Part shown: piece by piece, positions 1 to 64,000 of the stretch
Position numbering within the stretch: the stretch's first letter is position 1
Layout: each line of letters begins with the position of its first letter
Source: Desulfobacca acetoxidans DSM 11109
GTDB lineage: Bacteria; Desulfobacterota; Desulfobaccia; Desulfobaccales; Desulfobaccaceae
NCBI RefSeq assembly: GCF_000195295.1
Contig: NC_015388.1
Span: forward strand, 2,790,001-2,854,000
Length of the DNA: 64,000 nucleotides
Direction: 5' to 3'
Translations under genes and position numbers: made by a program
The notes under the pieces: model-generated
Told to the model about the DNA's origin: nothing
The model's input: the letters and a program-made list of their open reading frames with translations, nothing else
Database searches by the model: none

Positions 1-852
1 CGAGGAATTATAATAGTGATTATCTCCTTGATCGCCGATGATATTGGTCGGATTTCCGGTAGTGCTACTGGATGGTATCCAACCCACCACCTGATCGGCT
101 GCGGTTCCCGTGGTGGCGGCTTTATTAACCATACTGGTGGGATAGCCGCTGGTGTCCTGGTAGAGATAACTGGCCTTCAAGCTGATTTTGTCGGCAAAGC
201 GGTCTCCTATGGAAAAATAGGTACTCCAGGTGTCATAGCGGCCGTAGCTGACATCCGCCAGGGCTTCAAATTTTTGAGGAGTTTTTGTAAGAATATTAAC
301 GACTCCGCCCATAGCGTTGCCGCCGTACAGCGAGGAAAAAGGTCCTTTGACCACTTCAATCCGTTCAATCTCGTCCACCGGAATGCTGTTCCAGGGCGTT
401 GTCGTAGAATAGCCGTTGGATGTGGTCTGCCCATCCAATAATATGAGAGTTCTGACCTGATTGGAAGCCGGAAAGCCCCTGAGGTTAACATTGGCATTGC
501 TGTCGGCCCAGCCTTTGCCTCGACGGTCGAAGGCCCCGGGTACTTGCTGGAGGGCCTTGTCAGCCGTTAAGATATTCTGCCGTTCGATATCCTTATCAGT
601 CACAATCGTAATGCTGGCCGGGATATCATCCGGATTGCGCGGCGTTTTGGTAGCCGTAATAAAGATCGGTTCCTCAATCTTGGCAGCCGCCGCCGCAGAG
701 GCTGACTCAGCTTTTTTCTTTTCTTCTTCTGCAGTAACCACTGTCGACTGGTTGACTGCCTCATCACTATCAGCCGCGATCAACGGGACTGCTCTGATAA
801 TGAATCCCCCCAATAACAAGGCCAAAAAACAGACGTACCGAAGCTTAACCAT
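1..852 (-). CDS. TonB-dependent outer-membrane receptor, N-terminal part (runs off window)
   Basis: The reading frame starts at an ATG (850-852) behind an AAAGGAG site and stays open to base 1, giving 284 residues with no stop. A hydrophobic signal peptide occupies about residues 1-27. An Ala/Lys/Glu-rich spacer follows, then a plug domain with the usual elements: ITATKTPR (a TonB-box-like start), LQQVPGAF, NVNLRGF, LILLDGQ, and IERIEVVKGPFSSLYGGNAMGGVVNILTK. The beta-barrel begins near residue 200. Such receptors import siderophores, cobalamin or other scarce ligands using TonB energy. The substrate cannot be told from this part, and no TonB, ExbBD or ABC transporter genes are visible downstream because the window ends. 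Confidence 0.93.
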   Translation of the reverse strand, partial: MVKLRYVCFLALLLGGFIIRAVPLIAADSDEAVNQSTVVTAEEEKKKAESASAAAAAKIEEPIFITATKTPRNPDDIPASITIVTDKDIERQNILTADKALQQVPGAFDRRGKGWADSNANVNLRGFPASNQVRTLILLDGQTTSNGYSTTTPWNSIPVDEIERIEVVKGPFSSLYGGNAMGGVVNILTKTPQKFEALADVSYGRYDTWSTYFSIGDRFADKISLKASYLYQDTSGYPTSMVNKAATTGTAADQVVGWIPSSSTTGNPTNIIGDQGDNHYYNSS

Positions 853-878
853 CTCCCCAACTCCTTTGTAGTTTGCGC

Positions 879-977
879 TTCGGCCCAATTTTTGATAATA
901 AAGATACGGGCCGAAACACCTTCATCAGGATCGGTCCGGGCGAGATGGGCATTTCTTGGCCGGAGTGCCATCTCGCC
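879..977 (-). promoter_or_regulatory. Structured 5' leader of the TonB receptor mRNA
   Basis: On the minus strand a perfect 10-bp stem pairs 968-977 with 939-948 around a 19-nt loop. A second 8-bp stem pairs 908-915 with 879-886 just before the Shine-Dalgarno site. The loop of the first stem carries TCCG, which could pair with CGGA immediately after the stem (935-938), a possible small H-type pseudoknot. No cobalamin-box or other riboswitch consensus is recognised, so this is a candidate regulatory RNA or simple hairpin leader. Confidence 0.35.
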
Positions 978-1418
978 TTTTTTTTACCAATTCGCCCTCA
1001 AACGTAGGATTTACTCGTTAACGGCAGATATTGTATTAACCTTCAGCAGTTCATAGTTACAAGGTTTACTGCATTTTTCCCACTTATGAGTACGAATCGA
1101 TAATAACTCCCCAAATCAACTAAATTAACCCCTCCACCAGCCTTCCACCCAAAAAAAAACGAAGGCGGCGGCGTTGAACCATACCAGACCTTCGTAATCT
1201 GAATTGAAATCTTATAATAATGGCCAAAGGCTAGTGCTTCTTGCTCTAGCAATTAATACTTTATAAAATTAAAAACCGACCCTGTCAATATTTTTCATCA
1301 GCTTTTGCTTATGCAGATTGGATATTCATTGACATCTTCGTGGAGGTGAACCATCGTAGTTCCACCGCCCTGCCTAGGCCGATTATTTCGGATGAGGGAT
1401 ACGGTCCAAAGCGGCCGA
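978..1418. other. Non-coding stretch, nothing recognised
   Basis: The bases between the leader of the TonB receptor gene and the stop of the PAS gene hold only short open frames without ribosome sites or family resemblance. A GGCGGCGG...TGAACC string near 1162-1180 loosely resembles the 3' end of ssrA, but the match is too weak to call an attachment site. Confidence 0.4.
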
Positions 1419-1790
1419 TTAAGTCGAGGGTGTAGTGATCTCCAACCCCATGACCCAGGCCGACCATCCTGGGATCCGATACGATTTTGGTGGAATCGAC
1501 CAGAGGATGGTTTTTGACTCCCCGGTTTTTGCAGTAATTTCCCCAACCCATTCCACGTGTTTATCGCCTCTAAGCCGCCATTTGGCCAGAAGACCCTGGC
1601 GGAAGGCCGCATCCGGGAAGGCTGTTGCCGAGACCTGTTGCACGTCCTTTTCCTCTCCGTACCTATAACCGGTCACCCTCTCACATTCCCTGTTCCAGGC
1701 GATAATGTTCCCCTGGGCATTCAAAGCGATAACCATGACCGGAAGACGGGCGATGGCGTATCGGATGGCCGATTCATCTGGTCGGGACAT
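1419..1790 (-). CDS. Stand-alone PAS-domain protein
   Basis: Starting at the ATG at 1788-1790, which has AAGGGGG five bases upstream, the product is about 123 residues and is almost only a PAS fold. Visible elements are LPVMVIALNAQGNIIAWNRECERVTGY, the core and helix, and the closing strand around KSYRIPGWSAWVMGLEIT. A TTG 42 bases upstream extends the frame but has no ribosome site. The stop comes directly after the PAS core, so no kinase or GGDEF output domain is attached; it may sense a ligand or redox state and act through a partner, or be the remnant of a larger sensor. It lies downstream of the small CxxC protein on the same strand. Confidence 0.7.
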   Translation of the reverse strand: MSRPDESAIRYAIARLPVMVIALNAQGNIIAWNRECERVTGYRYGEEKDVQQVSATAFPDAAFRQGLLAKWRLRGDKHVEWVGEITAKTGESKTILWSIPPKSYRIPGWSAWVMGLEITTPST

Positions 1791-1839
1791 AAACACCCCC
1801 TTATCTCTGACATTTTTTTCCCTGGCTGGCAATAACCAG

Positions 1840-2067
1840 TCATCCCGGCATATCGCCGGCGGCGTCTTGAAGGAATTGTTGATAATGTTTGATCGCGCAC
1901 GTGGGACAGATCGAGTGGCTGATACCCCTAATCTCAGTATGGTAGCTCAGCAGAAATCTTTCTAGTGACAGCCACTCCCCATTCAACCGGATTCCTTTAC
2001 AAACACTGCACATGGTAAGGAATTCGGGTCCTTTCAGAGAGTCTTGGTTAGTGTCAGTAGGGAACAT
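1840..2067 (-). CDS. Small CxxC...CPxC protein (75 aa)
   Basis: The ATG at 2065-2067 follows AAAGGAGG with ideal spacing and is preferred over a longer upstream start. The product has C20-x2-C23 and C54-x2-C57 with an intervening GEW...HSICPTC pattern. This is the short motif often appended to PAS, GGDEF or response-regulator proteins in deltaproteobacteria, where it probably binds a metal. Here it is a free protein ending 50 bases before the PAS gene start, so the two may work together. The function is unknown. Confidence 0.7.
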   Translation of the reverse strand: MFPTDTNQDSLKGPEFLTMCSVCKGIRLNGEWLSLERFLLSYHTEIRGISHSICPTCAIKHYQQFLQDAAGDMPG

Positions 2068-2335
2068 CCTTTGCCTCCTTTGGCAAGCATTGGAATAGTG
2101 CTGAATCACACTGCGTTTGGTAATAATTCAACTTATATGCCAATCCTCGATAGATGTTAATATAGAAATAATATCAATTTGTTGAAAGATTCTTACAGGT
2201 TTAAAAGCATATCGTTAACAAGATATCTTCTAAAAAAATAAAATTATTTTTATAATTCAGATTATGAAGGATATTTTTGTATGTTGGTTGGGCGGAATTG
2301 ATCTGCGGGCCATAAAGGAACTAGGGCGGGTGGGA
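2068..2335. other. AT-rich non-coding spacer
   Basis: Bases 2110-2280 are strongly AT-rich with no open frame that has a ribosome site. Together with the integrase relic and palindrome that follow, this looks like decayed accessory DNA next to ssrA. Confidence 0.4.
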
Positions 2336-2470
2336 TCAGGTTTGGTCGCCTGAAAAGCGGCGGCTGGAGTCCCCCCAGGTCGTGATCGCCTTGATGGGGC
2401 TGGCGTGCCCCAGGTGAACCTGGAGCACCTTGGTGTTGCCGGTCTGTCGCAGCCGTTCAAAAGAGTGGTA
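2336..2470 (-). pseudogene. Relic of a tyrosine recombinase C-terminus
   Basis: The minus-strand frame ending at the TGA 2336-2338 reads LRQTGNTKVLQVHLGHAS followed by PIKAITTW. This resembles the box II region of tyrosine integrases (a helix, then the LGHxS motif, then a short linker before the catalytic Tyr). No start, no upstream Arg box and no clear catalytic tyrosine are present, so it is a fragment. It lies about 360 bp beyond the 3' end of ssrA, a classic integration target. The call rests on a short motif. Confidence 0.4.
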
Positions 2471-2590
2471 GTTCAAATCACTCCGACCTTATTCTGGGAT
2501 TTGCGGCTGCATTCTGGCCTCGGGAATCCGGAATGTTCTTCGCCTGGGGTTCTAATGAAGGGCAGGGAATGTCCCCACAAACCCTGCGCC

Positions 2591-2649
2591 TTTGGTCCCC
2601 TGCTGAAGCTACTTTATCGAGGGGGGCAGCCCCGAGAATGGGGACCAAA
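2591..2649. repeat. 59-bp nested palindrome
   Basis: A perfect 10-bp inverted repeat (2591-2600 and 2640-2649, TTTGGTCCCC and its complement) encloses a second hairpin (CGAGGGG...CCCCG, about 2618-2634). No open frame crosses it. It could be a miniature mobile-element remnant or a strong RNA structure. Confidence 0.5.
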
Positions 2650-2825
2650 CAGAAATTTTTCCATGAGAAGAAAGTTTATTGACACCCGGGGGAGTCTGGC
2701 CGGATTGAGATCTGGCTTTTTTTGGATGGAGTGAAAAAACCAATCCCCGCTCCTTTACATACAGGACGGGGAAAGTTGGGGGACATACTTTTTGGCGGTA
2801 AGTAGTGTAATTTAATTAAAAAAAC

Positions 2826-3174
2826 TGGTGGAGGCGGCGGGAGTCGAACCCGCGTCCGCAAATACTCCCTAAAAGCTTCTACATGCTTAGCCGGTGTTTT
2901 GTTTCTCGTCCCGCAAGTCTTCCGCCGGCAGAATGCTTTTGGGACCAGCCGACTAGTTTTTCGGTCGGCGAGTCGTCAGCCAACTCACTTCCCTAGCCGG
3001 AATTATCGGCGCCACAATTAACTCTTCCGACAAAGTTAATGCGACGTTAGCCTTAAGCGGCTAAAGCGTAGCCGTAGTTATCGGCACTTATAGTTTCCTA
3101 CCCGTTTTACGAGCGGACAGGACCTCGGCATGCGACTTATAGTTACATATCCACGTCGAATCCGTTTCGCCCCC
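2826..3174 (-). ncRNA. ssrA: Transfer-messenger RNA (tmRNA)
   Basis: The 349-nt RNA begins GGGGGCGAAACGGATTCGAC and ends CGCCTCCACCA. The ends pair as a 7-bp acceptor stem, a T-arm (GGTTCGACTCC) precedes it, and CCA is encoded. The internal reading frame after the resume site encodes ADNYGYALAA and then TAA, a typical proteolysis tag ending in LAA. The RNA rescues ribosomes stalled on broken messages together with SmpB, which is not in the window. Its 3' end faces the integrase relic. Confidence 0.97.
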
Positions 3175-3184
3175 CTTTATATTA

Positions 3185-3212
3185 ATTATAATATCTTTTT
3201 TTTAATTTGCAA
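3185..3212 (-). promoter_or_regulatory. Sigma-70-type promoter of ssrA
   Basis: Minus-strand TTGCAA (3207-3212), a 16-bp spacer, and a perfect TATAAT (3185-3190) lie 10 bases upstream of the mature 5' end of the tmRNA. Confidence 0.7.
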
Positions 3213-3248
3213 CCTACGACCCGGGATGGTTCTTAAATTCTAAAAGTA

Positions 3249-4964
3249 TTACGATAATGCCTCTGCATCCGGGCGGGCGGCGGTCAGCATTTCCTTGGCA
3301 TGGGCCAGGGTCGCGTCCGTAACCAGGGCTCCCCCTAACATACGGGCCAATTCCTGCAGGCGTTCCTCGGAGGTCAGTTTTTTGACCATCGTGACCGTCC
3401 TGGCCCCAATGACCTGTTTTTCAACCCGGAAATGAGTATCGGCGAAGCAGGCTATGTGCGGCAGATGGGTGATGCAGATGATCTGCTGGGTTTGGGCCAA
3501 ACGGCGCAATTTCTGACCCACTACGGTGGCGGTTGCCCCTCCGATCCCGGCATCTACTTCGTCGAAAATGCTGGTGTGCACCCCGGCTCCAATGGCCAGA
3601 ATATTTTTAAGCCCGAGAACCAGACGGGAAAGTTCTCCGCCCGAAGCAATGCGGCTGAGGGGCTTGGGGTCTTCGCCCGGATTGGGGGCCAGGAAAAATT
3701 CCACTTGATCCAGGCCATTGACGCCTAAAACCTTCTGCTGCACCTCTGATCCCTCAAAGGAAGTTCTCAGGGGCCAGAATTTGACCGAAAAACGGGCTTG
3801 CGGCATAGCCAAACCGTGAATCTCGGTTTCTACCGCAGCCGCCAGGAGGGGAGCAGCCTCCCGGCGTCGTTGAGACAGAATCTCTGCCTTCTCCCAGGCT
3901 GATTGACAAGCGGCTTTGACCTGTGCCGCCAATTCGGCCAGTTCCAGTTCGAGATTGTCAAGACTGTTGAGTTCCTGGCGAGTTTTTTCAAGATAATCGA
4001 TGACCTCGGTAAGGGTGGAACCATATTTGCGCCGCAAGCGCTGTAAAAGATGCAGCCGCTGGTCGATCTCCTCCAGATGGCCAGGATCCCGGTGCAGACT
4101 CGAGCTATAATCCCGCAGATCAAAGGCCAGGTCTTCTAGTTCGAGGATGATATCCGCCACTTTGGTAAGGCGGGCGGACCAATCGGCGTCGAACCGGGCC
4201 AACAATTCGAGGTTTTTTTTGACCTCGGTCAATCCTGTAATCAGGGAGGCCTTATTGCCATACAACCGGTCGTATCCGGCGCGGGCGGCCTCAAAAAGCT
4301 GGGTGGCGTGGCGCAGGCGTTCCTGTTCGCTGGCAAGTTCTTCCTCTTCTCCCGGACGCAGGTTGGCGCTATCCAGTTCCTGAACCTGAAAGATGAGAAA
4401 TTCTTTGGAATTTTCCAAACTGCACTGGCGCTGTTGTAACTGCTGCCATGATTTTTCGAGCTGCCGCCAATGATGGTAGGCCGCACGAAAATCATCAGCA
4501 AAGTCAGTCAGCCCGGCAAAGCTATCTAAAATGTGCAGGTGGTTTTCGGGAGCCAGGAAGGTTTGATGTTCATGTTGACCGGATAGGTTGATCAATTCCT
4601 GGGCCGAAGCGGCCAGAAATTTTAAGGTGGCGGCCTGATCATTGAGATAGCTGCGGCTGCGGCCGCTTCGGGAGACTACCCGGCGCAGGAGCAATTCGTT
4701 GGCAAAAGGCAACTCCCTTTCCGCCAGCCAGGAAGTCCAGGGTTCTTTTGACACAATCTCAAAACGGGCCTCAACCTCGGCTTCCGGGGCACCGGTACGG
4801 ATAAGATCTTCGCTGCCCTTAGCTCCCAACAACAGGTGCACGGCCTGCACCAGCATTGACTTACCCGCCCCGGTCTCACCGGTAAAGACATTGAAACCGG
4901 GCTCCAACAGCAGCTCCACCTGATCCAAAATGGCCAGGTTTTTGATGCGCAGTTCCACCAGCAT
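3249..4964 (-). CDS. recN: DNA repair ATPase RecN
   Basis: This 571-residue SMC-like protein has the family's usual length. Walker A GETGAGKS is at residues 29-36, followed by the RecN head, a central coiled coil (about 160-370), the signature IASGGELSRL and Walker B SIFDEVDAGIGG near residue 478, then ITHLPHIA. RecN is recruited to double-strand breaks and promotes RecA-dependent repair. It is the last gene of a minus-strand operon with the U32 peptidase, HicB-like and DUF3786 genes, 30 bp after the DUF3786 stop. Confidence 0.97.
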   Translation of the reverse strand: MLVELRIKNLAILDQVELLLEPGFNVFTGETGAGKSMLVQAVHLLLGAKGSEDLIRTGAPEAEVEARFEIVSKEPWTSWLAERELPFANELLLRRVVSRSGRSRSYLNDQAATLKFLAASAQELINLSGQHEHQTFLAPENHLHILDSFAGLTDFADDFRAAYHHWRQLEKSWQQLQQRQCSLENSKEFLIFQVQELDSANLRPGEEEELASEQERLRHATQLFEAARAGYDRLYGNKASLITGLTEVKKNLELLARFDADWSARLTKVADIILELEDLAFDLRDYSSSLHRDPGHLEEIDQRLHLLQRLRRKYGSTLTEVIDYLEKTRQELNSLDNLELELAELAAQVKAACQSAWEKAEILSQRRREAAPLLAAAVETEIHGLAMPQARFSVKFWPLRTSFEGSEVQQKVLGVNGLDQVEFFLAPNPGEDPKPLSRIASGGELSRLVLGLKNILAIGAGVHTSIFDEVDAGIGGATATVVGQKLRRLAQTQQIICITHLPHIACFADTHFRVEKQVIGARTVTMVKKLTSEERLQELARMLGGALVTDATLAHAKEMLTAARPDAEALS

Positions 4965-4994
4965 AGTTTGATGTCCCCGGCGCCACCCGGTCCG

Positions 4995-5630
4995 TCAGGA
5001 AGCCATGAGTTTACGGGCCATCCCCATGAGGCGATATACCGACATGCCTGAGATGGCAGCAATATCTTCAGTGGGCAGATGAGTGACAATACTTAGATCA
5101 AACAGGATGGTAACCGCCGGTTCGAATTCCTCATCCCCTTTCCAGAGCACATGGGTGATGGGCACAAGGGGTAAGGCTAAATAGGTGGCCGCAACATCAC
5201 CTAACGGCGCCAATTCTCCTCCCATGTGCTCAGCCACCTGGCGGTAAAGCTCCAGATTCTGGCCGAAGATCTTGAGCAAAGGCGTCTGGGCCCTTCCCAC
5301 AAAGGCGGAGTAATAGAATTGGCCCCCCGGCGCCTGCCGAAAGTCAATGGTCTCACCCGTAAGGGGATCACCCTTGGTATTTTCTAAATAGTGGAGCATG
5401 AGAATCTGCTCCTGAATGGGAACCTCGCCTTCGCCCTCCAAATAGGTCACTGCCACCTCAGGCCAATTGATCCAATGCTGGCGGCCGAAATATGATAAAA
5501 TCAATCCTTCCTGATCCTGGCATATCTGATACTCCGCCCGCCCTCGGGCGGCAACCACCTGCGGGTCCTGTTCTCTTAAATGCTGCGCGGCCAGGGCCCG
5601 GGAGGCAATATAATCGTCAATTCGAGGCAA
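4995..5630 (-). CDS. DUF3786 domain protein
   Basis: The 211-residue protein starts at a TTG six bases after AAAGGAG. It resembles the DUF3786 family of anaerobes: a central GQFYYSAFVGRAQTPLLKIFG block and a later FEPAVTILFDLSIVTHLPTEDIAAI block, where a protein-like pocket is followed by a helix. No catalytic motif or membrane segment is visible and no biochemical role is assigned to the family. It sits 14 bp after the HicB-like gene and 30 bp before recN, so it is probably cotranscribed with them. Confidence 0.75.
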   Translation of the reverse strand: MPRIDDYIASRALAAQHLREQDPQVVAARGRAEYQICQDQEGLILSYFGRQHWINWPEVAVTYLEGEGEVPIQEQILMLHYLENTKGDPLTGETIDFRQAPGGQFYYSAFVGRAQTPLLKIFGQNLELYRQVAEHMGGELAPLGDVAATYLALPLVPITHVLWKGDEEFEPAVTILFDLSIVTHLPTEDIAAISGMSVYRLMGMARKLMAS

Positions 5631-5644
5631 AAGATTCTCCTTTC

Positions 5645-5890
5645 TTATTCGCGCGGAATGCGGATGTAGATTCCTTCTATTAAATCCCTTTCATCCAATG
5701 GGAGCGGTTCATTCTCCAGATGCAGTTTCTCCAGGTATTGCAAAGCGGCTGCTTTGATGTTAGCCTCCACCTCGGCAAAGGTTTCACCGGTGATAGTCAA
5801 ACCCTGGAGCGCCGGGATGGTGGCGCTGAATACCCCCAAGGCCGGTTCATAGTTAAATTTTATCTGATAATGCAAACCTTTTTTAGCCAT
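5645..5890 (-). CDS. HicB-like small protein
   Basis: The product is about 81 residues with the HicB fold pattern: YQIKFNYEPALGVFSATIPALQG, then GETFAEVEANIKAAALQYLE. The ATG at 5890 has GGAGG seven bases upstream; a second ATG immediately before it is possible. HicB proteins usually neutralise the mRNA interferase HicA and carry a C-terminal DNA-binding domain. Here that domain is absent and no HicA-like frame adjoins it, so it may be an orphan regulator or have an unrelated housekeeping role in this operon. Confidence 0.6.
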   Translation of the reverse strand: MAKKGLHYQIKFNYEPALGVFSATIPALQGLTITGETFAEVEANIKAAALQYLEKLHLENEPLPLDERDLIEGIYIRIPRE

Positions 5891-5920
5891 CATAATCCCT
5901 CCCAAGCTTCTCCCCAGGCA

Positions 5921-8104
5921 TTACTCCAACCCCCGGTAATAATTCATGGACATGCCGCCGCTGATAACAGGTCCCAGCAGAAGGCGGCGCTTCAGATCTC
6001 CCACCTGGCTGACTGGCAACCCGCTCCGATTCAGGTCAATGATAAAACGATGCAGACCTAACGACTGTAATTCGGGAAGAGGCTTCTGCCAGAGCAGGGG
6101 GACTGTGGGAGCCAGACAGGTCAATCCGTCGGTCGCAGTCAACCGAAATCTCTCCCCCAGAGGACTTATCAAACGGAGTGCCTTTTTCCCCTCCGGGAGG
6201 GGGGCGCGAGAGATCATCAAATTCGGGTAACTGTAAAGGTACGTCATCAACCGTTGGCTTGGCGCCTGGCGCAGCAATAACTGCAGTGTTCGGCGATCCG
6301 CCTCCATGGACAGCGTCATATAGGACACGGCCAATTGCTTTAAGGCTTGAAAAGCCGAGAGGTTCAGGCAATGGAGCGGATAATCGCTGTATAATGTGAG
6401 TTCAAACTCCGGCTCGGCCGCGGAGCCGGGTTCCCGGTCCCTAGCTTCTTCCGTCAGCAATCTCCCGGCGGCCTTGGCCTTGGGAGCGGCACTGCGGCCA
6501 AGTCTAGGCAGATGAGCCGAGACTTCCCGGAGCAATTGAAAATGTCCCAGATTGCTCACCATGAATTGCCTCGCCCCGCCCTGGATGAGGGTTTGAACGG
6601 CTTGACGGAAAAAGACCAACCGGCCTTCGAACATGATAGGCGGCAGAGACCAGATAAAACCGGACAACACCCGCGCCTGCCTCGGTTGGCCCAGATATTC
6701 ATTGAAATTAGCCTCTGTCAGATCCACCAGCAGCGGCCCCTGCTTTTGGCGATGCAGTTCCAAGGCTTCCAGGCAGGAACGGGTTCTTATGTAAACGAAA
6801 GGGCGGTGGGATCGATGATCTTTAGTCTTTTTAGGATGGCCCAGGTTCTCCGGCAGCCGCAGTTTTTTGTCCAGCTTGGCTGTGAGCTTCGCCGGTTGGG
6901 CCAGCGAATAAAGGTACTCCAGCCACTTCTTCTCGGAGCGACTGCCGCCTGGGGTGGTTTCGCCCACTTTGTAGAGCAGGTCTCCGGTTTGGGCCGGGTC
7001 CGGCAGACTGATCCTCACTTCATCTCCCGCCCTTGCCATGTCCACCATCTGACCCTGAAATTGTAGTTCTTTCAGAGTGAAAGCCCGGCGCTCGCCGGTA
7101 GCCTCAGCCTGCAGCCGCAGGCGATCCCCCACGCTCAAGGACTCAAGTAATCGCAGGGTCGCCCAAGACTCCTCAGACCGATCGATTTTTCCTAACAAGA
7201 GGCCAATGTTCCCGGTATCCTCGGGAGCAAGCAGCCCCTGGGGATGAGGGCTCTTAAAAAAACCGCTGGTAGTGCGGCGGCTATAGGTTCGTGCCAGCAG
7301 TTCCTGAGCGCCGGCGATGGCTTGCTTTTGGTCGCCCAGCGAGGCGTCCATGACCAATCGATATGCCCGGACCACTCGGCTGACATATTCGCCGCTCTTC
7401 ATCCGACCCTCAATCTTGATTGCCTCAATCCCCAAGGTCTGCAACTGCGGCACCAATTCCAAACCCGAAAGGTCGCTGAGCGACAATATATAACCCGATT
7501 CCTGCCGGTAGTGGTAGAGTCTACGGCAGGGTTGGGTGCAGCGGCCCCGGGTGGCAGCCCGTCCACCCAAATAACTGCTGAACAGACAGAGCCCGGAAAA
7601 ACTATAGCAGAGCGCCCCATGGATAAAAACCTCCAATTCCAGTCTGGTCTGTCGACGGATAGCGGCCAGCTCTGATAAGGTCAGCTCCCGAGCCAACACC
7701 ACTCGTTTAAAACCCATGGCCGCAGCCTGGGCCACCCCCAGGGAGTTGTGGATCGTCAGCAGTGTACTGGCATGCACCGGGAGCGCCGGATAATGCTGTC
7801 GAACCAGATAATAGACGCCCAAATCCTGGATGATTAGCGCATCCGGACCGATTTCCTGCAATGCGCCCAGGGTTTCCATGAGCTCCGGACGCTCCTCCTC
7901 CTTTACCAGGGCATTGAGTGCTACGTAAAGTTTGCACCCCCGCTGTCGGCTGACCTGGGCCAGGGACGATACCTGGGCCAGAGTGAAATTAGCTGCATAA
8001 GCCCGGGCACTGAAGGCCTTTAGCCCGAGATACACCGCATCGGCGCCGTTTTCCAACGCCGCAAAGAAGGTCTCGACAGTCCCTGCAGGAGCCAGTAATT
8101 CCAT
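5921..8104 (-). CDS. U32 family peptidase/rRNA hydroxylation-type protein
   Basis: The start at MELLAPAGT (ATG 8102-8104) matches the conserved N-terminus of the U32 family better than an ATG 57 bases upstream. The 727-residue product contains GADAVYLGLKAFSARAYAANF, the strand-loop ALNALVKEEE, FIHGALCYSFSGLCLFS, the cysteine cluster around RGRCTQPCRR, and KIEGRMKSGEYVS, all U32 hallmarks. It then has a long C-terminal extension of DUF3656 type. Proteins with this layout (E. coli RlhA/YdcP) hydroxylate 23S rRNA; shorter relatives act in tRNA hydroxylation. It heads the operon leading to recN. Confidence 0.88.
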   Translation of the reverse strand: MELLAPAGTVETFFAALENGADAVYLGLKAFSARAYAANFTLAQVSSLAQVSRQRGCKLYVALNALVKEEERPELMETLGALQEIGPDALIIQDLGVYYLVRQHYPALPVHASTLLTIHNSLGVAQAAAMGFKRVVLARELTLSELAAIRRQTRLELEVFIHGALCYSFSGLCLFSSYLGGRAATRGRCTQPCRRLYHYRQESGYILSLSDLSGLELVPQLQTLGIEAIKIEGRMKSGEYVSRVVRAYRLVMDASLGDQKQAIAGAQELLARTYSRRTTSGFFKSPHPQGLLAPEDTGNIGLLLGKIDRSEESWATLRLLESLSVGDRLRLQAEATGERRAFTLKELQFQGQMVDMARAGDEVRISLPDPAQTGDLLYKVGETTPGGSRSEKKWLEYLYSLAQPAKLTAKLDKKLRLPENLGHPKKTKDHRSHRPFVYIRTRSCLEALELHRQKQGPLLVDLTEANFNEYLGQPRQARVLSGFIWSLPPIMFEGRLVFFRQAVQTLIQGGARQFMVSNLGHFQLLREVSAHLPRLGRSAAPKAKAAGRLLTEEARDREPGSAAEPEFELTLYSDYPLHCLNLSAFQALKQLAVSYMTLSMEADRRTLQLLLRQAPSQRLMTYLYSYPNLMISRAPLPEGKKALRLISPLGERFRLTATDGLTCLAPTVPLLWQKPLPELQSLGLHRFIIDLNRSGLPVSQVGDLKRRLLLGPVISGGMSMNYYRGLE

Positions 8105-8479
8105 GGATAAGCTGATTATAAGATAATCTTGACAGCCAGTCGGATGCGACCCTTTTGCCACCGGGCCTCGACTAAATCTTTATGTTTATTATGACCTGGC
8201 GGTAACCCGCCGGACATGAAAATAAGCCGGGAGCGATGCCCTGATTCCGATATGTTCAACTCGGAACTCAAAAACTTATTTTTCTTAATCATATTGTATC
8301 ATAGACCCTGACGATGCGCCACTACACGGGAAAACGGCCCGGGCAACCCGGATGCGGGTAGAGTCCCACGACAACATTTTGCTTGCCTCGAGCTGGGTGT
8401 TAGGAAATAATTGCCAGATAGCTGCCGCTTCCGACTCGTGATAAGGTCAGCGGCCGCAGAATCATTCGGGAGGAACCCC
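8105..8479. other. Divergent intergenic region before hisF
   Basis: This 375-bp stretch separates the minus-strand U32 operon from the plus-strand hisF gene, so it should hold promoters for both, but no clear -35/-10 pair stands out. A small hairpin (GGCGG-taac-CCGCC, about 8200) is present. No gene is recognised. Confidence 0.4.
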
Positions 8480-9244
8480 ATGGAACCGATTAAGATCATG
8501 CCCTGCCTGGATATGAAAGACGGGCGGGTAGTCAAAGGCGTTAATTTTATAAACTTACGCGATGCCGGAGATCCGGTCGAAAACGCCCGTTTTTACGAAC
8601 GGGAAGGCGCAGACGAACTGGCCATGCTGGATATCGCCGCTACGGTCGAAAACCGCAAAACCAGGCTGGAATGGGTTGAGAAGGTGGCCGCAGTCATCAA
8701 TATCCCGTTAACCATGGGCGGTGGCATTGCTACGTTAGAGGACATCGAGCTGGTCCTCACAGCCGGGGCCGATAAGATCTCCATGAACAGCGCCGCCGTG
8801 AAAAATCCCGATCTGATTGATCTGGCTGCTAAAACCTATGGCCCCGGCAGGGTGACTATCGCCATTGACGGCAAGAGAAACCCGGCCATGCCCTCAGGTT
8901 TTGAACTGGTCATCGCTGGCGGAACCAAACCCGTAGGACGCGACGCCATCGCGTGGGCTACGGAGTGCCAGCAGCGAGGAGCCGGTTCTATCCTGCCTAC
9001 CAGTATGGACGGTGACGGCACCCAAAAGGGGTATGATCTGGAATTTACCCGAGCGATTGCAGATGCAGTCACAGTACCGGTCATTGCCTCGGGAGGAGCA
9101 GGAACCTTGGAACATTTTTATGAAGGAGCGACCAGAGGCGGAGCCCGGATTTTATTGGCCGCCTCAGTCTTTCATTTCCGCACTTTCAGTATCAGACAGG
9201 TGAAGGAATATCTTAAGAAGCGCGGACTGCCGGTTATCCTTTAA
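8480..9244 (+). CDS. hisF: Imidazole glycerol phosphate synthase cyclase subunit HisF
   Basis: The start at ATG 8480, after GGGAGGAACCCC, gives 254 residues, the normal HisF length; an upstream in-frame start lacks a ribosome site. It is a TIM barrel with the catalytic aspartates in IMPCLDMKDGRVVKGVNF and AIDGKRN, and phosphate loops MGGGIAT, ASGGAG and AASVFHF. With HisH it turns PRFAR into imidazole glycerol phosphate and AICAR. No other his gene is nearby and hisH is absent from the window. A cyclodeaminase-family gene follows 45 bp later. Confidence 0.93.
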   Translation: MEPIKIMPCLDMKDGRVVKGVNFINLRDAGDPVENARFYEREGADELAMLDIAATVENRKTRLEWVEKVAAVINIPLTMGGGIATLEDIELVLTAGADKISMNSAAVKNPDLIDLAAKTYGPGRVTIAIDGKRNPAMPSGFELVIAGGTKPVGRDAIAWATECQQRGAGSILPTSMDGDGTQKGYDLEFTRAIADAVTVPVIASGGAGTLEHFYEGATRGGARILLAASVFHFRTFSIRQVKEYLKKRGLPVIL

Positions 9245-9289
9245 CACCAATTGAACATCGAGAGCAGAGTTTCGAAGGGGAGGCGAGAG

Positions 9290-9934
9290 ATGGACAGACC
9301 TGGATTTTCCGGGTGGACAATCCTGGCCTTTGTGGAACAGTTAGCTGAAGGGGCGCCGATGCCTGGTGGCGGCTGTGCGGCGTCGGTAGCCGGGGCCTTA
9401 GCAGCGGCCTTGGGTTCTCTAGCCGGCCGGATCAGCCTGAAGAAAGAGGTTGACCCAACAGGACAGGAGGCATTAGTAAAACTGGAACATCAGTTAGATC
9501 AGGCCCGTCAGGGTTTTTTAGACCTCGTTGACGCTGACGCCCTGGCTTATCATGAAGTAGTACTGGCCAGACGCCGCCCTCAGTCAACCGAGGTAGAAAA
9601 GATAAGACGTCAGGCGGCCATTGCGGGTGCCTTTGCGCATGCCTGTCTCCCTCCCCTGCAAATGGCCAACCTCGGGTTGCAGGTAGCAGGTTGGGCCATC
9701 ACCCTGGCCGAGAAGGGGAGTCCGGTCATTCTGGCCGACGTCGGCGTGATGGGTTTTTTGGCCGTAGCAGTGGTGCATGGCGGCCTGATCAATGTCTTCT
9801 CCAACCTGAACATGATGGCGGATTCGGCCGAAGCCCAGACCCTCAGGAGCCAGGCCGAACGGCTGCGGACAGAAGTAGAAGGATTAACTCGACGGTTTAA
9901 CAGTCTGATCTACCGTCGGGCGAGAGCCGACTAA
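9290..9934 (+). CDS. Cyclodeaminase/cyclohydrolase family protein (FtcD C-domain-like)
   Basis: The ATG at 9290 has GGGGAGG upstream. The 214-residue all-helical protein carries the family signature EGAPMPGGGCAASVAGALAAAL near residue 22 and a KxxD-type helix (VDADALAYHEVV). Relatives are the cyclodeaminase domain of FtcD and the methenyl-tetrahydrofolate cyclohydrolase FchA, which act in one-carbon transfer on folate. It lies directly downstream of hisF, so a histidine- or folate-linked role is reasonable, but the exact substrate is not shown by the sequence. Confidence 0.85.
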   Translation: MDRPGFSGWTILAFVEQLAEGAPMPGGGCAASVAGALAAALGSLAGRISLKKEVDPTGQEALVKLEHQLDQARQGFLDLVDADALAYHEVVLARRRPQSTEVEKIRRQAAIAGAFAHACLPPLQMANLGLQVAGWAITLAEKGSPVILADVGVMGFLAVAVVHGGLINVFSNLNMMADSAEAQTLRSQAERLRTEVEGLTRRFNSLIYRRARAD

Positions 9935-9952
9935 AAAAAGAGGAACGACATC

Positions 9953-10156
9953 ATGGGACATGTCTTTAGTCCGAACCGGATGGGTTCTCTGATCAGCGGA
10001 CGAAGGCATCAGGCCGTGCAGCCGCGAGAACCTTTGCAGCGCGCCGGGATAGAGGTCGGCCAGCGCATCCTGGACCTGGGTTGTGGCGCCGGACAGCACC
10101 TACCCGTGTATCTCTCTCTTGATATGGGGATCAAATTCACTTGCAATCGGTTTTAA
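9953..10156 (+). pseudogene. Truncated SAM methyltransferase stub
   Basis: After a fair ribosome site (AGAGGAACGACATC), the 67-residue frame reads like the N-terminus of a class I methyltransferase: MGHVFSPNRMGSLISG, then motif I RILDLGCGAGQH. Similarity stops abruptly after motif I, with 16 unrelated residues to the stop. The rest of the Rossmann fold is missing, so it is almost certainly inactive, a deletion remnant between the cyclodeaminase-like and GGDEF genes. Confidence 0.7.
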
Positions 10157-10186
10157 ATGAACGTAAACTTGCATAAAGGGGTCATT

Positions 10187-11254
10187 ATGCAAGATAAAGA
10201 AGCCTTAGTTGAGGGATTGACCTCTCAGAGCCAGTTGGAGCGTTTGCTCACCTGTTTTGAATTATCCAAGGTTTTGGTCACCACTTTTGATATGCAGGCC
10301 TTGGTGCGATTGGTGATATCGAGGTTTAACGAACTCATTCCAGCTAGTAACTGGTCTATTCTGCTTCTCGAGCCAAAGACCAAGGAACTGGAATTTTTTG
10401 TAGCAGTGGGAATAGACAACGAAAAATTGCGGAGTGTGCGCCTCCAGATTGGTGAAGGCATCGCCGGAGTGGTGGCCCAGACCGCCCAGCCGATATTTAT
10501 TCAGGACGTAAGTCAGGACCCCCGATTCTGTTGCAAGGTGGATGAGATGACCGGGTTCAAGACCCGTTCCATCATCTGTTTGCCTCTACTGGTGCGTCGG
10601 GAAATCATCGGCGTCTTAGAAGTTGTTAATATCGAAAATGAAAACTTCTTTCTCAAGACCTATCTGCCGCTTCTGAACATCCTGGCCGATTATATTGCTA
10701 TAGCGGTCGACAATGTTCGAAACTTCCAAAAATTACAGGCCAAATCCTTTATCGACGACCTCACCGGTTTTTACAATACCAGGTACCTGGCCTGGACCCT
10801 GGAAAATCTGACCACGCAGATTTTACATGAACGGGCTCAGCTCTCTGTGGTCTTCCTGGACCTGGATAATTTTAAACGTGTGGTAGACTCCTACGGTCAT
10901 CTATTGGGCAGCAAGGTATTAAAGGAAGTGGCCCAGGTGATCGGGCACATGCTTTCTCCCCTGGACAGCCTTATCCGCTATGGCGGGGATGAATTCATTA
11001 TTCTGATGCCGTATCGAGATAAAGAGGCGGCTTTCGAATTCGTCTGCCAACTGCGTCGCGCCGTCAACCAGAGCTGTTTCCTATGGGAAGAGGGATTTAA
11101 TCTGAATCTCACCGCCAGCTACGGCATTGCCACCCTGCCCGACGACGCCCGAGACAAGGCCGACCTCCTGGAACTGGCCGACGCCGCCCTATATTCCTCC
11201 AAAGACCGGGGCAAAGATATGATCATGTTAGGTGTGGCCTTAAAAAAGGATTAA
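10187..11254 (+). CDS. GAF-GGDEF diguanylate cyclase
   Basis: The start is set at ATG 10187, five bases after AAGGGG; an in-frame ATG 30 bases earlier lacks a site. The 355-residue protein has an N-terminal GAF sensor (about residues 20-175, with GEGIAGVVAQTAQPI and the CLPL strand) and a GGDEF domain (about 190-350) with intact RYGGDEF. It should make cyclic di-GMP in the cytosol. The inhibitory I-site RxxD, expected before the active site, reads SPLD here, so product inhibition is probably lost. There are no membrane segments. Confidence 0.93.
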   Translation: MQDKEALVEGLTSQSQLERLLTCFELSKVLVTTFDMQALVRLVISRFNELIPASNWSILLLEPKTKELEFFVAVGIDNEKLRSVRLQIGEGIAGVVAQTAQPIFIQDVSQDPRFCCKVDEMTGFKTRSIICLPLLVRREIIGVLEVVNIENENFFLKTYLPLLNILADYIAIAVDNVRNFQKLQAKSFIDDLTGFYNTRYLAWTLENLTTQILHERAQLSVVFLDLDNFKRVVDSYGHLLGSKVLKEVAQVIGHMLSPLDSLIRYGGDEFIILMPYRDKEAAFEFVCQLRRAVNQSCFLWEEGFNLNLTASYGIATLPDDARDKADLLELADAALYSSKDRGKDMIMLGVALKKD

Positions 11255-11280
11255 CCGTTCCTGCTTACAGCATTTCCATC

Positions 11281-12285
11281 ATGACTGCCCAAAAAAGACC
11301 TCTGTCCCACCCCAAAATACTACAACTAGCCCGCGAAGTGCTGGCCATTGAGTCGGAGGGAATCGCCAACCTCATCCCCAAACTGGACCACAATTTTGTG
11401 CGGGCAGTACAGATGATCTTTCAGGCCAAGGGCCGATTGATTGTCACCGGCGTAGGCAAATCAGGCATTGTCGCCCGCAAGATCGTGGCCACCCTGAACT
11501 CCACCGGCGCCCCGTCGCTCTTTCTCCACCCGGTGGAAGCCATGCACGGCGATCTGGGAATGATCTCGCCTCAAGACGTGGTCCTGGCGCTGTCCAATAG
11601 TGGCGAGACAAGTGAATTGACTATCCTGCTGCCCAGCATCAAGCGCCTAGGAGTTCCCCTCATTGCCCTGACCGGCCGGGTGGAATCCACTCTGGCCTCT
11701 CACAGTGATGTAGTCATTGATGTAGGTGTGCCGCGAGAGGCCTGCCCTTTAGGGTTAGCCCCCACTGCCAGCACTACCGCCGCCCTGGCCATGGGAGATG
11801 CCCTGGCGGTAGCACTCCTGACCCAGCGAGGTTTTAAGGCCAGCGATTTCCGCCGGTTCCACCCGGGAGGCAGTCTGGGAGCCAGACTTTCCCTGGCTAT
11901 TGGGGAAGTAATGCTTACCGGTAACCGAGTTCCTCGGGTACACCCGGAAGATCCCCTGATCTCGGCTCTCCGAGAAATGGATGAGAAAGGTTTTGGAGCC
12001 ACCCTGGTAGTTGACGGTGCCGGAGTGCTGCTGGGCATCTTTACTGACGGCGACCTCCGCCGTTGTCTGAGAAAATTCCAGCACCTACAAGACAAAACCG
12101 TGGCCCAGGTAATGACCCCCTCACCTCACGCTATCGGACCCGAGTCCCTGGCCTCCCAGGCCCTGGAACATATGGAACACAAAGCTATTACAGTCTTGCC
12201 AGTGGTAGATGCCAAGCGGGTTGTGTTAGGAATTGTACACCTGCATGATCTGTTAGGGCGTGGAGAATTTCAGTTTAAGGCTTAA
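11281..12285 (+). CDS. kdsD: Arabinose-5-phosphate isomerase
   Basis: This 334-residue protein has the full KdsD layout. A SIS domain (about 40-175) carries TGVGKSGIVARKIVATLNSTG, the HGDLGM loop with its catalytic His, and SNSGETSEL; DALAVALL and FHPGGSLG follow, then two CBS domains (about 205-334). It converts ribulose 5-phosphate to arabinose 5-phosphate, the first step to Kdo of lipopolysaccharide, which supports an outer membrane. kdsC and the other Kdo genes are not adjacent. No clear ribosome site precedes the ATG. Confidence 0.95.
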   Translation: MTAQKRPLSHPKILQLAREVLAIESEGIANLIPKLDHNFVRAVQMIFQAKGRLIVTGVGKSGIVARKIVATLNSTGAPSLFLHPVEAMHGDLGMISPQDVVLALSNSGETSELTILLPSIKRLGVPLIALTGRVESTLASHSDVVIDVGVPREACPLGLAPTASTTAALAMGDALAVALLTQRGFKASDFRRFHPGGSLGARLSLAIGEVMLTGNRVPRVHPEDPLISALREMDEKGFGATLVVDGAGVLLGIFTDGDLRRCLRKFQHLQDKTVAQVMTPSPHAIGPESLASQALEHMEHKAITVLPVVDAKRVVLGIVHLHDLLGRGEFQFKA

Positions 12286-12315
12286 TTTCCCTTCCTCACG
12301 CTATATCCCCATCTG

Positions 12316-12972
12316 TTATGTCAGTTTTTGGAGTGCCGGCAAACTGCTCCTTAAAGACCGCAACGGTGTCAGCTCCGTAAAGGAAAACATTTCCACCGCA
12401 TGATTATCCGTATCCAATAACGCAAAATTAAAGGTCGGGAAACGACCTTCCTCCATGGTAAAGGCACCCGGTACGATCAGATAAACAGCATCGTTTTCCA
12501 GGTGCATCAACTCATGGCGGGGTTGAATAAGAAAATGGTGCGGCGAATTGATATAGAGAATCTGATTCAAACTGCGGCCAAAGCGCGTAACAGAGGGAGT
12601 ATGGGTGTGGCCATGGCAGATAATCAGCGGCGCCCGCCCGGAAGGAGGTTCTTTCTTATAGGTAGACACGCTGTCTTTGAATCGGATGAAGGCGGTAGCC
12701 CTGGTGTGGGCCAGGAAAATCCGGCCGGCTAAGTCCAGGGCCATTCCATTCCCCGTAGCTTCGGGTAATTCCGGCCAGAAGACGTCATAGACCCAGTAGA
12801 GTTTACAATGTGGGTGCAATGCCAGCCAATGTCGAAAGGGCTCCGGCTGGCAATCTCCCAGGCAGGCAAGCTGATGTATCTGCTGCCGCTGCAAAAAATC
12901 AAAAAAGAAGGGAAGTCCCGCCTGATAAAGGTGCGTATCCGCTATCAGGGCCAGAACTCCCCTCAGAATCAT
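12316..12972 (-). CDS. Calcineurin-like metallophosphoesterase
   Basis: The ATG at 12972 lies five bases after AGGAG; a GTG two codons upstream touches that site and is rejected. The 218-residue protein has ADTH (DxH), LGD and GHTHTP, which are metal-binding motifs of the YfcE/MJ0936 phosphodiesterase type. The usual GNH motif in the middle is not evident (the equivalent region reads YWVYDVFW), so activity may be altered. The substrate is unknown. It faces kdsD tail to tail. Confidence 0.8.
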   Translation of the reverse strand: MILRGVLALIADTHLYQAGLPFFFDFLQRQQIHQLACLGDCQPEPFRHWLALHPHCKLYWVYDVFWPELPEATGNGMALDLAGRIFLAHTRATAFIRFKDSVSTYKKEPPSGRAPLIICHGHTHTPSVTRFGRSLNQILYINSPHHFLIQPRHELMHLENDAVYLIVPGAFTMEEGRFPTFNFALLDTDNHAVEMFSFTELTPLRSLRSSLPALQKLT

Positions 12973-13027
12973 TTCCACTCCTAGCGATTAATTGATCCCA
13001 TTCTTGCCCCTGCCGTCAAGACAATAC

Positions 13028-13186
13028 TCAAACCACCTTGGGACCACAGGCATGTCCCTCAGACACTTTCAGTCGATCAAGCAGGCTGACCAGGTATCTC
13101 AAGGCTTCATCTTTATCTTTATCGATGACGATTGCCTCAATCTGCTGCTGTTCCGCATCCGTAAATTTTAGCGTCCTTTCGGCCAT
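13028..13186 (-). CDS. Small conserved-looking hypothetical protein (52 aa)
   Basis: The ATG (13184-13186) follows AAAGGAGAAAAAT. The frame translates as MAERTLKFTDAEQQQIEAIV, then a charged stretch and EALRYLVSLLDRLK, ending in VV before TGA. It is mostly helical with an acidic/basic run IDKDKDEA. No known motif is seen. A good ribosome site, balanced codon use and isolation from other frames support a real gene. It lies 55 bp downstream of the promoter side of the phosphoesterase gene, on the same strand. Confidence 0.65.
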   Translation of the reverse strand: MAERTLKFTDAEQQQIEAIVIDKDKDEALRYLVSLLDRLKVSEGHACGPKVV

Positions 13187-13512
13187 ATTTTTCTCCTTTC
13201 CTGCCTTTGAATTAAACTGTGTTGCTTAACAAGTTAATCAGCCCCCTAGGCGACTGTCAATACCAGCTCGCTAAGACCTTTCCCTGCACAAAGACAGAAA
13301 CTCCAAGTCTGTCACCATCCGGGGCTCCGCATGACGCAGACCTGGAGATCTGCGCCACCGATTTTCTGGCAGAATGGACGCTTCATAGCAAAACGATATG
13401 ATTTTCTTGCCTGTTCAGTTGGTATTTTCTGTCTAATATTACTAGACCATAAGTCTCGTCGGTTGCAGCCTAAACCGAACCTGGTATAATATATTCAATA
13501 GAGGAGAACTTC
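13187..13512. other. Intergenic region with palindromes and a promoter
   Basis: This 326-bp region contains two small palindromes, GACAGA...TCTGTC near 13283-13305 and CGCAGACCTGGAGATCTGCG at 13335-13354. The second belongs to a palindrome family also seen near 33.1 kb. A sigma-70-type promoter for the gene at 13513 follows (listed separately). No further gene is seen. Confidence 0.5.
13463..13490 (+). promoter_or_regulatory. Sigma-70-type promoter
   Basis: TTGCAG (13463-13468), a 16-bp spacer and perfect TATAAT (13485-13490) stand 22 bp before the ATG of the zinc-ribbon-like gene, which would have a very short leader. Confidence 0.65.
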
Positions 13513-13860
13513 ATGAGATCGTTGAAATATAAAACTTTCCCCCCCCGTTGCCCTTTCTGCAACCAAGAGATTGATCCACCTCAAGAATTTGATGACGTTC
13601 TAATGTATGAATTCGATGGCGGGCAATGCGCCTGCGGTGCGTCTTACTGCTTCGACCCCACCACACGTAATGGGGGGGCGGTAATGCTACAGGCCCTGGT
13701 GCTGGCGTGTCAGGGCGATTGGGACCGAGCTCTTTCTCTGCGGCCGGATGTAGACTACTACGAGGGGCGCATTATCAAATACAGCGCCCTAACCCACCGT
13801 GTCGGCGATCCAGCCTCATTTGGCACAATTTATTTCATCCGTCTCAGACCGCAGAAATAA
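13513..13860 (+). CDS. Hypothetical protein with N-terminal zinc-ribbon-like cysteines
   Basis: The 115-residue frame follows GAGGAGAACTTC. It has CPFC near residue 14 and CACGASYCFDPTTRNGG near residue 40, a spacing that could bind a metal. After this comes a helical segment (GGAVMLQALVLACQGDWDRA). The family is not recognised. It stands alone on the plus strand, converging with leuC, in the place where leuD might have been expected downstream of leuC. Confidence 0.7.
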   Translation: MRSLKYKTFPPRCPFCNQEIDPPQEFDDVLMYEFDGGQCACGASYCFDPTTRNGGAVMLQALVLACQGDWDRALSLRPDVDYYEGRIIKYSALTHRVGDPASFGTIYFIRLRPQK

Positions 13861-13898
13861 GCATTTATTATAATTCGATCACTACCATTCCCGTGTAG

Positions 13899-15164
13899 TT
13901 ACAGAGCTTGGGGCCCAACAATGCGCCCGGCTACTGCCGAGGCCGCCGTCACCGCGGGATTGGCCAGATATAACTTGGACTCGGGATGTCCCATTCTGCC
14001 GACAAAATTCCTGTTCGTGGTAGCGATGGCTGTTTCTCCGGGTCCCAAGACGCCCATATGCCCACCTAAACAGGGTCCACACGTCGGTGGACTGATGACT
14101 GCCCCGGCATCCAAAAAGATCTCGAATAGCCCCTCCTTCAAACATTGCCGATAGATCCAGGGTGTGGCTGGAATAATGATCAGACGCACGCCCCGGGCAA
14201 CCTTCCGTCCTTTCAAAACCTGAGCCGCCAGCCGCATGTCCTCCAGGCGTCCATTGGTACAGGAGCCGATAACCGCCTGATCGATCGGCACTGCGCCCAC
14301 TTGGGAAAGAGGATGGGTATTCTCTGGCAGATGGGGAAAAGCAATCTGGGGCTCCATCCCGCTAACGTCATATTCACGCACTGAGTGGTAGTTCGCCCCT
14401 GGATCGCTGGCAAAGAAAGTAACAGCCCGCAACGCCCGGTTGGCGACATATTCCCGAGTAATGTCGTCAGGTGCAATGATGCCGTTCTTGGCCCCGGCTT
14501 CAATCGCCATGTTACACATGGTCAGCCGATCGCTCATCGGCAGTCGGGCGACTACCTCACCGGTAAACTCCATGGCGTTATACAGGGCGCCATCAACTCC
14601 AATCTGGCCGATAAGAAAGAGGATCAGATCCTTCCCGCCCACCCATTGGGGTAATTGCCCGGTGAAAATAAACAACATGGTTTCCGGCACTTTAAACCAA
14701 CTTTCGCCGGTAATCATAGTCGCCGCTAAGTCGGTAGAACCCACACCGGTGGCAAAGGCACCTAAACCGCCATAGGTACAGGTGTGACTGTCGGCCCCGA
14801 TCACTAAATCCCCGGGTCCGACAATCCCTTTCTCCGGCAGCAAGGCGTGCTCCACACCCATTTCACCGCCGTCATAATAATGGCGCAGTTTCTGTTCCTG
14901 GGCGAAGCGCCGCAGCGTCTGACATTGGATGGCAGAAGGAATGTCCTTATTGGGGGCAAAGTGATCCGCCACCAACACCACCCTCTCCGGGTCATAGACC
15001 TTAAGCGCTCCGGCTTGGCGAAACTCTTTGATGGCAATGGGCGCCGTAATATCATTGCCCAAGGCAATGTCAACCCGGGCATTGATCAATTGACCGGGTT
15101 CAACGTAATCCAATCCGGCGTGCGCCGCCAGAATTTTTTCAGTGATGGTCATCGGTTTATTCAT
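13899..15164 (-). CDS. leuC: 3-isopropylmalate dehydratase large subunit
   Basis: The 421-residue length and sequence match the shorter (archaeal/LeuC2-type) large subunit. The [4Fe-4S] ligands are C302 (in GSCTNG), C362 and C365 (in TCGPC), with GADSHTCTYGGLGAFATG upstream. The enzyme isomerises 2- to 3-isopropylmalate in leucine synthesis and needs the small subunit LeuD, which is not adjacent. It is the last gene of the ilv-leu block, 237 bp after leuA. Closely related homoaconitase-type enzymes cannot be fully excluded. Confidence 0.93.
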   Translation of the reverse strand: MNKPMTITEKILAAHAGLDYVEPGQLINARVDIALGNDITAPIAIKEFRQAGALKVYDPERVVLVADHFAPNKDIPSAIQCQTLRRFAQEQKLRHYYDGGEMGVEHALLPEKGIVGPGDLVIGADSHTCTYGGLGAFATGVGSTDLAATMITGESWFKVPETMLFIFTGQLPQWVGGKDLILFLIGQIGVDGALYNAMEFTGEVVARLPMSDRLTMCNMAIEAGAKNGIIAPDDITREYVANRALRAVTFFASDPGANYHSVREYDVSGMEPQIAFPHLPENTHPLSQVGAVPIDQAVIGSCTNGRLEDMRLAAQVLKGRKVARGVRLIIIPATPWIYRQCLKEGLFEIFLDAGAVISPPTCGPCLGGHMGVLGPGETAIATTNRNFVGRMGHPESKLYLANPAVTAASAVAGRIVGPQAL

Positions 15165-15264
15165 GTAACAATTCCCGAATATGTATAGGCTAGCTTCATT
15201 AATATGACAGCCGCACAGGCCAGATAGCCTCTGCCACCGATAAATGTATCTTATCCTTTAAGTC

Positions 15265-15300
15265 CGCAGGGCGGGAAAGCGAAGCGCATCCCGCCTTGCG
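15265..15300. repeat. Hairpin repeat between leuA and leuC
   Basis: CGCAGGGCGGGA (15265-15276) and TCCCGCCTTGCG (15289-15300) form an 11-of-12 bp stem with a 12-nt loop (AAGCGAAGCGCA). It sits in the leuA-leuC gap without a T-run, so it is more likely a REP-type element or mRNA stability structure than a terminator. Confidence 0.55.
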
Positions 15301-15400
15301 TCTCTATATACCTAAAAATAACTTCTGCACCGGCTGGGAAGCCTCTACTACAAGTCCATATTATCATACCTGATGATGCTTCGACCAAATGGCGATTATT

Positions 15401-16945
15401 TTAGACCTGCTTCTCGCCGGCGTCGGCAGCCTGTTTCAGATAATAAAGCCGGTTCAGTCCGTTCAAAAAGGCCCGGGCGCTGGCGGTGACGATATCCGGA
15501 TCAACACCCCGGCCGGTCACGGTGTTGCCTTCCTCTTCCAGCCGTACGCTGATCTCTCCCAAGGCGTCGGTCCCCCCGGTAATGGAACTGACAGAAAACT
15601 TCAGCAGATTGCAATGGGATTTTGTCAGGTGTTTAATGGCGTTGAACGTGGCGTCGATAGGGCCATCGCCGAAGGTGGAATAGCGATGCACCTCGCCGTC
15701 GATCTCCAGTTTTACGGTCGCTGTCGGTTTGGCCATCGTGCCGGTCAAAACCACCAGCTCCGCCAGTTTATAGTGCTCCGGTGCCGACCGCCGCAGGACC
15801 TCCATTTCCACCAGACTTTCCAGGTCCTCGTCAAAAATGTGCTTCTTGCGGTCGGCCAGATCCTTGAAACGGACAAAAACACGGTTCAAATCATCCTCAG
15901 CCAAGCCGTATCCCATAACCTTCAGCTTCTCTCTCAGGGCGTGCCGACCTGAAAGTTTTCCCAACGGCAAAGTGCTCTCTTTAATACCGATGGACTGGGG
16001 CGTCATGATTTCAAAGGTGCTGGCTTCTTTGAGCACCGCATCTTGATGGATACCAGACTCGTGAGCAAAGGCGTTGGCCCCGACAATGGCCTTGTTGGGC
16101 TGCACCAGCATGCCGGTCAGTTTACTTACCAGCCGACTGGTGGGATAGATATGCTGCGTAACAACATCTGTATAATAATCAAAAAAGTCCTTGCGAGTCG
16201 CCAGGGCCATGACCACTTCCTCCATTGAGGTATTGCCGGCCCGCTCTCCGATGCCATTGATGGTGCACTCCACCTGCAGGGCACCATTCATGATGGCCGC
16301 CAGGGAATTGGCTACCGCCAGACCCAGGTCATTATGACAGTGAACGCTGATCACCGCCTGATGGATGTTGGGGATATGTTCCACCAGGTATTTTATCTTG
16401 GCACCGAATTCCTCCGGAATGGCATAGCCCACCGTATCGGGAAAATTTACCGTCGTTGCCCCGGCAGCGATGGCCGCAGTAAAAACCTGGGCAACGTAAT
16501 CCAGATCGCTGCGTGAGGCGTCCATGGCCGAAAACTCAACGTTGGAGGTCAGACGAGCGGCATATTTTACCGCCGCCGCGGCTTCTTCCAACACCTGCTC
16601 CCGGGTTTTTTGCATCTGATATTTCAGATGAATATCGGAGGTGGAAATAAAGGTGTGAATGCGCGGATTTTCCGCTTCCTTAATGGCCAGCCAGGCCGCA
16701 TCGAGATCGTCTTTCCTGGCACGGGCCAGACCGGCGATCTGTACCGAGCGGATTTCCTGTGCGATGCTGCGTACCGCCCCCAAATCGCCCCGTGAGGCGA
16801 AAGGAAAGCCCGCCTCTATGACATCCACCCGCAACATCTCCAGGTGTTTGGCGATCTGAATCTTCTCTTTGGTATTCAAGCTGGCACCAGGCGATTGCTC
16901 GCCATCACGCAGCGTGGTATCAAAAATGATGACTTTTTTCGGCAT
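15401..16945 (-). CDS. leuA: 2-isopropylmalate synthase
   Basis: The start at MPKKVIIFDTTLRDGEQSPG (ATG 16943-16945, after GGGAGAG) gives 514 residues, the length of full LeuA with its regulatory domain. Visible are the TIM-barrel catalytic DTTLRDGEQ, the metal-binding HCHNDLGLAVAN, NGIGERAGN, GIHQD, and a C-terminal allosteric domain with GTDALGEISVRL. It condenses 2-ketoisovalerate with acetyl-CoA in the committed leucine step, and leucine feedback is expected. It is downstream of pssA on the same strand. Confidence 0.96.
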   Translation of the reverse strand: MPKKVIIFDTTLRDGEQSPGASLNTKEKIQIAKHLEMLRVDVIEAGFPFASRGDLGAVRSIAQEIRSVQIAGLARARKDDLDAAWLAIKEAENPRIHTFISTSDIHLKYQMQKTREQVLEEAAAAVKYAARLTSNVEFSAMDASRSDLDYVAQVFTAAIAAGATTVNFPDTVGYAIPEEFGAKIKYLVEHIPNIHQAVISVHCHNDLGLAVANSLAAIMNGALQVECTINGIGERAGNTSMEEVVMALATRKDFFDYYTDVVTQHIYPTSRLVSKLTGMLVQPNKAIVGANAFAHESGIHQDAVLKEASTFEIMTPQSIGIKESTLPLGKLSGRHALREKLKVMGYGLAEDDLNRVFVRFKDLADRKKHIFDEDLESLVEMEVLRRSAPEHYKLAELVVLTGTMAKPTATVKLEIDGEVHRYSTFGDGPIDATFNAIKHLTKSHCNLLKFSVSSITGGTDALGEISVRLEEEGNTVTGRGVDPDIVTASARAFLNGLNRLYYLKQAADAGEKQV

Positions 16946-17069
16946 ACAAAACTCTCCCTGAAACCGACTCACCCAGCCAAATTATATAAACCGGCCAGCA
17001 AGCCGGGGGCAGATTGAACTGCTGCACCTCGGAATCACAAAAATAAAGAAATCACAGAAAGGCGAGGAC

Positions 17070-17864
17070 TTATGAGGCTTCCGAGGTCTTACTTTCCAGA
17101 CTCTCTTCATCATGGCTGTTTTCTAAGTTCCTCCTCTTCCAGAGGAGGAGCAGGGATAACAACGGTCCTGAAATGACGTAAGCAGCCATGAGTAAACAGC
17201 CCATAAGCTTAGGTTCAATGGCAATAACCAGGAAGAGCAAAACGGCACCCACCAGCACGGGAAACGGCTTGCGTTTGAATAGTTCAAATTTCTTGAAGCT
17301 GTAAAACTTGATATTGCTCACCATCAAAAAAGACAAAATATAGATCATGATGAGGATAAAGACATGACGGCTAAAAGCCCATTCCCCCAAATCATGATAC
17401 ATCAATATCGAGGTCGCTACCATCGTGGCCGCGGCAGGAATGGGAAGGCCGTTAAAATAACGGGGATCGATCTCACCGATCTGCACGTTGAACCGGGCCA
17501 ACCGCAGCGCCCCGCAGACCATGAAGAGGAAAGCCGCCACCCAGCCGTATCGGCCGTAGGGTTTCAAGGCCCACAAATAGACTAACAACCCCGGCGCCAC
17601 GCCAAAAGCTACTAAATCAGCCAGTGAATCATACTGTACCCCAAAACTAGAGGCGCTGTTGGTAATCCGGGCAATCCGGCCGTCCAAACCATCCAACACC
17701 AGTGAGACTAAGATGGCCATGGCGGCAATCTCGAACCCACCATTGATGGATTCGATAATGGCATAGAATCCCGCAAACAGACTAGCGGTAGTGATGAGAT
17801 TAGGTAGGATATAAATTCCCCGAAACCTCTTACGATCCTTTGGTTTCTTTCTACGCCTGCTCAT
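17070..17864 (-). CDS. pssA: CDP-diacylglycerol-serine O-phosphatidyltransferase
   Basis: The ATG at 17862-17864 has GGGAG six bases upstream and overlaps the psd stop as ATGA. The 264-residue membrane protein has the complete CDP-alcohol phosphotransferase motif, DGRIAR, then G 9 residues on, then D (x3) D, in the first third, and about seven hydrophobic helices. It makes phosphatidylserine, which the upstream-encoded Psd decarboxylates to phosphatidylethanolamine. Confidence 0.95.
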   Translation of the reverse strand: MSRRRKKPKDRKRFRGIYILPNLITTASLFAGFYAIIESINGGFEIAAMAILVSLVLDGLDGRIARITNSASSFGVQYDSLADLVAFGVAPGLLVYLWALKPYGRYGWVAAFLFMVCGALRLARFNVQIGEIDPRYFNGLPIPAAATMVATSILMYHDLGEWAFSRHVFILIMIYILSFLMVSNIKFYSFKKFELFKRKPFPVLVGAVLLFLVIAIEPKLMGCLLMAAYVISGPLLSLLLLWKRRNLENSHDEESLESKTSEAS

Positions 17865-18502
17865 GGCCATCTCCCTATAATGGTGGTGCCGGCCTTAACT
17901 TTTTGTCCTAGCTGCACCTGTAGCTGACACTGTTCGGGTATATATAAATCAACCCTGGAGCCGAAGCAGATGAGGCCGACCCGCTCTCCCCGATCTACCT
18001 GATCGCCCGCCTGGACATAGGAAATAATGCGCCGGGCCAGTACCCCGGCGATTTGAACCATGACCAGGCCGATGCCCTCGGCCGACTCCAGGTGTAGTGC
18101 CAATTGCTCATTCTGATCAGGGGCCTGGGGATTGTTGGCCGGCAGATATCTCCCGGGTTGATAGACCGCAGCCTTAATCCGCCCTGCCAATGGGGCGCGG
18201 TTGACATGAACATCGAAGACGTTCATGAATATGCTCAGTTTGTGCACCGGTTGCCTGAGAAATTGATCTTCCCGCATCCGCTCCCAGGCGATGATGCGCC
18301 CGTCCGCCGGAGAAATCAGTAATCCTGGGGCCGACGGAATCGCACGCTCTGGATCACGAAAAAAGTATGCAAAAAACGCGGTACACACCAACCCCAGCCA
18401 TACGATATATTGCCCCACCCAGAATCCCAGCACCAGGATACTTAAACCTGCCGCTAGAAAACGATATCCGGGACGGGCGATCAAGCCGTTGCGTTTTTTC
18501 AT
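17861..18502 (-). CDS. psd: Phosphatidylserine decarboxylase proenzyme
   Basis: This 213-residue protein is of the short, archaeal-type Psd class. It has an N-terminal hydrophobic hairpin (about 10-45), FFRDPERAIP, SPADGRI, IFMNVFDVHVNRAP and a C-terminal ICFGSRVDLYIP. The G-S pair is the expected self-cleavage site that creates the pyruvoyl group. It overlaps pssA by 4 bp and follows ilvC in the ilv-psd-pssA-leu order. Confidence 0.94.
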   Translation of the reverse strand: MKKRNGLIARPGYRFLAAGLSILVLGFWVGQYIVWLGLVCTAFFAYFFRDPERAIPSAPGLLISPADGRIIAWERMREDQFLRQPVHKLSIFMNVFDVHVNRAPLAGRIKAAVYQPGRYLPANNPQAPDQNEQLALHLESAEGIGLVMVQIAGVLARRIISYVQAGDQVDRGERVGLICFGSRVDLYIPEQCQLQVQLGQKVKAGTTIIGRWP

Positions 18503-18510
18503 ATAATTGT

Positions 18511-18584
18511 CATGTTCTGGTGATCACAACGAAGCATGAAAGAATAATTGGTGGCCTAGGCCTCCTGGCCTGTGCATCAGCGGC
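18511..18584. repeat. Interspersed repeat, copy 1
   Basis: CATGTTCT...CACAACGAAGCATGAAAGAAT leads into ATTGGTGGC, TAGGCCTCCTGGCCTGT and CATCAGCGGC. The same string recurs at 28498-28571 with few changes, and its first part again at 28628. All copies are intergenic. A GC-rich palindrome (CGGGCCGCGCCCG) lies just beyond. Confidence 0.7.
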
Positions 18585-18759
18585 GGCCATGGGCCGCCCT
18601 ATCCCATGATCGGCAATTTATCGGCAATTTATTCAGAGGGCGGGCCGCGCCCGCCGTCTTTAAGAGCACTGTTTTCATATAATACCGTTACTATCGGGCA
18701 AATTGACCCGAACTGCGGTAATTTTTAACCAGGTATTATTGGATGCTCCATTATCCCGG

Positions 18760-19752
18760 TTACTTACGTTGCAGCCAGCCCATCATGCTCCGCAATTTTT
18801 TGCCCACTTCCTCAATGGGATGCTCGGCCTCTTGTTTACGCAGGGCATTAAACATCGGCCGTTTCGCCTGGTTTTCCAAAATCCATTCCCGGGCAAATTC
18901 ACCGCTCTGGATCTCATAGAGAATCTGGGCCATCTCCTCCCGACTCTCTTCCGTAACAATGCGGCGGCCCCGCGTATAGTCGCCATACTCAGCGGTATCA
19001 GACACGGAATAGCGCATGTAGCTAATGCCGCCCTGATAGAAGAGATCAACGATGAGCTTCAATTCGTGCAGACACTCAAAATAGGCAATCTCCGGCTGGT
19101 AGCCTGCCTCCACCAGGGTTTCGAAGCCTGCTTTCACCAACTCCGAAACACCGCCGCATAAGACGCACTGTTCGCCGAAGAGATCGGTTTCGGTCTCTTC
19201 CTCAAAAGTAGTGGCGATAACTCCCGCCCGAGTGGCGCCGATGCCCTTGGCGTAGGCCAGAGCAGTGGCCAGGGCGTTGCCCGAGGCATCCTGATGGATA
19301 GCCACGAGGGATGGCACCCCGGCGCCTTTCTCATATTCGCTGCGCACCAGATGCCCCGGTCCTTTGGGGGCCACCATGACCACATCCACCCTGGAATCCG
19401 GAGTGATCTGGCCGAAGTGAATATTGAAACCGTGTGAAAAAACCAGGGTCTTGCCGGGGCCCATTTGCGGCCGCAACTCATTCTCATATAACATCGACTG
19501 CACGTGGTCCTGGGTTAAAATCTGAATAACCTGGGCCTGCTGGGCCGCCTCTGCGGCACCAATGGGCGCGAAGCCGTATTTGACAGCCAATTCGTAGTTG
19601 GGCGTATTGGGAATTTCCGAGACCAGCACGTCAACGCCGCTGTCCCGCAGGTTGAGCGCCTGGGCATGCCCCTGCGAACCGAACCCGATAATCGCCACTT
19701 TTTTCCCTTGTAAAACCTTTAAATCCGCATCCGCATCATAGTAAATCTGCAT
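18760..19752 (-). CDS. ilvC: Ketol-acid reductoisomerase (class I)
   Basis: The ATG is preceded by AAAGGATG. The 330 residues fit class I KARI: the NADPH-binding loop GFGSQGHA at residues 23-30, [23 protein letters not shown], and the metal ligands in [11 protein letters not shown] and [10 protein letters not shown]. It catalyses the second common step of valine and isoleucine synthesis. Unusually, a coiled-coil gene separates it from ilvH. Confidence 0.97.
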
Positions 19753-19830
19753 GCTTCATCCTTTCAGAATTATCCAGCTCCAAGTGTAACCCGAGATTAG
19801 TCTCACAATGAAAGGGACAAACGACCTGCC

Positions 19831-21006
19831 CTAACCTGCCGTCTGCTTGGCTGACGGCTCCTTGCGGGGTCGCATCTTCAACAGTTTGGTCTGCACCTGC
19901 TGCTCCAGATTCGACATCTTCTCTTGCATCGCCCCTACCTTGAGACGGAGATCACTGACATCGTCGTCCAGGCGGAATACCCGCTCTTCATCAACCTTTT
20001 TATCTCTCAGGAACTTTAAATCCTCATCAATGCGGTTGAACCGATGGACTTGATCGTTCAGACGCTCCCGGACGAGATTTAACTGGACGTCAATATTTCT
20101 CAGGTTTTCATCCAGTCGTTTGTCCATAGTCTTGGAAAAATCATCGAACCGCCGATTCATCTCCCCGCGGAAGTCATCGAAACGGTCTTTCAATTCTACC
20201 CGATAATCGCTAAACCGGGCATTCATGTCGGCCCGCAATTCTTCAGCCCGGGCGTTCATGTCGGCCCGTAGCTCCTCAAATCGGGCATTCATTTCAATAG
20301 CCCGGGCATTCATATCTTCTCGCAGGTCCTCAACCCGGGCTTTCATTTCAGCAGCCCGGGCGTTCATGTCGACCCGTAAGTCATCAAATCGGGCATTCAT
20401 TTCAATAGCCCGGGCATTCATATCTTCTCGCAGGTCCTCAACCCGGGCTTTCATTTCAGCAGCCCGGGCGTTCATGTCGACCCGTAAGTCATCAAATCGG
20501 GCATTCATTTCAATAGCCCGGGCATTCATATCTTCTCGCAGGTCCTCAACCCGGGCCTTCATTTCAGCAGCCCGGGCGTTCATGTCGACCCGTAAGTCAT
20601 CAAATCGGGCATTCATTTCCGCAGCCCGGACATTCATTTCCGCCCGCAGATCATCGGCCCGGGCGTTCATGTCGACCCGTAGCTCCTCAAATCGGGAGTT
20701 CATATCGACCCGTAAGTCATCAAATCGGGCTTTCATTTCCGCAGCCCGGGCGTTCATGTCAGCCCGCAGGTCATCAAATCGGGCATTCATGTCAGCAGCT
20801 CGATCCTTCATTTCCGCCCGCAGGTCATCGGCCCGGGCATTCATATCAGCCCGCAGGTCATCGAACCGCTTATCCATTGCGTCAAGCCGCTTCTCGATGC
20901 CGTCCAAGCGGACCAGGATAACCTTCTGCGTTTCGCGGATAGCGGCCAGTTCCGGAAAAATAACCGCCTTGATACTCTCAATGATCTTACCACTGGCTTC
21001 CGTCAT
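19831..21006 (-). CDS. Long repetitive coiled-coil protein
   Basis: This 391-residue, highly charged protein has no signal peptide. From residue 48 to about 280 it is built from alternating 11- and 7-residue units such as RFDDLRADMNA and RAAEMKA, an 18-residue period (five helical turns). Three copies of a 36-residue unit are nearly identical in DNA. The N-terminus has a hydrophobic patch (IKAVIFPELAAI) and the C-terminus a different, less regular helix. It lies between ilvH and ilvC on the same strand, 39 bp after ilvH and 78 bp before ilvC. The function is unknown; a rod-like spacer or cell-envelope/cytoskeletal role is guesswork. Confidence 0.85.
   Translation of the reverse strand: MTEASGKIIESIKAVIFPELAAIRETQKVILVRLDGIEKRLDAMDKRFDDLRADMNARADDLRAEMKDRAADMNARFDDLRADMNARAAEMKARFDDLRVDMNSRFEELRVDMNARADDLRAEMNVRAAEMNARFDDLRVDMNARAAEMKARVEDLREDMNARAIEMNARFDDLRVDMNARAAEMKARVEDLREDMNARAIEMNARFDDLRVDMNARAAEMKARVEDLREDMNARAIEMNARFEELRADMNARAEELRADMNARFSDYRVELKDRFDDFRGEMNRRFDDFSKTMDKRLDENLRNIDVQLNLVRERLNDQVHRFNRIDEDLKFLRDKKVDEERVFRLDDDVSDLRLKVGAMQEKMSNLEQQVQTKLLKMRPRKEPSAKQTAG
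20283..20606. repeat. Three tandem 108-bp repeats inside the coiled-coil gene
   Basis: Copies start at 20283, 20391 and 20499, each beginning GGGCATTCATTTCAATAGCC. They differ by single bases (for example GGGCTTTC versus GGGCCTTC). They encode 36 residues each and keep the frame. The low divergence points to recent expansion and probable length variation between strains. Confidence 0.9.
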
Positions 21007-21045
21007 AATCCGCTGCTCCCGCTTCCTACCAAAAACTGATTGCTG

Positions 21046-21528
21046 TTAATCCTTTTTTGACCGTTGAATGGCGAGCGTCCCGGTGCGCACTACCTCCTGA
21101 ATGCCGATGGATTTGCACAACCCTAAAACTGCATTTAATTTTTCGGAATTGCCAGTGACTTCCAAAGTATAGGTATTCGGACTGACATCTACCACCCGGC
21201 AGCGGAAGATATCGGCAATACGCAACACTTCAGCCCGTTGCCGATCCTCGGCCTTGACCTTAACAAGGGCCATCTCCCGTTCCACATGATCAGTCTGGGT
21301 TAGATCTACGACTTTGATAACATTAATCAACTTGCGCAATTGCTTGATGATCTGCTCGATAATCATCTCACTGCCGACAGATACCAAGGTTATACGGGAA
21401 ACATCCGCTTCCATGGTGGCGGCCACACACAGACTCTCAATATTGAAGCCGCGCCCACTAAACAGACCGGTGACTCGGGAGAGGACGCCGGGCTCATTAT
21501 CAACCAACACCGATATCGTATGTCGCAT
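21046..21528 (-). CDS. ilvH: Acetolactate synthase small (regulatory) subunit
   Basis: The 160-residue protein has an N-terminal ACT domain (HTISVLVDNEPGVLSRVTGLFSGRGFNIESL) and the C-terminal IlvH domain with ALVKV and NTYTLEVTG. It binds the large subunit and gives valine feedback control. AAAGGAGGGAGCGCG precedes the ATG; the gene follows ilvB by 13 bp. Confidence 0.96.
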   Translation of the reverse strand: MRHTISVLVDNEPGVLSRVTGLFSGRGFNIESLCVAATMEADVSRITLVSVGSEMIIEQIIKQLRKLINVIKVVDLTQTDHVEREMALVKVKAEDRQRAEVLRIADIFRCRVVDVSPNTYTLEVTGNSEKLNAVLGLCKSIGIQEVVRTGTLAIQRSKKD

Positions 21529-21541
21529 CGCGCTCCCTCCT

Positions 21542-23230
21542 TTAGGTCAGCAGCATCTTGTGCATCGGCGCCCCTGCCGGAACCATGGGCATAACACATT
21601 CCTCCGGTGCCACCCGGAAATCCATCAATACCGGTTTCCGGGTATTAATGGCTTCCCGGATCACCGGCTCCACTTCCTCCGGTCTGGTGGCCCTGAGACC
21701 CAAGGCTCCATAGGCCTCCGCCAGTTTAACAAAATCAGGAGAGGTCATGGGAGTCTGGCTGTAACGACGGCCGTAGAAAAGCTGCTGCCATTGGCGCACC
21801 ATACCCAAAAACTGGTTATTGAGAATCGCCACCTTCACGGGCAGCTCATATTCCACTGCCGTGGCCAGTTCCTGGATATTCATCTGGATACTGCCGTCCC
21901 CGGCGATATCGATGACAATATCATCCGGACAGGCCACCTGAGCCCCGATGGCGGCCGGAAAGCCATATCCCATACAACCCAATCCCCCGGAACTCAACCA
22001 CCGATTCGGGCTTTTGATGTGATAAAATTGAGCCGCCCACATCTGATTCTGTCCCACCTCAGTGCTGATAATGGCATTGCCATTGGTCAACTCGTAGAGT
22101 TTCTCAACCACAAACTGGGGCTTTAATTCGCCGCTGTTCTGCTCATAGGTCAAAGGATGGTCCCGTTTCCATTCGGCGATCTGATCCAGCCAGGCCTGAT
22201 GCGCCGGCGCCAGCTCCCGGGGCGGCAGCGCCGCCACCAACTCGTTGAGCTGGCTCAGAGCATCCTTGCAGTCACCCACGATAGGAATGTCCACCACCAC
22301 GTTCTTGCTGATAGAGGTGGGATCGATATCAATGTGTATAATCTTGGCATGCGGGGCAAATTCCTCGATTTTACCGGTGACCCGGTCGTCGAAACGGGAC
22401 CCGATGGCAATCAACACATCAGCATGGTGCACGGACATATTGGCAAAATAGGTCCCATGCATACCCAACATGCCTAACCAGAGATCGTGAGGCGCCGGAA
22501 AGCCACCCAAACCCATCAGGGTAGTAGTCACCGGAATCTGCAATAAGGTGGCAAACTTAGTCAGCTCACCGGCGGACCCGGACAGGATCACCCCGCCCCC
22601 GGCGTAGATCACCGGCCGCTGCGCCTTGAGGATCAGATCCAAAGCCTTCTTGATCTGCTTGGGATTGGCGTGATAGTTTGGATTATAACTCTTGATCTTG
22701 ATGGTCTCCGGGAATTTGGGAACGGTCCGGCCCTGAACCACATCCTTGGGCAGGTCCACCAGCACCGGCCCTGGCCGCCCCGTCCGAGCGATATGAAAGG
22801 CCTCATGGATAACCCGCGCCAAGTCTTCAACATGCTTGACTAAATAATTGTGCTTGGTGCAAGGTCGAGTAATGCCAACGATATCAACCTCCTGAAAGGC
22901 GTCGTTGCCGATCAATGGCGTTGGCACCTGCCCGGTGAAAACCACAATCGGAATAGAATCCATGTAAGCCGAAGCAATCCCCGAAACGGTGTTGGTCGCC
23001 CCCGGCCCCGAGGTCACCAAACAAACCCCCACTTTACCCGACGCTCGGGCATAGCCATCGGCGGCATGGGCTGCACCCTGTTCATGCCGTACCAAAAAAT
23101 GTTTAATATTAGGGGCGCGGGTCAATTCATCATAAATATCCAGGACCACACCACCGGGGAAACCGAAAACATGTTTGACGCCTTCGCGTTCCAGACACTT
23201 GAGGAAAATCTGACTGCCGGTCAGTTTCAT
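21542..23230 (-). CDS. ilvB: Acetolactate synthase large (catalytic) subunit
   Basis: The 562-residue ThDP enzyme has the catalytic Glu in [16 protein letters not shown], the central FAD-binding domain, and the ThDP/Mg motif GDGSIQMN...[13 protein letters not shown]. It condenses pyruvate (or pyruvate and 2-ketobutyrate) in valine, leucine and isoleucine synthesis. It overlaps the DUF465 gene by 4 bp (ATGA). Confidence 0.97.
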
Positions 23231-23463
23231 ACTGATTTTTCCTTCGCCCGATATCGGGCCAAAATCTGTTCTATTCTATCTCGACCTGCCAATTTTAATT
23301 TCTGGATGCGGCGACGCTCTACAGTCTCATCGGCGGTCAGATAGGCCCGCCGATTGTACTCCTCTAATTGCCGTTCAAAATCCTGATGCTCTTCAATGTG
23401 GCGCCTCAACTCCGGATCATGGTCGATCCAGCGAGCCACCAGCTCCTCATCAGCCTTTTCCAT
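23227..23463 (-). CDS. DUF465 (YdcH-like) small protein
   Basis: The 78-residue, strongly charged helical protein starts at ATG 23461-23463. It shows the YdcH/DUF465 pattern: an N-terminal [22 protein letters not shown] hairpin, then [27 protein letters not shown]. The role of the family is unknown. It is translationally coupled to ilvB and appears to lead the operon. Confidence 0.75.
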
Positions 23464-23732
23464 GATACCCAAGCACCCCCACAGACATTTTACTTCACTG
23501 TATCAAGGAATGTTATTATAAAATCATCTGGCAATCAAGTATTTTTATCAAATCGACAGTTTATGGCCTAAAAATGAACCATCCCCTATAGGCAACCCTT
23601 CCCTCCACTCTTCCCAACGGGAACAAGAAACACCGAATCTCTTGCCAGCCATCACTTCAAACCTTAAGGAGCGGATCTGAGACCCGCCCCTACCTTCAAA
23701 TTATTGATAATGGCTGGACTACCATCCCTGAC

Positions 23733-23942
23733 TCAATGGCCACCGGGAAAGAAGGTATAACTGACCCATACCAGGATGCCCAAGGCAACAACCCCGATGG
23801 CAATACTCCAACCGATAAGTTTCTTCTCCACCGGCAGAAGAGGTTCATAACTCATCTTCTGCAGCTCATCGATCAATCTGGCCTCTGCCTCCGGCGGCAT
23901 TTCCGGTTTTTCCTCTGGCGGCAATTTTATTTCCTCTTTCAT
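23733..23942 (-). CDS. Small single-span membrane protein
   Basis: The 69-residue protein follows GAAGGAGGAAAAC. A Glu/Pro-rich N-terminus (residues 1-25) precedes one hydrophobic helix (about 43-62, GWSIAIGVVALGILVWVSY). It is encoded 19 bp after the YeiH-like transporter gene and is probably its small partner. No family is recognised. Confidence 0.7.
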   Translation of the reverse strand: MKEEIKLPPEEKPEMPPEAEARLIDELQKMSYEPLLPVEKKLIGWSIAIGVVALGILVWVSYTFFPGGH

Positions 23943-23961
23943 GTTTTCCTCCTTCGGTGGC

Positions 23962-25392
23962 CTAGCCAGCCAGCGGTGGTTTGACTCCGTGGAAAAAGAT
24001 CCAGGAGATCAACAGACCTATCCAGATAATAAATCCAAAGAGACAGAGGACATACACCGCAGCCAGTTTGCCAATGCCTTCCTCCCACAGCTTCTTAAAG
24101 TTTGAGACCACCCCGATAGTGAAGAAGGTCAAGACAAAGAATAGCACCCGAAAGACGTCCATCTGCGCCGTGGCCGCCTTGGCGGTTTTCATCACGCCCG
24201 GAAACGCCAGGCAGATGAATAGCATGAAAAAAAAGGTAAGGGCATAGCCCAGGACGAACTTCGGAAACCGCTCCCAAATCTCCATGGCCCGGACACGGCC
24301 GCCGGTACATTCAATCTTGGCACACCAGATGACCGCCAAAATGAAGGCCCAGACACCGATAAAGATATCGATAAAAATCTTCACAGTGGTAGCCGTCATG
24401 AGCATCCAGCCCTCTTTATAACTGATTCCTTGGGCCACCAGGGCCTTGGCCCGGATGAGGGAGTCGACGATGGCACCGCTGGCCACGGCGGCGCCGTCGG
24501 TCTTGACCGCCAATCCCATCCAGGCGCCTGCCACCATCGGCTCCGTCCACAGGAAGGTCTGAGCTAAAAATGGCAGGATCAACAATTCTACTACAGCAAA
24601 AATTACCACCAACGAGGATACCATGATCGGAACCACAGGCCGGGCCCGAATGGCACCGCCGGTGGCAATAGCCGCCGAGACCCCGCAGATGGAGATGCCG
24701 GAAGCCAGCGGCGCAGCCCACTCCCGACTGAACTTAAAGTATTTCCGGGCAATGAAATAGACCACCGCCCAATAGATCAGGTAGGCTTCAATAATAGCGC
24801 ACAGGCCGCGAAACATGACCGCCGAGGCCAAACCAGCCGCCCCTGCCGCTTTGACCCCCAGACCGGCACCCATGATGACGATGGCGGTTTTAATATAAAG
24901 CTCGGGCCGAGTAGCCTCCTGCAAAACTCCGGCAAACCGCGGGAAGAAGTTGCCCACGATCAGACCCACCATCAGCGCCACAATAAACCCGGCCTCACCG
25001 GTCAGCCGCAACGACCAGCCGATTCCCATCTTACCCGCATCCGTGGCCGCGATGTAGGCATAATGGCCGGTCAGCCAGCAGGCATATCCGATCCAGAAGA
25101 CCAGAGTAAAACCGATCATAAAACGGCCGACGTTAGCACCCATGGCAATAGCGCCAATCTCCGTTATGACCAACAGAAAGATGTAGGTCAAAAAGAGTGA
25201 CGTTATACCCGGCATTGCTTTGAGGTCGCCGGATATAGGGTTTAAAGCCTTGGTGATATCCAGCCAGACATTGGTCTTAATACCCCAACCCAGGATATCC
25301 ACTCCCACAAAGAGTCCCAGACCGAGGACGAAGATAAACAGCCCCATCCACAAGGATAGCCAGTCCTCGCTGATGCCATTTCTCCCCTCCAT
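23962..25392 (-). CDS. YeiH-family (UPF0324) putative anion exporter
   Basis: The 476-residue polytopic membrane protein has about 11-12 hydrophobic segments and the YeiH/PSE landmarks: TAIVIMGAGLGVKAAG, ASGISICGVSAAIATGGAIRARP, and the motif GAWMGLAVKTDGAAVASGAIVD. Typical YeiH is about 340 residues; this form is longer at both ends, including about 100 extra N-terminal residues. The family is annotated as a putative sulfate exporter without firm proof. GGGAGGTTATGGC precedes the ATG. Confidence 0.8.
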   Translation of the reverse strand: MEGRNGISEDWLSLWMGLFIFVLGLGLFVGVDILGWGIKTNVWLDITKALNPISGDLKAMPGITSLFLTYIFLLVITEIGAIAMGANVGRFMIGFTLVFWIGYACWLTGHYAYIAATDAGKMGIGWSLRLTGEAGFIVALMVGLIVGNFFPRFAGVLQEATRPELYIKTAIVIMGAGLGVKAAGAAGLASAVMFRGLCAIIEAYLIYWAVVYFIARKYFKFSREWAAPLASGISICGVSAAIATGGAIRARPVVPIMVSSLVVIFAVVELLILPFLAQTFLWTEPMVAGAWMGLAVKTDGAAVASGAIVDSLIRAKALVAQGISYKEGWMLMTATTVKIFIDIFIGVWAFILAVIWCAKIECTGGRVRAMEIWERFPKFVLGYALTFFFMLFICLAFPGVMKTAKAATAQMDVFRVLFFVLTFFTIGVVSNFKKLWEEGIGKLAAVYVLCLFGFIIWIGLLISWIFFHGVKPPLAG

Positions 25393-25725
25393 GCCATAAC
25401 CTCCCGTTAAGAAATCAAGACGTCTATTATGTAGCTATATTACTCCTCTCCTCCCCTGAGTCCAATAATTTTCTTCGCTAAATTAAACGATCGCATTAAC
25501 TAAGTCAGACACTTTTTACCTTCAAAAAGCCTCTGTTTCTCATTTCTTCCCTTGACGGCGGCTGAGACGTGGCTTATTATAAACATTAGTGCATAAAATG
25601 AGTGCCGTTGGTTTGACTTCCGAGATATATTTTCAGTTGACAGAAGCACACCAGCGATCGGCAGATGCCTTCAAGGACATTGGCCGGCTGTTGTAGAACC
25701 TACCAGAATGGAAAAGGTGTAACAT
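25393..25725. other. Divergent promoter region
   Basis: This 333-bp space lies between the minus-strand YeiH gene and the plus-strand NifX-like gene. Apart from the promoter at 25552-25580 no gene or repeat is recognised; a minus-strand frame through 25633-25875 overlaps the start of the NifX-like gene and has no ribosome site. Confidence 0.5.
25552..25580 (+). promoter_or_regulatory. Sigma-70-type promoter of the NifX/MinD cluster
   Basis: TTGACG (25552-25557), a 17-bp spacer and TATTAT (25575-25580) give a leader of about 140 nt before the ATG at 25726. Confidence 0.6.
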
Positions 25726-26088
25726 ATGAACAAAATTGCTGTTACCAGTGAAGGCCCTTCCCTGGATGATAAAGTTGATCCCCGCTTTGGCAGGGCCGCC
25801 GGTTTCGTTGTCGTGGATTTGGATACCATGCATACTCAATATATTGATAATGGCCAGACTCAGATGATGGGTCATGGGGCCGGCATCCAGGCAGCACAGT
25901 TAGTCGCCCGCGCCGGCGTTAAGTGTCTGCTCACCGGCAACGTCGGTCCCAAGGCATTCCAGGCCTTGACTGCCGCCGGTATTAAGGTGGTGCAAAAACT
26001 GGCGGGAGTGACCGTACGGGAAGCTGTGGAGCGATACCAGCGCGGCGGCGTCGAAGTGGCACAATCTCCTAATGCGGCCGGAAGATGA
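25726..26088 (+). CDS. NifX/NafY-family (dinitrogenase FeMo-cofactor-like) protein
   Basis: The 120-residue protein has the family core: KIAVTSEGPSLDDKVDPRFGRA at the N-terminus, GAGIQAAQLVARAGVKCLLTG, GPKAFQALTAAGIKV. These small proteins bind iron-molybdenum cofactor precursors in nitrogen fixers, but in anaerobes they often accompany MinD-like ATPases without nif genes, as here. The next gene starts in the stop (ATGA). It is probably an Fe-S or metal-cluster carrier. Confidence 0.88.
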   Translation: MNKIAVTSEGPSLDDKVDPRFGRAAGFVVVDLDTMHTQYIDNGQTQMMGHGAGIQAAQLVARAGVKCLLTGNVGPKAFQALTAAGIKVVQKLAGVTVREAVERYQRGGVEVAQSPNAAGR

Positions 26089-26966
26089 TTGCAGCCATCG
26101 CCAGCGGCAAGGGAGGAACCGGCAAGACCACCGTCACCGCCTCCCTGGCCTCAATCTGGGATAGTCCGTTAATCGCCGTTGATCTTGACGTGGAGGAGCC
26201 CAACCTGCATCTCTTCCTCCAACCGGTTATCGAAGGATGCGAAAAGGGCTATATTCTGACACCGGTGGTGGATGAGGCGAAATGCACCTATTGCGGGGCC
26301 TGTGCCGATATCTGCCAGTTTGCGGCTATTACCGTTATGGGCCGTCTGATTCTAACCTTTCCGGAAATGTGTCACGGCTGTAACGGTTGTATTGCCGTCT
26401 GTCCGGAAAAGGCCATTTCTCCCGGGCAACGGGAATTAGGCGACATAAGCTGGGGAAAAGCCGGACAGGTCGATTATCTGGCGGGTCGGCTTCGCATCGG
26501 CGAGGCCATGAGTCCACCCCTCATGCGCCTGGTGAAGGCCAGATTAAAGAGGATTTTGGCGGAAACCGGGAAAGATGCGATCATCGACGCCCCACCGGGA
26601 GTAAGTTGTCCAGCCGTTAATGCAGTGCTTGACAGCGATATTATCATCCTGGTCACCGAACCCACTCCGTTTGGCTTTTACGACTTTCAGTTGGCCTGCG
26701 AAGCCTTCTCGCCTTTTGGAAAACCCATAGGCGCGGTGATCAATCGGGCCGGACTAGGCCAGGATGACATCTATCGATTCTGCCAGGAACGGGGGTTGCC
26801 AATTCTAGCCGAGATTCCTTATGACCGGGCTATTGCCGAGGCCTATTCCTGCGGCAGGATTATTGCCGGGATATCACCAGAGCTCTCCGCGACCTTTGTC
26901 TCTCTGAAGGACAAGATACGCGAGCTGGCCGCACTTAGCCGTCCCCAGGAGGCCGCCCATGCGTGA
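26085..26966 (+). CDS. MinD/Mrp-type ATPase with inserted 2x[4Fe-4S] ferredoxin domain (first copy)
   Basis: The 293-residue P-loop protein has a deviant Walker A (GKGGTGKTT, residues 8-16) and a switch around VDLDVEEPN. A ferredoxin insert follows with C67-x2-C70-x2-C73-x3-C77 and C96-x2-C99-x2-C102-x3-C106. After it come IIDAPPGVSCP and TEPTPFGFYD. The architecture suggests ATP-dependent handling of Fe-S clusters or electron-linked assembly. It overlaps both neighbours and is paired with a paralogue. Confidence 0.9.
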   Translation: MIAAIASGKGGTGKTTVTASLASIWDSPLIAVDLDVEEPNLHLFLQPVIEGCEKGYILTPVVDEAKCTYCGACADICQFAAITVMGRLILTFPEMCHGCNGCIAVCPEKAISPGQRELGDISWGKAGQVDYLAGRLRIGEAMSPPLMRLVKARLKRILAETGKDAIIDAPPGVSCPAVNAVLDSDIIILVTEPTPFGFYDFQLACEAFSPFGKPIGAVINRAGLGQDDIYRFCQERGLPILAEIPYDRAIAEAYSCGRIIAGISPELSATFVSLKDKIRELAALSRPQEAAHA

Positions 26967-27837
26967 GATTCTAATCATCAGCGGCAAGGGCGGCACCGGC
27001 AAGACCTCGCTGACCGGCGCCTTTGCCCATCTGGCCCACAACAAGATCACCTGCGATCTCGATGTGGATGCTCCCGATCTGCACCTGTTGCTGCACCCGA
27101 AGCGGGAGCGGGAGGAGGATTTCTACTCCGGCCACGAGGCGGTGATCGATCCTGAAAAATGCACTAACTGCGGTCTGTGCGCTTCTATGTGCCAGTACGA
27201 GGCAATTCGGGAGCATAGCCAAGGGTTTTCCGTTGACTCCCTGCGGTGCGAGGGTTGCAAGGTCTGCGTCACCTTCTGCCCAGAGGAAGCCATTCAATTT
27301 CCGGAAAGACACTGCGGTAAATGGTTCCTGTCAACCACTCGTTTCGGACCTTTAGTACATGCCCAACTCTTTCCGGGAGAAGAGAATTCGGGCAAGTTAG
27401 TTATCCTGCTAAAAAAGCAGGCTCGAGAACTGGCTGCGACGTCCGGCGCCGACCTCATTCTCTGCGACGGCGCCCCTGGCATCGGTTGTCCGGTAATCAG
27501 CTCTTTTTCGGGAGCCGACCTGGCCATTGCAGTTACCGAGCCGACCCCTTCAGGACGACACGACCTGGAGCGGGTCGCCGACCTATGCCGCCACTTTCAG
27601 ATTTCCTTGGCCGTTATCATTAATAAATTTGACCTTAACCCGGAGGAGACCGCCCGCATTGAAGCCCTGTGCCGGGAGCGGGGTCACCCGATGTTGGCGC
27701 GGCTGCCCCATGATCCTCTGATCACCAGAGCCATGATCCAGGGGTTGGTCGTCACCGAGTTGCCGGATACTGATTTCAGCCGTAAAATCAAACAGGCCTG
27801 GGCGGGCATCGAAGAACTGGCCGGTCTCCGCCATTAA
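26959..27837 (+). CDS. MinD/Mrp-type ATPase with inserted 2x[4Fe-4S] ferredoxin domain (second copy)
   Basis: This 292-residue paralogue of the preceding protein overlaps it by 8 bp. Walker A is GKGGTGKTS (9-17). The ferredoxin ligands are C68, C71, C74, C78 and C97, C100, C103, C107, followed by LCDGAPGIGCPVISSF and TEPTPSGRHDLE. The fixed tandem order after the NifX-like gene suggests that the two ATPases form a heterodimer working on one metal cofactor; that is inference. Confidence 0.9.
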   Translation: MREILIISGKGGTGKTSLTGAFAHLAHNKITCDLDVDAPDLHLLLHPKREREEDFYSGHEAVIDPEKCTNCGLCASMCQYEAIREHSQGFSVDSLRCEGCKVCVTFCPEEAIQFPERHCGKWFLSTTRFGPLVHAQLFPGEENSGKLVILLKKQARELAATSGADLILCDGAPGIGCPVISSFSGADLAIAVTEPTPSGRHDLERVADLCRHFQISLAVIINKFDLNPEETARIEALCRERGHPMLARLPHDPLITRAMIQGLVVTELPDTDFSRKIKQAWAGIEELAGLRH

Positions 27838-27916
27838 TGCAATTCTGCCGTGACCGGAACGTCTTATACTACAGGCGGGATCAAAGGGTAAGAGACGAAT
27901 CGAGAGAGGGTAAGAG

Positions 27917-28483
27917 ATGAATCAAGAGAAAGAGACCCATAAGCCCCACCAGCACGCCGGAAGATCTTCGGAACGTTTATTAAACAAAGAGATTATCCTT
28001 AAAGAACTGGATATCTTTCCAGGGGCAGTCATTCTTGACGCCGGCTGCGGCAATGGTTACATGTCCAAGGAGTTTTCCCGGATGCAGAAAAATTCTGGGA
28101 AAATATTTGCCCTTGATCCCGATAAAAATGCGATTGAAATCCTTCGTCAAGAAACACCGGGTACGAATATTACCCCGATTTTAGGTGATGTAACGAAAAC
28201 CACCGATCTGCAGGACTCATCGATTGACTTGATCTATCTCTCTACTGTTTTTCACGGGTTTTCCCGAAGCCAGATAGACGGGTTTAACAAAGAAGTCAAG
28301 CGCATATTAAAACCAAAGGGGATTTTGGCCATCGTCGAAATTAAAAAAGAACCAACCCCATTCGGGCCGCCTTTAGAAATCAGGTTTTCCCCCCAAGAAC
28401 TGAACGAGATAATCCCCCTATCCCCCAAAAAAACGGTGGAAGTAGGCCAGTTTTTTTACCTGCAACTTTTCGAAAATAAGTAA
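27917..28483 (+). CDS. Class I SAM-dependent methyltransferase
   Basis: The 188-residue protein has motif I VILDAGCGNGYM near residue 38, the acidic ALDPDKN end of strand 2, DVTKTTDLQDSSIDLIYLS, and an LKPKGILAIVEIKKE strand. It is UbiE-like in shape, with no hint of substrate. It follows the MinD genes by 79 bp on the same strand with its own ribosome site, and could belong to the same transcript. Confidence 0.85.
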   Translation: MNQEKETHKPHQHAGRSSERLLNKEIILKELDIFPGAVILDAGCGNGYMSKEFSRMQKNSGKIFALDPDKNAIEILRQETPGTNITPILGDVTKTTDLQDSSIDLIYLSTVFHGFSRSQIDGFNKEVKRILKPKGILAIVEIKKEPTPFGPPLEIRFSPQELNEIIPLSPKKTVEVGQFFYLQLFENK

Positions 28484-28497
28484 AATATACAAGTCCT

Positions 28498-28571
28498 CAT
28501 GTTCTCAAGAACACAGTGAAATTTGAAAGAATGATTGGTGGCATAGGCCTCCTGGCCTGTACATCAGCGGC
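28498..28571. repeat. Interspersed repeat, copy 2
   Basis: It matches the element at 18511-18584: CATGTTCT at the left, GAAAGAAT-ATTGGTGGC in the middle, and TAGGCCTCCTGGCCTGT then CATCAGCGGC at the right. The left part is repeated again at 28628-28660, nearer to copy 1 in sequence (CACAACGAAGCAT). Confidence 0.7.
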
Positions 28572-28696
28572 CTGTGCATCACCATGCCATCTGGAAAACC
28601 GGCACCACCTTCTTGCATATAAGTGCTCATGTTCTGCCGAACACAACGAAGCATAAAAACAGAATCGTGGTGGCTGCTCACAATAATGTTTTTGCT

Positions 28697-28725
28697 GCTC
28701 ACGGCTCACGGCTCACTGCTCACTG
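28697..28725. repeat. Heptamer tandem repeat
   Basis: Four 7-bp units, GCTCACG twice and GCTCACT twice, resemble short tandemly repeated repetitive sequences. A similar heptamer array is found near 55.1 kb. Confidence 0.75.
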
Positions 28726-28792
28726 TTTTTATATAAGGCGGGCAGACTTTTTTTTTCTGCTGGGAAATAATGCCTGCCCCTAAGCCTGCCCG

Positions 28793-29713
28793 TTACGTAA
28801 GCTCGGCAACGAGTTTCAAAAGGTGTTGCCCGTAGCTGCTTTTTTCCAGGCCGTGAGCCAAGCGGGCCATCTGAGTCCGGTCGATGTATCCCTGGCGATA
28901 GGCAATTTCTTCGATGCAGGCAATCATCAGCCCCTGGCGCTTTTCTATGGTTTCGATGAATGTTGAGGCCTCAAGCAGAGAATCATGGGTGCCGGTGTCG
29001 AGCCAGGCAAAACCCCTTCCCAAAATCTCTACGCGCAGTTCCTGCCTCCGGAGATAGTGGCAGTTTATATCAGTGATCTCCAACTCACCGCGAGCCGAGG
29101 GTATTAGACCGGCGGCAATATCCACTACCTGGTTGTCATAAAAGTATAGGCCGGGCACAGCATAATTGGACTTGGGGCGGGAGGGTTTTTCCTCAATCCC
29201 CAGCACCTGTCCGGTGGCGTCAAATTCTACCACCCCGTAGCGCTCCGGATTACTGACCCAGTAACCGAAGATCAATCCGCCGCGTTCAAGGGACAGGGAG
29301 CGCTTTAAACTTCCTTGAAAGCCATGCCCGTAGAACAAGTTGTCTCCCAGGATAAGACAGACCCGATCGCCCCCGATAAACTCCCGTCCGATGATAAAGG
29401 CCTGCGCCAATCCCTCCGGTTGCGGCTGCAGAGCATAGGAAAATCTCAGCCCTAAGTGGGACCCATCACCCAGAAGTTCCTGGAAACGAGGCAGATCTTC
29501 GGGAGTTGAAATTATCAGAATATCTCGGATGCCCGCCAACATGAGAACGGATAAGGGGTAATAGATCATCGGCTTGTTATAAATCGGCAAAAGCTGCTTG
29601 CTGACCACTTTCGTGATCGGATAGAGTCGGGTCCCCGCCCCGCCCGCGAGAATTATTCCTTTCCAACCAAGGCTGGCCTGACTTTTCCCGCCCAGATCAG
29701 ATCTATCAACCAT
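28793..29713 (-). CDS. rmlA: Glucose-1-phosphate thymidylyltransferase
   Basis: The ATG at 29711-29713 follows GAGGCAGGA; a longer start adds nine unlikely residues. The 306-residue enzyme has [64 protein letters not shown] and [14 protein letters not shown], all RmlA motifs. It makes dTDP-glucose, the entry to dTDP-rhamnose. It is on the opposite strand from rmlBCD, separated from them by an epimerase gene and an AT-rich insert. Confidence 0.95.
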
Positions 29714-29814
29714 TCCTGCCTCACGTCGGTTCAAGCGCAATGATTATCTCAGCTTTGCTCACAGCCGGATGATCACGGCCACCAGACCAATTCCCTATAC
29801 CTGAAAAACTTCGT

Positions 29815-30753
29815 TTATTTCAGCAAATAGCGCTGCTGAAAGGCCTCGACCGTGCGGGTCAATCCCTCCACCAGGTTTATCCGGGGCCGCCAACCCAGTT
29901 CTTTGTGAGCCAGGGTGCTGTCCAGAGCACTTCGGCGCTGCTCTCCCGGCTTGGTCGGTCCATGCACCGGACCCTTCTTGGAACCGAGGATTTCCTGCAG
30001 TTTTAAATAGATCGTTAAAATATCAGTCTCACCCCCGGTACCGATATTAAAAGTCCCGGCTTGAGAATATTCCAGCGCCAGGAGATTGGCTGCCACAATA
30101 TCCCCCACGTAAACAAAGTCTCGGGTCTGAAGGCCATCGCCGTTGATGACGGGCTGTTCCTGGGCCAGGAATTTCTCAATAAAGATGGCCACCACCCCTG
30201 CCTCCCCCAGCCCGTTCTGTCGGGGACCGTAAACATTGGCATACCGCAATCTGATGGGAATAACACCGTGTTCCCGGTGATAAAAATGCATATAGTGCTC
30301 CACTGCCAGCTTGGCGATGCCATACGGGCACTCGGGTGTCGCCCGGTCCTCTTCACCAGCCGGGACGGGCGCCTGGTCACCGTACATGGCTCCACCGGTG
30401 GAGGCAAAGATAATCTTCTCGACCTTACCCTGGACTGCCGCCTCGAAGAGGTTTAAAGAACCGAGAATATTCTCCTGGGCGTCCCTTACCGGGTCGTCCA
30501 CGGAGATCCTGACGCTCATCTGGGCGGCATGATGCACCAAAACCTGCGGTTGCCAGTGGCGGATGAAGTCAAACGTTTCCCAAGACTTGATGTCAAAGGG
30601 ATAAAATTGAGCCCCGACCGGGACGTTGTCCTGCCGCCCGGTGCTCAGATTGTCTACAATCGCTACCTCATGACCTGCCGCCAGAAAAGACTCAGCCACA
30701 TGGGAACCGATGAACCCCGCTCCCCCGGTAACCAATATACGTCTGCGGACCAT
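29815..30753 (-). CDS. NAD-dependent nucleotide-sugar epimerase (GalE-like SDR)
   Basis: The start at ATG 30751-30753 (GGAG eight bases upstream) gives 312 residues. It is an extended SDR: TGGAGFIGSHVAE, the catalytic STGGAMYG and YGIAK, then RYANVYGPRQ and RDFVYVGDIV. It is probably a UDP-glucose/GlcNAc 4-epimerase or a related enzyme for surface polysaccharide. Substrate choice cannot be fixed from motifs. Confidence 0.88.
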   Translation of the reverse strand: MVRRRILVTGGAGFIGSHVAESFLAAGHEVAIVDNLSTGRQDNVPVGAQFYPFDIKSWETFDFIRHWQPQVLVHHAAQMSVRISVDDPVRDAQENILGSLNLFEAAVQGKVEKIIFASTGGAMYGDQAPVPAGEEDRATPECPYGIAKLAVEHYMHFYHREHGVIPIRLRYANVYGPRQNGLGEAGVVAIFIEKFLAQEQPVINGDGLQTRDFVYVGDIVAANLLALEYSQAGTFNIGTGGETDILTIYLKLQEILGSKKGPVHGPTKPGEQRRSALDSTLAHKELGWRPRINLVEGLTRTVEAFQQRYLLK

Positions 30754-30983
30754 TATCAACACTCCAAGTCAGTTATTGGAAATAAAGCCAGAACCTCGGC
30801 AAGATTCTCACGCCTACTTTCGGCAACCTTATATCAGTATAAAGTGTAAGATTCTTGCAAAATAGAGGTTTTTGTCATGTTGAACGTAGTAAAAGATCTA
30901 TATCTCGTTGAAAAGAGCAGATTCTTCGCTAAAACTCCGAATGACCAGTAAGAGAGAAATCAGTTTTGTAAGAGCCTTAATGG

Positions 30984-31547
30984 TCAAAGGATATTGAGCT
31001 CCCGAGCGATCAAAATAGCCGACAACGTAAATACATCCGTTATCTCACCCTTTTTTATGGATTCAAGAACTTCACTTACTGGAAACCATTGAAATCTCGA
31101 GGTCTCGTTATCTGTTGGAAGCGTATGTTCCTGTCCTGTAAAAGTCAAAGCCGCATAAAGCTGGACTTCGGAAGATAAAAGCCCACTGTTTGGATGAACT
31201 TTACTTAACTCTACCAACTTACAAAATTTATCTGAAATTCCCGTCTCTTCTTCCAACTCTCTCAGCGCCTGCTGCCTGGAATCAGTATCTGGCGCCGCAA
31301 AACCTCTGGGTATTTCCCATACTTCTTCGCCAATCGGATAACGGAACTGGCGCACTAATCCCACTTTTCCATCCATGATTGGCAGAACTGCAACACCCTG
31401 TTTACCTTTGCACTCCATAATCCGATTGTATCGCCCCATATGTCCATTGGGAAATCTAACCCGATCAAAGTAGAGCTCTACCCAAGGATTGTTCGGATCG
31501 GAATAAACCAATATTTCCTCTTCCCGCTTGATATCATTCTCAAACAT
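30984..31547 (-). CDS. Nudix hydrolase with altered Nudix box
   Basis: The 187-residue protein resembles ADP-ribose pyrophosphatases: QFRYPIGEEVWEIPRG ahead of the Nudix helix and HPNSGLLSSEVQLYAA after it. The box reads GFAAPD-T-DSRQQAL-RELEEETGI: the REuxEE part is intact but the first conserved Glu is Thr. It overlaps the 423-residue gene by 8 bp, so the two are translated together. It probably cleaves a nucleoside diphosphate derivative. Confidence 0.85.
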   Translation of the reverse strand: MFENDIKREEEILVYSDPNNPWVELYFDRVRFPNGHMGRYNRIMECKGKQGVAVLPIMDGKVGLVRQFRYPIGEEVWEIPRGFAAPDTDSRQQALRELEEETGISDKFCKLVELSKVHPNSGLLSSEVQLYAALTFTGQEHTLPTDNETSRFQWFPVSEVLESIKKGEITDVFTLSAILIARELNIL

Positions 31548-32811
31548 CGGTTCTTCCCCTGGCGATTTTTATTATTCTTTCAGTAACGTATGATGACTGT
31601 AATTTTTCCGCTTTATTCGTTTTATATTTTAAAAAATTTTTGAAAATAATTTCTAGTGGATAACCTAATATTGATATAATAGGGTTGATATCTTGTATGC
31701 AAAGCGCAACCACTCCTGGTGCCATCCCGATTAGTAATCTAAGTAGATCACCTTCCCAATCTGATGATTTTATTGCTATATTATTTACAAAAGGTTCCAT
31801 TCCTTTTCTTAAACAATTCTTATCTCCCTCTTTCCACCAGTGATTCAAGGCTGAATTAGCAACTTTAAATATATCTCTATATTTCCCGTTATCTAACTTA
31901 CCAAGTTCGCTAATAATATCTGGTTGATAAATAAATATATCAGCCTCCCGATCTAATGTCGTAGAAGGCATACGAATTTGACTTAAAGTATAATCAACTG
32001 ATTCAAATGTACTACAGTTATGCTGTGTGGCAATTGTGGCAAGATAACAACGATCATACCAGTTCCAAATTCTTATGAGTTCATTTTTATCACTTTCACT
32101 TCTTTCTGCACTATATGACTTCTTAACTTCTGACTCGATTGAACTTCTATTATTGTAATTATACTTAATAAAATTAGAAAAATCTGTTGCAAGGCCCGGT
32201 GTTAAAATTCCGGTCTCTTGTTGTCTTTCAGTTAATAATTGTGAGATTGTGTTGTCAAAAGAAAACTCTGAATTCCAAGGCCTTGTGCATAAATAACTTT
32301 TTTTTTGCGCCTCAAACCAAACCGCCCAGCTATTTTCTAATCTTTCTACATTTTCCTTATCAACCTCCATTTCACGAAATAATTTTAGAATATCCGTCCA
32401 ATCTGTTACTTCGCTTTCCGACCTCTTTTCCAATTCTTCAGTTACATGTTCTCTTTGTTCATCATCTTCAATAGCGGAAAATTGGAAAGATTTCAGTTTG
32501 TCAGCGCCGGTTTTTTTTACAAGTCCTATAAGAGCCTCTTCTAATCCTTCAGACCGCGTCCTTATCTCAATGGGAGGGTCATTGTCTTCATCGGATCGCT
32601 TGACAAATTCCAACAACTCGTTTGGAGTTTCATCAAGGAAATATCTCCCGTCCAAAATCATTGCATCTGTGAGAACCAACTTCTTGTGTAAAAGGGTATC
32701 TAATCTCAGGCGACCCCGGAACAATTCGCGGTCCTTATCACGTTCAGTAGAAGGAACGCGCTGCCGCACGCTATCATAAAAGTTTGCTAGAAGGCGTGAT
32801 TCTTTTTCCAT
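31540..32811 (-). CDS. Unknown 423-residue protein coupled to a Nudix gene
   Basis: A strong ribosome site (AAAGGAGAAATCTA) precedes the ATG. The protein is mainly helical and charged. An N-terminal block with LLHKKLVLTDAMILDGRYFL looks conserved in style (residues 36-60). A Glu/Asp-rich middle follows, and a more hydrophobic C-terminal segment near 355-395 (LLIGMAPGVVALCIQDINP). No known motif is recognised. The DNA is far more AT-rich than its neighbours, and it sits with the Nudix gene inside the sugar-nucleotide region, pointing to horizontal acquisition; a defence or stress module is one guess. Confidence 0.8.
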   Translation of the reverse strand: MEKESRLLANFYDSVRQRVPSTERDKDRELFRGRLRLDTLLHKKLVLTDAMILDGRYFLDETPNELLEFVKRSDEDNDPPIEIRTRSEGLEEALIGLVKKTGADKLKSFQFSAIEDDEQREHVTEELEKRSESEVTDWTDILKLFREMEVDKENVERLENSWAVWFEAQKKSYLCTRPWNSEFSFDNTISQLLTERQQETGILTPGLATDFSNFIKYNYNNRSSIESEVKKSYSAERSESDKNELIRIWNWYDRCYLATIATQHNCSTFESVDYTLSQIRMPSTTLDREADIFIYQPDIISELGKLDNGKYRDIFKVANSALNHWWKEGDKNCLRKGMEPFVNNIAIKSSDWEGDLLRLLIGMAPGVVALCIQDINPIISILGYPLEIIFKNFLKYKTNKAEKLQSSYVTERIIKIARGRTDV

Positions 32812-33250
32812 TAGATTTCTCCTTTATGATTTTCAAAGAATAGTTCGTTCCATTCAAACATTTTTCTAAGATAAAAGTGCGAAGAAATATTTAATTGATA
32901 ATACCATAAATTGGAAATTTTTACGTGTTTTTTTGTGTCATTATTACATATCAATATTGATTCATTTTGCGACAGTCTCAAATCAGAGGATAATTTTTAA
33001 TATACAAAAAAAAGTTCAAAATCCAAAATTTCCTTGATTGACCCACGTTGCCATTAATTTATATCATAAAGCATTGAAATATTAATCTTCGCCCTCCAGG
33101 GGAGAATCAGGATAGAATAAATGACCTGGTAGATCAGACCTCCAGGTCTGACCGACATCTTTCCCGCCAGACCTGGAGGTCTGGCACTACCAGTGAAATA
33201 TTATGAATTGTTAGGGACTTCGCTCACTGTCCCAAAAAGGTGTGTCAACT
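32812..33250. other. AT-rich non-coding region with a palindrome pair
   Basis: This 439-bp region lies between the divergent 423-residue gene and rmlB. Bases 32820-33080 are very AT-rich and hold no supported gene. Two complementary palindromes follow (listed separately), then GGGACTTCGCTCACTGTCCC, a small hairpin just before rmlB. Confidence 0.5.
33135..33184. repeat. Paired GACCTCCAGGTC palindromes
   Basis: CAGACCTCCAGGTCTG (33135-33150) and its complement CAGACCTGGAGGTCTG (33169-33184) are each near-palindromic and together form a long hairpin. A related palindrome is at 13335-13354. Confidence 0.65.
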
Positions 33251-34321
33251 ATGCAAACATGGCTTGTAACCGGCGGCGCCGGGTTCATCGGCTCAAATTT
33301 TGTTCTGCAACAGCGCCGAGCCAAGGCCGCCCGCATTATCAATCTGGATAAATTAACCTATGCGGGCAATATCTATAACCTGGCTATCTTAAAGGATGAC
33401 CCGGATCATATTTTTGTTCATGGGTCTATCGGTGATCGGGAACTGGTAAGCCGTCTCCTCTCTCAATTCCGGCCGCAGGCAGTAATCCACTTTGCGGCGG
33501 AATCGCATGTAGACCGTTCTATCCAGCATCCCGAGACCTTTATCGAAACCAATGTGGTCGGCACCTTTCGCCTCTTAGAGGAGGTTCGCCAGTACTGGGG
33601 GAATCTTACCACATCGGAGAGAGAAAATTTCAGGTTTTTACAGATCTCCACAGACGAAGTTTACGGCTCACTAGGACCTGACGATCCCGCCTTTACCGAA
33701 ACCACCCCCTACGCCCCGAACAGCCCTTATGCGGCCTCCAAGGCCGCCAGTGACCACCTGGTGCGGGCCTACCACGAAACCTATGGAGTCCCGATCCTCA
33801 TCACTAATTGTTCCAATAATTACGGCCCCCTGCAATTTCCGGAAAAATTTATTCCCCTGATGATCCTCAATGCCCTGAGAGGAAAATCATTGCCCCTATA
33901 CGGAGATGGCCAAAATATTCGGGATTGGTTATATGTCGCCGATCATTGTGAAGCAGTGCACCTGGTGCTGGAACGAGGCGTCATCGGGGAGTCTTATAAC
34001 CTCGGCGGCCTGAGTGAGCAGACCAATCTGCAGGTAGTCTCCCAGATCTGTGAGATCTTGGACAGACTGGTTCCTCATGCTCAGTCGGTGCCGCACTACT
34101 CTCTAATAAAGTTTGTCCCCGATCGCCCCGGCCATGACCGCCGCTACGCCATGAATATCGGCAAGATCACGCGGGAGCTAGGGTGGAAGCCGAAGGAATC
34201 GTTTTATGACGGAATTGTTAAGACAGTTCGCTGGTATCTGGACCACCCCGATTGGGTGGAAAAAGTAGCCAGCGGCGCCTACCGCCAATGGCTGGAGCAG
34301 CAGTACGGCCAGCTTCTATGA
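33251..34321 (+). CDS. rmlB: dTDP-glucose 4,6-dehydratase
   Basis: The ATG at 33251 is preferred over a GTG nine bases upstream. The 356-residue extended SDR has TGGAGFIGSNF, AESHVDRSI, the catalytic STDEVYG (Thr-Asp-Glu) and YAASKAASD, and NNYGPLQFPEK. It converts dTDP-glucose to the 4-keto-6-deoxy sugar, the second step of dTDP-rhamnose synthesis. rmlC follows 30 bp later. Confidence 0.96.
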   Translation: MQTWLVTGGAGFIGSNFVLQQRRAKAARIINLDKLTYAGNIYNLAILKDDPDHIFVHGSIGDRELVSRLLSQFRPQAVIHFAAESHVDRSIQHPETFIETNVVGTFRLLEEVRQYWGNLTTSERENFRFLQISTDEVYGSLGPDDPAFTETTPYAPNSPYAASKAASDHLVRAYHETYGVPILITNCSNNYGPLQFPEKFIPLMILNALRGKSLPLYGDGQNIRDWLYVADHCEAVHLVLERGVIGESYNLGGLSEQTNLQVVSQICEILDRLVPHAQSVPHYSLIKFVPDRPGHDRRYAMNIGKITRELGWKPKESFYDGIVKTVRWYLDHPDWVEKVASGAYRQWLEQQYGQLL

Positions 34322-34351
34322 CCCCATCAGCCAAAGGGAGTATTGGGGCAG

Positions 34352-34909
34352 ATGAGAATTCTAGCCACAGACCTGCCGGAGATTAAACTGATCGAACCGC
34401 GGGTGTTTACCGATCGACGGGGATATTTCTTTGATATCTATCAAGCCCTGGGCTACTCGGACCATGGCATTGAGGCCAGGTTTGTGCAGGATAGCCTGTC
34501 ATATTCCCTTCATGGAGTAGTTCGGGGACTGCACTATCAGTTGCGGCGGCCCCAGGGAAAGTTGATCACGGTGCTGCAGGGCGAAGTTATCGATGTCGTG
34601 GTGGATATTCGGCTGGGCTCCAAAAATTTTGCCAGATGGACAAAGAACCTGCTTTCAGCCGATAATCACCGCCAACTGTTTGTCCCGCCAGGTTTTGCCC
34701 ATGGTTTTACGGTTATCAGTGAAGCTGCCGCTATACTGTATAAGTGTACGGATTATTATGACCCCTTAGATGAATACGGTATTCTGTGGAACGATAGCCA
34801 CCTGGGCATCGATTGGCCGGTAACGGCACACATTCTATCCGATAAAGATGCAAGACTTCCCCTCTTACGGGATGTCCCGGATAACCTGCTGCCACAATTA
34901 ACCGACTGA
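34352..34909 (+). CDS. rmlC: dTDP-4-dehydrorhamnose 3,5-epimerase
   Basis: The start at ATG 34352 gives 185 residues, the usual length. Cupin motifs are clear: FTDRRGYFFDIYQ, FVQDSLSYS, VVRGLHYQ with the catalytic His, and FVPPGFAHGFTV. It is the third enzyme of the rhamnose pathway, between rmlB and rmlD. Confidence 0.95.
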   Translation: MRILATDLPEIKLIEPRVFTDRRGYFFDIYQALGYSDHGIEARFVQDSLSYSLHGVVRGLHYQLRRPQGKLITVLQGEVIDVVVDIRLGSKNFARWTKNLLSADNHRQLFVPPGFAHGFTVISEAAAILYKCTDYYDPLDEYGILWNDSHLGIDWPVTAHILSDKDARLPLLRDVPDNLLPQLTD

Positions 34910-35046
34910 GCCTAGCACTAATGAGAGGCCAGGAACCAAAGAACAGCGGTCATCTCCCCCGCCCCCAAGCTCCGGATAGGGAACGGGAGAAAGGTTGAAA
35001 TATGAATAGTTCGTGCCGGCTTTAAGGGGCATGAGGAATCCGGGTT

Positions 35047-35940
35047 ATGAAGATAGTCTTGGTCGGCAAGAATGGGTTGTTGGGCAGAGAATGTCTCCTG
35101 GTGTTAAACCGAGCGCATGATCTGGTGGCGTTGGGCTCCAGGGAATTGGATATAACCGATGCGGTCCAGGTTGAGGAGGCTGTGCGGCGCTATCAACCCG
35201 AGGTCCTGATAAACTGTGCGGCTTATACCAGAGTGGATGCTGCCGAGCAGGAGCGGGAGTTGGCCTATCGGGTTAATGTCGTCGGCCCCCGTAACCTGGC
35301 TGCCAGTCTGGCCCGCCACGGCGGCACCCTGTTGCATATCTCCACCGATTCAGTGTTCGACGGGGAGAGGCCCGTCCCGGAACCCTATGGAGAAGACGAT
35401 GCGGTAGGCCCGCTTTCATACTACAGCCAGACCAAAGTGGCAAGCGAAACTGTCGTAAAACAGGAACTATCCCACTATATCATCGTCCGGACTGCCTGGG
35501 TCTACGGACTGCATGGTCCCAATTTTCTCAAGACCATGCTCCGACTGGCCCTCAGCAACCCCAAACCCAGGATCAAAGTGGTCAATGATCAATTCGGCTC
35601 TCTTACCTGGTCATACCGGGTGGCCGAACAACTGGCCAGGATCATAGAGGCTGGCGGCCAGGGCATTTATCATGCGACGGCTGAGGGGTATGCCACCTGG
35701 TTTGAAGTGGCCGACTACTTCCTCCGGCGGATGGGAATCGAAATCCAGATTAATCCCTGCACCACCGCCGAATATCAAACTCCCGCCAAAAGACCGAAAA
35801 ATTCCATCCTGGAAAATCGCCGGCTCAAGGATCAGGGCCTTAATCTGATGCGCCCCTGGAAAACTGATCTCGATGAATTCATCGCAAGATACCGCGAGGT
35901 CTTGCTCCAGGAAGCTATGATAACAGCAGCAAGAAGTTAG
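35047..35940 (+). CDS. rmlD: dTDP-4-dehydrorhamnose reductase
   Basis: The 297-residue SDR has GKNGLLGRE, INCAAYTRVDAAE, STDSVFDGE, the catalytic YYSQTKVASE, VRTAWVYG and RPKNSIL. It finishes dTDP-L-rhamnose for O-antigen or capsule. It follows rmlC after a 137-bp gap with its own GAGGAA site. Confidence 0.95.
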   Translation: MKIVLVGKNGLLGRECLLVLNRAHDLVALGSRELDITDAVQVEEAVRRYQPEVLINCAAYTRVDAAEQERELAYRVNVVGPRNLAASLARHGGTLLHISTDSVFDGERPVPEPYGEDDAVGPLSYYSQTKVASETVVKQELSHYIIVRTAWVYGLHGPNFLKTMLRLALSNPKPRIKVVNDQFGSLTWSYRVAEQLARIIEAGGQGIYHATAEGYATWFEVADYFLRRMGIEIQINPCTTAEYQTPAKRPKNSILENRRLKDQGLNLMRPWKTDLDEFIARYREVLLQEAMITAARS

Positions 35941-36017
35941 CCCGAACAATTCACCTGATGGCATTTTCCCTGGTGGCGCGGGCTTCCAGCCTGTGAAGAG
36001 TCATTTTCCGACCAGCA

Positions 36018-36968
36018 TCAGAGATAAACAATCCCGATAACGGACCGGGAGACGCGATGCAGAACACCGCTGGAGACGCTGCCAAGAATCAGTTGCTTTA
36101 AAGAGGATAGCCCCCGGGCCCCCATCAAGACCAGAGCATAGCTCCCCTCTTCAGCTTCTTCAGCAATAATTCGGGGAGGTTCTCCAACCTGCAGCCTTTC
36201 CTCCACTTCTCCTGGGAAACCTGCCTCCAGTAGAATGGCATGGCTGTCCGCCAGGATTTTTTCTCCATCGCGCACCAATACATTTGCCTCATTCATTGAG
36301 GCGGTTATTTGGACAATTTCCATTACGTACAAAAGATTCAGTCGAGGTTGGCAGGCACGCAATCCTTGGGCCAGTACTGCTCCCTGACGGACCGCCTCAC
36401 GGCTCGGCTCCGAACCATCCACCGGCAAAAGCAAAGGAGAAATGGGACAGTCTGGATTGAAAACCGCTTCCAAACCAACCACAAAAACAGTCTTTTTCTG
36501 GGCCAGAGACAAGACCTGACGGGTCACGCTTCCCAGAAACAGTTCCTTTACCGGAGATAATCCCCGCCGGCCCATGACGATGGCGCTATATCCGCCCTCA
36601 TCGGCCAATCGGCTGATCTCTTCTCCGATCTTCCCCTCGGCAACCCTGGTCTCAATAGGGACCGATACACCTTTTTCTTGTAAAAACCGTTTGCCCTCTT
36701 CCAAAAGCGGCATGATTTCATGATCAAGGTGGTATTGTCGTATCCGGCGCCAGGCTGCGACCTGGTCCATGCGGGTCACCCGCAGGTCCACGTTTTGAAT
36801 GTGCCGGGCCAGATACCCGCCGCCGATGACCCGAAGCAGGGTGACCTTTTCTACCGAATCGCTTCCGATCTGGGCCAAACATGCGGCCCACTCCACGGCC
36901 TTCTTTGCCGAAGGGCTGCCATCATAGGGAATGAGTATGCGGTTTAAAGGATATGAACAGATTTCCAT
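36018..36968 (-). CDS. Tandem-domain universal stress protein (intact copy)
   Basis: The 316-residue protein has two UspA domains, each with an ATP-binding signature: GRRGLSPVKELFLGS near residue 146 and GARGLSSLKQLILGS near residue 290. The N-terminus RILIPYDGSPSAKKAVEWA is typical. Its upstream 645 coding bases and leader are duplicated almost perfectly at 38855-39663. It is the outer, probably ancestral copy relative to the inserted methyltransferases. Confidence 0.92.
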   Translation of the reverse strand: MEICSYPLNRILIPYDGSPSAKKAVEWAACLAQIGSDSVEKVTLLRVIGGGYLARHIQNVDLRVTRMDQVAAWRRIRQYHLDHEIMPLLEEGKRFLQEKGVSVPIETRVAEGKIGEEISRLADEGGYSAIVMGRRGLSPVKELFLGSVTRQVLSLAQKKTVFVVGLEAVFNPDCPISPLLLPVDGSEPSREAVRQGAVLAQGLRACQPRLNLLYVMEIVQITASMNEANVLVRDGEKILADSHAILLEAGFPGEVEERLQVGEPPRIIAEEAEEGSYALVLMGARGLSSLKQLILGSVSSGVLHRVSRSVIGIVYL

Positions 36969-37132
36969 GATACGACCTCATGGTTATGCTCAAATGGAAG
37001 GTTTATACCTGTAGGTCCTAAATCTATTGTATTATATTCCTGTTCAAAAAGACATCTTCTAAAAAGAGTATTGGGAAAAAGCAAAGGCCCTCTTCCCGAC
37101 GAAAGACGGCCTTTTTGAGATCTGGCTCCCCG
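36324..37132. repeat. 809-bp direct repeat, copy A
   Basis: This segment is about 99% identical to 38855-39663 at a constant offset of 2531 bp. It covers most of the stress-protein gene, its leader, a terminator hairpin, and the last ten bases of a tRNA-Asn gene (CGGGGAGCCA on the minus strand, 37123-37132). The match ends sharply at both sides. Confidence 0.95.
37083..37114 (-). terminator. Terminator-like hairpin (repeat copy A)
   Basis: On the minus strand AAAGGCC...GGCCTTT with an inner TCTT/AAGA stem is followed by GCTTTTT. It is the duplicate of the hairpin behind tRNA-Asn at 39614-39645. Confidence 0.6.
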
Positions 37133-37273
37133 TGTGCAACCCTCTTCATAACCGTTCTCCACTCGGATGTCAATCCGAAAGTGCTTATCATTCAACGAGT
37201 TATCAAAGAGCAGTCCGATCCCGGTGAGGCGGAAGCGGTTTTGAATCATCTTTCCCCGGCACTTTGGGTTCTT

Positions 37274-38038
37274 TCACTCCACCCGTCGCGCCACAAAGAA
37301 CTCATAGGCGTAGCAGTCTGAATACTTCCGGTGCATCTCGGGCTCCTGCGCGAGTTGATCCAACACGGCCAGCGCTTCGTCGTCGGCTCCATATTTAGCG
37401 CGCAGTTCCTCGATGCGAATTTCCATCGGTGTATAGAAGTCTTCCCACCAGGCCTCGTCCGGCAGGGTGAAGTGGCCGATGAGCGAAAAGCCGCCTCTTT
37501 CAATTGCCGCCAGGACATCCGAAACCCGGCCCATGGCCGGATAGTCGGCATCGAAGCTCGCTTTGACCTCGGGGGGCGGGTTGTCCTTGCGCCAGACCGC
37601 GTCGGTGAAGGCGAGGTAACCGCCGGGCCGCAGCAGCCGGCTGCAGACGCGCAGGGCTTTTTCTATGCCGATGTTGTAGAGCGCCCCCTCGGACCAGACG
37701 AGGTCGAAGCTCGCAGGCGGCAGCCCGGGTTCGGCCATGTCGCCGACAATAGACTGAATCCGCTCGGCCAGCCCTCGCACAGCGACCGTCGAGCGCAGCC
37801 GCTCGATGCTCGGAGCATGGCTGTCAAGGGCCACGATGGACCCTGATATGAGATCGGCGAGATGAAGTGTCTGCCCGCCGACGCCGCAGCCCAGATCGAG
37901 CACTCCCGGCGCAAGGGGCAGATCGCGACAAAGAGCAAGGGCTCTGGCGGCGCAGTCTCGGTTGCCCGGACCCTGCCGGGGGAGCGACTCGTAGAGCTCG
38001 AAAAAGATCGGCCAGAAGCGCGGCGAGGGTTCGCTCAT
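37274..38038 (-). CDS. SAM-dependent methyltransferase (second of a pair)
   Basis: The 254-residue class I enzyme has motif I VLDLGCGVGGQT near residue 46, VALDSHAPS, a GDMAEPGLPPASFDLVWSEGA acidic loop, and LLRPGGYLAFTDAVW. Its start overlaps the stop of the upstream methyltransferase (ATGA), so the two are coupled. Codon use is richer in GC than neighbouring genes. Both lie between the two arms of the 809-bp repeat. The substrate is unknown. Confidence 0.88.
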   Translation of the reverse strand: MSEPSPRFWPIFFELYESLPRQGPGNRDCAARALALCRDLPLAPGVLDLGCGVGGQTLHLADLISGSIVALDSHAPSIERLRSTVAVRGLAERIQSIVGDMAEPGLPPASFDLVWSEGALYNIGIEKALRVCSRLLRPGGYLAFTDAVWRKDNPPPEVKASFDADYPAMGRVSDVLAAIERGGFSLIGHFTLPDEAWWEDFYTPMEIRIEELRAKYGADDEALAVLDQLAQEPEMHRKYSDCYAYEFFVARRVE

Positions 38039-38823
38039 GTCGTACCTCTTTCGTCGGCGACAGGCCGCAGCCCGAGGAACACCTCGTGTCCGGTATCGCT
38101 GTACGAGCTGTGCTCAAAGGGGACCACGAGTGGTTCGAAGCTGGCGGCTGAGATCAGCTCCAACCACACGGTTCTCGGGAACAGACCCATGAAGTGACGG
38201 TCGTGAATGACCTTGGCTGCTCCGTTCACGTCTCTCAAGAGGTACGCCATGTCGATCACGTACATGTCGGTTTTTGAGTCGGGAACCCACCGCCATTCGA
38301 GGTAGCGCAAGCCGCGCCGGTTCCCGTCTCTGCCGCCTGTCTCGGTTCCCGGCTCGAAGGTCTCCGAGACGAAATCTGGCTGGAACATCGCGACCCCTCC
38401 CGGAGCGGTGTGTGCGAAAGCCGTGGCAATGGTGCTGGCAAGATCGCTGCGCGAGGTCATGTAGCTGACCGCGTCGTGTACGAGGACACAATCAAAGACG
38501 CGCCCGAGCCGTACTGAACGCATGTCGCCCTGAATATGCTCGCACTCCGGATTCAATCGGCGGCTCAGCGCGAGCATGGCTGGTTCCAGGTCGACGAGAG
38601 TACAGGCTAACGCCGCCTTCAAGTGGGCTGCATTGTGGCCGCCGCCGCTGCCGAGATCGAGCAGGGTCCGAGGGGGCCGCTGACAGTGGGCCTCGAACAA
38701 ACACCGGTAAAAGGTGGCCTCTTCGGCGTAGTCGCCCACCGGCGTCAAGAGCGGATACCAGTCTGCCAGGTCGCGGTAGAGCCTGAGGACCTGAGTGGAG
38801 GTTGTTTCTGGTTCTTTTGCCAC
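38035..38823 (-). CDS. SAM-dependent methyltransferase (first of a pair)
   Basis: The start is a GTG, giving 262 residues. Motif I is LLDLGSGGGHNAAHLKA near residue 56, then LVDLEPAMLALSRRLNP, GDMRSVRLGRVFDCVLVHDAVSY and FAHTAPGGVAMFQPDF. A long C-terminal part with VPDSKTDMYVIDMAYLL may recognise the substrate. It is the first gene of the imported methyltransferase pair beside tRNA-Asn. Confidence 0.87.
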   Translation of the reverse strand: MAKEPETTSTQVLRLYRDLADWYPLLTPVGDYAEEATFYRCLFEAHCQRPPRTLLDLGSGGGHNAAHLKAALACTLVDLEPAMLALSRRLNPECEHIQGDMRSVRLGRVFDCVLVHDAVSYMTSRSDLASTIATAFAHTAPGGVAMFQPDFVSETFEPGTETGGRDGNRRGLRYLEWRWVPDSKTDMYVIDMAYLLRDVNGAAKVIHDRHFMGLFPRTVWLELISAASFEPLVVPFEHSSYSDTGHEVFLGLRPVADERGTT

Positions 38824-38842
38824 GTTTGACTTTCTGAATCTC

Positions 38843-39499
38843 TCAATCGTCCGGTACGTACAAAAGATTCAGTCGAGGTTGGCAGGCACGCAATCCTTGG
38901 GCCAGTACTGCTCCCTGACGGACCGCCTCCCGGCTCGGCTCCGAACCATCCACCGGCAAAAGCAAAGGAGAAATGGGACAGTCTGGATTGAAAACCGCTT
39001 CCAAACCAACCACAAAAACAGTCTTTTTCTGGGCCAGAGACAAGACCTGACGGGTCACGCTTCCCAGAAACAGTTCCTTTACCGGAGATAATCCCCGCCG
39101 GCCCATGACGATGGCGCTATATCCGCCCTCATCGGCCAATCGGCTGATCTCTTCTCCGATCTTCCCCTCGGCAACCCTGGTCTCAATAGGGACCGATACA
39201 CCTTTTTCTTGTAAAAACCGTTTGCCCTCTTCCAAAAGCGGCATGATTTCATGATCAAGGTGGTATTGTCGTATCCGGCGCCAGGCTGCGACCTGGTCCA
39301 TGCGGGTCACGCGCAGGTCCACGTTTTGAATGTGCCGGGCCAGATACCCGCCGCCGATGACCCGAAGCAGGGTGACCTTTTCTACCGAATCGCTTCCGAT
39401 CTGGGCCAAACATGCAGCCCACTCCACGGCCTTCTTTGCCGAAGGGCTGCCATCATAGGGAATAAGTATGCGATCAAAAGGATATGAACAGATTTCCAT
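38843..39499 (-). CDS. Truncated duplicate of the universal stress protein
   Basis: This 218-residue frame copies residues 1-215 of the intact gene and then stops three residues after the repeat border. It keeps the whole first UspA domain with its GRRG...GS ATP motif and loses most of the second. It retains the start and ribosome site, so it may be expressed as a single-domain protein, or may be a bystander of the duplication. Confidence 0.85.
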   Translation of the reverse strand: MEICSYPFDRILIPYDGSPSAKKAVEWAACLAQIGSDSVEKVTLLRVIGGGYLARHIQNVDLRVTRMDQVAAWRRIRQYHLDHEIMPLLEEGKRFLQEKGVSVPIETRVAEGKIGEEISRLADEGGYSAIVMGRRGLSPVKELFLGSVTRQVLSLAQKKTVFVVGLEAVFNPDCPISPLLLPVDGSEPSREAVRQGAVLAQGLRACQPRLNLLYVPDD

Positions 39500-39653
39500 G
39501 ATACGACTTCATGGTTATGCTCAAATGGAAGGTTTATACCTGTAGGTCCTAAATCTATTGTATTATATTCCTGTTCAAAAAGACATCTTCTAAAAAGAGT
39601 ATTGCGAAAAAGCAAAGGCCCTCTTCCCGACGAAAGACGGCCTTTTTGAGATC

Positions 39654-39663
<10 letters not shown>
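38855..39663. repeat. 809-bp direct repeat, copy B
   Basis: This copy is contiguous with the complete tRNA-Asn gene at its right end. It differs from copy A at only a handful of positions (for example 39310 region CACGCG versus CACCCG, and AGTATGCGATC versus AGTATGCGGTT). Confidence 0.95.
39614..39645 (-). terminator. Intrinsic terminator downstream of tRNA-Asn
   Basis: AAAGGCC/GGCCTTT stem with an inner TCTT/AAGA stem and a GCTTTTT tail on the minus strand, just after the tRNA-Asn 3' end. Confidence 0.65.
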
Positions 39664-39729
<66 letters not shown>

Positions 39730-39834
39730 ACATAGCATCGCCGCTAATTATAACGTATCTCTTCCCGGCTGAAAACTTTTTTTAACCGGCACTGCAGAAT
39801 CTATGGTTTTTCAGCACGGACGATCTTGCCTGTC

Positions 39835-39908
39835 TGGCTGGGGGACGAGGATTCGAACCTCGGTAGGCAGATCCAGAGTCTGCTGTCCTGCCGCTAGACG
39901 ATCCCCCA
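39835..39908 (-). tRNA. tRNA-Gln (anticodon CTG)
   Basis: The 74-nt gene starts TGGGGGATCGTCTAGCGG, has anticodon CTG, T-arm GGTTCGAATCC, a matching acceptor stem and encoded CCA. It is 105 bp upstream of tRNA-Asn on the same strand. Confidence 0.96.
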
Positions 39909-40086
39909 ACAAGCTTTATTTATAATCCGGAAAAGCCGTTCTGTCAACCGAAAGGCTTAAAAAAACCCAGGATAACTTCGATCCGGTTTTCAGCGGTTAT
40001 CTCTAAAGGAGCCACAAACCGACCCCTGCATCGGCTCGTAGGCCCTATCACCAGTTGAACTCTGCCAGGCTGCAGCTCGCGGCGGT

Positions 40087-40722
40087 TTATTGCTGTTTCT
40101 GGCCAAAGTTACAGTAAGGCAGCAGAGCGCAGGCCGTACACCTGGGCTTCTTGGCCATGCAGACCTGGCGGCCGTGCCAGATGAGTTGATGAGAAAAATC
40201 GGTCCAGTCCTCTTGCGGCACAAGCGCCATCAGGTCAAATTCGATTTTTACCGGATCTTTATTGGTGGTCAGGCCGAGTCGTCGCGACACCCGACCCACA
40301 TGGGTATCTACGACTATCCCCGGAATGCCGAAGGCATTGCCCAAAATGACGTTGGCGGTTTTGCGGCCGATGCCCGGAAATTTTACCAGCTCCTCCAGGG
40401 ATGGGGGAATCTGGCCGGCGAATCTCTCGACTAATGTCTGACAGATCTGTTTGATGCTCTTGGCCTTCTGCCGGAAGAAGCCGGTGGCATGAAAAGCCTC
40501 CTCCAGGTCTTCTAAAGGCGCCGCGGCATAATCGGCAGCCGTACGGTATTTCTGAAATACCGCCGGGGTCACCAGGTTCACCCGTTCATCCGTGCACTGA
40601 GCCGATAGTATGGTTGACACCAGCAATTGCAGGGGGTCAGCGAAATCCAGGGTGCAATGCGCCTTAGGGTAGAGCCTCTGTAGCAACGGCAGGATAGCCT
40701 GCATCTTTTCCGGTGGTGACAT
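40087..40722 (-). CDS. nth: Endonuclease III
   Basis: The start at MSPPEKMQAI (ATG 40720-40722) gives 211 residues, the normal length; the long upstream extension runs into murJ and is not credible. The helix-hairpin-helix VKFPGIGRKTANVILG with the catalytic Lys, the catalytic Asp in VDTHVGRVSRRLG, and the [4Fe-4S] cluster C-x6-C-x2-C-x5-C at the C-terminus are present. It removes oxidised pyrimidines. It follows murJ by 17 bp. Confidence 0.96.
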   Translation of the reverse strand: MSPPEKMQAILPLLQRLYPKAHCTLDFADPLQLLVSTILSAQCTDERVNLVTPAVFQKYRTAADYAAAPLEDLEEAFHATGFFRQKAKSIKQICQTLVERFAGQIPPSLEELVKFPGIGRKTANVILGNAFGIPGIVVDTHVGRVSRRLGLTTNKDPVKIEFDLMALVPQEDWTDFSHQLIWHGRQVCMAKKPRCTACALLPYCNFGQKQQ

Positions 40723-40739
40723 GATCGTTTCCCTTAACA

Positions 40740-42347
40740 CTATGGCCTCGTGGCCCGCTGGCCGCCAAGACCCTGCAATAGCTTGATTAACTCCTGAAAT
40801 TCTGGAATCTTGCTGAATCGCAGGAGGAATCCATACACAACCAGCCCGAAGGTGATAATACACAGGAGAGCGAACAGGCGCCCCACGAGTCCAGCGCCTG
40901 CCAGGGGTTGCAGAAAGGCGTTCGCCCAATGAATCGACAGCCCCATAATTGCCGACGCCAAACATACCTTGACCAGACACCAACCCACATATTTTAGAGG
41001 ATAGCCCTGAACCTTGCGATACAGCACACTGCTCAAAAAAACAAAATTCAAGATCATGCTGAAAGAGGTAGCCAGGGCGATGGCCCGGTGCTGCAAGGTG
41101 CTCAACGTCAGGATGATCAGGAGAAAATTAGCCCCCACCGCCAGAAAGCTGCCAATGACCGGATACCTGGTGTCATTGAGGGCGTAAAACACCGGCACCA
41201 CGACTTTGACGCCGGAATAGGCAAACAAACCGATAGCATAGAAACACAAAGCCGCCGCAGTCTGTCCGGTGTCGGCGGCGGAGAAACGGCCGTGTTGAAA
41301 AATCAGGGCAATGATCGGCTCGGCCAGCACCGCCAGGCCGACCGAGGCCGGAATCGTAATGAGCAGAGTCATGACCAGGGAAGAAGTGAAGGCCTGTTTT
41401 AAACCCTCATGATCCTGCTGCGAGGCGTAGCGCGACACCACCGGCATGGCGGCGATGGAGATGGCCACACCGAAGACTCCAATAGGAAACTGCAGCAGCC
41501 GGAAGGCGTAATTGAGCCAGGCAACACTCCCCTCAGCGCAGCTGGAGGCAAAAAAGGTATTGATGAAAACATTGATCTGGGTGGCCGAGAGTCCGATGAT
41601 AGCCGGCGTCATCAGCCGTAAAATGCGACGCAGTCCTTCATCCCGCCAGTCGATTACCCACTGAAAGCGATAGCCTACGCGAAAGAGAAGCGGTGTCTGC
41701 ACCGCCAGCTGCAGCCCCCCGCCCAACAGAGTGCCAACAGCCATGCCGATAATGGCCGGCACGCCGTAACGCGGCAGGATCATTGCCAGCGCCACCCCGG
41801 AAACGATGGAGCCCAGATTGAAAAAAGTGGACGCCATGGCCGGAACAAAAAATTTCCCCTTGGCATTCAGAATGCCCATGACCACTGCTGCCAGCGAGAT
41901 CATGGGCAGAAAGGGAAACATGATCTGGGTCATGATGACCGTGAGGCCTGTCTTGCCTGGCACGAGGGCAAAATCCGGCGCCATGAGACGCACCAGCTTA
42001 TCGGAAGCAAAGATGCCCACCAGCGCAATGGCGCCTACCAACAGTGTCAGGACCGCCAGAACAACATTCGCCAACCGCCAGGTCCGAGCCCGACCCCAAC
42101 GCTCGTCATAATCGGTAAAAACGGTGACAAAAGCTGCGCTTAAGGCCCCCTCGGCAAACAGATCGCGCAGCAGATTGGGGATCCGAAAGGCGACCACAAA
42201 GGCGTCCATGGCAGTTCCGGCCCCAAACAGGTTGGCCAATACCTGCTCCCGGATCAGACCCAAGATGCGACTGCAAAAGACAGCAATACCTACCGCCCCG
42301 GCTGAACGTGCTATTCTACCGGTCTGATCGGACGCAGCGGCGCTCAC
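40740..42347 (-). CDS. murJ: Lipid II flippase MurJ/MviN
   Basis: The GTG start gives 535 residues with about 14 membrane helices. The N-terminal VFCSRILGLIREQVLANLFGAGTAMDAFVVAFRIPNLLRDLFAEGALSAAF stretch is the MviN hallmark (read in sections at residues 24-75). It flips the peptidoglycan precursor lipid II across the inner membrane. It follows a small membrane-protein gene by 16 bp and precedes nth. Confidence 0.95.
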   Translation of the reverse strand: MSAAASDQTGRIARSAGAVGIAVFCSRILGLIREQVLANLFGAGTAMDAFVVAFRIPNLLRDLFAEGALSAAFVTVFTDYDERWGRARTWRLANVVLAVLTLLVGAIALVGIFASDKLVRLMAPDFALVPGKTGLTVIMTQIMFPFLPMISLAAVVMGILNAKGKFFVPAMASTFFNLGSIVSGVALAMILPRYGVPAIIGMAVGTLLGGGLQLAVQTPLLFRVGYRFQWVIDWRDEGLRRILRLMTPAIIGLSATQINVFINTFFASSCAEGSVAWLNYAFRLLQFPIGVFGVAISIAAMPVVSRYASQQDHEGLKQAFTSSLVMTLLITIPASVGLAVLAEPIIALIFQHGRFSAADTGQTAAALCFYAIGLFAYSGVKVVVPVFYALNDTRYPVIGSFLAVGANFLLIILTLSTLQHRAIALATSFSMILNFVFLSSVLYRKVQGYPLKYVGWCLVKVCLASAIMGLSIHWANAFLQPLAGAGLVGRLFALLCIITFGLVVYGFLLRFSKIPEFQELIKLLQGLGGQRATRP

Positions 42348-42363
42348 GTGACAACTGACGTGA

Positions 42364-42777
42364 TTAGGAAGATCGCTTAGCTTTTACAGCGCCCGAAGTA
42401 CGTTTCTCCGGTTTGGAATAGGGGCGCGAACGATGTTTTTCAGGCTTGATCCGCTCTTGTCCCGCCGGTTGAGCGGCATAAAAGAGGGCATAGGCAGGAA
42501 CATTGCCCGCCTCGGGTATCAAGGTGGGAGGTTTATCGGGCTTGGCCGTGTCTACCTGGGGAATAGGCTCGGTTTTCTGGAAGGTGGTGGCAACCCGGGG
42601 AAACGGTATCTCCCCCGCCAAACGGTCCACCGGCACCTGCAAAGCGAGATAAATCAAGAAGATCAGGCCTGCCAGGGCGAAAACGCCGCAGCCGGCCAGG
42701 ATATAGAGAAGTCTCTTTCTCCACAGTCCCTGTCGGGGATAAAAAGACAAATTCTTCCTGAAAATAGATGATCTCAT
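42364..42777 (-). CDS. Single-span membrane protein with basic tail
   Basis: The 137-residue protein has a basic N-terminus, one hydrophobic helix (about 25-47, LLYILAGCGVFALAGLIFLIYLAL), a Pro-rich middle and a Lys/Arg-rich C-terminus. No family is recognised. It leads a likely transcript with murJ and nth, so an envelope role is possible. Confidence 0.6.
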   Translation of the reverse strand: MRSSIFRKNLSFYPRQGLWRKRLLYILAGCGVFALAGLIFLIYLALQVPVDRLAGEIPFPRVATTFQKTEPIPQVDTAKPDKPPTLIPEAGNVPAYALFYAAQPAGQERIKPEKHRSRPYSKPEKRTSGAVKAKRSS

Positions 42778-43045
42778 TTCTTGCTTTTTCTCTTAACAAA
42801 GCGGCGTTTTGGAATGAGGTGCGTTCGGGTGATTTGAGTTTCGCAGCGTCGAGTTATTAGTCTAAAAACCGGATGCCCTGACCATCCTAAATAACCTTAA
42901 TTTTCTGACCATACACTCATCAGTCTGGCCGAGCTTTCATAGTTTTCTTTTACATACCAACAATTGAATAGGAAGTCAACGACATTTTTCAAACTCATTA
43001 TTTAACCTGTTTGGCCTTGTAAATTCAGTAAATTGGCTAAGTATA

Positions 43046-43819
43046 TCACTTTCTTCGGAGCTGGGCCGCAGCTCTCTGACGATAGATCTCATACATCATG
43101 ACCGCTCCGGCCGTCGCCGCGTTCAGTGAGCCGACCTGTTCCCCCGCCATCGGAATGGCCACGAGAAGATCACAAGCCTGCTTCACCCGAGGACGCAGCC
43201 CCTGCCCTTCGCCACCGATAACAAGGGCCAGGGGACCGGTGAGATCAACACCATAAAGGGTTTGAGAGGCCGTTGCTTCAGCCCCGATCACCCAGAGACC
43301 GATCTCTTTGAAATGGGTGATGGCCGTCGTGAGATTGGTCACTCGGCAGACAGGGAGATGCACCATGGCCCCGGCCGCGGCCTTGATCACCACCGAAGTT
43401 ACCCCAACCGCCCGATCTTTGGGAATCAGCACCCCCTGCGCCCCCACGGCATAGGCGGTACGCAACAGATTGCCGAGATTCATCGGGTCTTGTATGCAAT
43501 CGGCTACCACCAGCAGGGCGTTCCTATCCGCCTGTTGCAAACGCTGCAACATCTCAGGCTCTGCCATATACCGGTAGCCATGCGTCCGTGCAATGACCCC
43601 CTGGTGGTTGACCGGACCGACGAGACGCTTGATCCAGGTCTGGTCGGCCAGACGGAACCTCACCCCATATTTCTGAGCCAGGGCTTTGACTTCCTCAAAC
43701 CAAGGCGCCCGCCGGCCCTTAACGACAATGACTTCTTCAACGGCGTTCCCTTCCCGCCGCAAGGCCTCCAGGACCGGATGCACGCCATAGATAAGTTTGC
43801 CTGAGTCTAAACTTTGCAT
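43046..43819 (-). CDS. rlmB: 23S rRNA 2'-O-ribose methyltransferase (TrmH/RlmB family)
   Basis: The 257-residue SPOUT enzyme has an N-terminal substrate domain (IYGVHPVLEALRREGNAVEEV) and the knot motifs ADCIQDPMNLGNLLRTAYAVG, IGGEGQGLRPRVKQACD and IPMAGEQVGSLNAATAGAV. It is most like RlmB, which methylates G2251 of 23S rRNA. It stands alone, on the minus strand. Confidence 0.93.
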   Translation of the reverse strand: MQSLDSGKLIYGVHPVLEALRREGNAVEEVIVVKGRRAPWFEEVKALAQKYGVRFRLADQTWIKRLVGPVNHQGVIARTHGYRYMAEPEMLQRLQQADRNALLVVADCIQDPMNLGNLLRTAYAVGAQGVLIPKDRAVGVTSVVIKAAAGAMVHLPVCRVTNLTTAITHFKEIGLWVIGAEATASQTLYGVDLTGPLALVIGGEGQGLRPRVKQACDLLVAIPMAGEQVGSLNAATAGAVMMYEIYRQRAAAQLRRK

Positions 43820-43859
43820 GCAGTCAGCCTCTAGACAATAGAAAACGAGACCAAACCGA

Positions 43860-44231
43860 TCAACAATCCTGAATATCCTCCCGAAAGCGATTAAACCCCG
43901 GACAACGGTAGGCGATTTTTTCCAGATCCGCTGCCGCCGCTATTTGCCCCGCTTTTTCATCGGTATAACCAACCTTAGCTGTCGTAAGGATTTGCATTAA
44001 ACAGTCCTTAGGGTTTTCAATATCCTCAAGACTGCCCATGACTGGAGGAACATGTTGTCCAACAACATTACCAATAGCCCGTTCATCAGCAAGCAGCCAG
44101 GTTTCAATGGTCACTTTAATGACACAAAATTTAATCTTGAAGGGATATCTATGGCCTGCCAACTTATTTTGCAGCTTTTCTACAACTGTCTTAATGCATT
44201 CCTGATCCTGATCTCTTCGGAAATTTTCCAA
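43860..44231 (-). pseudogene. DUF4276-like C-terminal remnant
   Basis: The frame reads RDQDQECIKTVVEKLQ and then IKVTIETWLLADERAIG, the pattern of DUF4276 proteins (an acidic metal motif followed by IExWLLAD). The normal N-terminal half is missing; upstream the frame runs into the ATPase gene at about 44215. It seems to be fused by deletion to the truncated ATPase. Confidence 0.65.
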
Positions 44232-45031
44232 AGGTTTACAGGCCGCTTGAGATATTTCTCTTGCAGTTGGATGAAGGTTGTCCCAACCTGGTTAGGGGGA
44301 GTTAAGACTCCTGTTATTTCCGGAAAATTATCGAAGACCGCCTGCTCTAAACGTCTGTATTCTTCCCGGTAGCCCGTCTGTAAGGTCAGCAGCCAGGCGG
44401 AGAGGTTGTCACCGTACTCATTCAGGAAAAACTGCTCGCTGATGGCGTTGGCCTGCCGCATGGCAAAGGGAATCAAACGATAAAATCGCCAAAAGGTGAC
44501 ATAGTTTTTAAGATACATGCCTTCCCAGCCAGGGACAGAATATTCTAAGAAAGATTTCGAGGTCATCTCTTTCTGTTCAAAAGCGATAGTCCCATCCGGG
44601 TGAAAACCTTGTCCACGACCTCCCATAAATGAAGCCAAGGTATAACTGCCAAAGTTGGATTCAGGCTCACATCGCTTCAGGCTCTCCTTTTCAACGGAAA
44701 AAGCTCCTGGCCCGGTTTTGGCGCTTCCGGTTAAAACCAATTCATATTGATACGTCCTGGGTGTCGCCTCCTCACCGACTGGGACCTGACATTCGATAAA
44801 AAAGCTCATTTCTCCGTCATCCAGACCCTTCCAGAGAATTTCGGCGAACCCACCTCGGTCATTCACTGCCGCAGAGAGACCGGAGGAGGCAATCTTATTA
44901 ATAAACCTGAATACTTCGATAATATTGCTTTTTCCGGCATTATTAGGACCGACAAACGCATTGTTGAGACCCAATTCGAGACAAATGTTCCTGAGACTCA
45001 AATAGTTTTTAATTTTCAATGTCTTGATCAT
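44180..45031 (-). pseudogene. Truncated AAA/SMC-like ATPase
   Basis: The 283-residue frame starts properly (GAGGTATTATCGAC before the ATG) with LKIKNYLSLRNICLELG and Walker A GPNNAGKS at residues 29-36. It then carries the usual large middle region. It breaks off at RPVNLWKISEE, just where the family's WxxSxGxLR signature and Walker B should follow. Without them it cannot hydrolyse ATP normally. Intact homologues pair with DUF4276 or RloB-like nucleases in suspected phage-defence modules. Confidence 0.75.
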
Positions 45032-45464
45032 GTCGATAATACCTCGTTGGGTCTACCCTTCTCGGTCATATCATCTCTGGAAAATTACTTCCTTTGGGCG
45101 GGCCTTTTTTATCTTAGCTAAGAAATATTTACATAATGTTTGGCAATAGTCTCAGATTAGCTTTTTCTCTAACGATATGCTAATAATTTAAGTTGTTATC
45201 AAAATTAATTATTGTTTTGAGTTTTAAGTCTCTGATTTCGAGATCAAACCAAAAAGAAATATTTTCCCAACTCCAAACTCGAGACTCGATTATCTCCTGG
45301 CCAAACCAAACGGAGGCTGGCATGAGACCTGAAATCCTCAACTGAGAGTATAGCAGCATACTGGAGAAAAATATACTCCAACCCAAAAGCGTTCAGTATG
45401 CCGGGATTTATCCTGCATTTCTTTAACGTCGGCGGCGTGCTGACAGGATACAAAAGGAAACGAT
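45032..45464. other. Non-coding stretch, nothing recognised
   Basis: The 433 bp between the ATPase relic and the MgtC-like gene contain only overlapping short minus-strand frames with no ribosome site. A small inverted repeat (AGTATA...TATACT, about 45346-45390) is present; no gene is supported. Confidence 0.4.
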
Positions 45465-46169
45465 ATGTGGAACATTCTAGAACTCAGCAACGAGGTGGGC
45501 AAATTATTCCTTGCCGCCATCATCGGTGGCATCATCGGTCTCGAACGGGAAACTCATGGCCAGGCCGCCGGCCTGCGCACCAATGTCTTGGTGTGCACCG
45601 GAGGCTGTCTACTCATGATGTTATCACTGCATATGGTGGAAATCTATCAATACTTGAATGTGAATGAATCCGTGGTTCGCTTAGACCCGGCCCGGATAGC
45701 TTCTTATGCCATTGCCAGCATGGGTTTCCTGGGCGCCGGTGCCATCATCACGGGTAAGGGAAACGTAAAAGGTCTCACTACTGCGGCAAGCATGTGGCTG
45801 GTCACCGCCATCGGCATGGCTATTGGCGCCAAGTACTATGCGCCAGCAGTGGCCAGCACGTGCCTCAGTCTGATAGTGCTCTACGGATTCCGCCGCATCA
45901 AGCGGCACCTGCCCACAGATGAACATACTCTTCTGACCATAAGGTTCAGCCAGGGACAGGATCTGTCAGATCAGATTAAATCCATTTTGAACAGAAGGGG
46001 TATTACCATCAATTTCAGCAACTGTCACCTCGATTACATGCAACATATTCTAACCTACAGGCTGCGTTTGCAGAGCAGAGTCGATATTCCCTGGATGGAG
46101 CTGGCCGCCGAAATGAAAGAAATAGGCCAGATGAAAGAAATAGGCTGGGAAGAGGCGGCGGTTCCTTAA
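45465..46169 (+). CDS. MgtC/SapB-family membrane protein
   Basis: The 234-residue protein has four to five N-terminal helices with the family motifs GGIIGLERETHGQAAGLRTNVLVC, ASMGFLGAGAIIT, GLTTAASMWLVTAIGMAIG. A soluble ACT-like C-terminal domain begins near residue 150. MgtC proteins aid survival in low magnesium or acid and can restrain F-type ATP synthase. The last 15 residues repeat MKEIG twice. Confidence 0.9.
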   Translation: MWNILELSNEVGKLFLAAIIGGIIGLERETHGQAAGLRTNVLVCTGGCLLMMLSLHMVEIYQYLNVNESVVRLDPARIASYAIASMGFLGAGAIITGKGNVKGLTTAASMWLVTAIGMAIGAKYYAPAVASTCLSLIVLYGFRRIKRHLPTDEHTLLTIRFSQGQDLSDQIKSILNRRGITINFSNCHLDYMQHILTYRLRLQSRVDIPWMELAAEMKEIGQMKEIGWEEAAVP

Positions 46170-46250
46170 AAGGAAAATTTAGTCGACCTATACCAAAGTC
46201 TTGATCCCGCCGTGAGCTATCTGGCCGGTTAGGCACGGCCCTCACTCATT

Positions 46251-47084
46251 TCAGGTCAGGTAGGCATGCAGCCCCGGCAGGAGGAAGCTAACGCCAAAGT
46301 AGGTAAATAACACCGCCAGAAAGCCCACTACTGCCAAGACTGCGACCCGTCGGCCCTGCCAACCCCGCACCAGACGGGCATGCAGAAATCCGGCATAGAT
46401 GAACCAGGTAATGAGCGACCAGGTCTCTTTCGGGTCCCAGCTCCAGTAGCGGCCCCAGGCGGATTCGGCCCAGACTGCGCCGGTGAGGATGCCCAGTGTG
46501 AGCATGAAAAAACCGATGATGATAGCCCGATAAATCAGTTCATCCAGTTCTGGCAGGTTGATCCCGTACCCCTTTGTGTGAACCGACCCCTTGGATGCCC
46601 TTCTCTGGAAAAAAAAGAGGATCGCCACCCCGAAACCTAAGGCAAAAGCGGCATAGGCTAAAAAGCAGGTTACCACATGAATAATCAGCCAGTTGCTCTT
46701 GAGGGCCGGCATTAGGGGCATGATCTGGTTGGAATGCCCCCCAAAAGAGGCGTAGGCCAGTATTAAACACGCCAATGTCGCCGTAATGCCCCCCACATAA
46801 TCACGCATCTGCCGTCCGAAAAACCCGTGCGAGACACAGATCACCGCCCAGGAAAAAAACAGCAGCGATTCATAAAAATTGGCCAAAGGTGCATGGCCGA
46901 TGTCTAAATAGTATGATTCCACCCACCGCCAGAGGAAACTTACTGTGTGCAGCGCCCAGCCTAAATACGTGACCCCGCGAGCGAACCTATTGAGCGGAGC
47001 CTGTTGGAAGACGGCAGCCACCAGATACGTCAGACCGCCGGTGAAATACAACAGCACGACCCATCCCAACAGCTTGGAACTCAT
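46251..47084 (-). CDS. ccsA: System II cytochrome c biogenesis protein CcsA
   Basis: The ATG at 47082-47084 overlaps the resB stop (ATGA), with AAAGGA six bases upstream. The 277-residue polytopic protein has the haem-handling WWD-type motif WGRYWSWDPKETWSLITW and the flanking conserved histidines (ESLLFFSWAV..., HVVTCFLAYAAF). With ResB it exports haem and attaches it to apocytochromes c outside the inner membrane. Confidence 0.94.
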   Translation of the reverse strand: MSSKLLGWVVLLYFTGGLTYLVAAVFQQAPLNRFARGVTYLGWALHTVSFLWRWVESYYLDIGHAPLANFYESLLFFSWAVICVSHGFFGRQMRDYVGGITATLACLILAYASFGGHSNQIMPLMPALKSNWLIIHVVTCFLAYAAFALGFGVAILFFFQRRASKGSVHTKGYGINLPELDELIYRAIIIGFFMLTLGILTGAVWAESAWGRYWSWDPKETWSLITWFIYAGFLHARLVRGWQGRRVAVLAVVGFLAVLFTYFGVSFLLPGLHAYLT

Positions 47085-48403
47085 TGCCATTCCTTTAATT
47101 TGGCCTCCAGCCGGGCCAGACGTCGCTGAAAAGCGTACTTATGTCGATCTCCAACGCCGTGGATCGTTATTGTTAATTCCCCCGATTTCTGCGGTGCTAA
47201 CGCTACTGCCCAACGCTGCCTCGGAGTGAACAGGGCCAGCCAGCACCCTGGCAGGATAAGCAGAAAACCCAAATATACCAGCCAGACGCCAGGGTCATAT
47301 TTCACCAGCAAACCAGACCTGTAGGTGATCTCCACTTCCTCAACCGAGAAGATATGAGGCCCCGGCTGAGGCAATTGCTTCTGCGAACGATCCGCCAATA
47401 CCCAGACGATGCGAGGATGCCCGGCAGCATCGGACCGGTAGGCCAGTTGCAGCGCCGGCCCCATGCCACCTAGATCAGGTTCCAGCCGCAGGACCATAAC
47501 CATGCCCCGGCCATCCGGCAGCGGCAACCGCCGTCGCAAAGGAGCCTCTAAAACGAGATGCCTCCCCGCAACCTGCACCCCTAATTTCACGGCCGCCCTG
47601 GGAAGAGCCTCATAAGAAGACTGATAGAAAGATAATCCATCAAAAGCAACGGGATGGTTGACCCGACATACGGCTGAGTGATTCTCCTGTCCGGACTTCC
47701 GGAAAGTGAGATCGGAGCGAAACTCCCGTGGTGAACCATTCGGATAAAAGTCGACCTGGAAACGATCCAACCGTACGGTGAAATCCAGGGGCCGCGACCT
47801 GTCGGAATCACTCAACGCCAGTGTATTTGCACTCTGCCCTTCCAGGAGATCCATCCGCCCCTGGTACCCCCAGATACCGCCGATAACACCTCCCCCTACA
47901 ATCACCATGATGCTCAGATGAATCAGGTAAGGGCCCAGACGCCCCCAACGCCCCCGCTGATACAGACGCCAGGCAGTCCTTTGATCCTGCACCTCCAGGG
48001 CGCAACCCAAAATACTCCGGAGAGCTTTATCCATCCGCTCAGATGTGGCTTTATCGTGGACAGGCAAGGTGAATTGCAGCCGTGGTGGCAGAATTTTATA
48101 AACTTCGAGTTCGGGACGCCGCTGAAAAACCCTCAGCGCCTCGGGCAGGCGCTTGAGAGAACAGGCTGTCAGATTAACTATGAATAAGCCAATGATCATT
48201 AGAAACAAAGGACTGCGATAGACATCGAAGAGACCCAGTCGCCAGAATAGTTCTCCCAGCAGGTCGCCAAACCTCTCTTGGTAAAATTCCCATGACTGGC
48301 CCTGTGGCAGCAACGTCCCGATGATAGCTACTACTGCCAGGAGCAGGAGACTTAATAATGCCAGACGGATGGACGTCAACCCATCCCATAAACGGGAGAG
48401 CAT
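47081..48403 (-). CDS. resB: Cytochrome c biogenesis protein ResB/Ccs1
   Basis: The frame has ATG at 48403 or a TTG 39 bases earlier; the ATG form starts MLSRLWDGLTSIRLAL. The roughly 440-residue protein has three N-terminal membrane helices, a large outer domain containing VRLDRFQVDFYPNGSPREF and HPVAFDGLSFYQSSYE, and a final helix (VWLVYLGFLLILPGCWLALF). It partners CcsA, to which it is translationally coupled. Confidence 0.93.
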   Translation of the reverse strand: MLSRLWDGLTSIRLALLSLLLLAVVAIIGTLLPQGQSWEFYQERFGDLLGELFWRLGLFDVYRSPLFLMIIGLFIVNLTACSLKRLPEALRVFQRRPELEVYKILPPRLQFTLPVHDKATSERMDKALRSILGCALEVQDQRTAWRLYQRGRWGRLGPYLIHLSIMVIVGGGVIGGIWGYQGRMDLLEGQSANTLALSDSDRSRPLDFTVRLDRFQVDFYPNGSPREFRSDLTFRKSGQENHSAVCRVNHPVAFDGLSFYQSSYEALPRAAVKLGVQVAGRHLVLEAPLRRRLPLPDGRGMVMVLRLEPDLGGMGPALQLAYRSDAAGHPRIVWVLADRSQKQLPQPGPHIFSVEEVEITYRSGLLVKYDPGVWLVYLGFLLILPGCWLALFTPRQRWAVALAPQKSGELTITIHGVGDRHKYAFQRRLARLEAKLKEWQ

Positions 48404-48548
48404 GGTTGTCTGTTGCCTATTCGCTAAATCAATCGATTGCAAGGCGGGTGTGTGAGGCGCCTAATAGCAACTTCAAAGTTGAGGCTGGATATCTAGGGTT
48501 CCGGTGCGTGTTAAAAGCACGGCCAAGGAATTGAGCAACTCTGCCGAT

Positions 48549-48998
48549 CTATTCTTCCTCTCGATCTTCAGGTGGATAGTCCTCTTCATAGTCTTCGTCG
48601 AAATCGTATTCCTCTTCTTCCTTTAAGTACTCCTCATATTCGTCTTCGGTAAGCAACTCATTAAAATCTGACGGCGCCGTCATCTCAAGGCGGAGCAGCC
48701 AGCCATCGTCGTAGGGTTCTTCATTGGCCAATTCCGGAACATCATTCAGCTCATAATTTACCTCGATAATTTCACCGGATACTGGGGCTAAGAGCTCTTC
48801 CCGCCCGTTTTGAGCTTCGAGAATACCAAAAGTCTCGTCCTTCACCACTTCATCGCCTTCCTCCGGCAGCTGCAAGGAATAGATCTCCCCTAACTTCTCT
48901 TGGAGATAGTCTGAAATGCCGATAACTACCCGGCCATCTTCCTCCAAACGGGCCCAGAGGTGGTCCTGGCTAAAACGGAGCTCTCGCACTTCTTTCAC
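48549..48998 (-). CDS. GcvH-like protein without lipoyl-lysine
   Basis: The GTG start (GGGGGA upstream) gives 149 residues. Residues 1-110 follow the glycine-cleavage H fold (FSQDHLWARLEEDGRVVIGISDYLQEKLGEI, then PVSGEIIEVN). In the lipoylation loop the usual FGxxESVKA reads FGILEAQNG, so Asn replaces the modified Lys. The last 35 residues are almost all Glu, Asp and Tyr. It cannot carry lipoate at the normal place, so it is not an ordinary glycine-cleavage carrier. No gcvT/P genes are nearby. Confidence 0.85.
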   Translation of the reverse strand: MKEVRELRFSQDHLWARLEEDGRVVIGISDYLQEKLGEIYSLQLPEEGDEVVKDETFGILEAQNGREELLAPVSGEIIEVNYELNDVPELANEEPYDDGWLLRLEMTAPSDFNELLTEDEYEEYLKEEEEYDFDEDYEEDYPPEDREEE

Positions 48999-49069
48999 CT
49001 GATCTTCCCCCTCTATATAATCGGAGCCGATGCTTAGGCTAACGAAAGTGATTTATAAACATCTCCCGT

Positions 49070-49903
49070 TTATTTTGCAACCCTTTTTTCTGGCGCCGTT
49101 TCGATAAACCGTTTAAGAAAAAGGAAATACGCATCGCCCCCGACAACGTCAAGATTATTGTGTCCGGCGCCAGCCAATTGATAGAATATTTTCGGCTCCG
49201 GAGCCAGATCGAATAATTTCTTCCCCAGATAGCAGGGAACAATACGATCACATTCACCGTGCACCAGGAGTTTCGGAACCTTAAGGGGCTGTATTCGCCG
49301 AACTGCGTTGAACTTATCCCTCCAAAGCCTGCGCGTCGGCAGCCAGGCAAAGTAATAGCGCCCCATATCTCCTACATTGGTAAAGGTGGATTCCAGAATC
49401 AACGCCCGGCAGGGCTCCCTGCTGGCCAAATCAACGGCTATCACACCTCCCAACGAATGACCGGCAATAGCGATCTGCTGAGGTGATAACCCAATCTCGG
49501 TTACCAGGTAACGGTACGCCGCCCAGGCATCTTCATAGACGCCGTTCTCGCTGGGAACTCCCTGACTGAGGCCGTAACCCCGATAATCGAATAAAAACAC
49601 TCCCAATCCAACTTTTCGAAACGCCGCCATAATCCCCAACCGATGGCTGATATTGCCGCCATTGCCATGACAGTACAAGATCACCGGCGCTTTAGGAGCA
49701 GCCTCCGCATACCAAGCGTGAAGTCTTAATCCGGTTGGAGTGGTAAAAAAGATCTCCTGACAGTTTAACCCATACTGGGAAGGGAGATAATCCAAACGTG
49801 AGGTGGGGAAAAAGATAAACATCCTCTCCACCAGGCCTTCATGCATAGTGAGCAACGTCAAAAATGCCATGACGGCCAAAAAGACGATCAAGACGTTCAG
49901 CAT
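49070..49903 (-). CDS. Alpha/beta hydrolase with N-terminal membrane anchor
   Basis: The ATG at 49901-49903 follows AGGAAAGTTT. The 277-residue protein has one hydrophobic helix (1-20). The hydrolase core follows with VILYCHGNGGNISHR, the nucleophile GHSLGG, an acid in HGECDRIVP and the His in GAGHNN. It resembles the BEM46/YqkD-like family. The substrate is unknown; the catalytic domain probably faces the periplasm. Confidence 0.85.
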   Translation of the reverse strand: MLNVLIVFLAVMAFLTLLTMHEGLVERMFIFFPTSRLDYLPSQYGLNCQEIFFTTPTGLRLHAWYAEAAPKAPVILYCHGNGGNISHRLGIMAAFRKVGLGVFLFDYRGYGLSQGVPSENGVYEDAWAAYRYLVTEIGLSPQQIAIAGHSLGGVIAVDLASREPCRALILESTFTNVGDMGRYYFAWLPTRRLWRDKFNAVRRIQPLKVPKLLVHGECDRIVPCYLGKKLFDLAPEPKIFYQLAGAGHNNLDVVGGDAYFLFLKRFIETAPEKRVAK

Positions 49904-50191
49904 AAACTTTCCTGACGCCAGAAAAAAACTCCGGCAGGGATGCGCTCTTGTCTGCCTGTTATTCAATAATCATCCTATATCGCTAAGATAATACAGTGGG
50001 CAGTGAGCAATTGCGTAGGGCGAGAAAAAGGCTGAGCGCCCCGATTGTCCTTCCGGTTTCATAATAGCTTATGTTTTTTATTGTAACCCCACTTTTAATA
50101 TGGTAATTGAAAATTTTAATTGAGCAATCTGTCATCTGAAAAAGATCGCAACCGGCATAAATGTCGGCATTGTCTTCTGTTGAGGTCCTTT

Positions 50192-52066
50192 ATGCACCCA
50201 TTGCTGAGCGGCGAACCGGGCGTCTCAAAACTGTTGTTGGGCAATGAAGCCATCGTGCGCGGCGCCCTGGAGGCCGGAGTTGCCCTGGCTACCACCTACC
50301 CCGGCACCCCGGCGTCTGAGATCGGCGACCGCTTCTACCAGATTTCCCGGGAAACCGATTTGTACTTCGAATACTCCACCAATGAAAAGGTGGCCCTGGA
50401 GGTGGCGGCGGGCGCCGCGGCCTCGGGATTGCGGGTCATGTGCTCCATGAAGCATGTCGGCGTCAACGTGGCCGCCGATACCCTCATGACCCTGGCTTAT
50501 TCCGGCGTCAAGGGAGGTCTGGTACTGGTTTCGGCCGACGATCCCTCTTTGTTCTCCAGCCAGAATGAACAGGACAACCGCTATTACGCCAAACTTTCGG
50601 GGCTGCCCATGGTAGAACCGGCCAGTGCCCAGGAAGCCAAAGATCTGACCCGGTACGCCTTTGCACTCTCCGAACGTTTGGCCTTGCCGGTCATCTTGCG
50701 CACTACCACTCGCATCAATCACAGCCGCGGCGTCGTTTCCCTGAGTGAACTGACTCCTCGACAATCCCAGGGCCACTTTGTCAAAAACCCCTTTCGCTAC
50801 GTCATGGTCCCAGCCGTGGCGCGTCAGGCGCATGCCATCCTGTTGCAGCAGCAGGCCAAAGCCTCTGATGAGGCCGAAACCTGCCCCTTTAATGAGCTCA
50901 TAGGAGACGGCCCCTGGGGTATTGTGGCCAACGGCGTCAGCGTCAGCTATGTCCGGGACGCCATCAGCGATCTAGGCCTGAAGGACCAGGTTACCCTTTT
51001 GAAACTCGGCTTCACCCATCCCCTGCCCGCTGACCTGATAGGAAAATTTTTCGCCCGGGTAAAAAAGATATTGGTCGTCGAAGAGTTGGAACCATACCTG
51101 GAGGAGGGCCTCCGGGCCCTAGCCGCTAGCCTGGATAGACAGATTCCGATCATGGGAAAAGGACCGGGTCTTTTCAGCCGCCTCTACGAGTACCATCCCC
51201 GTCTGGTGCGGCAGGTCATCGCCGATTACTTTGGCGTGCCTTATTCTCCCCCGCAACCTCTGGAACCGGCCAAATTGCTGGGCCGTCCACTGCCGGAGCG
51301 CCCCCCCAACCTCTGCCCTGGCTGTGCCCACCGGGCCACTTATTATGCCGTTAAAATTGCCCTGCGGGACTTGGGAGTGGAAGGCATCTTCCCGACCGAC
51401 ATCGGCTGCTACACCCTCGGACTCCTGCCCCCCCTGAGTGTGGCCGACTATCTCCTCTGCATGGGGTCCAGCATTAATACGGCTGCTGGCATCTCCCGAG
51501 CCACCGGGCAAAAGGTCATCGCCTTTATCGGCGACTCCACTTTCTTTCACTCCGGCATCCCCGGTCTGGTCAATGCCGTCCATAACCGCCACGATTTTCT
51601 GCTCATCATTCTGGACAACGGCACCACAGCCATGACCGGACACCAGCCGCATCCGGGCGTTAAACCCGCCCCTCCCGGATATGGCGGCCTCAGTCTCGAT
51701 ATCAAAAACGTCGTACAGGCCCTGGGCGTGGAACAAGTCCAGGTGGTCAACCCCATGCAATATCGGCTGACGCTCGCAGCGGTGAAAAACGCCCTTGATC
51801 AAACCGGAGTGCGGGTGATCATCGCCCGTTCTCCCTGCGTCCTCTATATGCAGCGACTGTCCGGTAAGAAGCGGGCCAAAACCTTTATCGTAGGGCCGGA
51901 ATGCCGGGACTGTCGCCACTGCCTGGATTATTTCGGCTGTCCGGCTTTGCATCCGCCACTCGACGGCAATGGGCCATTAATCATCGATGAAACCCTATGC
52001 GCCTCCTGCGGCTTCTGTCTGCAACTATGCGAAAAGAGAGCGATCAGAGCAAAAAGTAAGGAATAA
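50192..52066 (+). CDS. iorA: Indolepyruvate:ferredoxin oxidoreductase, alpha subunit
   Basis: The start at ATG 50192 has GAGG upstream. The 624-residue protein contains the pyrimidine-binding N-terminal domain (GNEAIVRGALEAGVALATTYPGTPASEI), the ThDP-binding site GDSTFFHSGIPGLVNAVHN...DNGTTAMTG, and a C-terminal ferredoxin domain with CRDCRHCLDYFGCPA and CASCGFCLQLCEK. It oxidises arylpyruvates to aryl-acetyl-CoA with reduction of ferredoxin, a strictly anaerobic route of aromatic amino acid breakdown. Confidence 0.95.
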   Translation: MHPLLSGEPGVSKLLLGNEAIVRGALEAGVALATTYPGTPASEIGDRFYQISRETDLYFEYSTNEKVALEVAAGAAASGLRVMCSMKHVGVNVAADTLMTLAYSGVKGGLVLVSADDPSLFSSQNEQDNRYYAKLSGLPMVEPASAQEAKDLTRYAFALSERLALPVILRTTTRINHSRGVVSLSELTPRQSQGHFVKNPFRYVMVPAVARQAHAILLQQQAKASDEAETCPFNELIGDGPWGIVANGVSVSYVRDAISDLGLKDQVTLLKLGFTHPLPADLIGKFFARVKKILVVEELEPYLEEGLRALAASLDRQIPIMGKGPGLFSRLYEYHPRLVRQVIADYFGVPYSPPQPLEPAKLLGRPLPERPPNLCPGCAHRATYYAVKIALRDLGVEGIFPTDIGCYTLGLLPPLSVADYLLCMGSSINTAAGISRATGQKVIAFIGDSTFFHSGIPGLVNAVHNRHDFLLIILDNGTTAMTGHQPHPGVKPAPPGYGGLSLDIKNVVQALGVEQVQVVNPMQYRLTLAAVKNALDQTGVRVIIARSPCVLYMQRLSGKKRAKTFIVGPECRDCRHCLDYFGCPALHPPLDGNGPLIIDETLCASCGFCLQLCEKRAIRAKSKE

Positions 52067-52122
52067 GTTGATTTATACCACAGCAAATTTTCAGCCACAA
52101 GAAACACCGGATAGAGAGCATC

Positions 52123-52746
52123 ATGCCTAATGACATAAAACTTCGCATCTTTTGCACCGGCGTCGGGGGCCAGGGTACGCTGCTGGCCACCCGCCTTCTG
52201 GGCGAAGCCGCCATGGCCGCCGGCTTTATGGCGCAGGTATCCGAAACTCATGGGATGGCCCAACGCGGCGGCGTTGTGGAATCCACCCTCGTCCTGGGCG
52301 CCCTTTCCAGCCCTATCATTTCACTGGGTGAAGCTGACATCCTGATCGGTTTTGAAGTCCTGGAGACCTTCCGGTCCCTCAATCGCTGCCATGCCAATAC
52401 CCTGGTAGTAACCAATATCGGCGTCAATGTGCCTTATACCGTAGCCACTGGCCAAACAACCTACCCGCCCGTAGCAGAGATGCTGAATATCCTGCAAGAT
52501 TCGGTAGGCCGCCTTATCGGCCTGAACGCCAATGACCTGGCCCTCCAGGCTGGCAGCGCCCTGGCGGTGAACATGGTGCTTTTGGGCGCCCTGCTGAGCA
52601 CCGGCCGGCTCCCGTTCGAACCTGAAATTCTGGTCAAGGTGGTCCAAACTCACACCCCCAGCAAGCATCTCACGACCAACCTGCAGGCCTTCAACCTGGG
52701 CCGGGAGGCCGCCATGACCCTAACGGCGGCACCAATCCATAAGTAA
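52123..52746 (+). CDS. iorB: Indolepyruvate:ferredoxin oxidoreductase, beta subunit
   Basis: The 207-residue gamma-type domain has FCTGVGGQGTLLATRLLGEAA, SETHGMAQRGGVVESTL and the SLGEADILIGFE strand. It forms the enzyme with IorA, whose gene ends 56 bp upstream. It is of the short IorB form without fused extra domains. Confidence 0.94.
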   Translation: MPNDIKLRIFCTGVGGQGTLLATRLLGEAAMAAGFMAQVSETHGMAQRGGVVESTLVLGALSSPIISLGEADILIGFEVLETFRSLNRCHANTLVVTNIGVNVPYTVATGQTTYPPVAEMLNILQDSVGRLIGLNANDLALQAGSALAVNMVLLGALLSTGRLPFEPEILVKVVQTHTPSKHLTTNLQAFNLGREAAMTLTAAPIHK

Positions 52747-52949
52747 ATGTTATTCTCCAAAAAGTATCCGCCAGCCACGTCAATCATTTGCTGATAGCAC
52801 AGCGCGGCCCCAGGACCGCAACCAAAATAAAAAATCAAATTGTAGAAAGACTTCCTGATACCTAGCGTCTCCCTGTTGCACTCGTGAAAAGGGCTTGCAC
52901 CGCTGAGTGAGATCAGTTAGAAATTACCAGCTACGCTGAGGAGAGAGTT

Positions 52950-53564
52950 ATGGGATTATTTTCCAAGTCCCTGAGCTGCACCCGCTATTTTGTGCGCGGG
53001 GAATTGCCGGAGGACTTTTTATCGTGGGCGGACGAGCGACTACAACACTTCGCCTTTCGGGAGATCGATGACACCAACGATGAAAAATCCTGGGGTTGGG
53101 TGGAATTTGACAATCTGTTGCAGCCCGAATTTACCGGTGGCCAGGCCCATAAAGGGGAATACCTGGCCTTCTCGCTGCGCCTCGACGCCCGGAAAGTGCC
53201 GGCCGCCCTGTTTCGCAAGCATTTTCTAATAGCTGAACTCACCGTGCGTGAGCAGCAGAAGTTCCGCCGACTCAGCCGTCAACAGAAGCTCGAACTGAAA
53301 AAATCGGTTATGCAGGATCTGCTCCGCCGGCAGATGCCGCAACCGACCATATTCGATGTTGTCTGGCATCCGGACCGGCAGCGTTTATGGCTCTTTGCCA
53401 CCAGCCCCAAAGTGCGCGAGACCTTTGAATCCCTGTTCCGCGAAACCTTTGAGTTGGATATCTATCTCCTCTTTCCCTATACCCTGGCCCAGGACCTCCT
53501 CAAATCCGAGGCCGCACTCAACCGGCTGGAAATGGTGGAACCGGTGGTATTCACGAGGGATTAG
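52950..53564 (+). CDS. RdgC-like protein, N-terminal half
   Basis: The 204-residue product starts MGLFSKSLSCTRYFVRGELP after GAGGAGAGAG. It resembles the N-terminal two-thirds of RdgC, with SWGWVEFDNLL, LRLDARKVPAALFRKHFLIAE and LRRQMPQPTIFDVVWH. RdgC (about 300 residues in E. coli) forms a DNA-encircling ring that limits RecA. Here the C-terminal part appears as the next gene. The call is moderate because residue identity to E. coli RdgC is low. Confidence 0.75.
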   Translation: MGLFSKSLSCTRYFVRGELPEDFLSWADERLQHFAFREIDDTNDEKSWGWVEFDNLLQPEFTGGQAHKGEYLAFSLRLDARKVPAALFRKHFLIAELTVREQQKFRRLSRQQKLELKKSVMQDLLRRQMPQPTIFDVVWHPDRQRLWLFATSPKVRETFESLFRETFELDIYLLFPYTLAQDLLKSEAALNRLEMVEPVVFTRD

Positions 53565-53587
53565 GAAAGAGGAAAAAAGGACAAGTA

Positions 53588-54115
53588 ATGCGCGATTTAG
53601 TGGAACTGCTGTTCGCCTACCGCTTTTTGGGTCGGGAATTTCTCACCTGGCTTTGGTTCAGAAGTGAAGCAGAAACTGACGGTTTAATGCGACTACCCGA
53701 GACAGAGCCGGTAAGCCTGGCCGTGGGCGACAAGATGATGTTGGAGACCAGCGATGGGGAATATCGGGAAACCCTCGTACTTCAGGGCAGCCGCTCCGAA
53801 CATCAGGAAGCCCGACTCGGTCTCAGGCAGGGTAAACTGCCGGAGGAGATGCACCTGAAGCTAACTCGCGGCCGGGATGAATGGCAGCTTACCCTCAAGG
53901 CCACTACCTTGGAGATCAAAGGCTTAAAGAGCCAGAATACCTCTGTCCAGGGTGATGATGAGGACCAGGAGGCCTTCTTTTTCGATCAGATGTACCAGGT
54001 AGAGGAAGTCTCCCACATTATGGACGGTCTGTTTCAAGAATTCCTCCAGGTACGGCTCTCCCCGGCCTGGGAGCAGGAAGAAATGCCCCGTATCCAGGAT
54101 TGGCTGGAGACCTGA
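53588..54115 (+). CDS. RdgC-like protein, C-terminal half
   Basis: The 175-residue product starts 23 bp after its partner with its own site (AAAAAAGGACAAGTA), in another frame. Its end (WQLTLKATTLEIKGLKSQN, then EDQEAFFFDQMYQVEEVSHIMDGLFQEFL) lines up by pattern with the C-terminal LKF...[31 protein letters not shown] of E. coli RdgC. It probably assembles with the preceding protein. Confidence 0.6.
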   Translation: MRDLVELLFAYRFLGREFLTWLWFRSEAETDGLMRLPETEPVSLAVGDKMMLETSDGEYRETLVLQGSRSEHQEARLGLRQGKLPEEMHLKLTRGRDEWQLTLKATTLEIKGLKSQNTSVQGDDEDQEAFFFDQMYQVEEVSHIMDGLFQEFLQVRLSPAWEQEEMPRIQDWLET

Positions 54116-54201
54116 AGGAGGCGCCGCGCCAGGGGCGGCGAAAAAGCAGGGGGGCACCAGGGATGAGGACTCAAAAAAATAAAGGTTCAGGAGATTAATC
54201 T

Positions 54202-55026
54202 GTGCCTGAACTTCCGGAAGTGGAGGTTATACGCCGCGGGTTGGCAAAGAAACTGGTAGGCGATAAGATCATTGCCGTTGATTTGGGTAGGCAGCGACTG
54301 CGGCGACAGGCCCTCGATAGCGAACTGGCCTCATTGGTGGGGCACACGTTCAGCCGGTTGACCCGGCGGGGCAAATATCTCCTGCTGCACCTGGATCAGG
54401 GGCAGACGCTGCTGGTACATCTAGCCATGACCGGACGCCTGCTCCTGCAAACGAACTCCTGCCCGCTGCCGCCCCACGTCCACCTCACCTTACACTGCCA
54501 GACCGGTCATAAACTGCTGTACCAGGACATGCGCCGCTTCGGCCAGATACTCCTCTATCCTCCCGGCAAAAGGCCGCCAGCTCTGGAGCAGGTAGGATGG
54601 GAGCCCTTTTCCCGGGGCTTAACCCCCGAGTGGCTGCGCCAAAAGACGGTGCGACTAACCAGGCCGGTGAAAAATTTCCTGCTTGACGGCCGCTTCATCG
54701 CCGGCATCGGCAATATCTACGCCTCTGAGACACTCTTTGAGGCCAGGGTGCACCCTCAGACCCCGGTGGGCCGGATCGACCTCAAGACTTGGGAAACTTT
54801 GTTGCGCGCCATCCGACGTATCCTGCGCCGGGCCATCAAGGCCGGCGGCACCACCATCGTCAACTATGTGGACTGCGACGGGCAATCAGGCCTGTTTGGC
54901 GTGCAGCTCAAGGTCTATGGCCGGGCTGGCAGCCCTTGCCCAGTCTGCCAGACCCCCATTACCCGCCTGGTCATGGCCGGGCGCAGCACCTTCTTCTGCC
55001 CCACCTGCCAGCCGATCAACCTTTAA
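54202..55026 (+). CDS. mutM: Formamidopyrimidine-DNA glycosylase
   Basis: The GTG start directly precedes PELPEVEVIRRGL, the required catalytic N-terminus (Pro2, Glu3). The 274-residue protein has LTRRGKYLLLHL with the catalytic Lys, RMHxHxx-type MRRFGQI, GIGNIYASE and a C-terminal zinc finger (CPVCQTPI...CPTCQ). It excises 8-oxoguanine and Fapy lesions. Confidence 0.97.
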   Translation: MPELPEVEVIRRGLAKKLVGDKIIAVDLGRQRLRRQALDSELASLVGHTFSRLTRRGKYLLLHLDQGQTLLVHLAMTGRLLLQTNSCPLPPHVHLTLHCQTGHKLLYQDMRRFGQILLYPPGKRPPALEQVGWEPFSRGLTPEWLRQKTVRLTRPVKNFLLDGRFIAGIGNIYASETLFEARVHPQTPVGRIDLKTWETLLRAIRRILRRAIKAGGTTIVNYVDCDGQSGLFGVQLKVYGRAGSPCPVCQTPITRLVMAGRSTFFCPTCQPINL

Positions 55027-55102
55027 GATCGTTTCCGGTTTCCGGAAAAAAATAATAAGGCTGCAGATGCTTTGCTACTCTGTTATACCCTCCAATCCCC
55101 GA

Positions 55103-55133
55103 CCACTAACCACTAACCACTGACCACTGACCC
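55103..55133. repeat. Heptamer tandem repeat
   Basis: Units CCACTAA, CCACTAA, CCACTGA, CCACTGA and a partial unit lie at the very end of the AICAR transformylase gene, whose stop codon is at 55133-55135. Confidence 0.75.
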
Positions 55134-56422
55134 TAATGCTTAAAGGCCCGCTGGCCGGTGAACACCATGGCCGCCGGGGGCTGCGCCTCATTGCAGGCCT
55201 GAATGGACTCGAAGTCCCGCAGGGAGCCGCCGGCGTGGGCAATGGCCTGAATGCCCTGCCGGAGGGCGACGTCGACCCCGTCCCGGAAGGGGAAGAAGGC
55301 GTCGGAGATCATCGCGGCGCCGATGAGGCCGCCTTTGGCCGTCTTGGTCTCGGCGTCGATCTCATCCTTTAAGGCCTTGGCGGCCTTGCCCTGTTCGATC
55401 TCTAATTCCAGGTCCTTATAGGCCTTGCCCAACTTTTTGAAACAGAGGGCATCGGCGTACTTGATATAGGCCTTGTAGATGGCAATTTCGGCCACGCCCA
55501 CCCGGTCCTGTTCACCGGTGCCGATACCCACGGTGCAGCCATCCTTGACATAGAGAACGGAGTTGGACGTCACACCCTGCTCCACCTGCCAGCCGAAGAG
55601 CAAATCCTCTAGTTCTGCTGCGTTAGCCGGTCGGGTACGGTACTCCACTCCCTGATGGGTGGCCACCGCCGGTTTGAAGTCACTGACCTTTAAAATGGCA
55701 TTGAGCGGCGACTGCTGCACTACCAGACCGCCGTCGTTGAGGCTCTTGAACTCGACAAACCGGCGTTGGCATAAATCGGCCAGGCGGTCGAAGTGGGGAA
55801 TCTGGATGATGCGCAGGTCTTTTTTCACTTTCAGGATGTCCACCACCCCGGCCTCATAATCGGGCGCCGCAATCACCTCGAGATAGTTTTGCACCACCAG
55901 CTCCGCCGTGGTCCTGTCCATAGCCCGGTTGAAGACGGCGCAGCCCCCGAAGGCGGCGATGCGGTCGGCCATGTTGGCCCGGTCGTAGGCCTGGGCCAGG
56001 GTATCGCCGTAGGCGACGCCACAGGGATTGTTGTGTTTGACAATGACGACGCATGGTTTTTTCAGCAGAAACTTGATAATATTCAGGGAGTTGTCGATAT
56101 CCGTGAGGTTGGTCTTGCCGGGGTGTTTGCCGGCCTGGAGCATAGCCGCTTCGTCGATGGCGCTCACCATACCGTAGCCGGGCTCCAAAAAACGGCATCC
56201 CCCCAACTCCAGATGACCTTTCACCAATTCGTAGAGGGCCGCCTCCTGCCCCGGATTTTCGCCGTAGCGCAGACCCTTTTCGATGACCTCCCCGGTCTTG
56301 TCATCCGACAGCTTCCAGGTCCGCTTGCGGTATTTCAGCTTCTGGTCGCCGAACTCAATGGTAATCTTTTCTGGAAAATGGTCGTCCATTACAGTTCGGT
56401 ACATCTTCTTAATATCGTTCAT
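55133..56422 (-). CDS. Stand-alone AICAR transformylase (PurH C-terminal type)
   Basis: The 429-residue protein matches the AICAR transformylase domain: LRYGENPGQEAALYE, the catalytic VIVKHNNPCG, AFGGCAVFNRAMD, GIGTGEQDRVGVAEIAIYKA and SDAFFPFRDGVDVALRQGI. The IMP cyclohydrolase (MGS-like) domain of ordinary PurH is absent, so IMP closure must be carried out by another gene. It forms FAICAR from AICAR and formyl-THF (or formate in the archaeal manner). Confidence 0.92.
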   Translation of the reverse strand: MNDIKKMYRTVMDDHFPEKITIEFGDQKLKYRKRTWKLSDDKTGEVIEKGLRYGENPGQEAALYELVKGHLELGGCRFLEPGYGMVSAIDEAAMLQAGKHPGKTNLTDIDNSLNIIKFLLKKPCVVIVKHNNPCGVAYGDTLAQAYDRANMADRIAAFGGCAVFNRAMDRTTAELVVQNYLEVIAAPDYEAGVVDILKVKKDLRIIQIPHFDRLADLCQRRFVEFKSLNDGGLVVQQSPLNAILKVSDFKPAVATHQGVEYRTRPANAAELEDLLFGWQVEQGVTSNSVLYVKDGCTVGIGTGEQDRVGVAEIAIYKAYIKYADALCFKKLGKAYKDLELEIEQGKAAKALKDEIDAETKTAKGGLIGAAMISDAFFPFRDGVDVALRQGIQAIAHAGGSLRDFESIQACNEAQPPAAMVFTGQRAFKH

Positions 56423-56793
56423 TGCTCTCTCCCTGATCTGGAAATAATGACATCTAGGCCTGGGCGTAGATTGTATAAGAAGATGGCGTTTCTGACAATG
56501 AGCTTTCTCCTGCAGGACTGAGTGATTTTCATCCTGGTAGGTCTGGGATTGACCAGCTCATGGTCAATTTCCGGTATGGCACGTTAATTATTTAAAACAT
56601 AATATACTTAATTATATTAATGACATAAAAGCTTCTCTCAACGTTATTGTTTCATTTAGTGAACATTCTGTAATTTACCATCAGAGGATATATAAAAATA
56701 ATGCATATATTCAAATAGATACATACCTAGAAAAATGGCACAATATTTGCTCTTTAATCATATAGGGATATTCTTAAGAAAGGAGGCCATAGA
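56423..56793. other. Regulatory upstream region of the PEP-CTERM-type gene
   Basis: The 371-bp divergent gap is AT-rich from 56580 on. It contains a perfect sigma-54 promoter (listed separately). About 65 bp upstream of it is a CTGTAATTTACCATCAG element with an imperfect GTAA/TTAC palindrome, a possible activator site. Confidence 0.5.
56736..56751 (+). promoter_or_regulatory. Sigma-54 promoter
   Basis: TGGCACAATATTTGCT matches the RpoN consensus TGGCACRNNNNTTGCW at every defined position, with the GG and GC doublets correctly spaced. The downstream gene starts about 43 bp later. Confidence 0.85.
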
Positions 56794-57489
56794 TTGGTGA
56801 AAAGATTGAACAACAGATATGTGATGCTCCTTGCTTTACTCGTCATCTGGTTGGGTTTTACGTCCCCGCCGGCGAACGCTGTTGAGGTTTATTTTAACGA
56901 TTTTGAGGGGACAGCGCCGTGGGCGGAGTGGTCAGCCGGCGGGAAGGCCACCACCCCCAGCGGCCGTCACTTTTTGGGAACCCATGCCACTTATGGCTTT
57001 GGCAACGAAACCACCATCCTCACCCTCACCGGCCTGCCCAATCATACCCAGGCCACGGTCTCTTTTGATCTGTATATTATTCAATCCTGGGACGGCCAAA
57101 ACGCTTCTTATGGGACGGACTTTTGGTCTTTTCAGCCTCAAGGTGGTTCAGAATTCAAGACAACGTTCGGCATAGCAAATGGACCGCAGTCGTATCCCGA
57201 TCCCTATCCCGCTGACCATCCTGCGAGAACCGGTGAGAAAGAACATAATGCTCTCGGTTACGGATTTTATGGAGATTCTGTTTATCAACTAAGTTTTACC
57301 TTCGCACACAGCGGCGATCTGGCGGTGAGTTTCTGGGCCGCCGGACTACAGGGAATTACGGACGAGTCTTGGGGATTGGACAATGTGAAAGTTGAGGTAA
57401 ATGCGGCGGCGGTTCCGATTCCTGCCAGCCTGTTCCTCTTCGGTTCCGGGTTGTTGCGCCTGATCGGCATCAGGCGGAAAGGGCAGTAA
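56794..57489 (+). CDS. Secreted PEP-CTERM-type protein
   Basis: The start is TTG 56794 (seven bases after AGGAGG) or the GTG one codon later. The 231-residue protein has a signal peptide (about 1-29, ending PANA), a beta-rich outer domain (about 30-205), and a C-terminal sorting tail: VPIPASLFLFGSGLLRLIG then RRKGQ. This is the VPxP-hydrophobic-basic layout processed by exosortase for export to exopolysaccharide. The sigma-54 promoter upstream agrees with PrsK/PrsR control known for this class. Exosortase is not in the window. Confidence 0.85.
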   Translation: MVKRLNNRYVMLLALLVIWLGFTSPPANAVEVYFNDFEGTAPWAEWSAGGKATTPSGRHFLGTHATYGFGNETTILTLTGLPNHTQATVSFDLYIIQSWDGQNASYGTDFWSFQPQGGSEFKTTFGIANGPQSYPDPYPADHPARTGEKEHNALGYGFYGDSVYQLSFTFAHSGDLAVSFWAAGLQGITDESWGLDNVKVEVNAAAVPIPASLFLFGSGLLRLIGIRRKGQ

Positions 57490-57534
57490 CAGCGCTAAAC
57501 CTTATAACCTCTACACGTTATTGATGTCTCTTAA

Positions 57535-57566
57535 GGGGAGAGTCCCAGACTCTCCCCTCAATTTTT
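57535..57566 (+). terminator. Intrinsic terminator
   Basis: A perfect 9-bp stem GGGGAGAGT/ACTCTCCCC (57535-57543 with 57549-57557, loop CCCAG) is followed by TCAATTTTT, 46 bp after the PEP-CTERM-type gene. Confidence 0.85.
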
Positions 57567-57705
57567 CGGGGCCGGTCGGTAGCCAACTAATTGTCAATAA
57601 GTATAAATGGCTCACAAACCATGAAAAACGTTTACTGGCAGTACAGGTTTGCAGCCTGTACCGGAATAATTTGCCATATAACTGGAGGTCTAGGCTACTA
57701 CAGGA

Positions 57706-59091
57706 TTAGAACTCCGGCGGGACTTCTTCCGAAAAGTCATCGAACCGAGTGAATTGATTAGCGAAGTGTAGTTTAAAAACGCCGGTAGGGCCGTTGCGTT
57801 GCTTGCCGATGATAATCTCTGCAATCCCCTTGTCGGGAGAATCTTTCCGATAGACCTCATCCCGATAAATAAAGAGTATCACGTCGGCGTCCTGTTCGAT
57901 AGCGCCCGACTCGCGCAAATCCGCCAGTTGCGGCCGTTTATTCGGTCGTTCTTCTACCCGCCGGTTCAATTGCGAGAGGGCGACGATGGGAATGTTCAGG
58001 TCTTTAGCCAATGACTTGAGAGAGCGGGATATTTCCGAAATCTCCTGTTCCCGGCTGCTGCTGTCTCTCCGGCCGCGCATGAGCTGCAGATAGTCGATCA
58101 AGACAAGGCCCAGCTCTTTCTCGCGCATCAAGCGCCGGCATTTGGCCCGGACCTCGAGAACGGTCACAGCCGGGGTGTCATCGATATAAATGGGACAATC
58201 CATAAGTTTGCCCGCAGCCTCCTGCAGATGAGTCCATTGATCTCGGGTGAGAAAGGCGGCCTGTCGGAGTAGAGAGGCGTCTATGCGGCCGATAGCGCTC
58301 AGCAGGCGGCGGACTAACTGCTCTTTAGACATTTCCAGAGAAAAAATAGCCACCGGCGTGTGGGACGTGTGGGCCACATTATAGGCGATATTAAGGGCCA
58401 GGGCGGTCTTCCCCATGCTCGGGCGGGCGGCCAAAATAATCAAATCGGATTTTTGCAGCCCGGCGGTGAAACGGTCCAGATCCTGGAAATGGGTGGCCAC
58501 GCCCGAGGTGATTTCCTTCCGATCGTACAACTTCTCCAATAGGGAGATTTCGTTATCCACCAGTTTATTAAGGTCAAAAAAACCTTGCCGCATTCGAGCC
58601 TCAGCAATGGCAAAGATGCGGTTTTCGGCCTCATCTAAAAAAGTATCAACGTCGTCGATCTGCTCATAGCACTCGACGGCAATGCCATTACTGCAGTCAA
58701 TGAGCTGGCGCAAGATGGATTTTTCCAGGACAATTTTGCTGTAGTATTCGATATTGACCGCGGTTCCGACATTGTCGCTGAGAGAAGCCAGAAATCCGGG
58801 TCCCCCAACTGCATCCAGGAGCTGTCGATCGTGCAGCAGGGCCGTAACGGATACCAGGTCAACCGGTTCTCGGCGCTGATAAAGGTTCAGCATAATCTCA
58901 AAAATTTTTTGGTGGGTCTCGTGATAAAAATCATTGGGCGATAAGCTGTCGACAATCAGATCCAATGCTCCCGGTTTCAACAGGATGCCGCCCAGAACCG
59001 ACTGCTCTGCCTCTAGATTGGCCGGAGGCACCCGCCCCTCCGGAAGAGCAGGTTTTTTGCCTTGAGAAGACGCGGGAGTAAACCGGGTCAT
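57706..59091 (-). CDS. dnaB: Replicative DNA helicase
   Basis: The 461-residue protein has the N-terminal DnaB domain (PPANLEAEQSVLGGILL), the linker, and the RecA-like motor with Walker A AARPSMGKTALALN, FSLEMSKEQLV, LVLIDYLQLM (Walker B), QEISEISRSLKSLAKDLNIPIVALSQLNR and the Arg finger region. It unwinds DNA at the replication fork. No intein is present. AAGG lies seven bases before the ATG. Confidence 0.97.
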   Translation of the reverse strand: MTRFTPASSQGKKPALPEGRVPPANLEAEQSVLGGILLKPGALDLIVDSLSPNDFYHETHQKIFEIMLNLYQRREPVDLVSVTALLHDRQLLDAVGGPGFLASLSDNVGTAVNIEYYSKIVLEKSILRQLIDCSNGIAVECYEQIDDVDTFLDEAENRIFAIAEARMRQGFFDLNKLVDNEISLLEKLYDRKEITSGVATHFQDLDRFTAGLQKSDLIILAARPSMGKTALALNIAYNVAHTSHTPVAIFSLEMSKEQLVRRLLSAIGRIDASLLRQAAFLTRDQWTHLQEAAGKLMDCPIYIDDTPAVTVLEVRAKCRRLMREKELGLVLIDYLQLMRGRRDSSSREQEISEISRSLKSLAKDLNIPIVALSQLNRRVEERPNKRPQLADLRESGAIEQDADVILFIYRDEVYRKDSPDKGIAEIIIGKQRNGPTGVFKLHFANQFTRFDDFSEEVPPEF

Positions 59092-59355
59092 TGTCTTACC
59101 TTATAGATTATAAAGTATTATTAGCAGGTTAAATGGACGTGAAACTGCTGCCGAGGAAAATTACACATCCATATATTCACCTGTCTGGAATAAAAATTCA
59201 ACTAAAAAACCAGAACCTTTGACAAAAGGTCAACGTTCGAACTCGAAGTATTTCGCAGATAATTCTTTAAACAAAAAATCGGTTGCTCCGGTAGGTGGCT
59301 TGCGATACAATTCCCGGAAACATCGTCTTTTTGTGGTTTCAGAAGGAGCCCCGGT

Positions 59356-60288
59356 ATGGAAATCTTTATTTCCGGGTCATTGGCATATGATCGGATCATG
59401 GATTTTCCCGGCAAATTCGCCGACCATATATTGCCTGACAAGATTCACATCTTGAACGTTTGTTTTATGGTAAACGGTTTAACAGAAAAATTCGGCGGCA
59501 CGGCTGGGAATATCGCTTATAGTCTGGCGTTGTTGGAGGAACGACCTCTCGTACTGGCCTCTGCCGGCAAAGATTTTGGCAGCTATGAAGAATGGCTAAA
59601 GAAGCACAACCTGCCGCTCATCGGCATCAGAATTATTCCTGAGGAATTTACCGCCAGCGCCTATATCACCACCGACCAGTCCGACAATCAAATCACCGGT
59701 TTTAACCCCGGCGCCATGAAATACCGCTCCCTGTTCCAATTCGACGGCATCGATCCTGGTAAAGCAATCGCCATCATCGCCCCAGGAAATCTCGAAGACA
59801 TGCTCGGATATAGCCAGATTTACCGCGAGAAACAGATCCCTTATATCTTTGATCCGGGTCAATCCATCCCGGCCTGGCAGGAAGACCGCCTCGTGGAAAT
59901 GCTGACCGGCTCCAACCTGACAATCATCAATGACTATGAGTTGGAGATGATTATCAACAAGACCGGTCTGAGTAAAACCGAGTTGTTACAACGCACCGGC
60001 GCTCTCATCACCACCCTCGGAGAACAAGGATCAGTCATTCTGTCCGGTAAAGAAGAGGTGCGGATACCGGCGGTACCGGCATCTCAGGCGCTTGACCCTA
60101 CCGGTGCCGGGGACGGCTATCGGGCCGGATTGATCAAGGGTCTGGTTATGGGGTTTGGCCTGCAAACCGCCGCCCAGATCGGGGCTGTCTGCGCTACCTA
60201 TGCGGTGGAATGCCACGGTACCCAGGAGCACTATTTTACCCCGGAAGAGTTCTGGGAGCGCTACCGCACCCAATTCGGGGAAATTTAA
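59356..60288 (+). CDS. PfkB-family carbohydrate/nucleoside kinase (adenosine-kinase-like)
   Basis: The ATG follows AAGGAGCCCCGGT. The 310-residue ribokinase-fold protein has GSLAYDRIMDFPGKF, FGGTAGNIAYSLALL, and the catalytic DPTGAGDGYRAG with its base Asp near residue 250. The pattern is nearest to bacterial adenosine kinase-like members. It phosphorylates a sugar or nucleoside; the substrate is not certain. Confidence 0.87.
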   Translation: MEIFISGSLAYDRIMDFPGKFADHILPDKIHILNVCFMVNGLTEKFGGTAGNIAYSLALLEERPLVLASAGKDFGSYEEWLKKHNLPLIGIRIIPEEFTASAYITTDQSDNQITGFNPGAMKYRSLFQFDGIDPGKAIAIIAPGNLEDMLGYSQIYREKQIPYIFDPGQSIPAWQEDRLVEMLTGSNLTIINDYELEMIINKTGLSKTELLQRTGALITTLGEQGSVILSGKEEVRIPAVPASQALDPTGAGDGYRAGLIKGLVMGFGLQTAAQIGAVCATYAVECHGTQEHYFTPEEFWERYRTQFGEI

Positions 60289-60423
60289 CGGCGCGTTCGG
60301 TCTGTCCTGCAACCAACCGGGGGGGTAGTCATTTAATAGTAATATTACCCGAAATGGGGCACCATACCTCCGGCTAGCAACTCTTTTTTGTAGCGCCCCT
60401 GCGGCAGAGAAGACCAAGGGATC

Positions 60424-60768
60424 ATGAAGGCCATCATTGAAAATCTGCATACCCTGCCCCCCACCCGCCTGTTGCATCGCCTACAAGAGCTCTTCCAACA
60501 ATGGGGTATATATAAACAGAGGCTTATCGTTAACCACGAAGGAGAAAATTACCTCATCGCTTGCGATGAAGAGGCCTTCGTGGTCTACCGCCTGCTGCCG
60601 GCACACGGCAAATCCCCCGGCGCCCCTGGCTGGCCGGTCTGCCTTCTGACAGCCAACACCATGGCCGACGAATGCAGCCCACCCCATGACGGCGAAGATC
60701 ATTTTGCCAGCCGCCTGAGTTTGGCTGATTGGCTGGTTATTATCGAAGAGTTTTACGGTAAAACTTAG
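60424..60768 (+). CDS. Hypothetical protein (114 aa)
   Basis: The ATG follows AAGGGATC. The soluble protein has no signal or membrane segment and shows a helix (HTLPPTRLLHRLQELFQQWG), a strand pair (QRLIVNHEGENYLIACDEEAFVVYRLLP) and a C-terminal helix. No family is recognised. It ends within the 3' end of pabB, overlapping it by 4 bp on the opposite strand. Confidence 0.6.
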   Translation: MKAIIENLHTLPPTRLLHRLQELFQQWGIYKQRLIVNHEGENYLIACDEEAFVVYRLLPAHGKSPGAPGWPVCLLTANTMADECSPPHDGEDHFASRLSLADWLVIIEEFYGKT

Positions 60769-62222
60769 CCCCTCTTTAATCTTGAGGTTGCTGCGGCCGC
60801 CTTCACCGAATCCTTGTCCATTCCCCCCTGACCGATAATCTTAAACAGAGTCATCCCCTTGTGCAAAGTCTCCTCATATTCCGCCTCCTCCTCAGAGTCG
60901 TAGACAATACCGCCGCCGACGGCAAAATGCACCTGATCCTGGTAGCGGATGGCCGTTCGGATGGCGATGCTGAGATCAAGATTGCGGTGCAGTCCCAGGT
61001 AGCCGATAGACCCGCAATACACGTGCCGCACTACCGGCTCCAGCTCATCAATGATCTCCATGGCCCGAATCTTGGGACAGCCGGTGATAGAACCGCCCGG
61101 GAAGGTGGCCCGGAGAATGTCCACGTGGCTGCAGTCCGGACGCAACCCCCCGGTGACGATTGATACCAGGTGATAGACGTTCTCATAAGCCTCCAGACGT
61201 TTGTGTTCCTTCACCCCGATAGTTCCCCCGCAGCAGACCCGGCCCAGATCATTGCGCAGCAGGTCCACAATCATAGATAATTCGGCATCTTCCTTTAGAC
61301 TGGCCTCCAGCTCGCGCCGGAAGATGGCATCCTCCGACGGTGTTGCCCCTCGAGGTCTGGTCCCTTTAATGGGCCGGGTCTCTAAATATTCCCCCTGCCG
61401 GTGAAGAAAACGCTCCATGGAGGTGGAGAGAATCTGAAAGCCGCCGCAGTTGAGGTAGGCATAAAACGGTGCCGGATTGCGGTGGAAGAGTTGCAGGAGC
61501 AAGGTGTAAAAATCACCCTGAAAGGGAAAAGAAAAACGCTGCGAGAGATTCACCTGGTAGATATGCCCCTGCCGGATATACTCCCGCGTCCGGGCGACCG
61601 CCTGGAGATAACGCTCCCGATCGAACGTGCTCCTTAAGCGCCCCACCGCATATGAAGCCAGTCCGTGATCCGACTGCGCCAGGAGGTCCGCCAACTCCGG
61701 CTGATCCCGGCCACCTCCTGCCCGGCCACCGGGAGGTTCGTGCACCACCTGTATCTGCCAACAACGTCCTGCCCAACGGTCCTGCACTACCAATCGCCGG
61801 GGGAAGGCCCAGATCATATCCGGCAGGCCTAAATCATCCACTGCATCCTGGGGCAGCCGTTCCAGATGATTCTTCAGTTCATAGGCCAAGAACCCCACCC
61901 CCCCGGCGCTAAAGGGCGGTATCGGCGGCTCGCCCGGCAGCTCTAAACTGGCCAGGACCTCCGCCAACACGGTAAACGGATCGGCCTCCCGGCTCTGCAC
62001 CCCGGCCGCCGCCTGCACCGTTACCTGCCTTCCTTTGGCCTGCATGACCAGGTAAGGATCCCATCCCATAATAGAATAGCGGGAACAATCCAGAGAGCCC
62101 CCGGAGAGCAGCAGCATGGCATAGGGCGTCCGCCGCAGACCCCAAAAAAGGTTCTCCAGACCGCCAGGACCGGCCGGCAGGCTTAGAGGTCGGATAATCA
62201 GATCAACAACCCGCCCTACCAT
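60765..62222 (-). CDS. pabB: Aminodeoxychorismate synthase component I
   Basis: The 485-residue chorismate-binding enzyme reads RPIKGTRPRG at the motif that separates PabB (PIKGT, with Lys) from TrpE (PIAGT). The C-terminus has DLLRNDLGRVC, ATFPGGSITGCPKIRAMEIIDELE and GGGIVYDSEEEAEYEET. It aminates chorismate for p-aminobenzoate and folate. It starts 4 bp after pabA. A free anthranilate synthase role is less likely. Confidence 0.92.
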   Translation of the reverse strand: MVGRVVDLIIRPLSLPAGPGGLENLFWGLRRTPYAMLLLSGGSLDCSRYSIMGWDPYLVMQAKGRQVTVQAAAGVQSREADPFTVLAEVLASLELPGEPPIPPFSAGGVGFLAYELKNHLERLPQDAVDDLGLPDMIWAFPRRLVVQDRWAGRCWQIQVVHEPPGGRAGGGRDQPELADLLAQSDHGLASYAVGRLRSTFDRERYLQAVARTREYIRQGHIYQVNLSQRFSFPFQGDFYTLLLQLFHRNPAPFYAYLNCGGFQILSTSMERFLHRQGEYLETRPIKGTRPRGATPSEDAIFRRELEASLKEDAELSMIVDLLRNDLGRVCCGGTIGVKEHKRLEAYENVYHLVSIVTGGLRPDCSHVDILRATFPGGSITGCPKIRAMEIIDELEPVVRHVYCGSIGYLGLHRNLDLSIAIRTAIRYQDQVHFAVGGGIVYDSEEEAEYEETLHKGMTLFKIIGQGGMDKDSVKAAAATSRLKRG

Positions 62223-62226
62223 GATA

Positions 62227-62886
62227 TCAAAACTGTCCTGCCACGGCAGGCAAGGAAAAAGCAGCCGAGGTGGTTCGTTTAAGTCCGGAAAGCCTCCCTA
62301 CCGGCGCCTTGACCGCGAACCCCGGCGCCAGCCGCAGGAAATTAGCGGCCAGCTCCCGGCCGTACTCGGTAAGAAAAGACTCCGGGTGGAACTGCACCCC
62401 ATGGAGAGGATAACTCCAGTGGCTCAGTCCCATAATCACCCCATCAGCGCTGTAAGCCGTGACCATGAGCTCCTTGGAAGCCGGGCGGACCATAAGGGAG
62501 TGATATCGGGCAGCCCAGAACGGGCAGGGCAGCCCTTTAAACAATCCGATCCCTTGGTGGAAAATCTGATGTCGTTTGCCGTGCACCGGCACCGGGGCCG
62601 GCTCGGTAACGCCCCCAAAGACTTCATTAATCGCCTGCATCCCTAAACAGACGCCCAGGATGGGAAGAGTTTTATAAAAGTGAGCGATAACCGCCTTGCT
62701 AAGGCCAGCGTCCTGCGGCGCTTTGGGACCCGGAGAGATACAGAGCCAATCAGGCCGAAGGGCCTCAAGTTGGTTCAGGCTGACCTGGTCATGCCGGAAG
62801 ACCATGACCTCAAGCTCGAATTCAAAAAATAGCTGCACTAGGTTATAGGTAAAAGAATCATAGTTATCGATAATCACCAGCCGCAT
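62227..62886 (-). CDS. pabA: Aminodeoxychorismate/anthranilate synthase glutaminase component
   Basis: The start at MRLVIIDNYDSFTYNL (ATG 62884-62886) is conserved; a 20-residue upstream extension overlaps a terminator and is rejected. The 219-residue class I amidotransferase has the catalytic GVCLGMQ cysteine and HPESF His-Glu. It supplies ammonia to PabB and may also serve anthranilate synthase. The last 25 residues go past the usual end. Confidence 0.93.
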   Translation of the reverse strand: MRLVIIDNYDSFTYNLVQLFFEFELEVMVFRHDQVSLNQLEALRPDWLCISPGPKAPQDAGLSKAVIAHFYKTLPILGVCLGMQAINEVFGGVTEPAPVPVHGKRHQIFHQGIGLFKGLPCPFWAARYHSLMVRPASKELMVTAYSADGVIMGLSHWSYPLHGVQFHPESFLTEYGRELAANFLRLAPGFAVKAPVGRLSGLKRTTSAAFSLPAVAGQF

Positions 62887-62907
62887 GATCACCCCCAGAA
62901 AAGCAAA

Positions 62908-62934
62908 AGGCCACCCACTGAGTCTGGGTGGCCT
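62908..62934 (-). terminator. Intrinsic terminator between the PHP gene and pabA
   Basis: A perfect 10-bp stem (AGGCCACCCA with TGGGTGGCCT, 62908-62917 and 62925-62934) with a 7-nt loop is followed on the minus strand by TTTTGCTTTT. It ends PHP-gene transcription 55 bp after the stop. It also lies 22 bp before the pabA start, so it could act as an attenuator. Confidence 0.8.
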
Positions 62935-62988
62935 GCGCCTGAACATAACTCACTTATATTCTATTTAATCATCTCAAAAAGTCAATTT

Positions 62989-63858
62989 TTAAATCTTGCG
63001 GCCTAATTTTGCCTTCAGTTTCTCCACCAGTTTATAGGTCATAAAGCGCTGCTGTCTAACCTGCCCTAATTCAATGCCCGGTTTATTAGCCCCGTGGAAA
63101 TCCGAACCTCCGGTGCAGAGCAACCCCCATTCTTCCGCCAACCGGATAAAGGTTTCCTGCATGTCGGCTGAGTGTTCCGGGTAATAAACCTCCAGGCCAA
63201 CCAGTCCCCAATCCCGCAACTGGCCCAGTATCATTTTAAAATGTTGGATTGAAGTGTACTGGAGAGTGAAAGGATGAGCTAGAGACGCCACTCCCCCGGA
63301 GTCGTTGATCAAGCCGATGGCTTCCTGCGGTGGAAAACGGAATTTTCTCACGTAGGCCGGACCGCTATTACCGATATACCGTTCAAAAGCCTCGTGCAGG
63401 TCGGCCACATAACCCTTATTGAGCAGGACCCGGGCAATGTGGGGTCGACCCATCTGCCCGCTGCCACTGACTGCGGCCACCTCCTCTAACGTGATATCAA
63501 TTCCCAACCGGCGTAATTTGGCAATAATCTGTGGATTACGCTCGGCTCGGGCCCGTTGCAGCACCTGAAGCCGCTCGGCCAATCTTCGGTTGCGAAAATC
63601 GATGAAATAGCCCAAGATGTGCATAGAGCCCGGTTCATGTTCGGCACTGATCTCGATACCCGGGATCACTTCCAGCCCAACTTCCTTACCGGCTGCCAGG
63701 GCCTCCTCCAGTCCGTCGACGGTGTCGTGATCGGTCAGGGCTATCGCCTGCAATCCTCGGGACTTGGCCTTGATCACCACTTCCCGCGGGGAAAATGACC
63801 CATCGGAAGCGGTTGAGTGCACGTGCAGATCAACATATACTGTAGATTTATCTTTCAT
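62989..63858 (-). CDS. PHP-domain phosphoesterase (RNase AM/YciV-like)
   Basis: The 289-residue protein begins VDLHVHSTASDGSFSP, with TDHDTVDG, PGIEISAEH, LAHPF and GSDFHGANKPG, the full set of PHP metal ligands. Relatives hydrolyse 3',5'-nucleoside bisphosphates and trim 5' ends of RNA. It ends in a terminator before pabA. Confidence 0.92.
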   Translation of the reverse strand: MKDKSTVYVDLHVHSTASDGSFSPREVVIKAKSRGLQAIALTDHDTVDGLEEALAAGKEVGLEVIPGIEISAEHEPGSMHILGYFIDFRNRRLAERLQVLQRARAERNPQIIAKLRRLGIDITLEEVAAVSGSGQMGRPHIARVLLNKGYVADLHEAFERYIGNSGPAYVRKFRFPPQEAIGLINDSGGVASLAHPFTLQYTSIQHFKMILGQLRDWGLVGLEVYYPEHSADMQETFIRLAEEWGLLCTGGSDFHGANKPGIELGQVRQQRFMTYKLVEKLKAKLGRKI

Positions 63859-64000
63859 TAAGCGTCTCAGTTACCAATGTCGGCTACCGTGGTCAGATGT
63901 CAGTAATGGGTAATTAGCAGAGATTATTGTAACACCTTACTGGTCTGAGAGGAACATCAATCTTAGTAAAAGGTGCAGATTAGAGTGGGGCAGGCGGGAT
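63859..64000. other. Window end, nothing recognised
   Basis: The last 142 bases upstream of the PHP gene hold no gene signal. Confidence 0.4.

Follow-up and report, generated by a model that had tools for sequence, protein, structure and literature searches.

An undescribed gene pair of a fast-diverging orphan protein and a Nudix hydrolase in Desulfobacca acetoxidans and three other genomes

The genome of Desulfobacca acetoxidans DSM 11109 consists of one contig of 3,282,536 bases, of which positions 2,790,001–2,854,000 (64,000 nucleotides, hereafter the window) were analyzed. Two minus-strand genes, encoding an orphan protein (P0001) and a Nudix hydrolase (P0002), were found flanked by dTDP-sugar genes, with rfbA (RmlA) and an epimerase gene on one side and rmlB/C/D on the other (Table 1). 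The coordinates and the sugar-cluster setting given for them in a first-pass annotation were thus correct. An AAGGAG motif is located about 8 nt upstream of the P0001 start codon, and the Nudix gene has an AGGGGA-type ribosome site that sits inside the 3' end of the orphan gene. Because of this site, and because the two reading frames overlap by 8 nt, translational coupling of the pair, as previously proposed, is likely.

Table 1. Features of the window; positions count from its first letter, except for the landmarks, which are given as residues of P0001
Feature	Position	Strand	Remarks
Orphan protein gene (P0001, 423 aa)	32811-31540	minus	first gene of the pair; ATG start
Nudix hydrolase gene (P0002, 187 aa)	31547-30984	minus	second gene of the pair
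Reading-frame overlap, 8 nt, ATGTTTGA	31540-31547	minus	orphan and Nudix genes
Upstream intergenic stretch, 34% GC	32812-33241		AT-rich; holds the palindrome pair
Downstream intergenic stretch, 38% GC	30763-30983		AT-rich
P0001 landmarks	DSVR 13-16; L47-T48; D54; L59; F109..S112; D253..Y256		common to all four orphans
Palindromes CAGACCTSSAGGTCTG	33135-33150 and 33168-33183		17 nt apart
Near-copy of the palindrome	13337-13352
Direct duplication, 809 bp	36324-37132 and 38855-39663		98.9% identical
tRNA-Asn gene	39654-39729
Internal tandem-like repeats	20156-20868		shifted copies 68-89% identical

The base composition of the pair contrasts sharply with that of its surroundings, as had also been noticed. 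The GC content is 0.361 for the orphan gene (0.29 at third codon positions) and 0.436 for the Nudix gene (0.415 at third positions), versus 0.50–0.56 for neighbouring genes and 0.531 for the 20–45 kb part of the window. The upstream intergenic stretch is probably both the promoter side and a border of the foreign stretch, the downstream one being its other border. The GC content declines along the orphan gene, the 5' end having 0.47 and the second half about 0.31, as if the gene were a composite of two sources. The palindromes beside the island, with their near-copy elsewhere in the window, exceed chance (0.02 copies expected) and are possibly a REP-like element.

Relatives of the two genes were sought in genomes close to the host. 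No homologue of P0001 was detected in 28 other sampled genomes of the class, and none of P0002 at E 1e-12 in the scanned genomes of the same genus and family. In one genome of the same genus the epimerase gene adjoins rmlB, in another arrangement, and neither island gene was found between them. Within the host genome PF00293 identified only four Nudix domains, of which the three besides P0002 are of other types.

The first-pass annotation described the 423-residue protein as having no recognisable domain, and library searches agreed with this. Pfam (searched with the whole protein and with three pieces of it), NCBIfam, PADLOC and PDB sequences gave no domain match for P0001, and a PHROG match was marginal (E 0.012). 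Direct searches of 395 Desulfobacterota and 392 Planctomycetota genomes produced only weak chance matches, for instance to histidine kinases, and searches of plasmids, phages, viral contigs and GTDB contigs retrieved no homologue.

P0002, by contrast with the orphan, has a readily assigned domain (PF00293, E 2e-14). It carries the REUXEEXGU metal-binding part of the Nudix box by which membership of the superfamily is judged; in the box, GFAAPDTDSRQQALRELEEETGI, R, E, EE and G are retained and T stands where the first glutamate would be. Further marks of its subfamily are RFPNGHMGRYNRI, EIPRG and GEITDVFTLSA. Among proteins of solved structure, ADP-ribose pyrophosphatases match it best (E 1e-11), so that the label of a nucleotide-clearing enzyme given to it earlier seems reasonable, and P0002 probably cleaves ADP-ribose-like molecules. 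It shares the Nudix domain with the ADP-ribose/ADP-sugar pyrophosphatases, such as those of T. thermophilus, the M. tuberculosis ADPRase and E. coli NudE, but scores far under every NCBIfam equivalog cut-off (44.6 bits, versus 169 for NudE). Unlike these enzymes, which have EIPAG and DGKT, P0002 and the other Nudix proteins of its branch, described below, have E[IFL]PRG and GxIxDxFTL, and the first glutamate of the P0002 box is replaced by T.

When P0002 was used as bait, its best relative among 198 sampled Desulfobacterota was a Nudix protein of genome G085 (P0004), whose gene has an AT-rich orphan directly upstream (P0003, 392 aa). A profile of these two Nudix proteins led to a second genome of Desulfobacterota, G324, with orphan P0005 (514 aa in a gene model that starts at TTG, so that the true start may lie further in) and Nudix P0006. 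A three-Nudix profile led to a genome of Planctomycetota, G615, with orphan P0007 (459 aa) and Nudix P0008. The orphan gene comes first and the Nudix gene second, on the same strand, in all four genomes, which belong to two phyla, and the gap between them is −8 nt in the window and 3, 1 and 11 nt in G085, G324 and G615, respectively. The metal-binding REUXEE glutamates are kept in every one of the four Nudix boxes. The lack of a conserved association had been set beforehand as an outcome that would speak against the pair; instead, the association is conserved in order, strand and tight spacing, and orphan and Nudix constitute a real, conserved and undescribed gene pair.

The GC content of the module is 10–18 points under that of its flanks in three of the four loci, the pair of G615 having a host-like composition (69% GC), and the unit has a patchy distribution and looks foreign. 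Its neighbours differ from genome to genome: dTDP-sugar genes in the window and, as read by eye from translations, regulators and RNA-processing genes in G085, a sigma-54 regulator and a purL-like gene in G324, and a DUF2235-like gene in G615. None of the four neighbourhoods contained a defence island.

Pairwise comparisons against shuffled sequences were used to ask how the orphans relate to one another. P0003 is clearly homologous to P0007 (Z 23) and to P0005 (Z 8.4) by this measure, and a relationship between P0005 and P0007 (Z 3.8) is more weakly suggested. The case of P0001 is different. Against each of the other orphans its Z was 0.5–2.9, near the shuffled range, and it did not stand out against a profile built from P0003 and P0005. 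Both observations are what would be expected if P0001 were unrelated to the other orphans and stood before a Nudix gene of this branch by chance. A profile of the three other orphans gave P0001 a weak score of 2.6 bits, reached by 8 of 2,000 shuffles (p about 0.004), and the best-matching stretch was collinear and at the N-terminus. In addition, P0001 holds at matching positions four collinear landmarks, D[ST]VR, L[ST]x5Dx4L, FxxS[AG] and DxxY (also given as D[ST]VR, LSxxMxFDS, FxFSAW and DxxYNxVVA). The first two occurred jointly, within the allowed ranges of positions, in 1 of 300,000 shuffles (about 3 per million), an optimistic figure because the patterns had been widened at two positions to admit P0001. 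The P0001 gene is also immediately followed by a Nudix gene from the E[IFL]PRG branch, is of similar size and overlaps its partner. Given the landmarks, the profile score and the shared position and size, P0001 is very probably a far-diverged member of the orphan family, and its being a chance neighbour is correspondingly improbable.

Broader searches with the family were negative. PADLOC-DB 2.0.0 contained no match for the three orphans scanned (P0001, P0003 and P0005). Scans with hand-made degenerate motif patterns, derived from an alignment to which invented variants had been added solely to broaden the patterns, revealed no orphan relatives, and viral scans with P0003, with an alignment of a Nudix pair and with the three-orphan alignment were equally blank. 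The orphans were absent from the plasmids searched, and the two that were also sought in phages were absent from these.

Structure prediction gave a poor model of P0001 alone (pLDDT 42). A second model, of P0003 from a four-row alignment, had a pLDDT of 46 and was of moderate confidence at residues ~28–160 only, so that the Foldseek and VIA-align rows obtained with it carry little weight. No Foldseek row reached E 0.001 and no VIA-align row reached Z 5, and no confident fold emerged for the orphan. In the models the orphans look mostly helical, with a better-ordered N-terminal domain. No catalytic signature, effector motif or effector fold was seen. A PIN-like N-terminal domain was considered from a strand followed by the conserved D54 and from a low-probability Foldseek row, 1w8i, which we take to be a PIN-domain protein; it was discarded, no Foldseek or VIA-align row being significant.

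The phylogenetic position of the Nudix partners was examined in a tree of 75 Nudix proteins. The four module enzymes fall into one branch of 14 rows (support 100/98) that is separate from 61 ordinary ADPRase-like rows and hence from the housekeeping ADPRases, and within this branch they do not form a clade of their own (3 changes needed). All ten other members are plasmid-borne, from Streptomyces, Embleya, Arthrobacter, Pseudarthrobacter, Vibrio and Pseudomonas. An orphan lies upstream of each of the four chromosomal members sampled, loci having been read for the best matches of each search, and a search next to the plasmid Nudix genes revealed nothing orphan-like; the branch is therefore broader than the pair. 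On Embleya and Streptomyces plasmids, two Nudix genes of the same branch adjoin CHAT-domain genes (L100:518-4028, L101:338-4067), which represent a second type of partner. In these actinobacterial loci the partner, annotated as a CHAT-domain protein, has ~900 aa and no detectable similarity to the orphan. On a plasmid of Pseudomonas sp. FeN3W, a NAD-salvage cluster (L055:619-4441; nadE, pncB, isochorismatase and adenylyltransferase genes) holds two Nudix genes, one of which belongs to the module branch.

The explanation that we consider best, and fairly probable, is that the two genes form a cassette that moves horizontally and whose Nudix enzyme acts on an NDP-X compound linked to what the orphan does. 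The protein from the first gene would diverge fast and be mostly helical, its N-terminal domain being the better-ordered part; the second gene would supply a Nudix hydrolase from a branch of its own, found largely on plasmids and resembling ADP-ribose pyrophosphatases. The two proteins would act jointly, the Nudix enzyme cleaving a nucleoside-diphosphate compound, most likely a NAD or ADP-ribose derivative, that the orphan may make or sense or that may switch it. Such a scheme would parallel conflict and toxin–antitoxin modules, in which the action of one gene is paired with clearance or limitation of the signal by the other. A common gene order with tight spacing in four genomes and a common Nudix branch accompany the foreign composition and patchy presence of the unit. 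Patchy, foreign, with coupled genes and one fast-evolving partner, it has a profile resembling that of conflict cassettes, and by this analogy it could plausibly serve in defence or conflict.

In conflicts, Nudix proteins belong to the established components of NAD/ADP-ribose networks, and examples are published in which they clear NAD/ADPr signals (PMC9503650). The pair resembles the conflict modules with Nudix, Macro or NADAR proteins surveyed there in being mobile and patchy and in having a Nudix protein that could remove a signal derived from NAD or ADP-ribose; it differs in that the orphan has none of their known effector domains in the profile libraries used and in that it has no defence neighbours. 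Precedents of this kind, the CHAT-domain genes adjoining related Nudix genes on plasmids and the build of the unit itself, a small, mobile, translationally coupled pair with one rapidly diverging partner, would all suit an anti-phage or toxin–antitoxin module with the orphan as toxin or abortive-infection effector, working via NAD, ADP-ribose or RNA, and with the Nudix enzyme as antidote or signal-clearing partner. We regard such a module as possible rather than probable, since no defence genes stand beside any of the four copies, the orphan shows no catalytic signature, and orphans are missing from plasmids and, for the two tried, from phages. The one PADLOC match is also non-specific: the candidate PDC-S07 was weakly hit by P0002, P0004 and P0006 (14.7, 29.3 and 16.5 bits), and its identity with the module was rejected when two ordinary Nudix proteins of the same genome scored 38.1 and 21.4 bits, as expected of a generic Nudix match. 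The proposal of an undescribed, defence-like system thus holds in its first part, the pair being undescribed and the orphan in no library tried, whereas its defence-like character runs ahead of the evidence: the four neighbourhoods lack a defence island, PDC-S07 is generic and the orphan displays neither effector fold nor catalytic site.

A role outside conflict would be that of a metabolic or stress accessory, with the Nudix protein as an ordinary house-cleaning enzyme for ADP-sugars or ADP-ribose and the orphan as its regulator or chaperone. The housekeeping character of the neighbourhoods, the ADP-ribose and ADP-sugar pyrophosphatases as closest characterised relatives and the branch member in the Pseudomonas NAD-salvage cluster are consistent with this. 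Such an accessory is nonetheless rather unlikely, as the pair is patchy, foreign and missing from the close relatives sampled, the branch stands apart from housekeeping Nudix proteins and the orphan evolves far faster than expected of a housekeeping partner. The mobile two-gene cassette thus remains our preferred reading. Its boldest form, an undescribed cross-phylum mobile conflict module in which a new, very fast-evolving effector family has its own Nudix enzyme for clearing or tuning a NAD- or ADP-ribose-derived signal, is advanced as a tentative conjecture. If true, it would add a new effector family and its dedicated Nudix partner to bacterial NAD/ADP-ribose biology.

Irrespective of function, our searches of Pfam, NCBIfam, PADLOC, PHROGs and the PDB did not find the orphan family. 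It diverges too rapidly for direct sequence searches to succeed and became visible only via the Nudix partner, which illustrates the general value of a conserved partner as bait and leaves a concrete, testable gene pair.

Two further repeats were observed in the window (Table 1). One consists of internal tandem-like copies. The other, the 809-bp direct duplication, spans most of a universal stress protein gene, with two methyltransferase genes between the copies and the second copy extending up to the tRNA-Asn gene; it looks like a recent duplication or an insertion at the tRNA.
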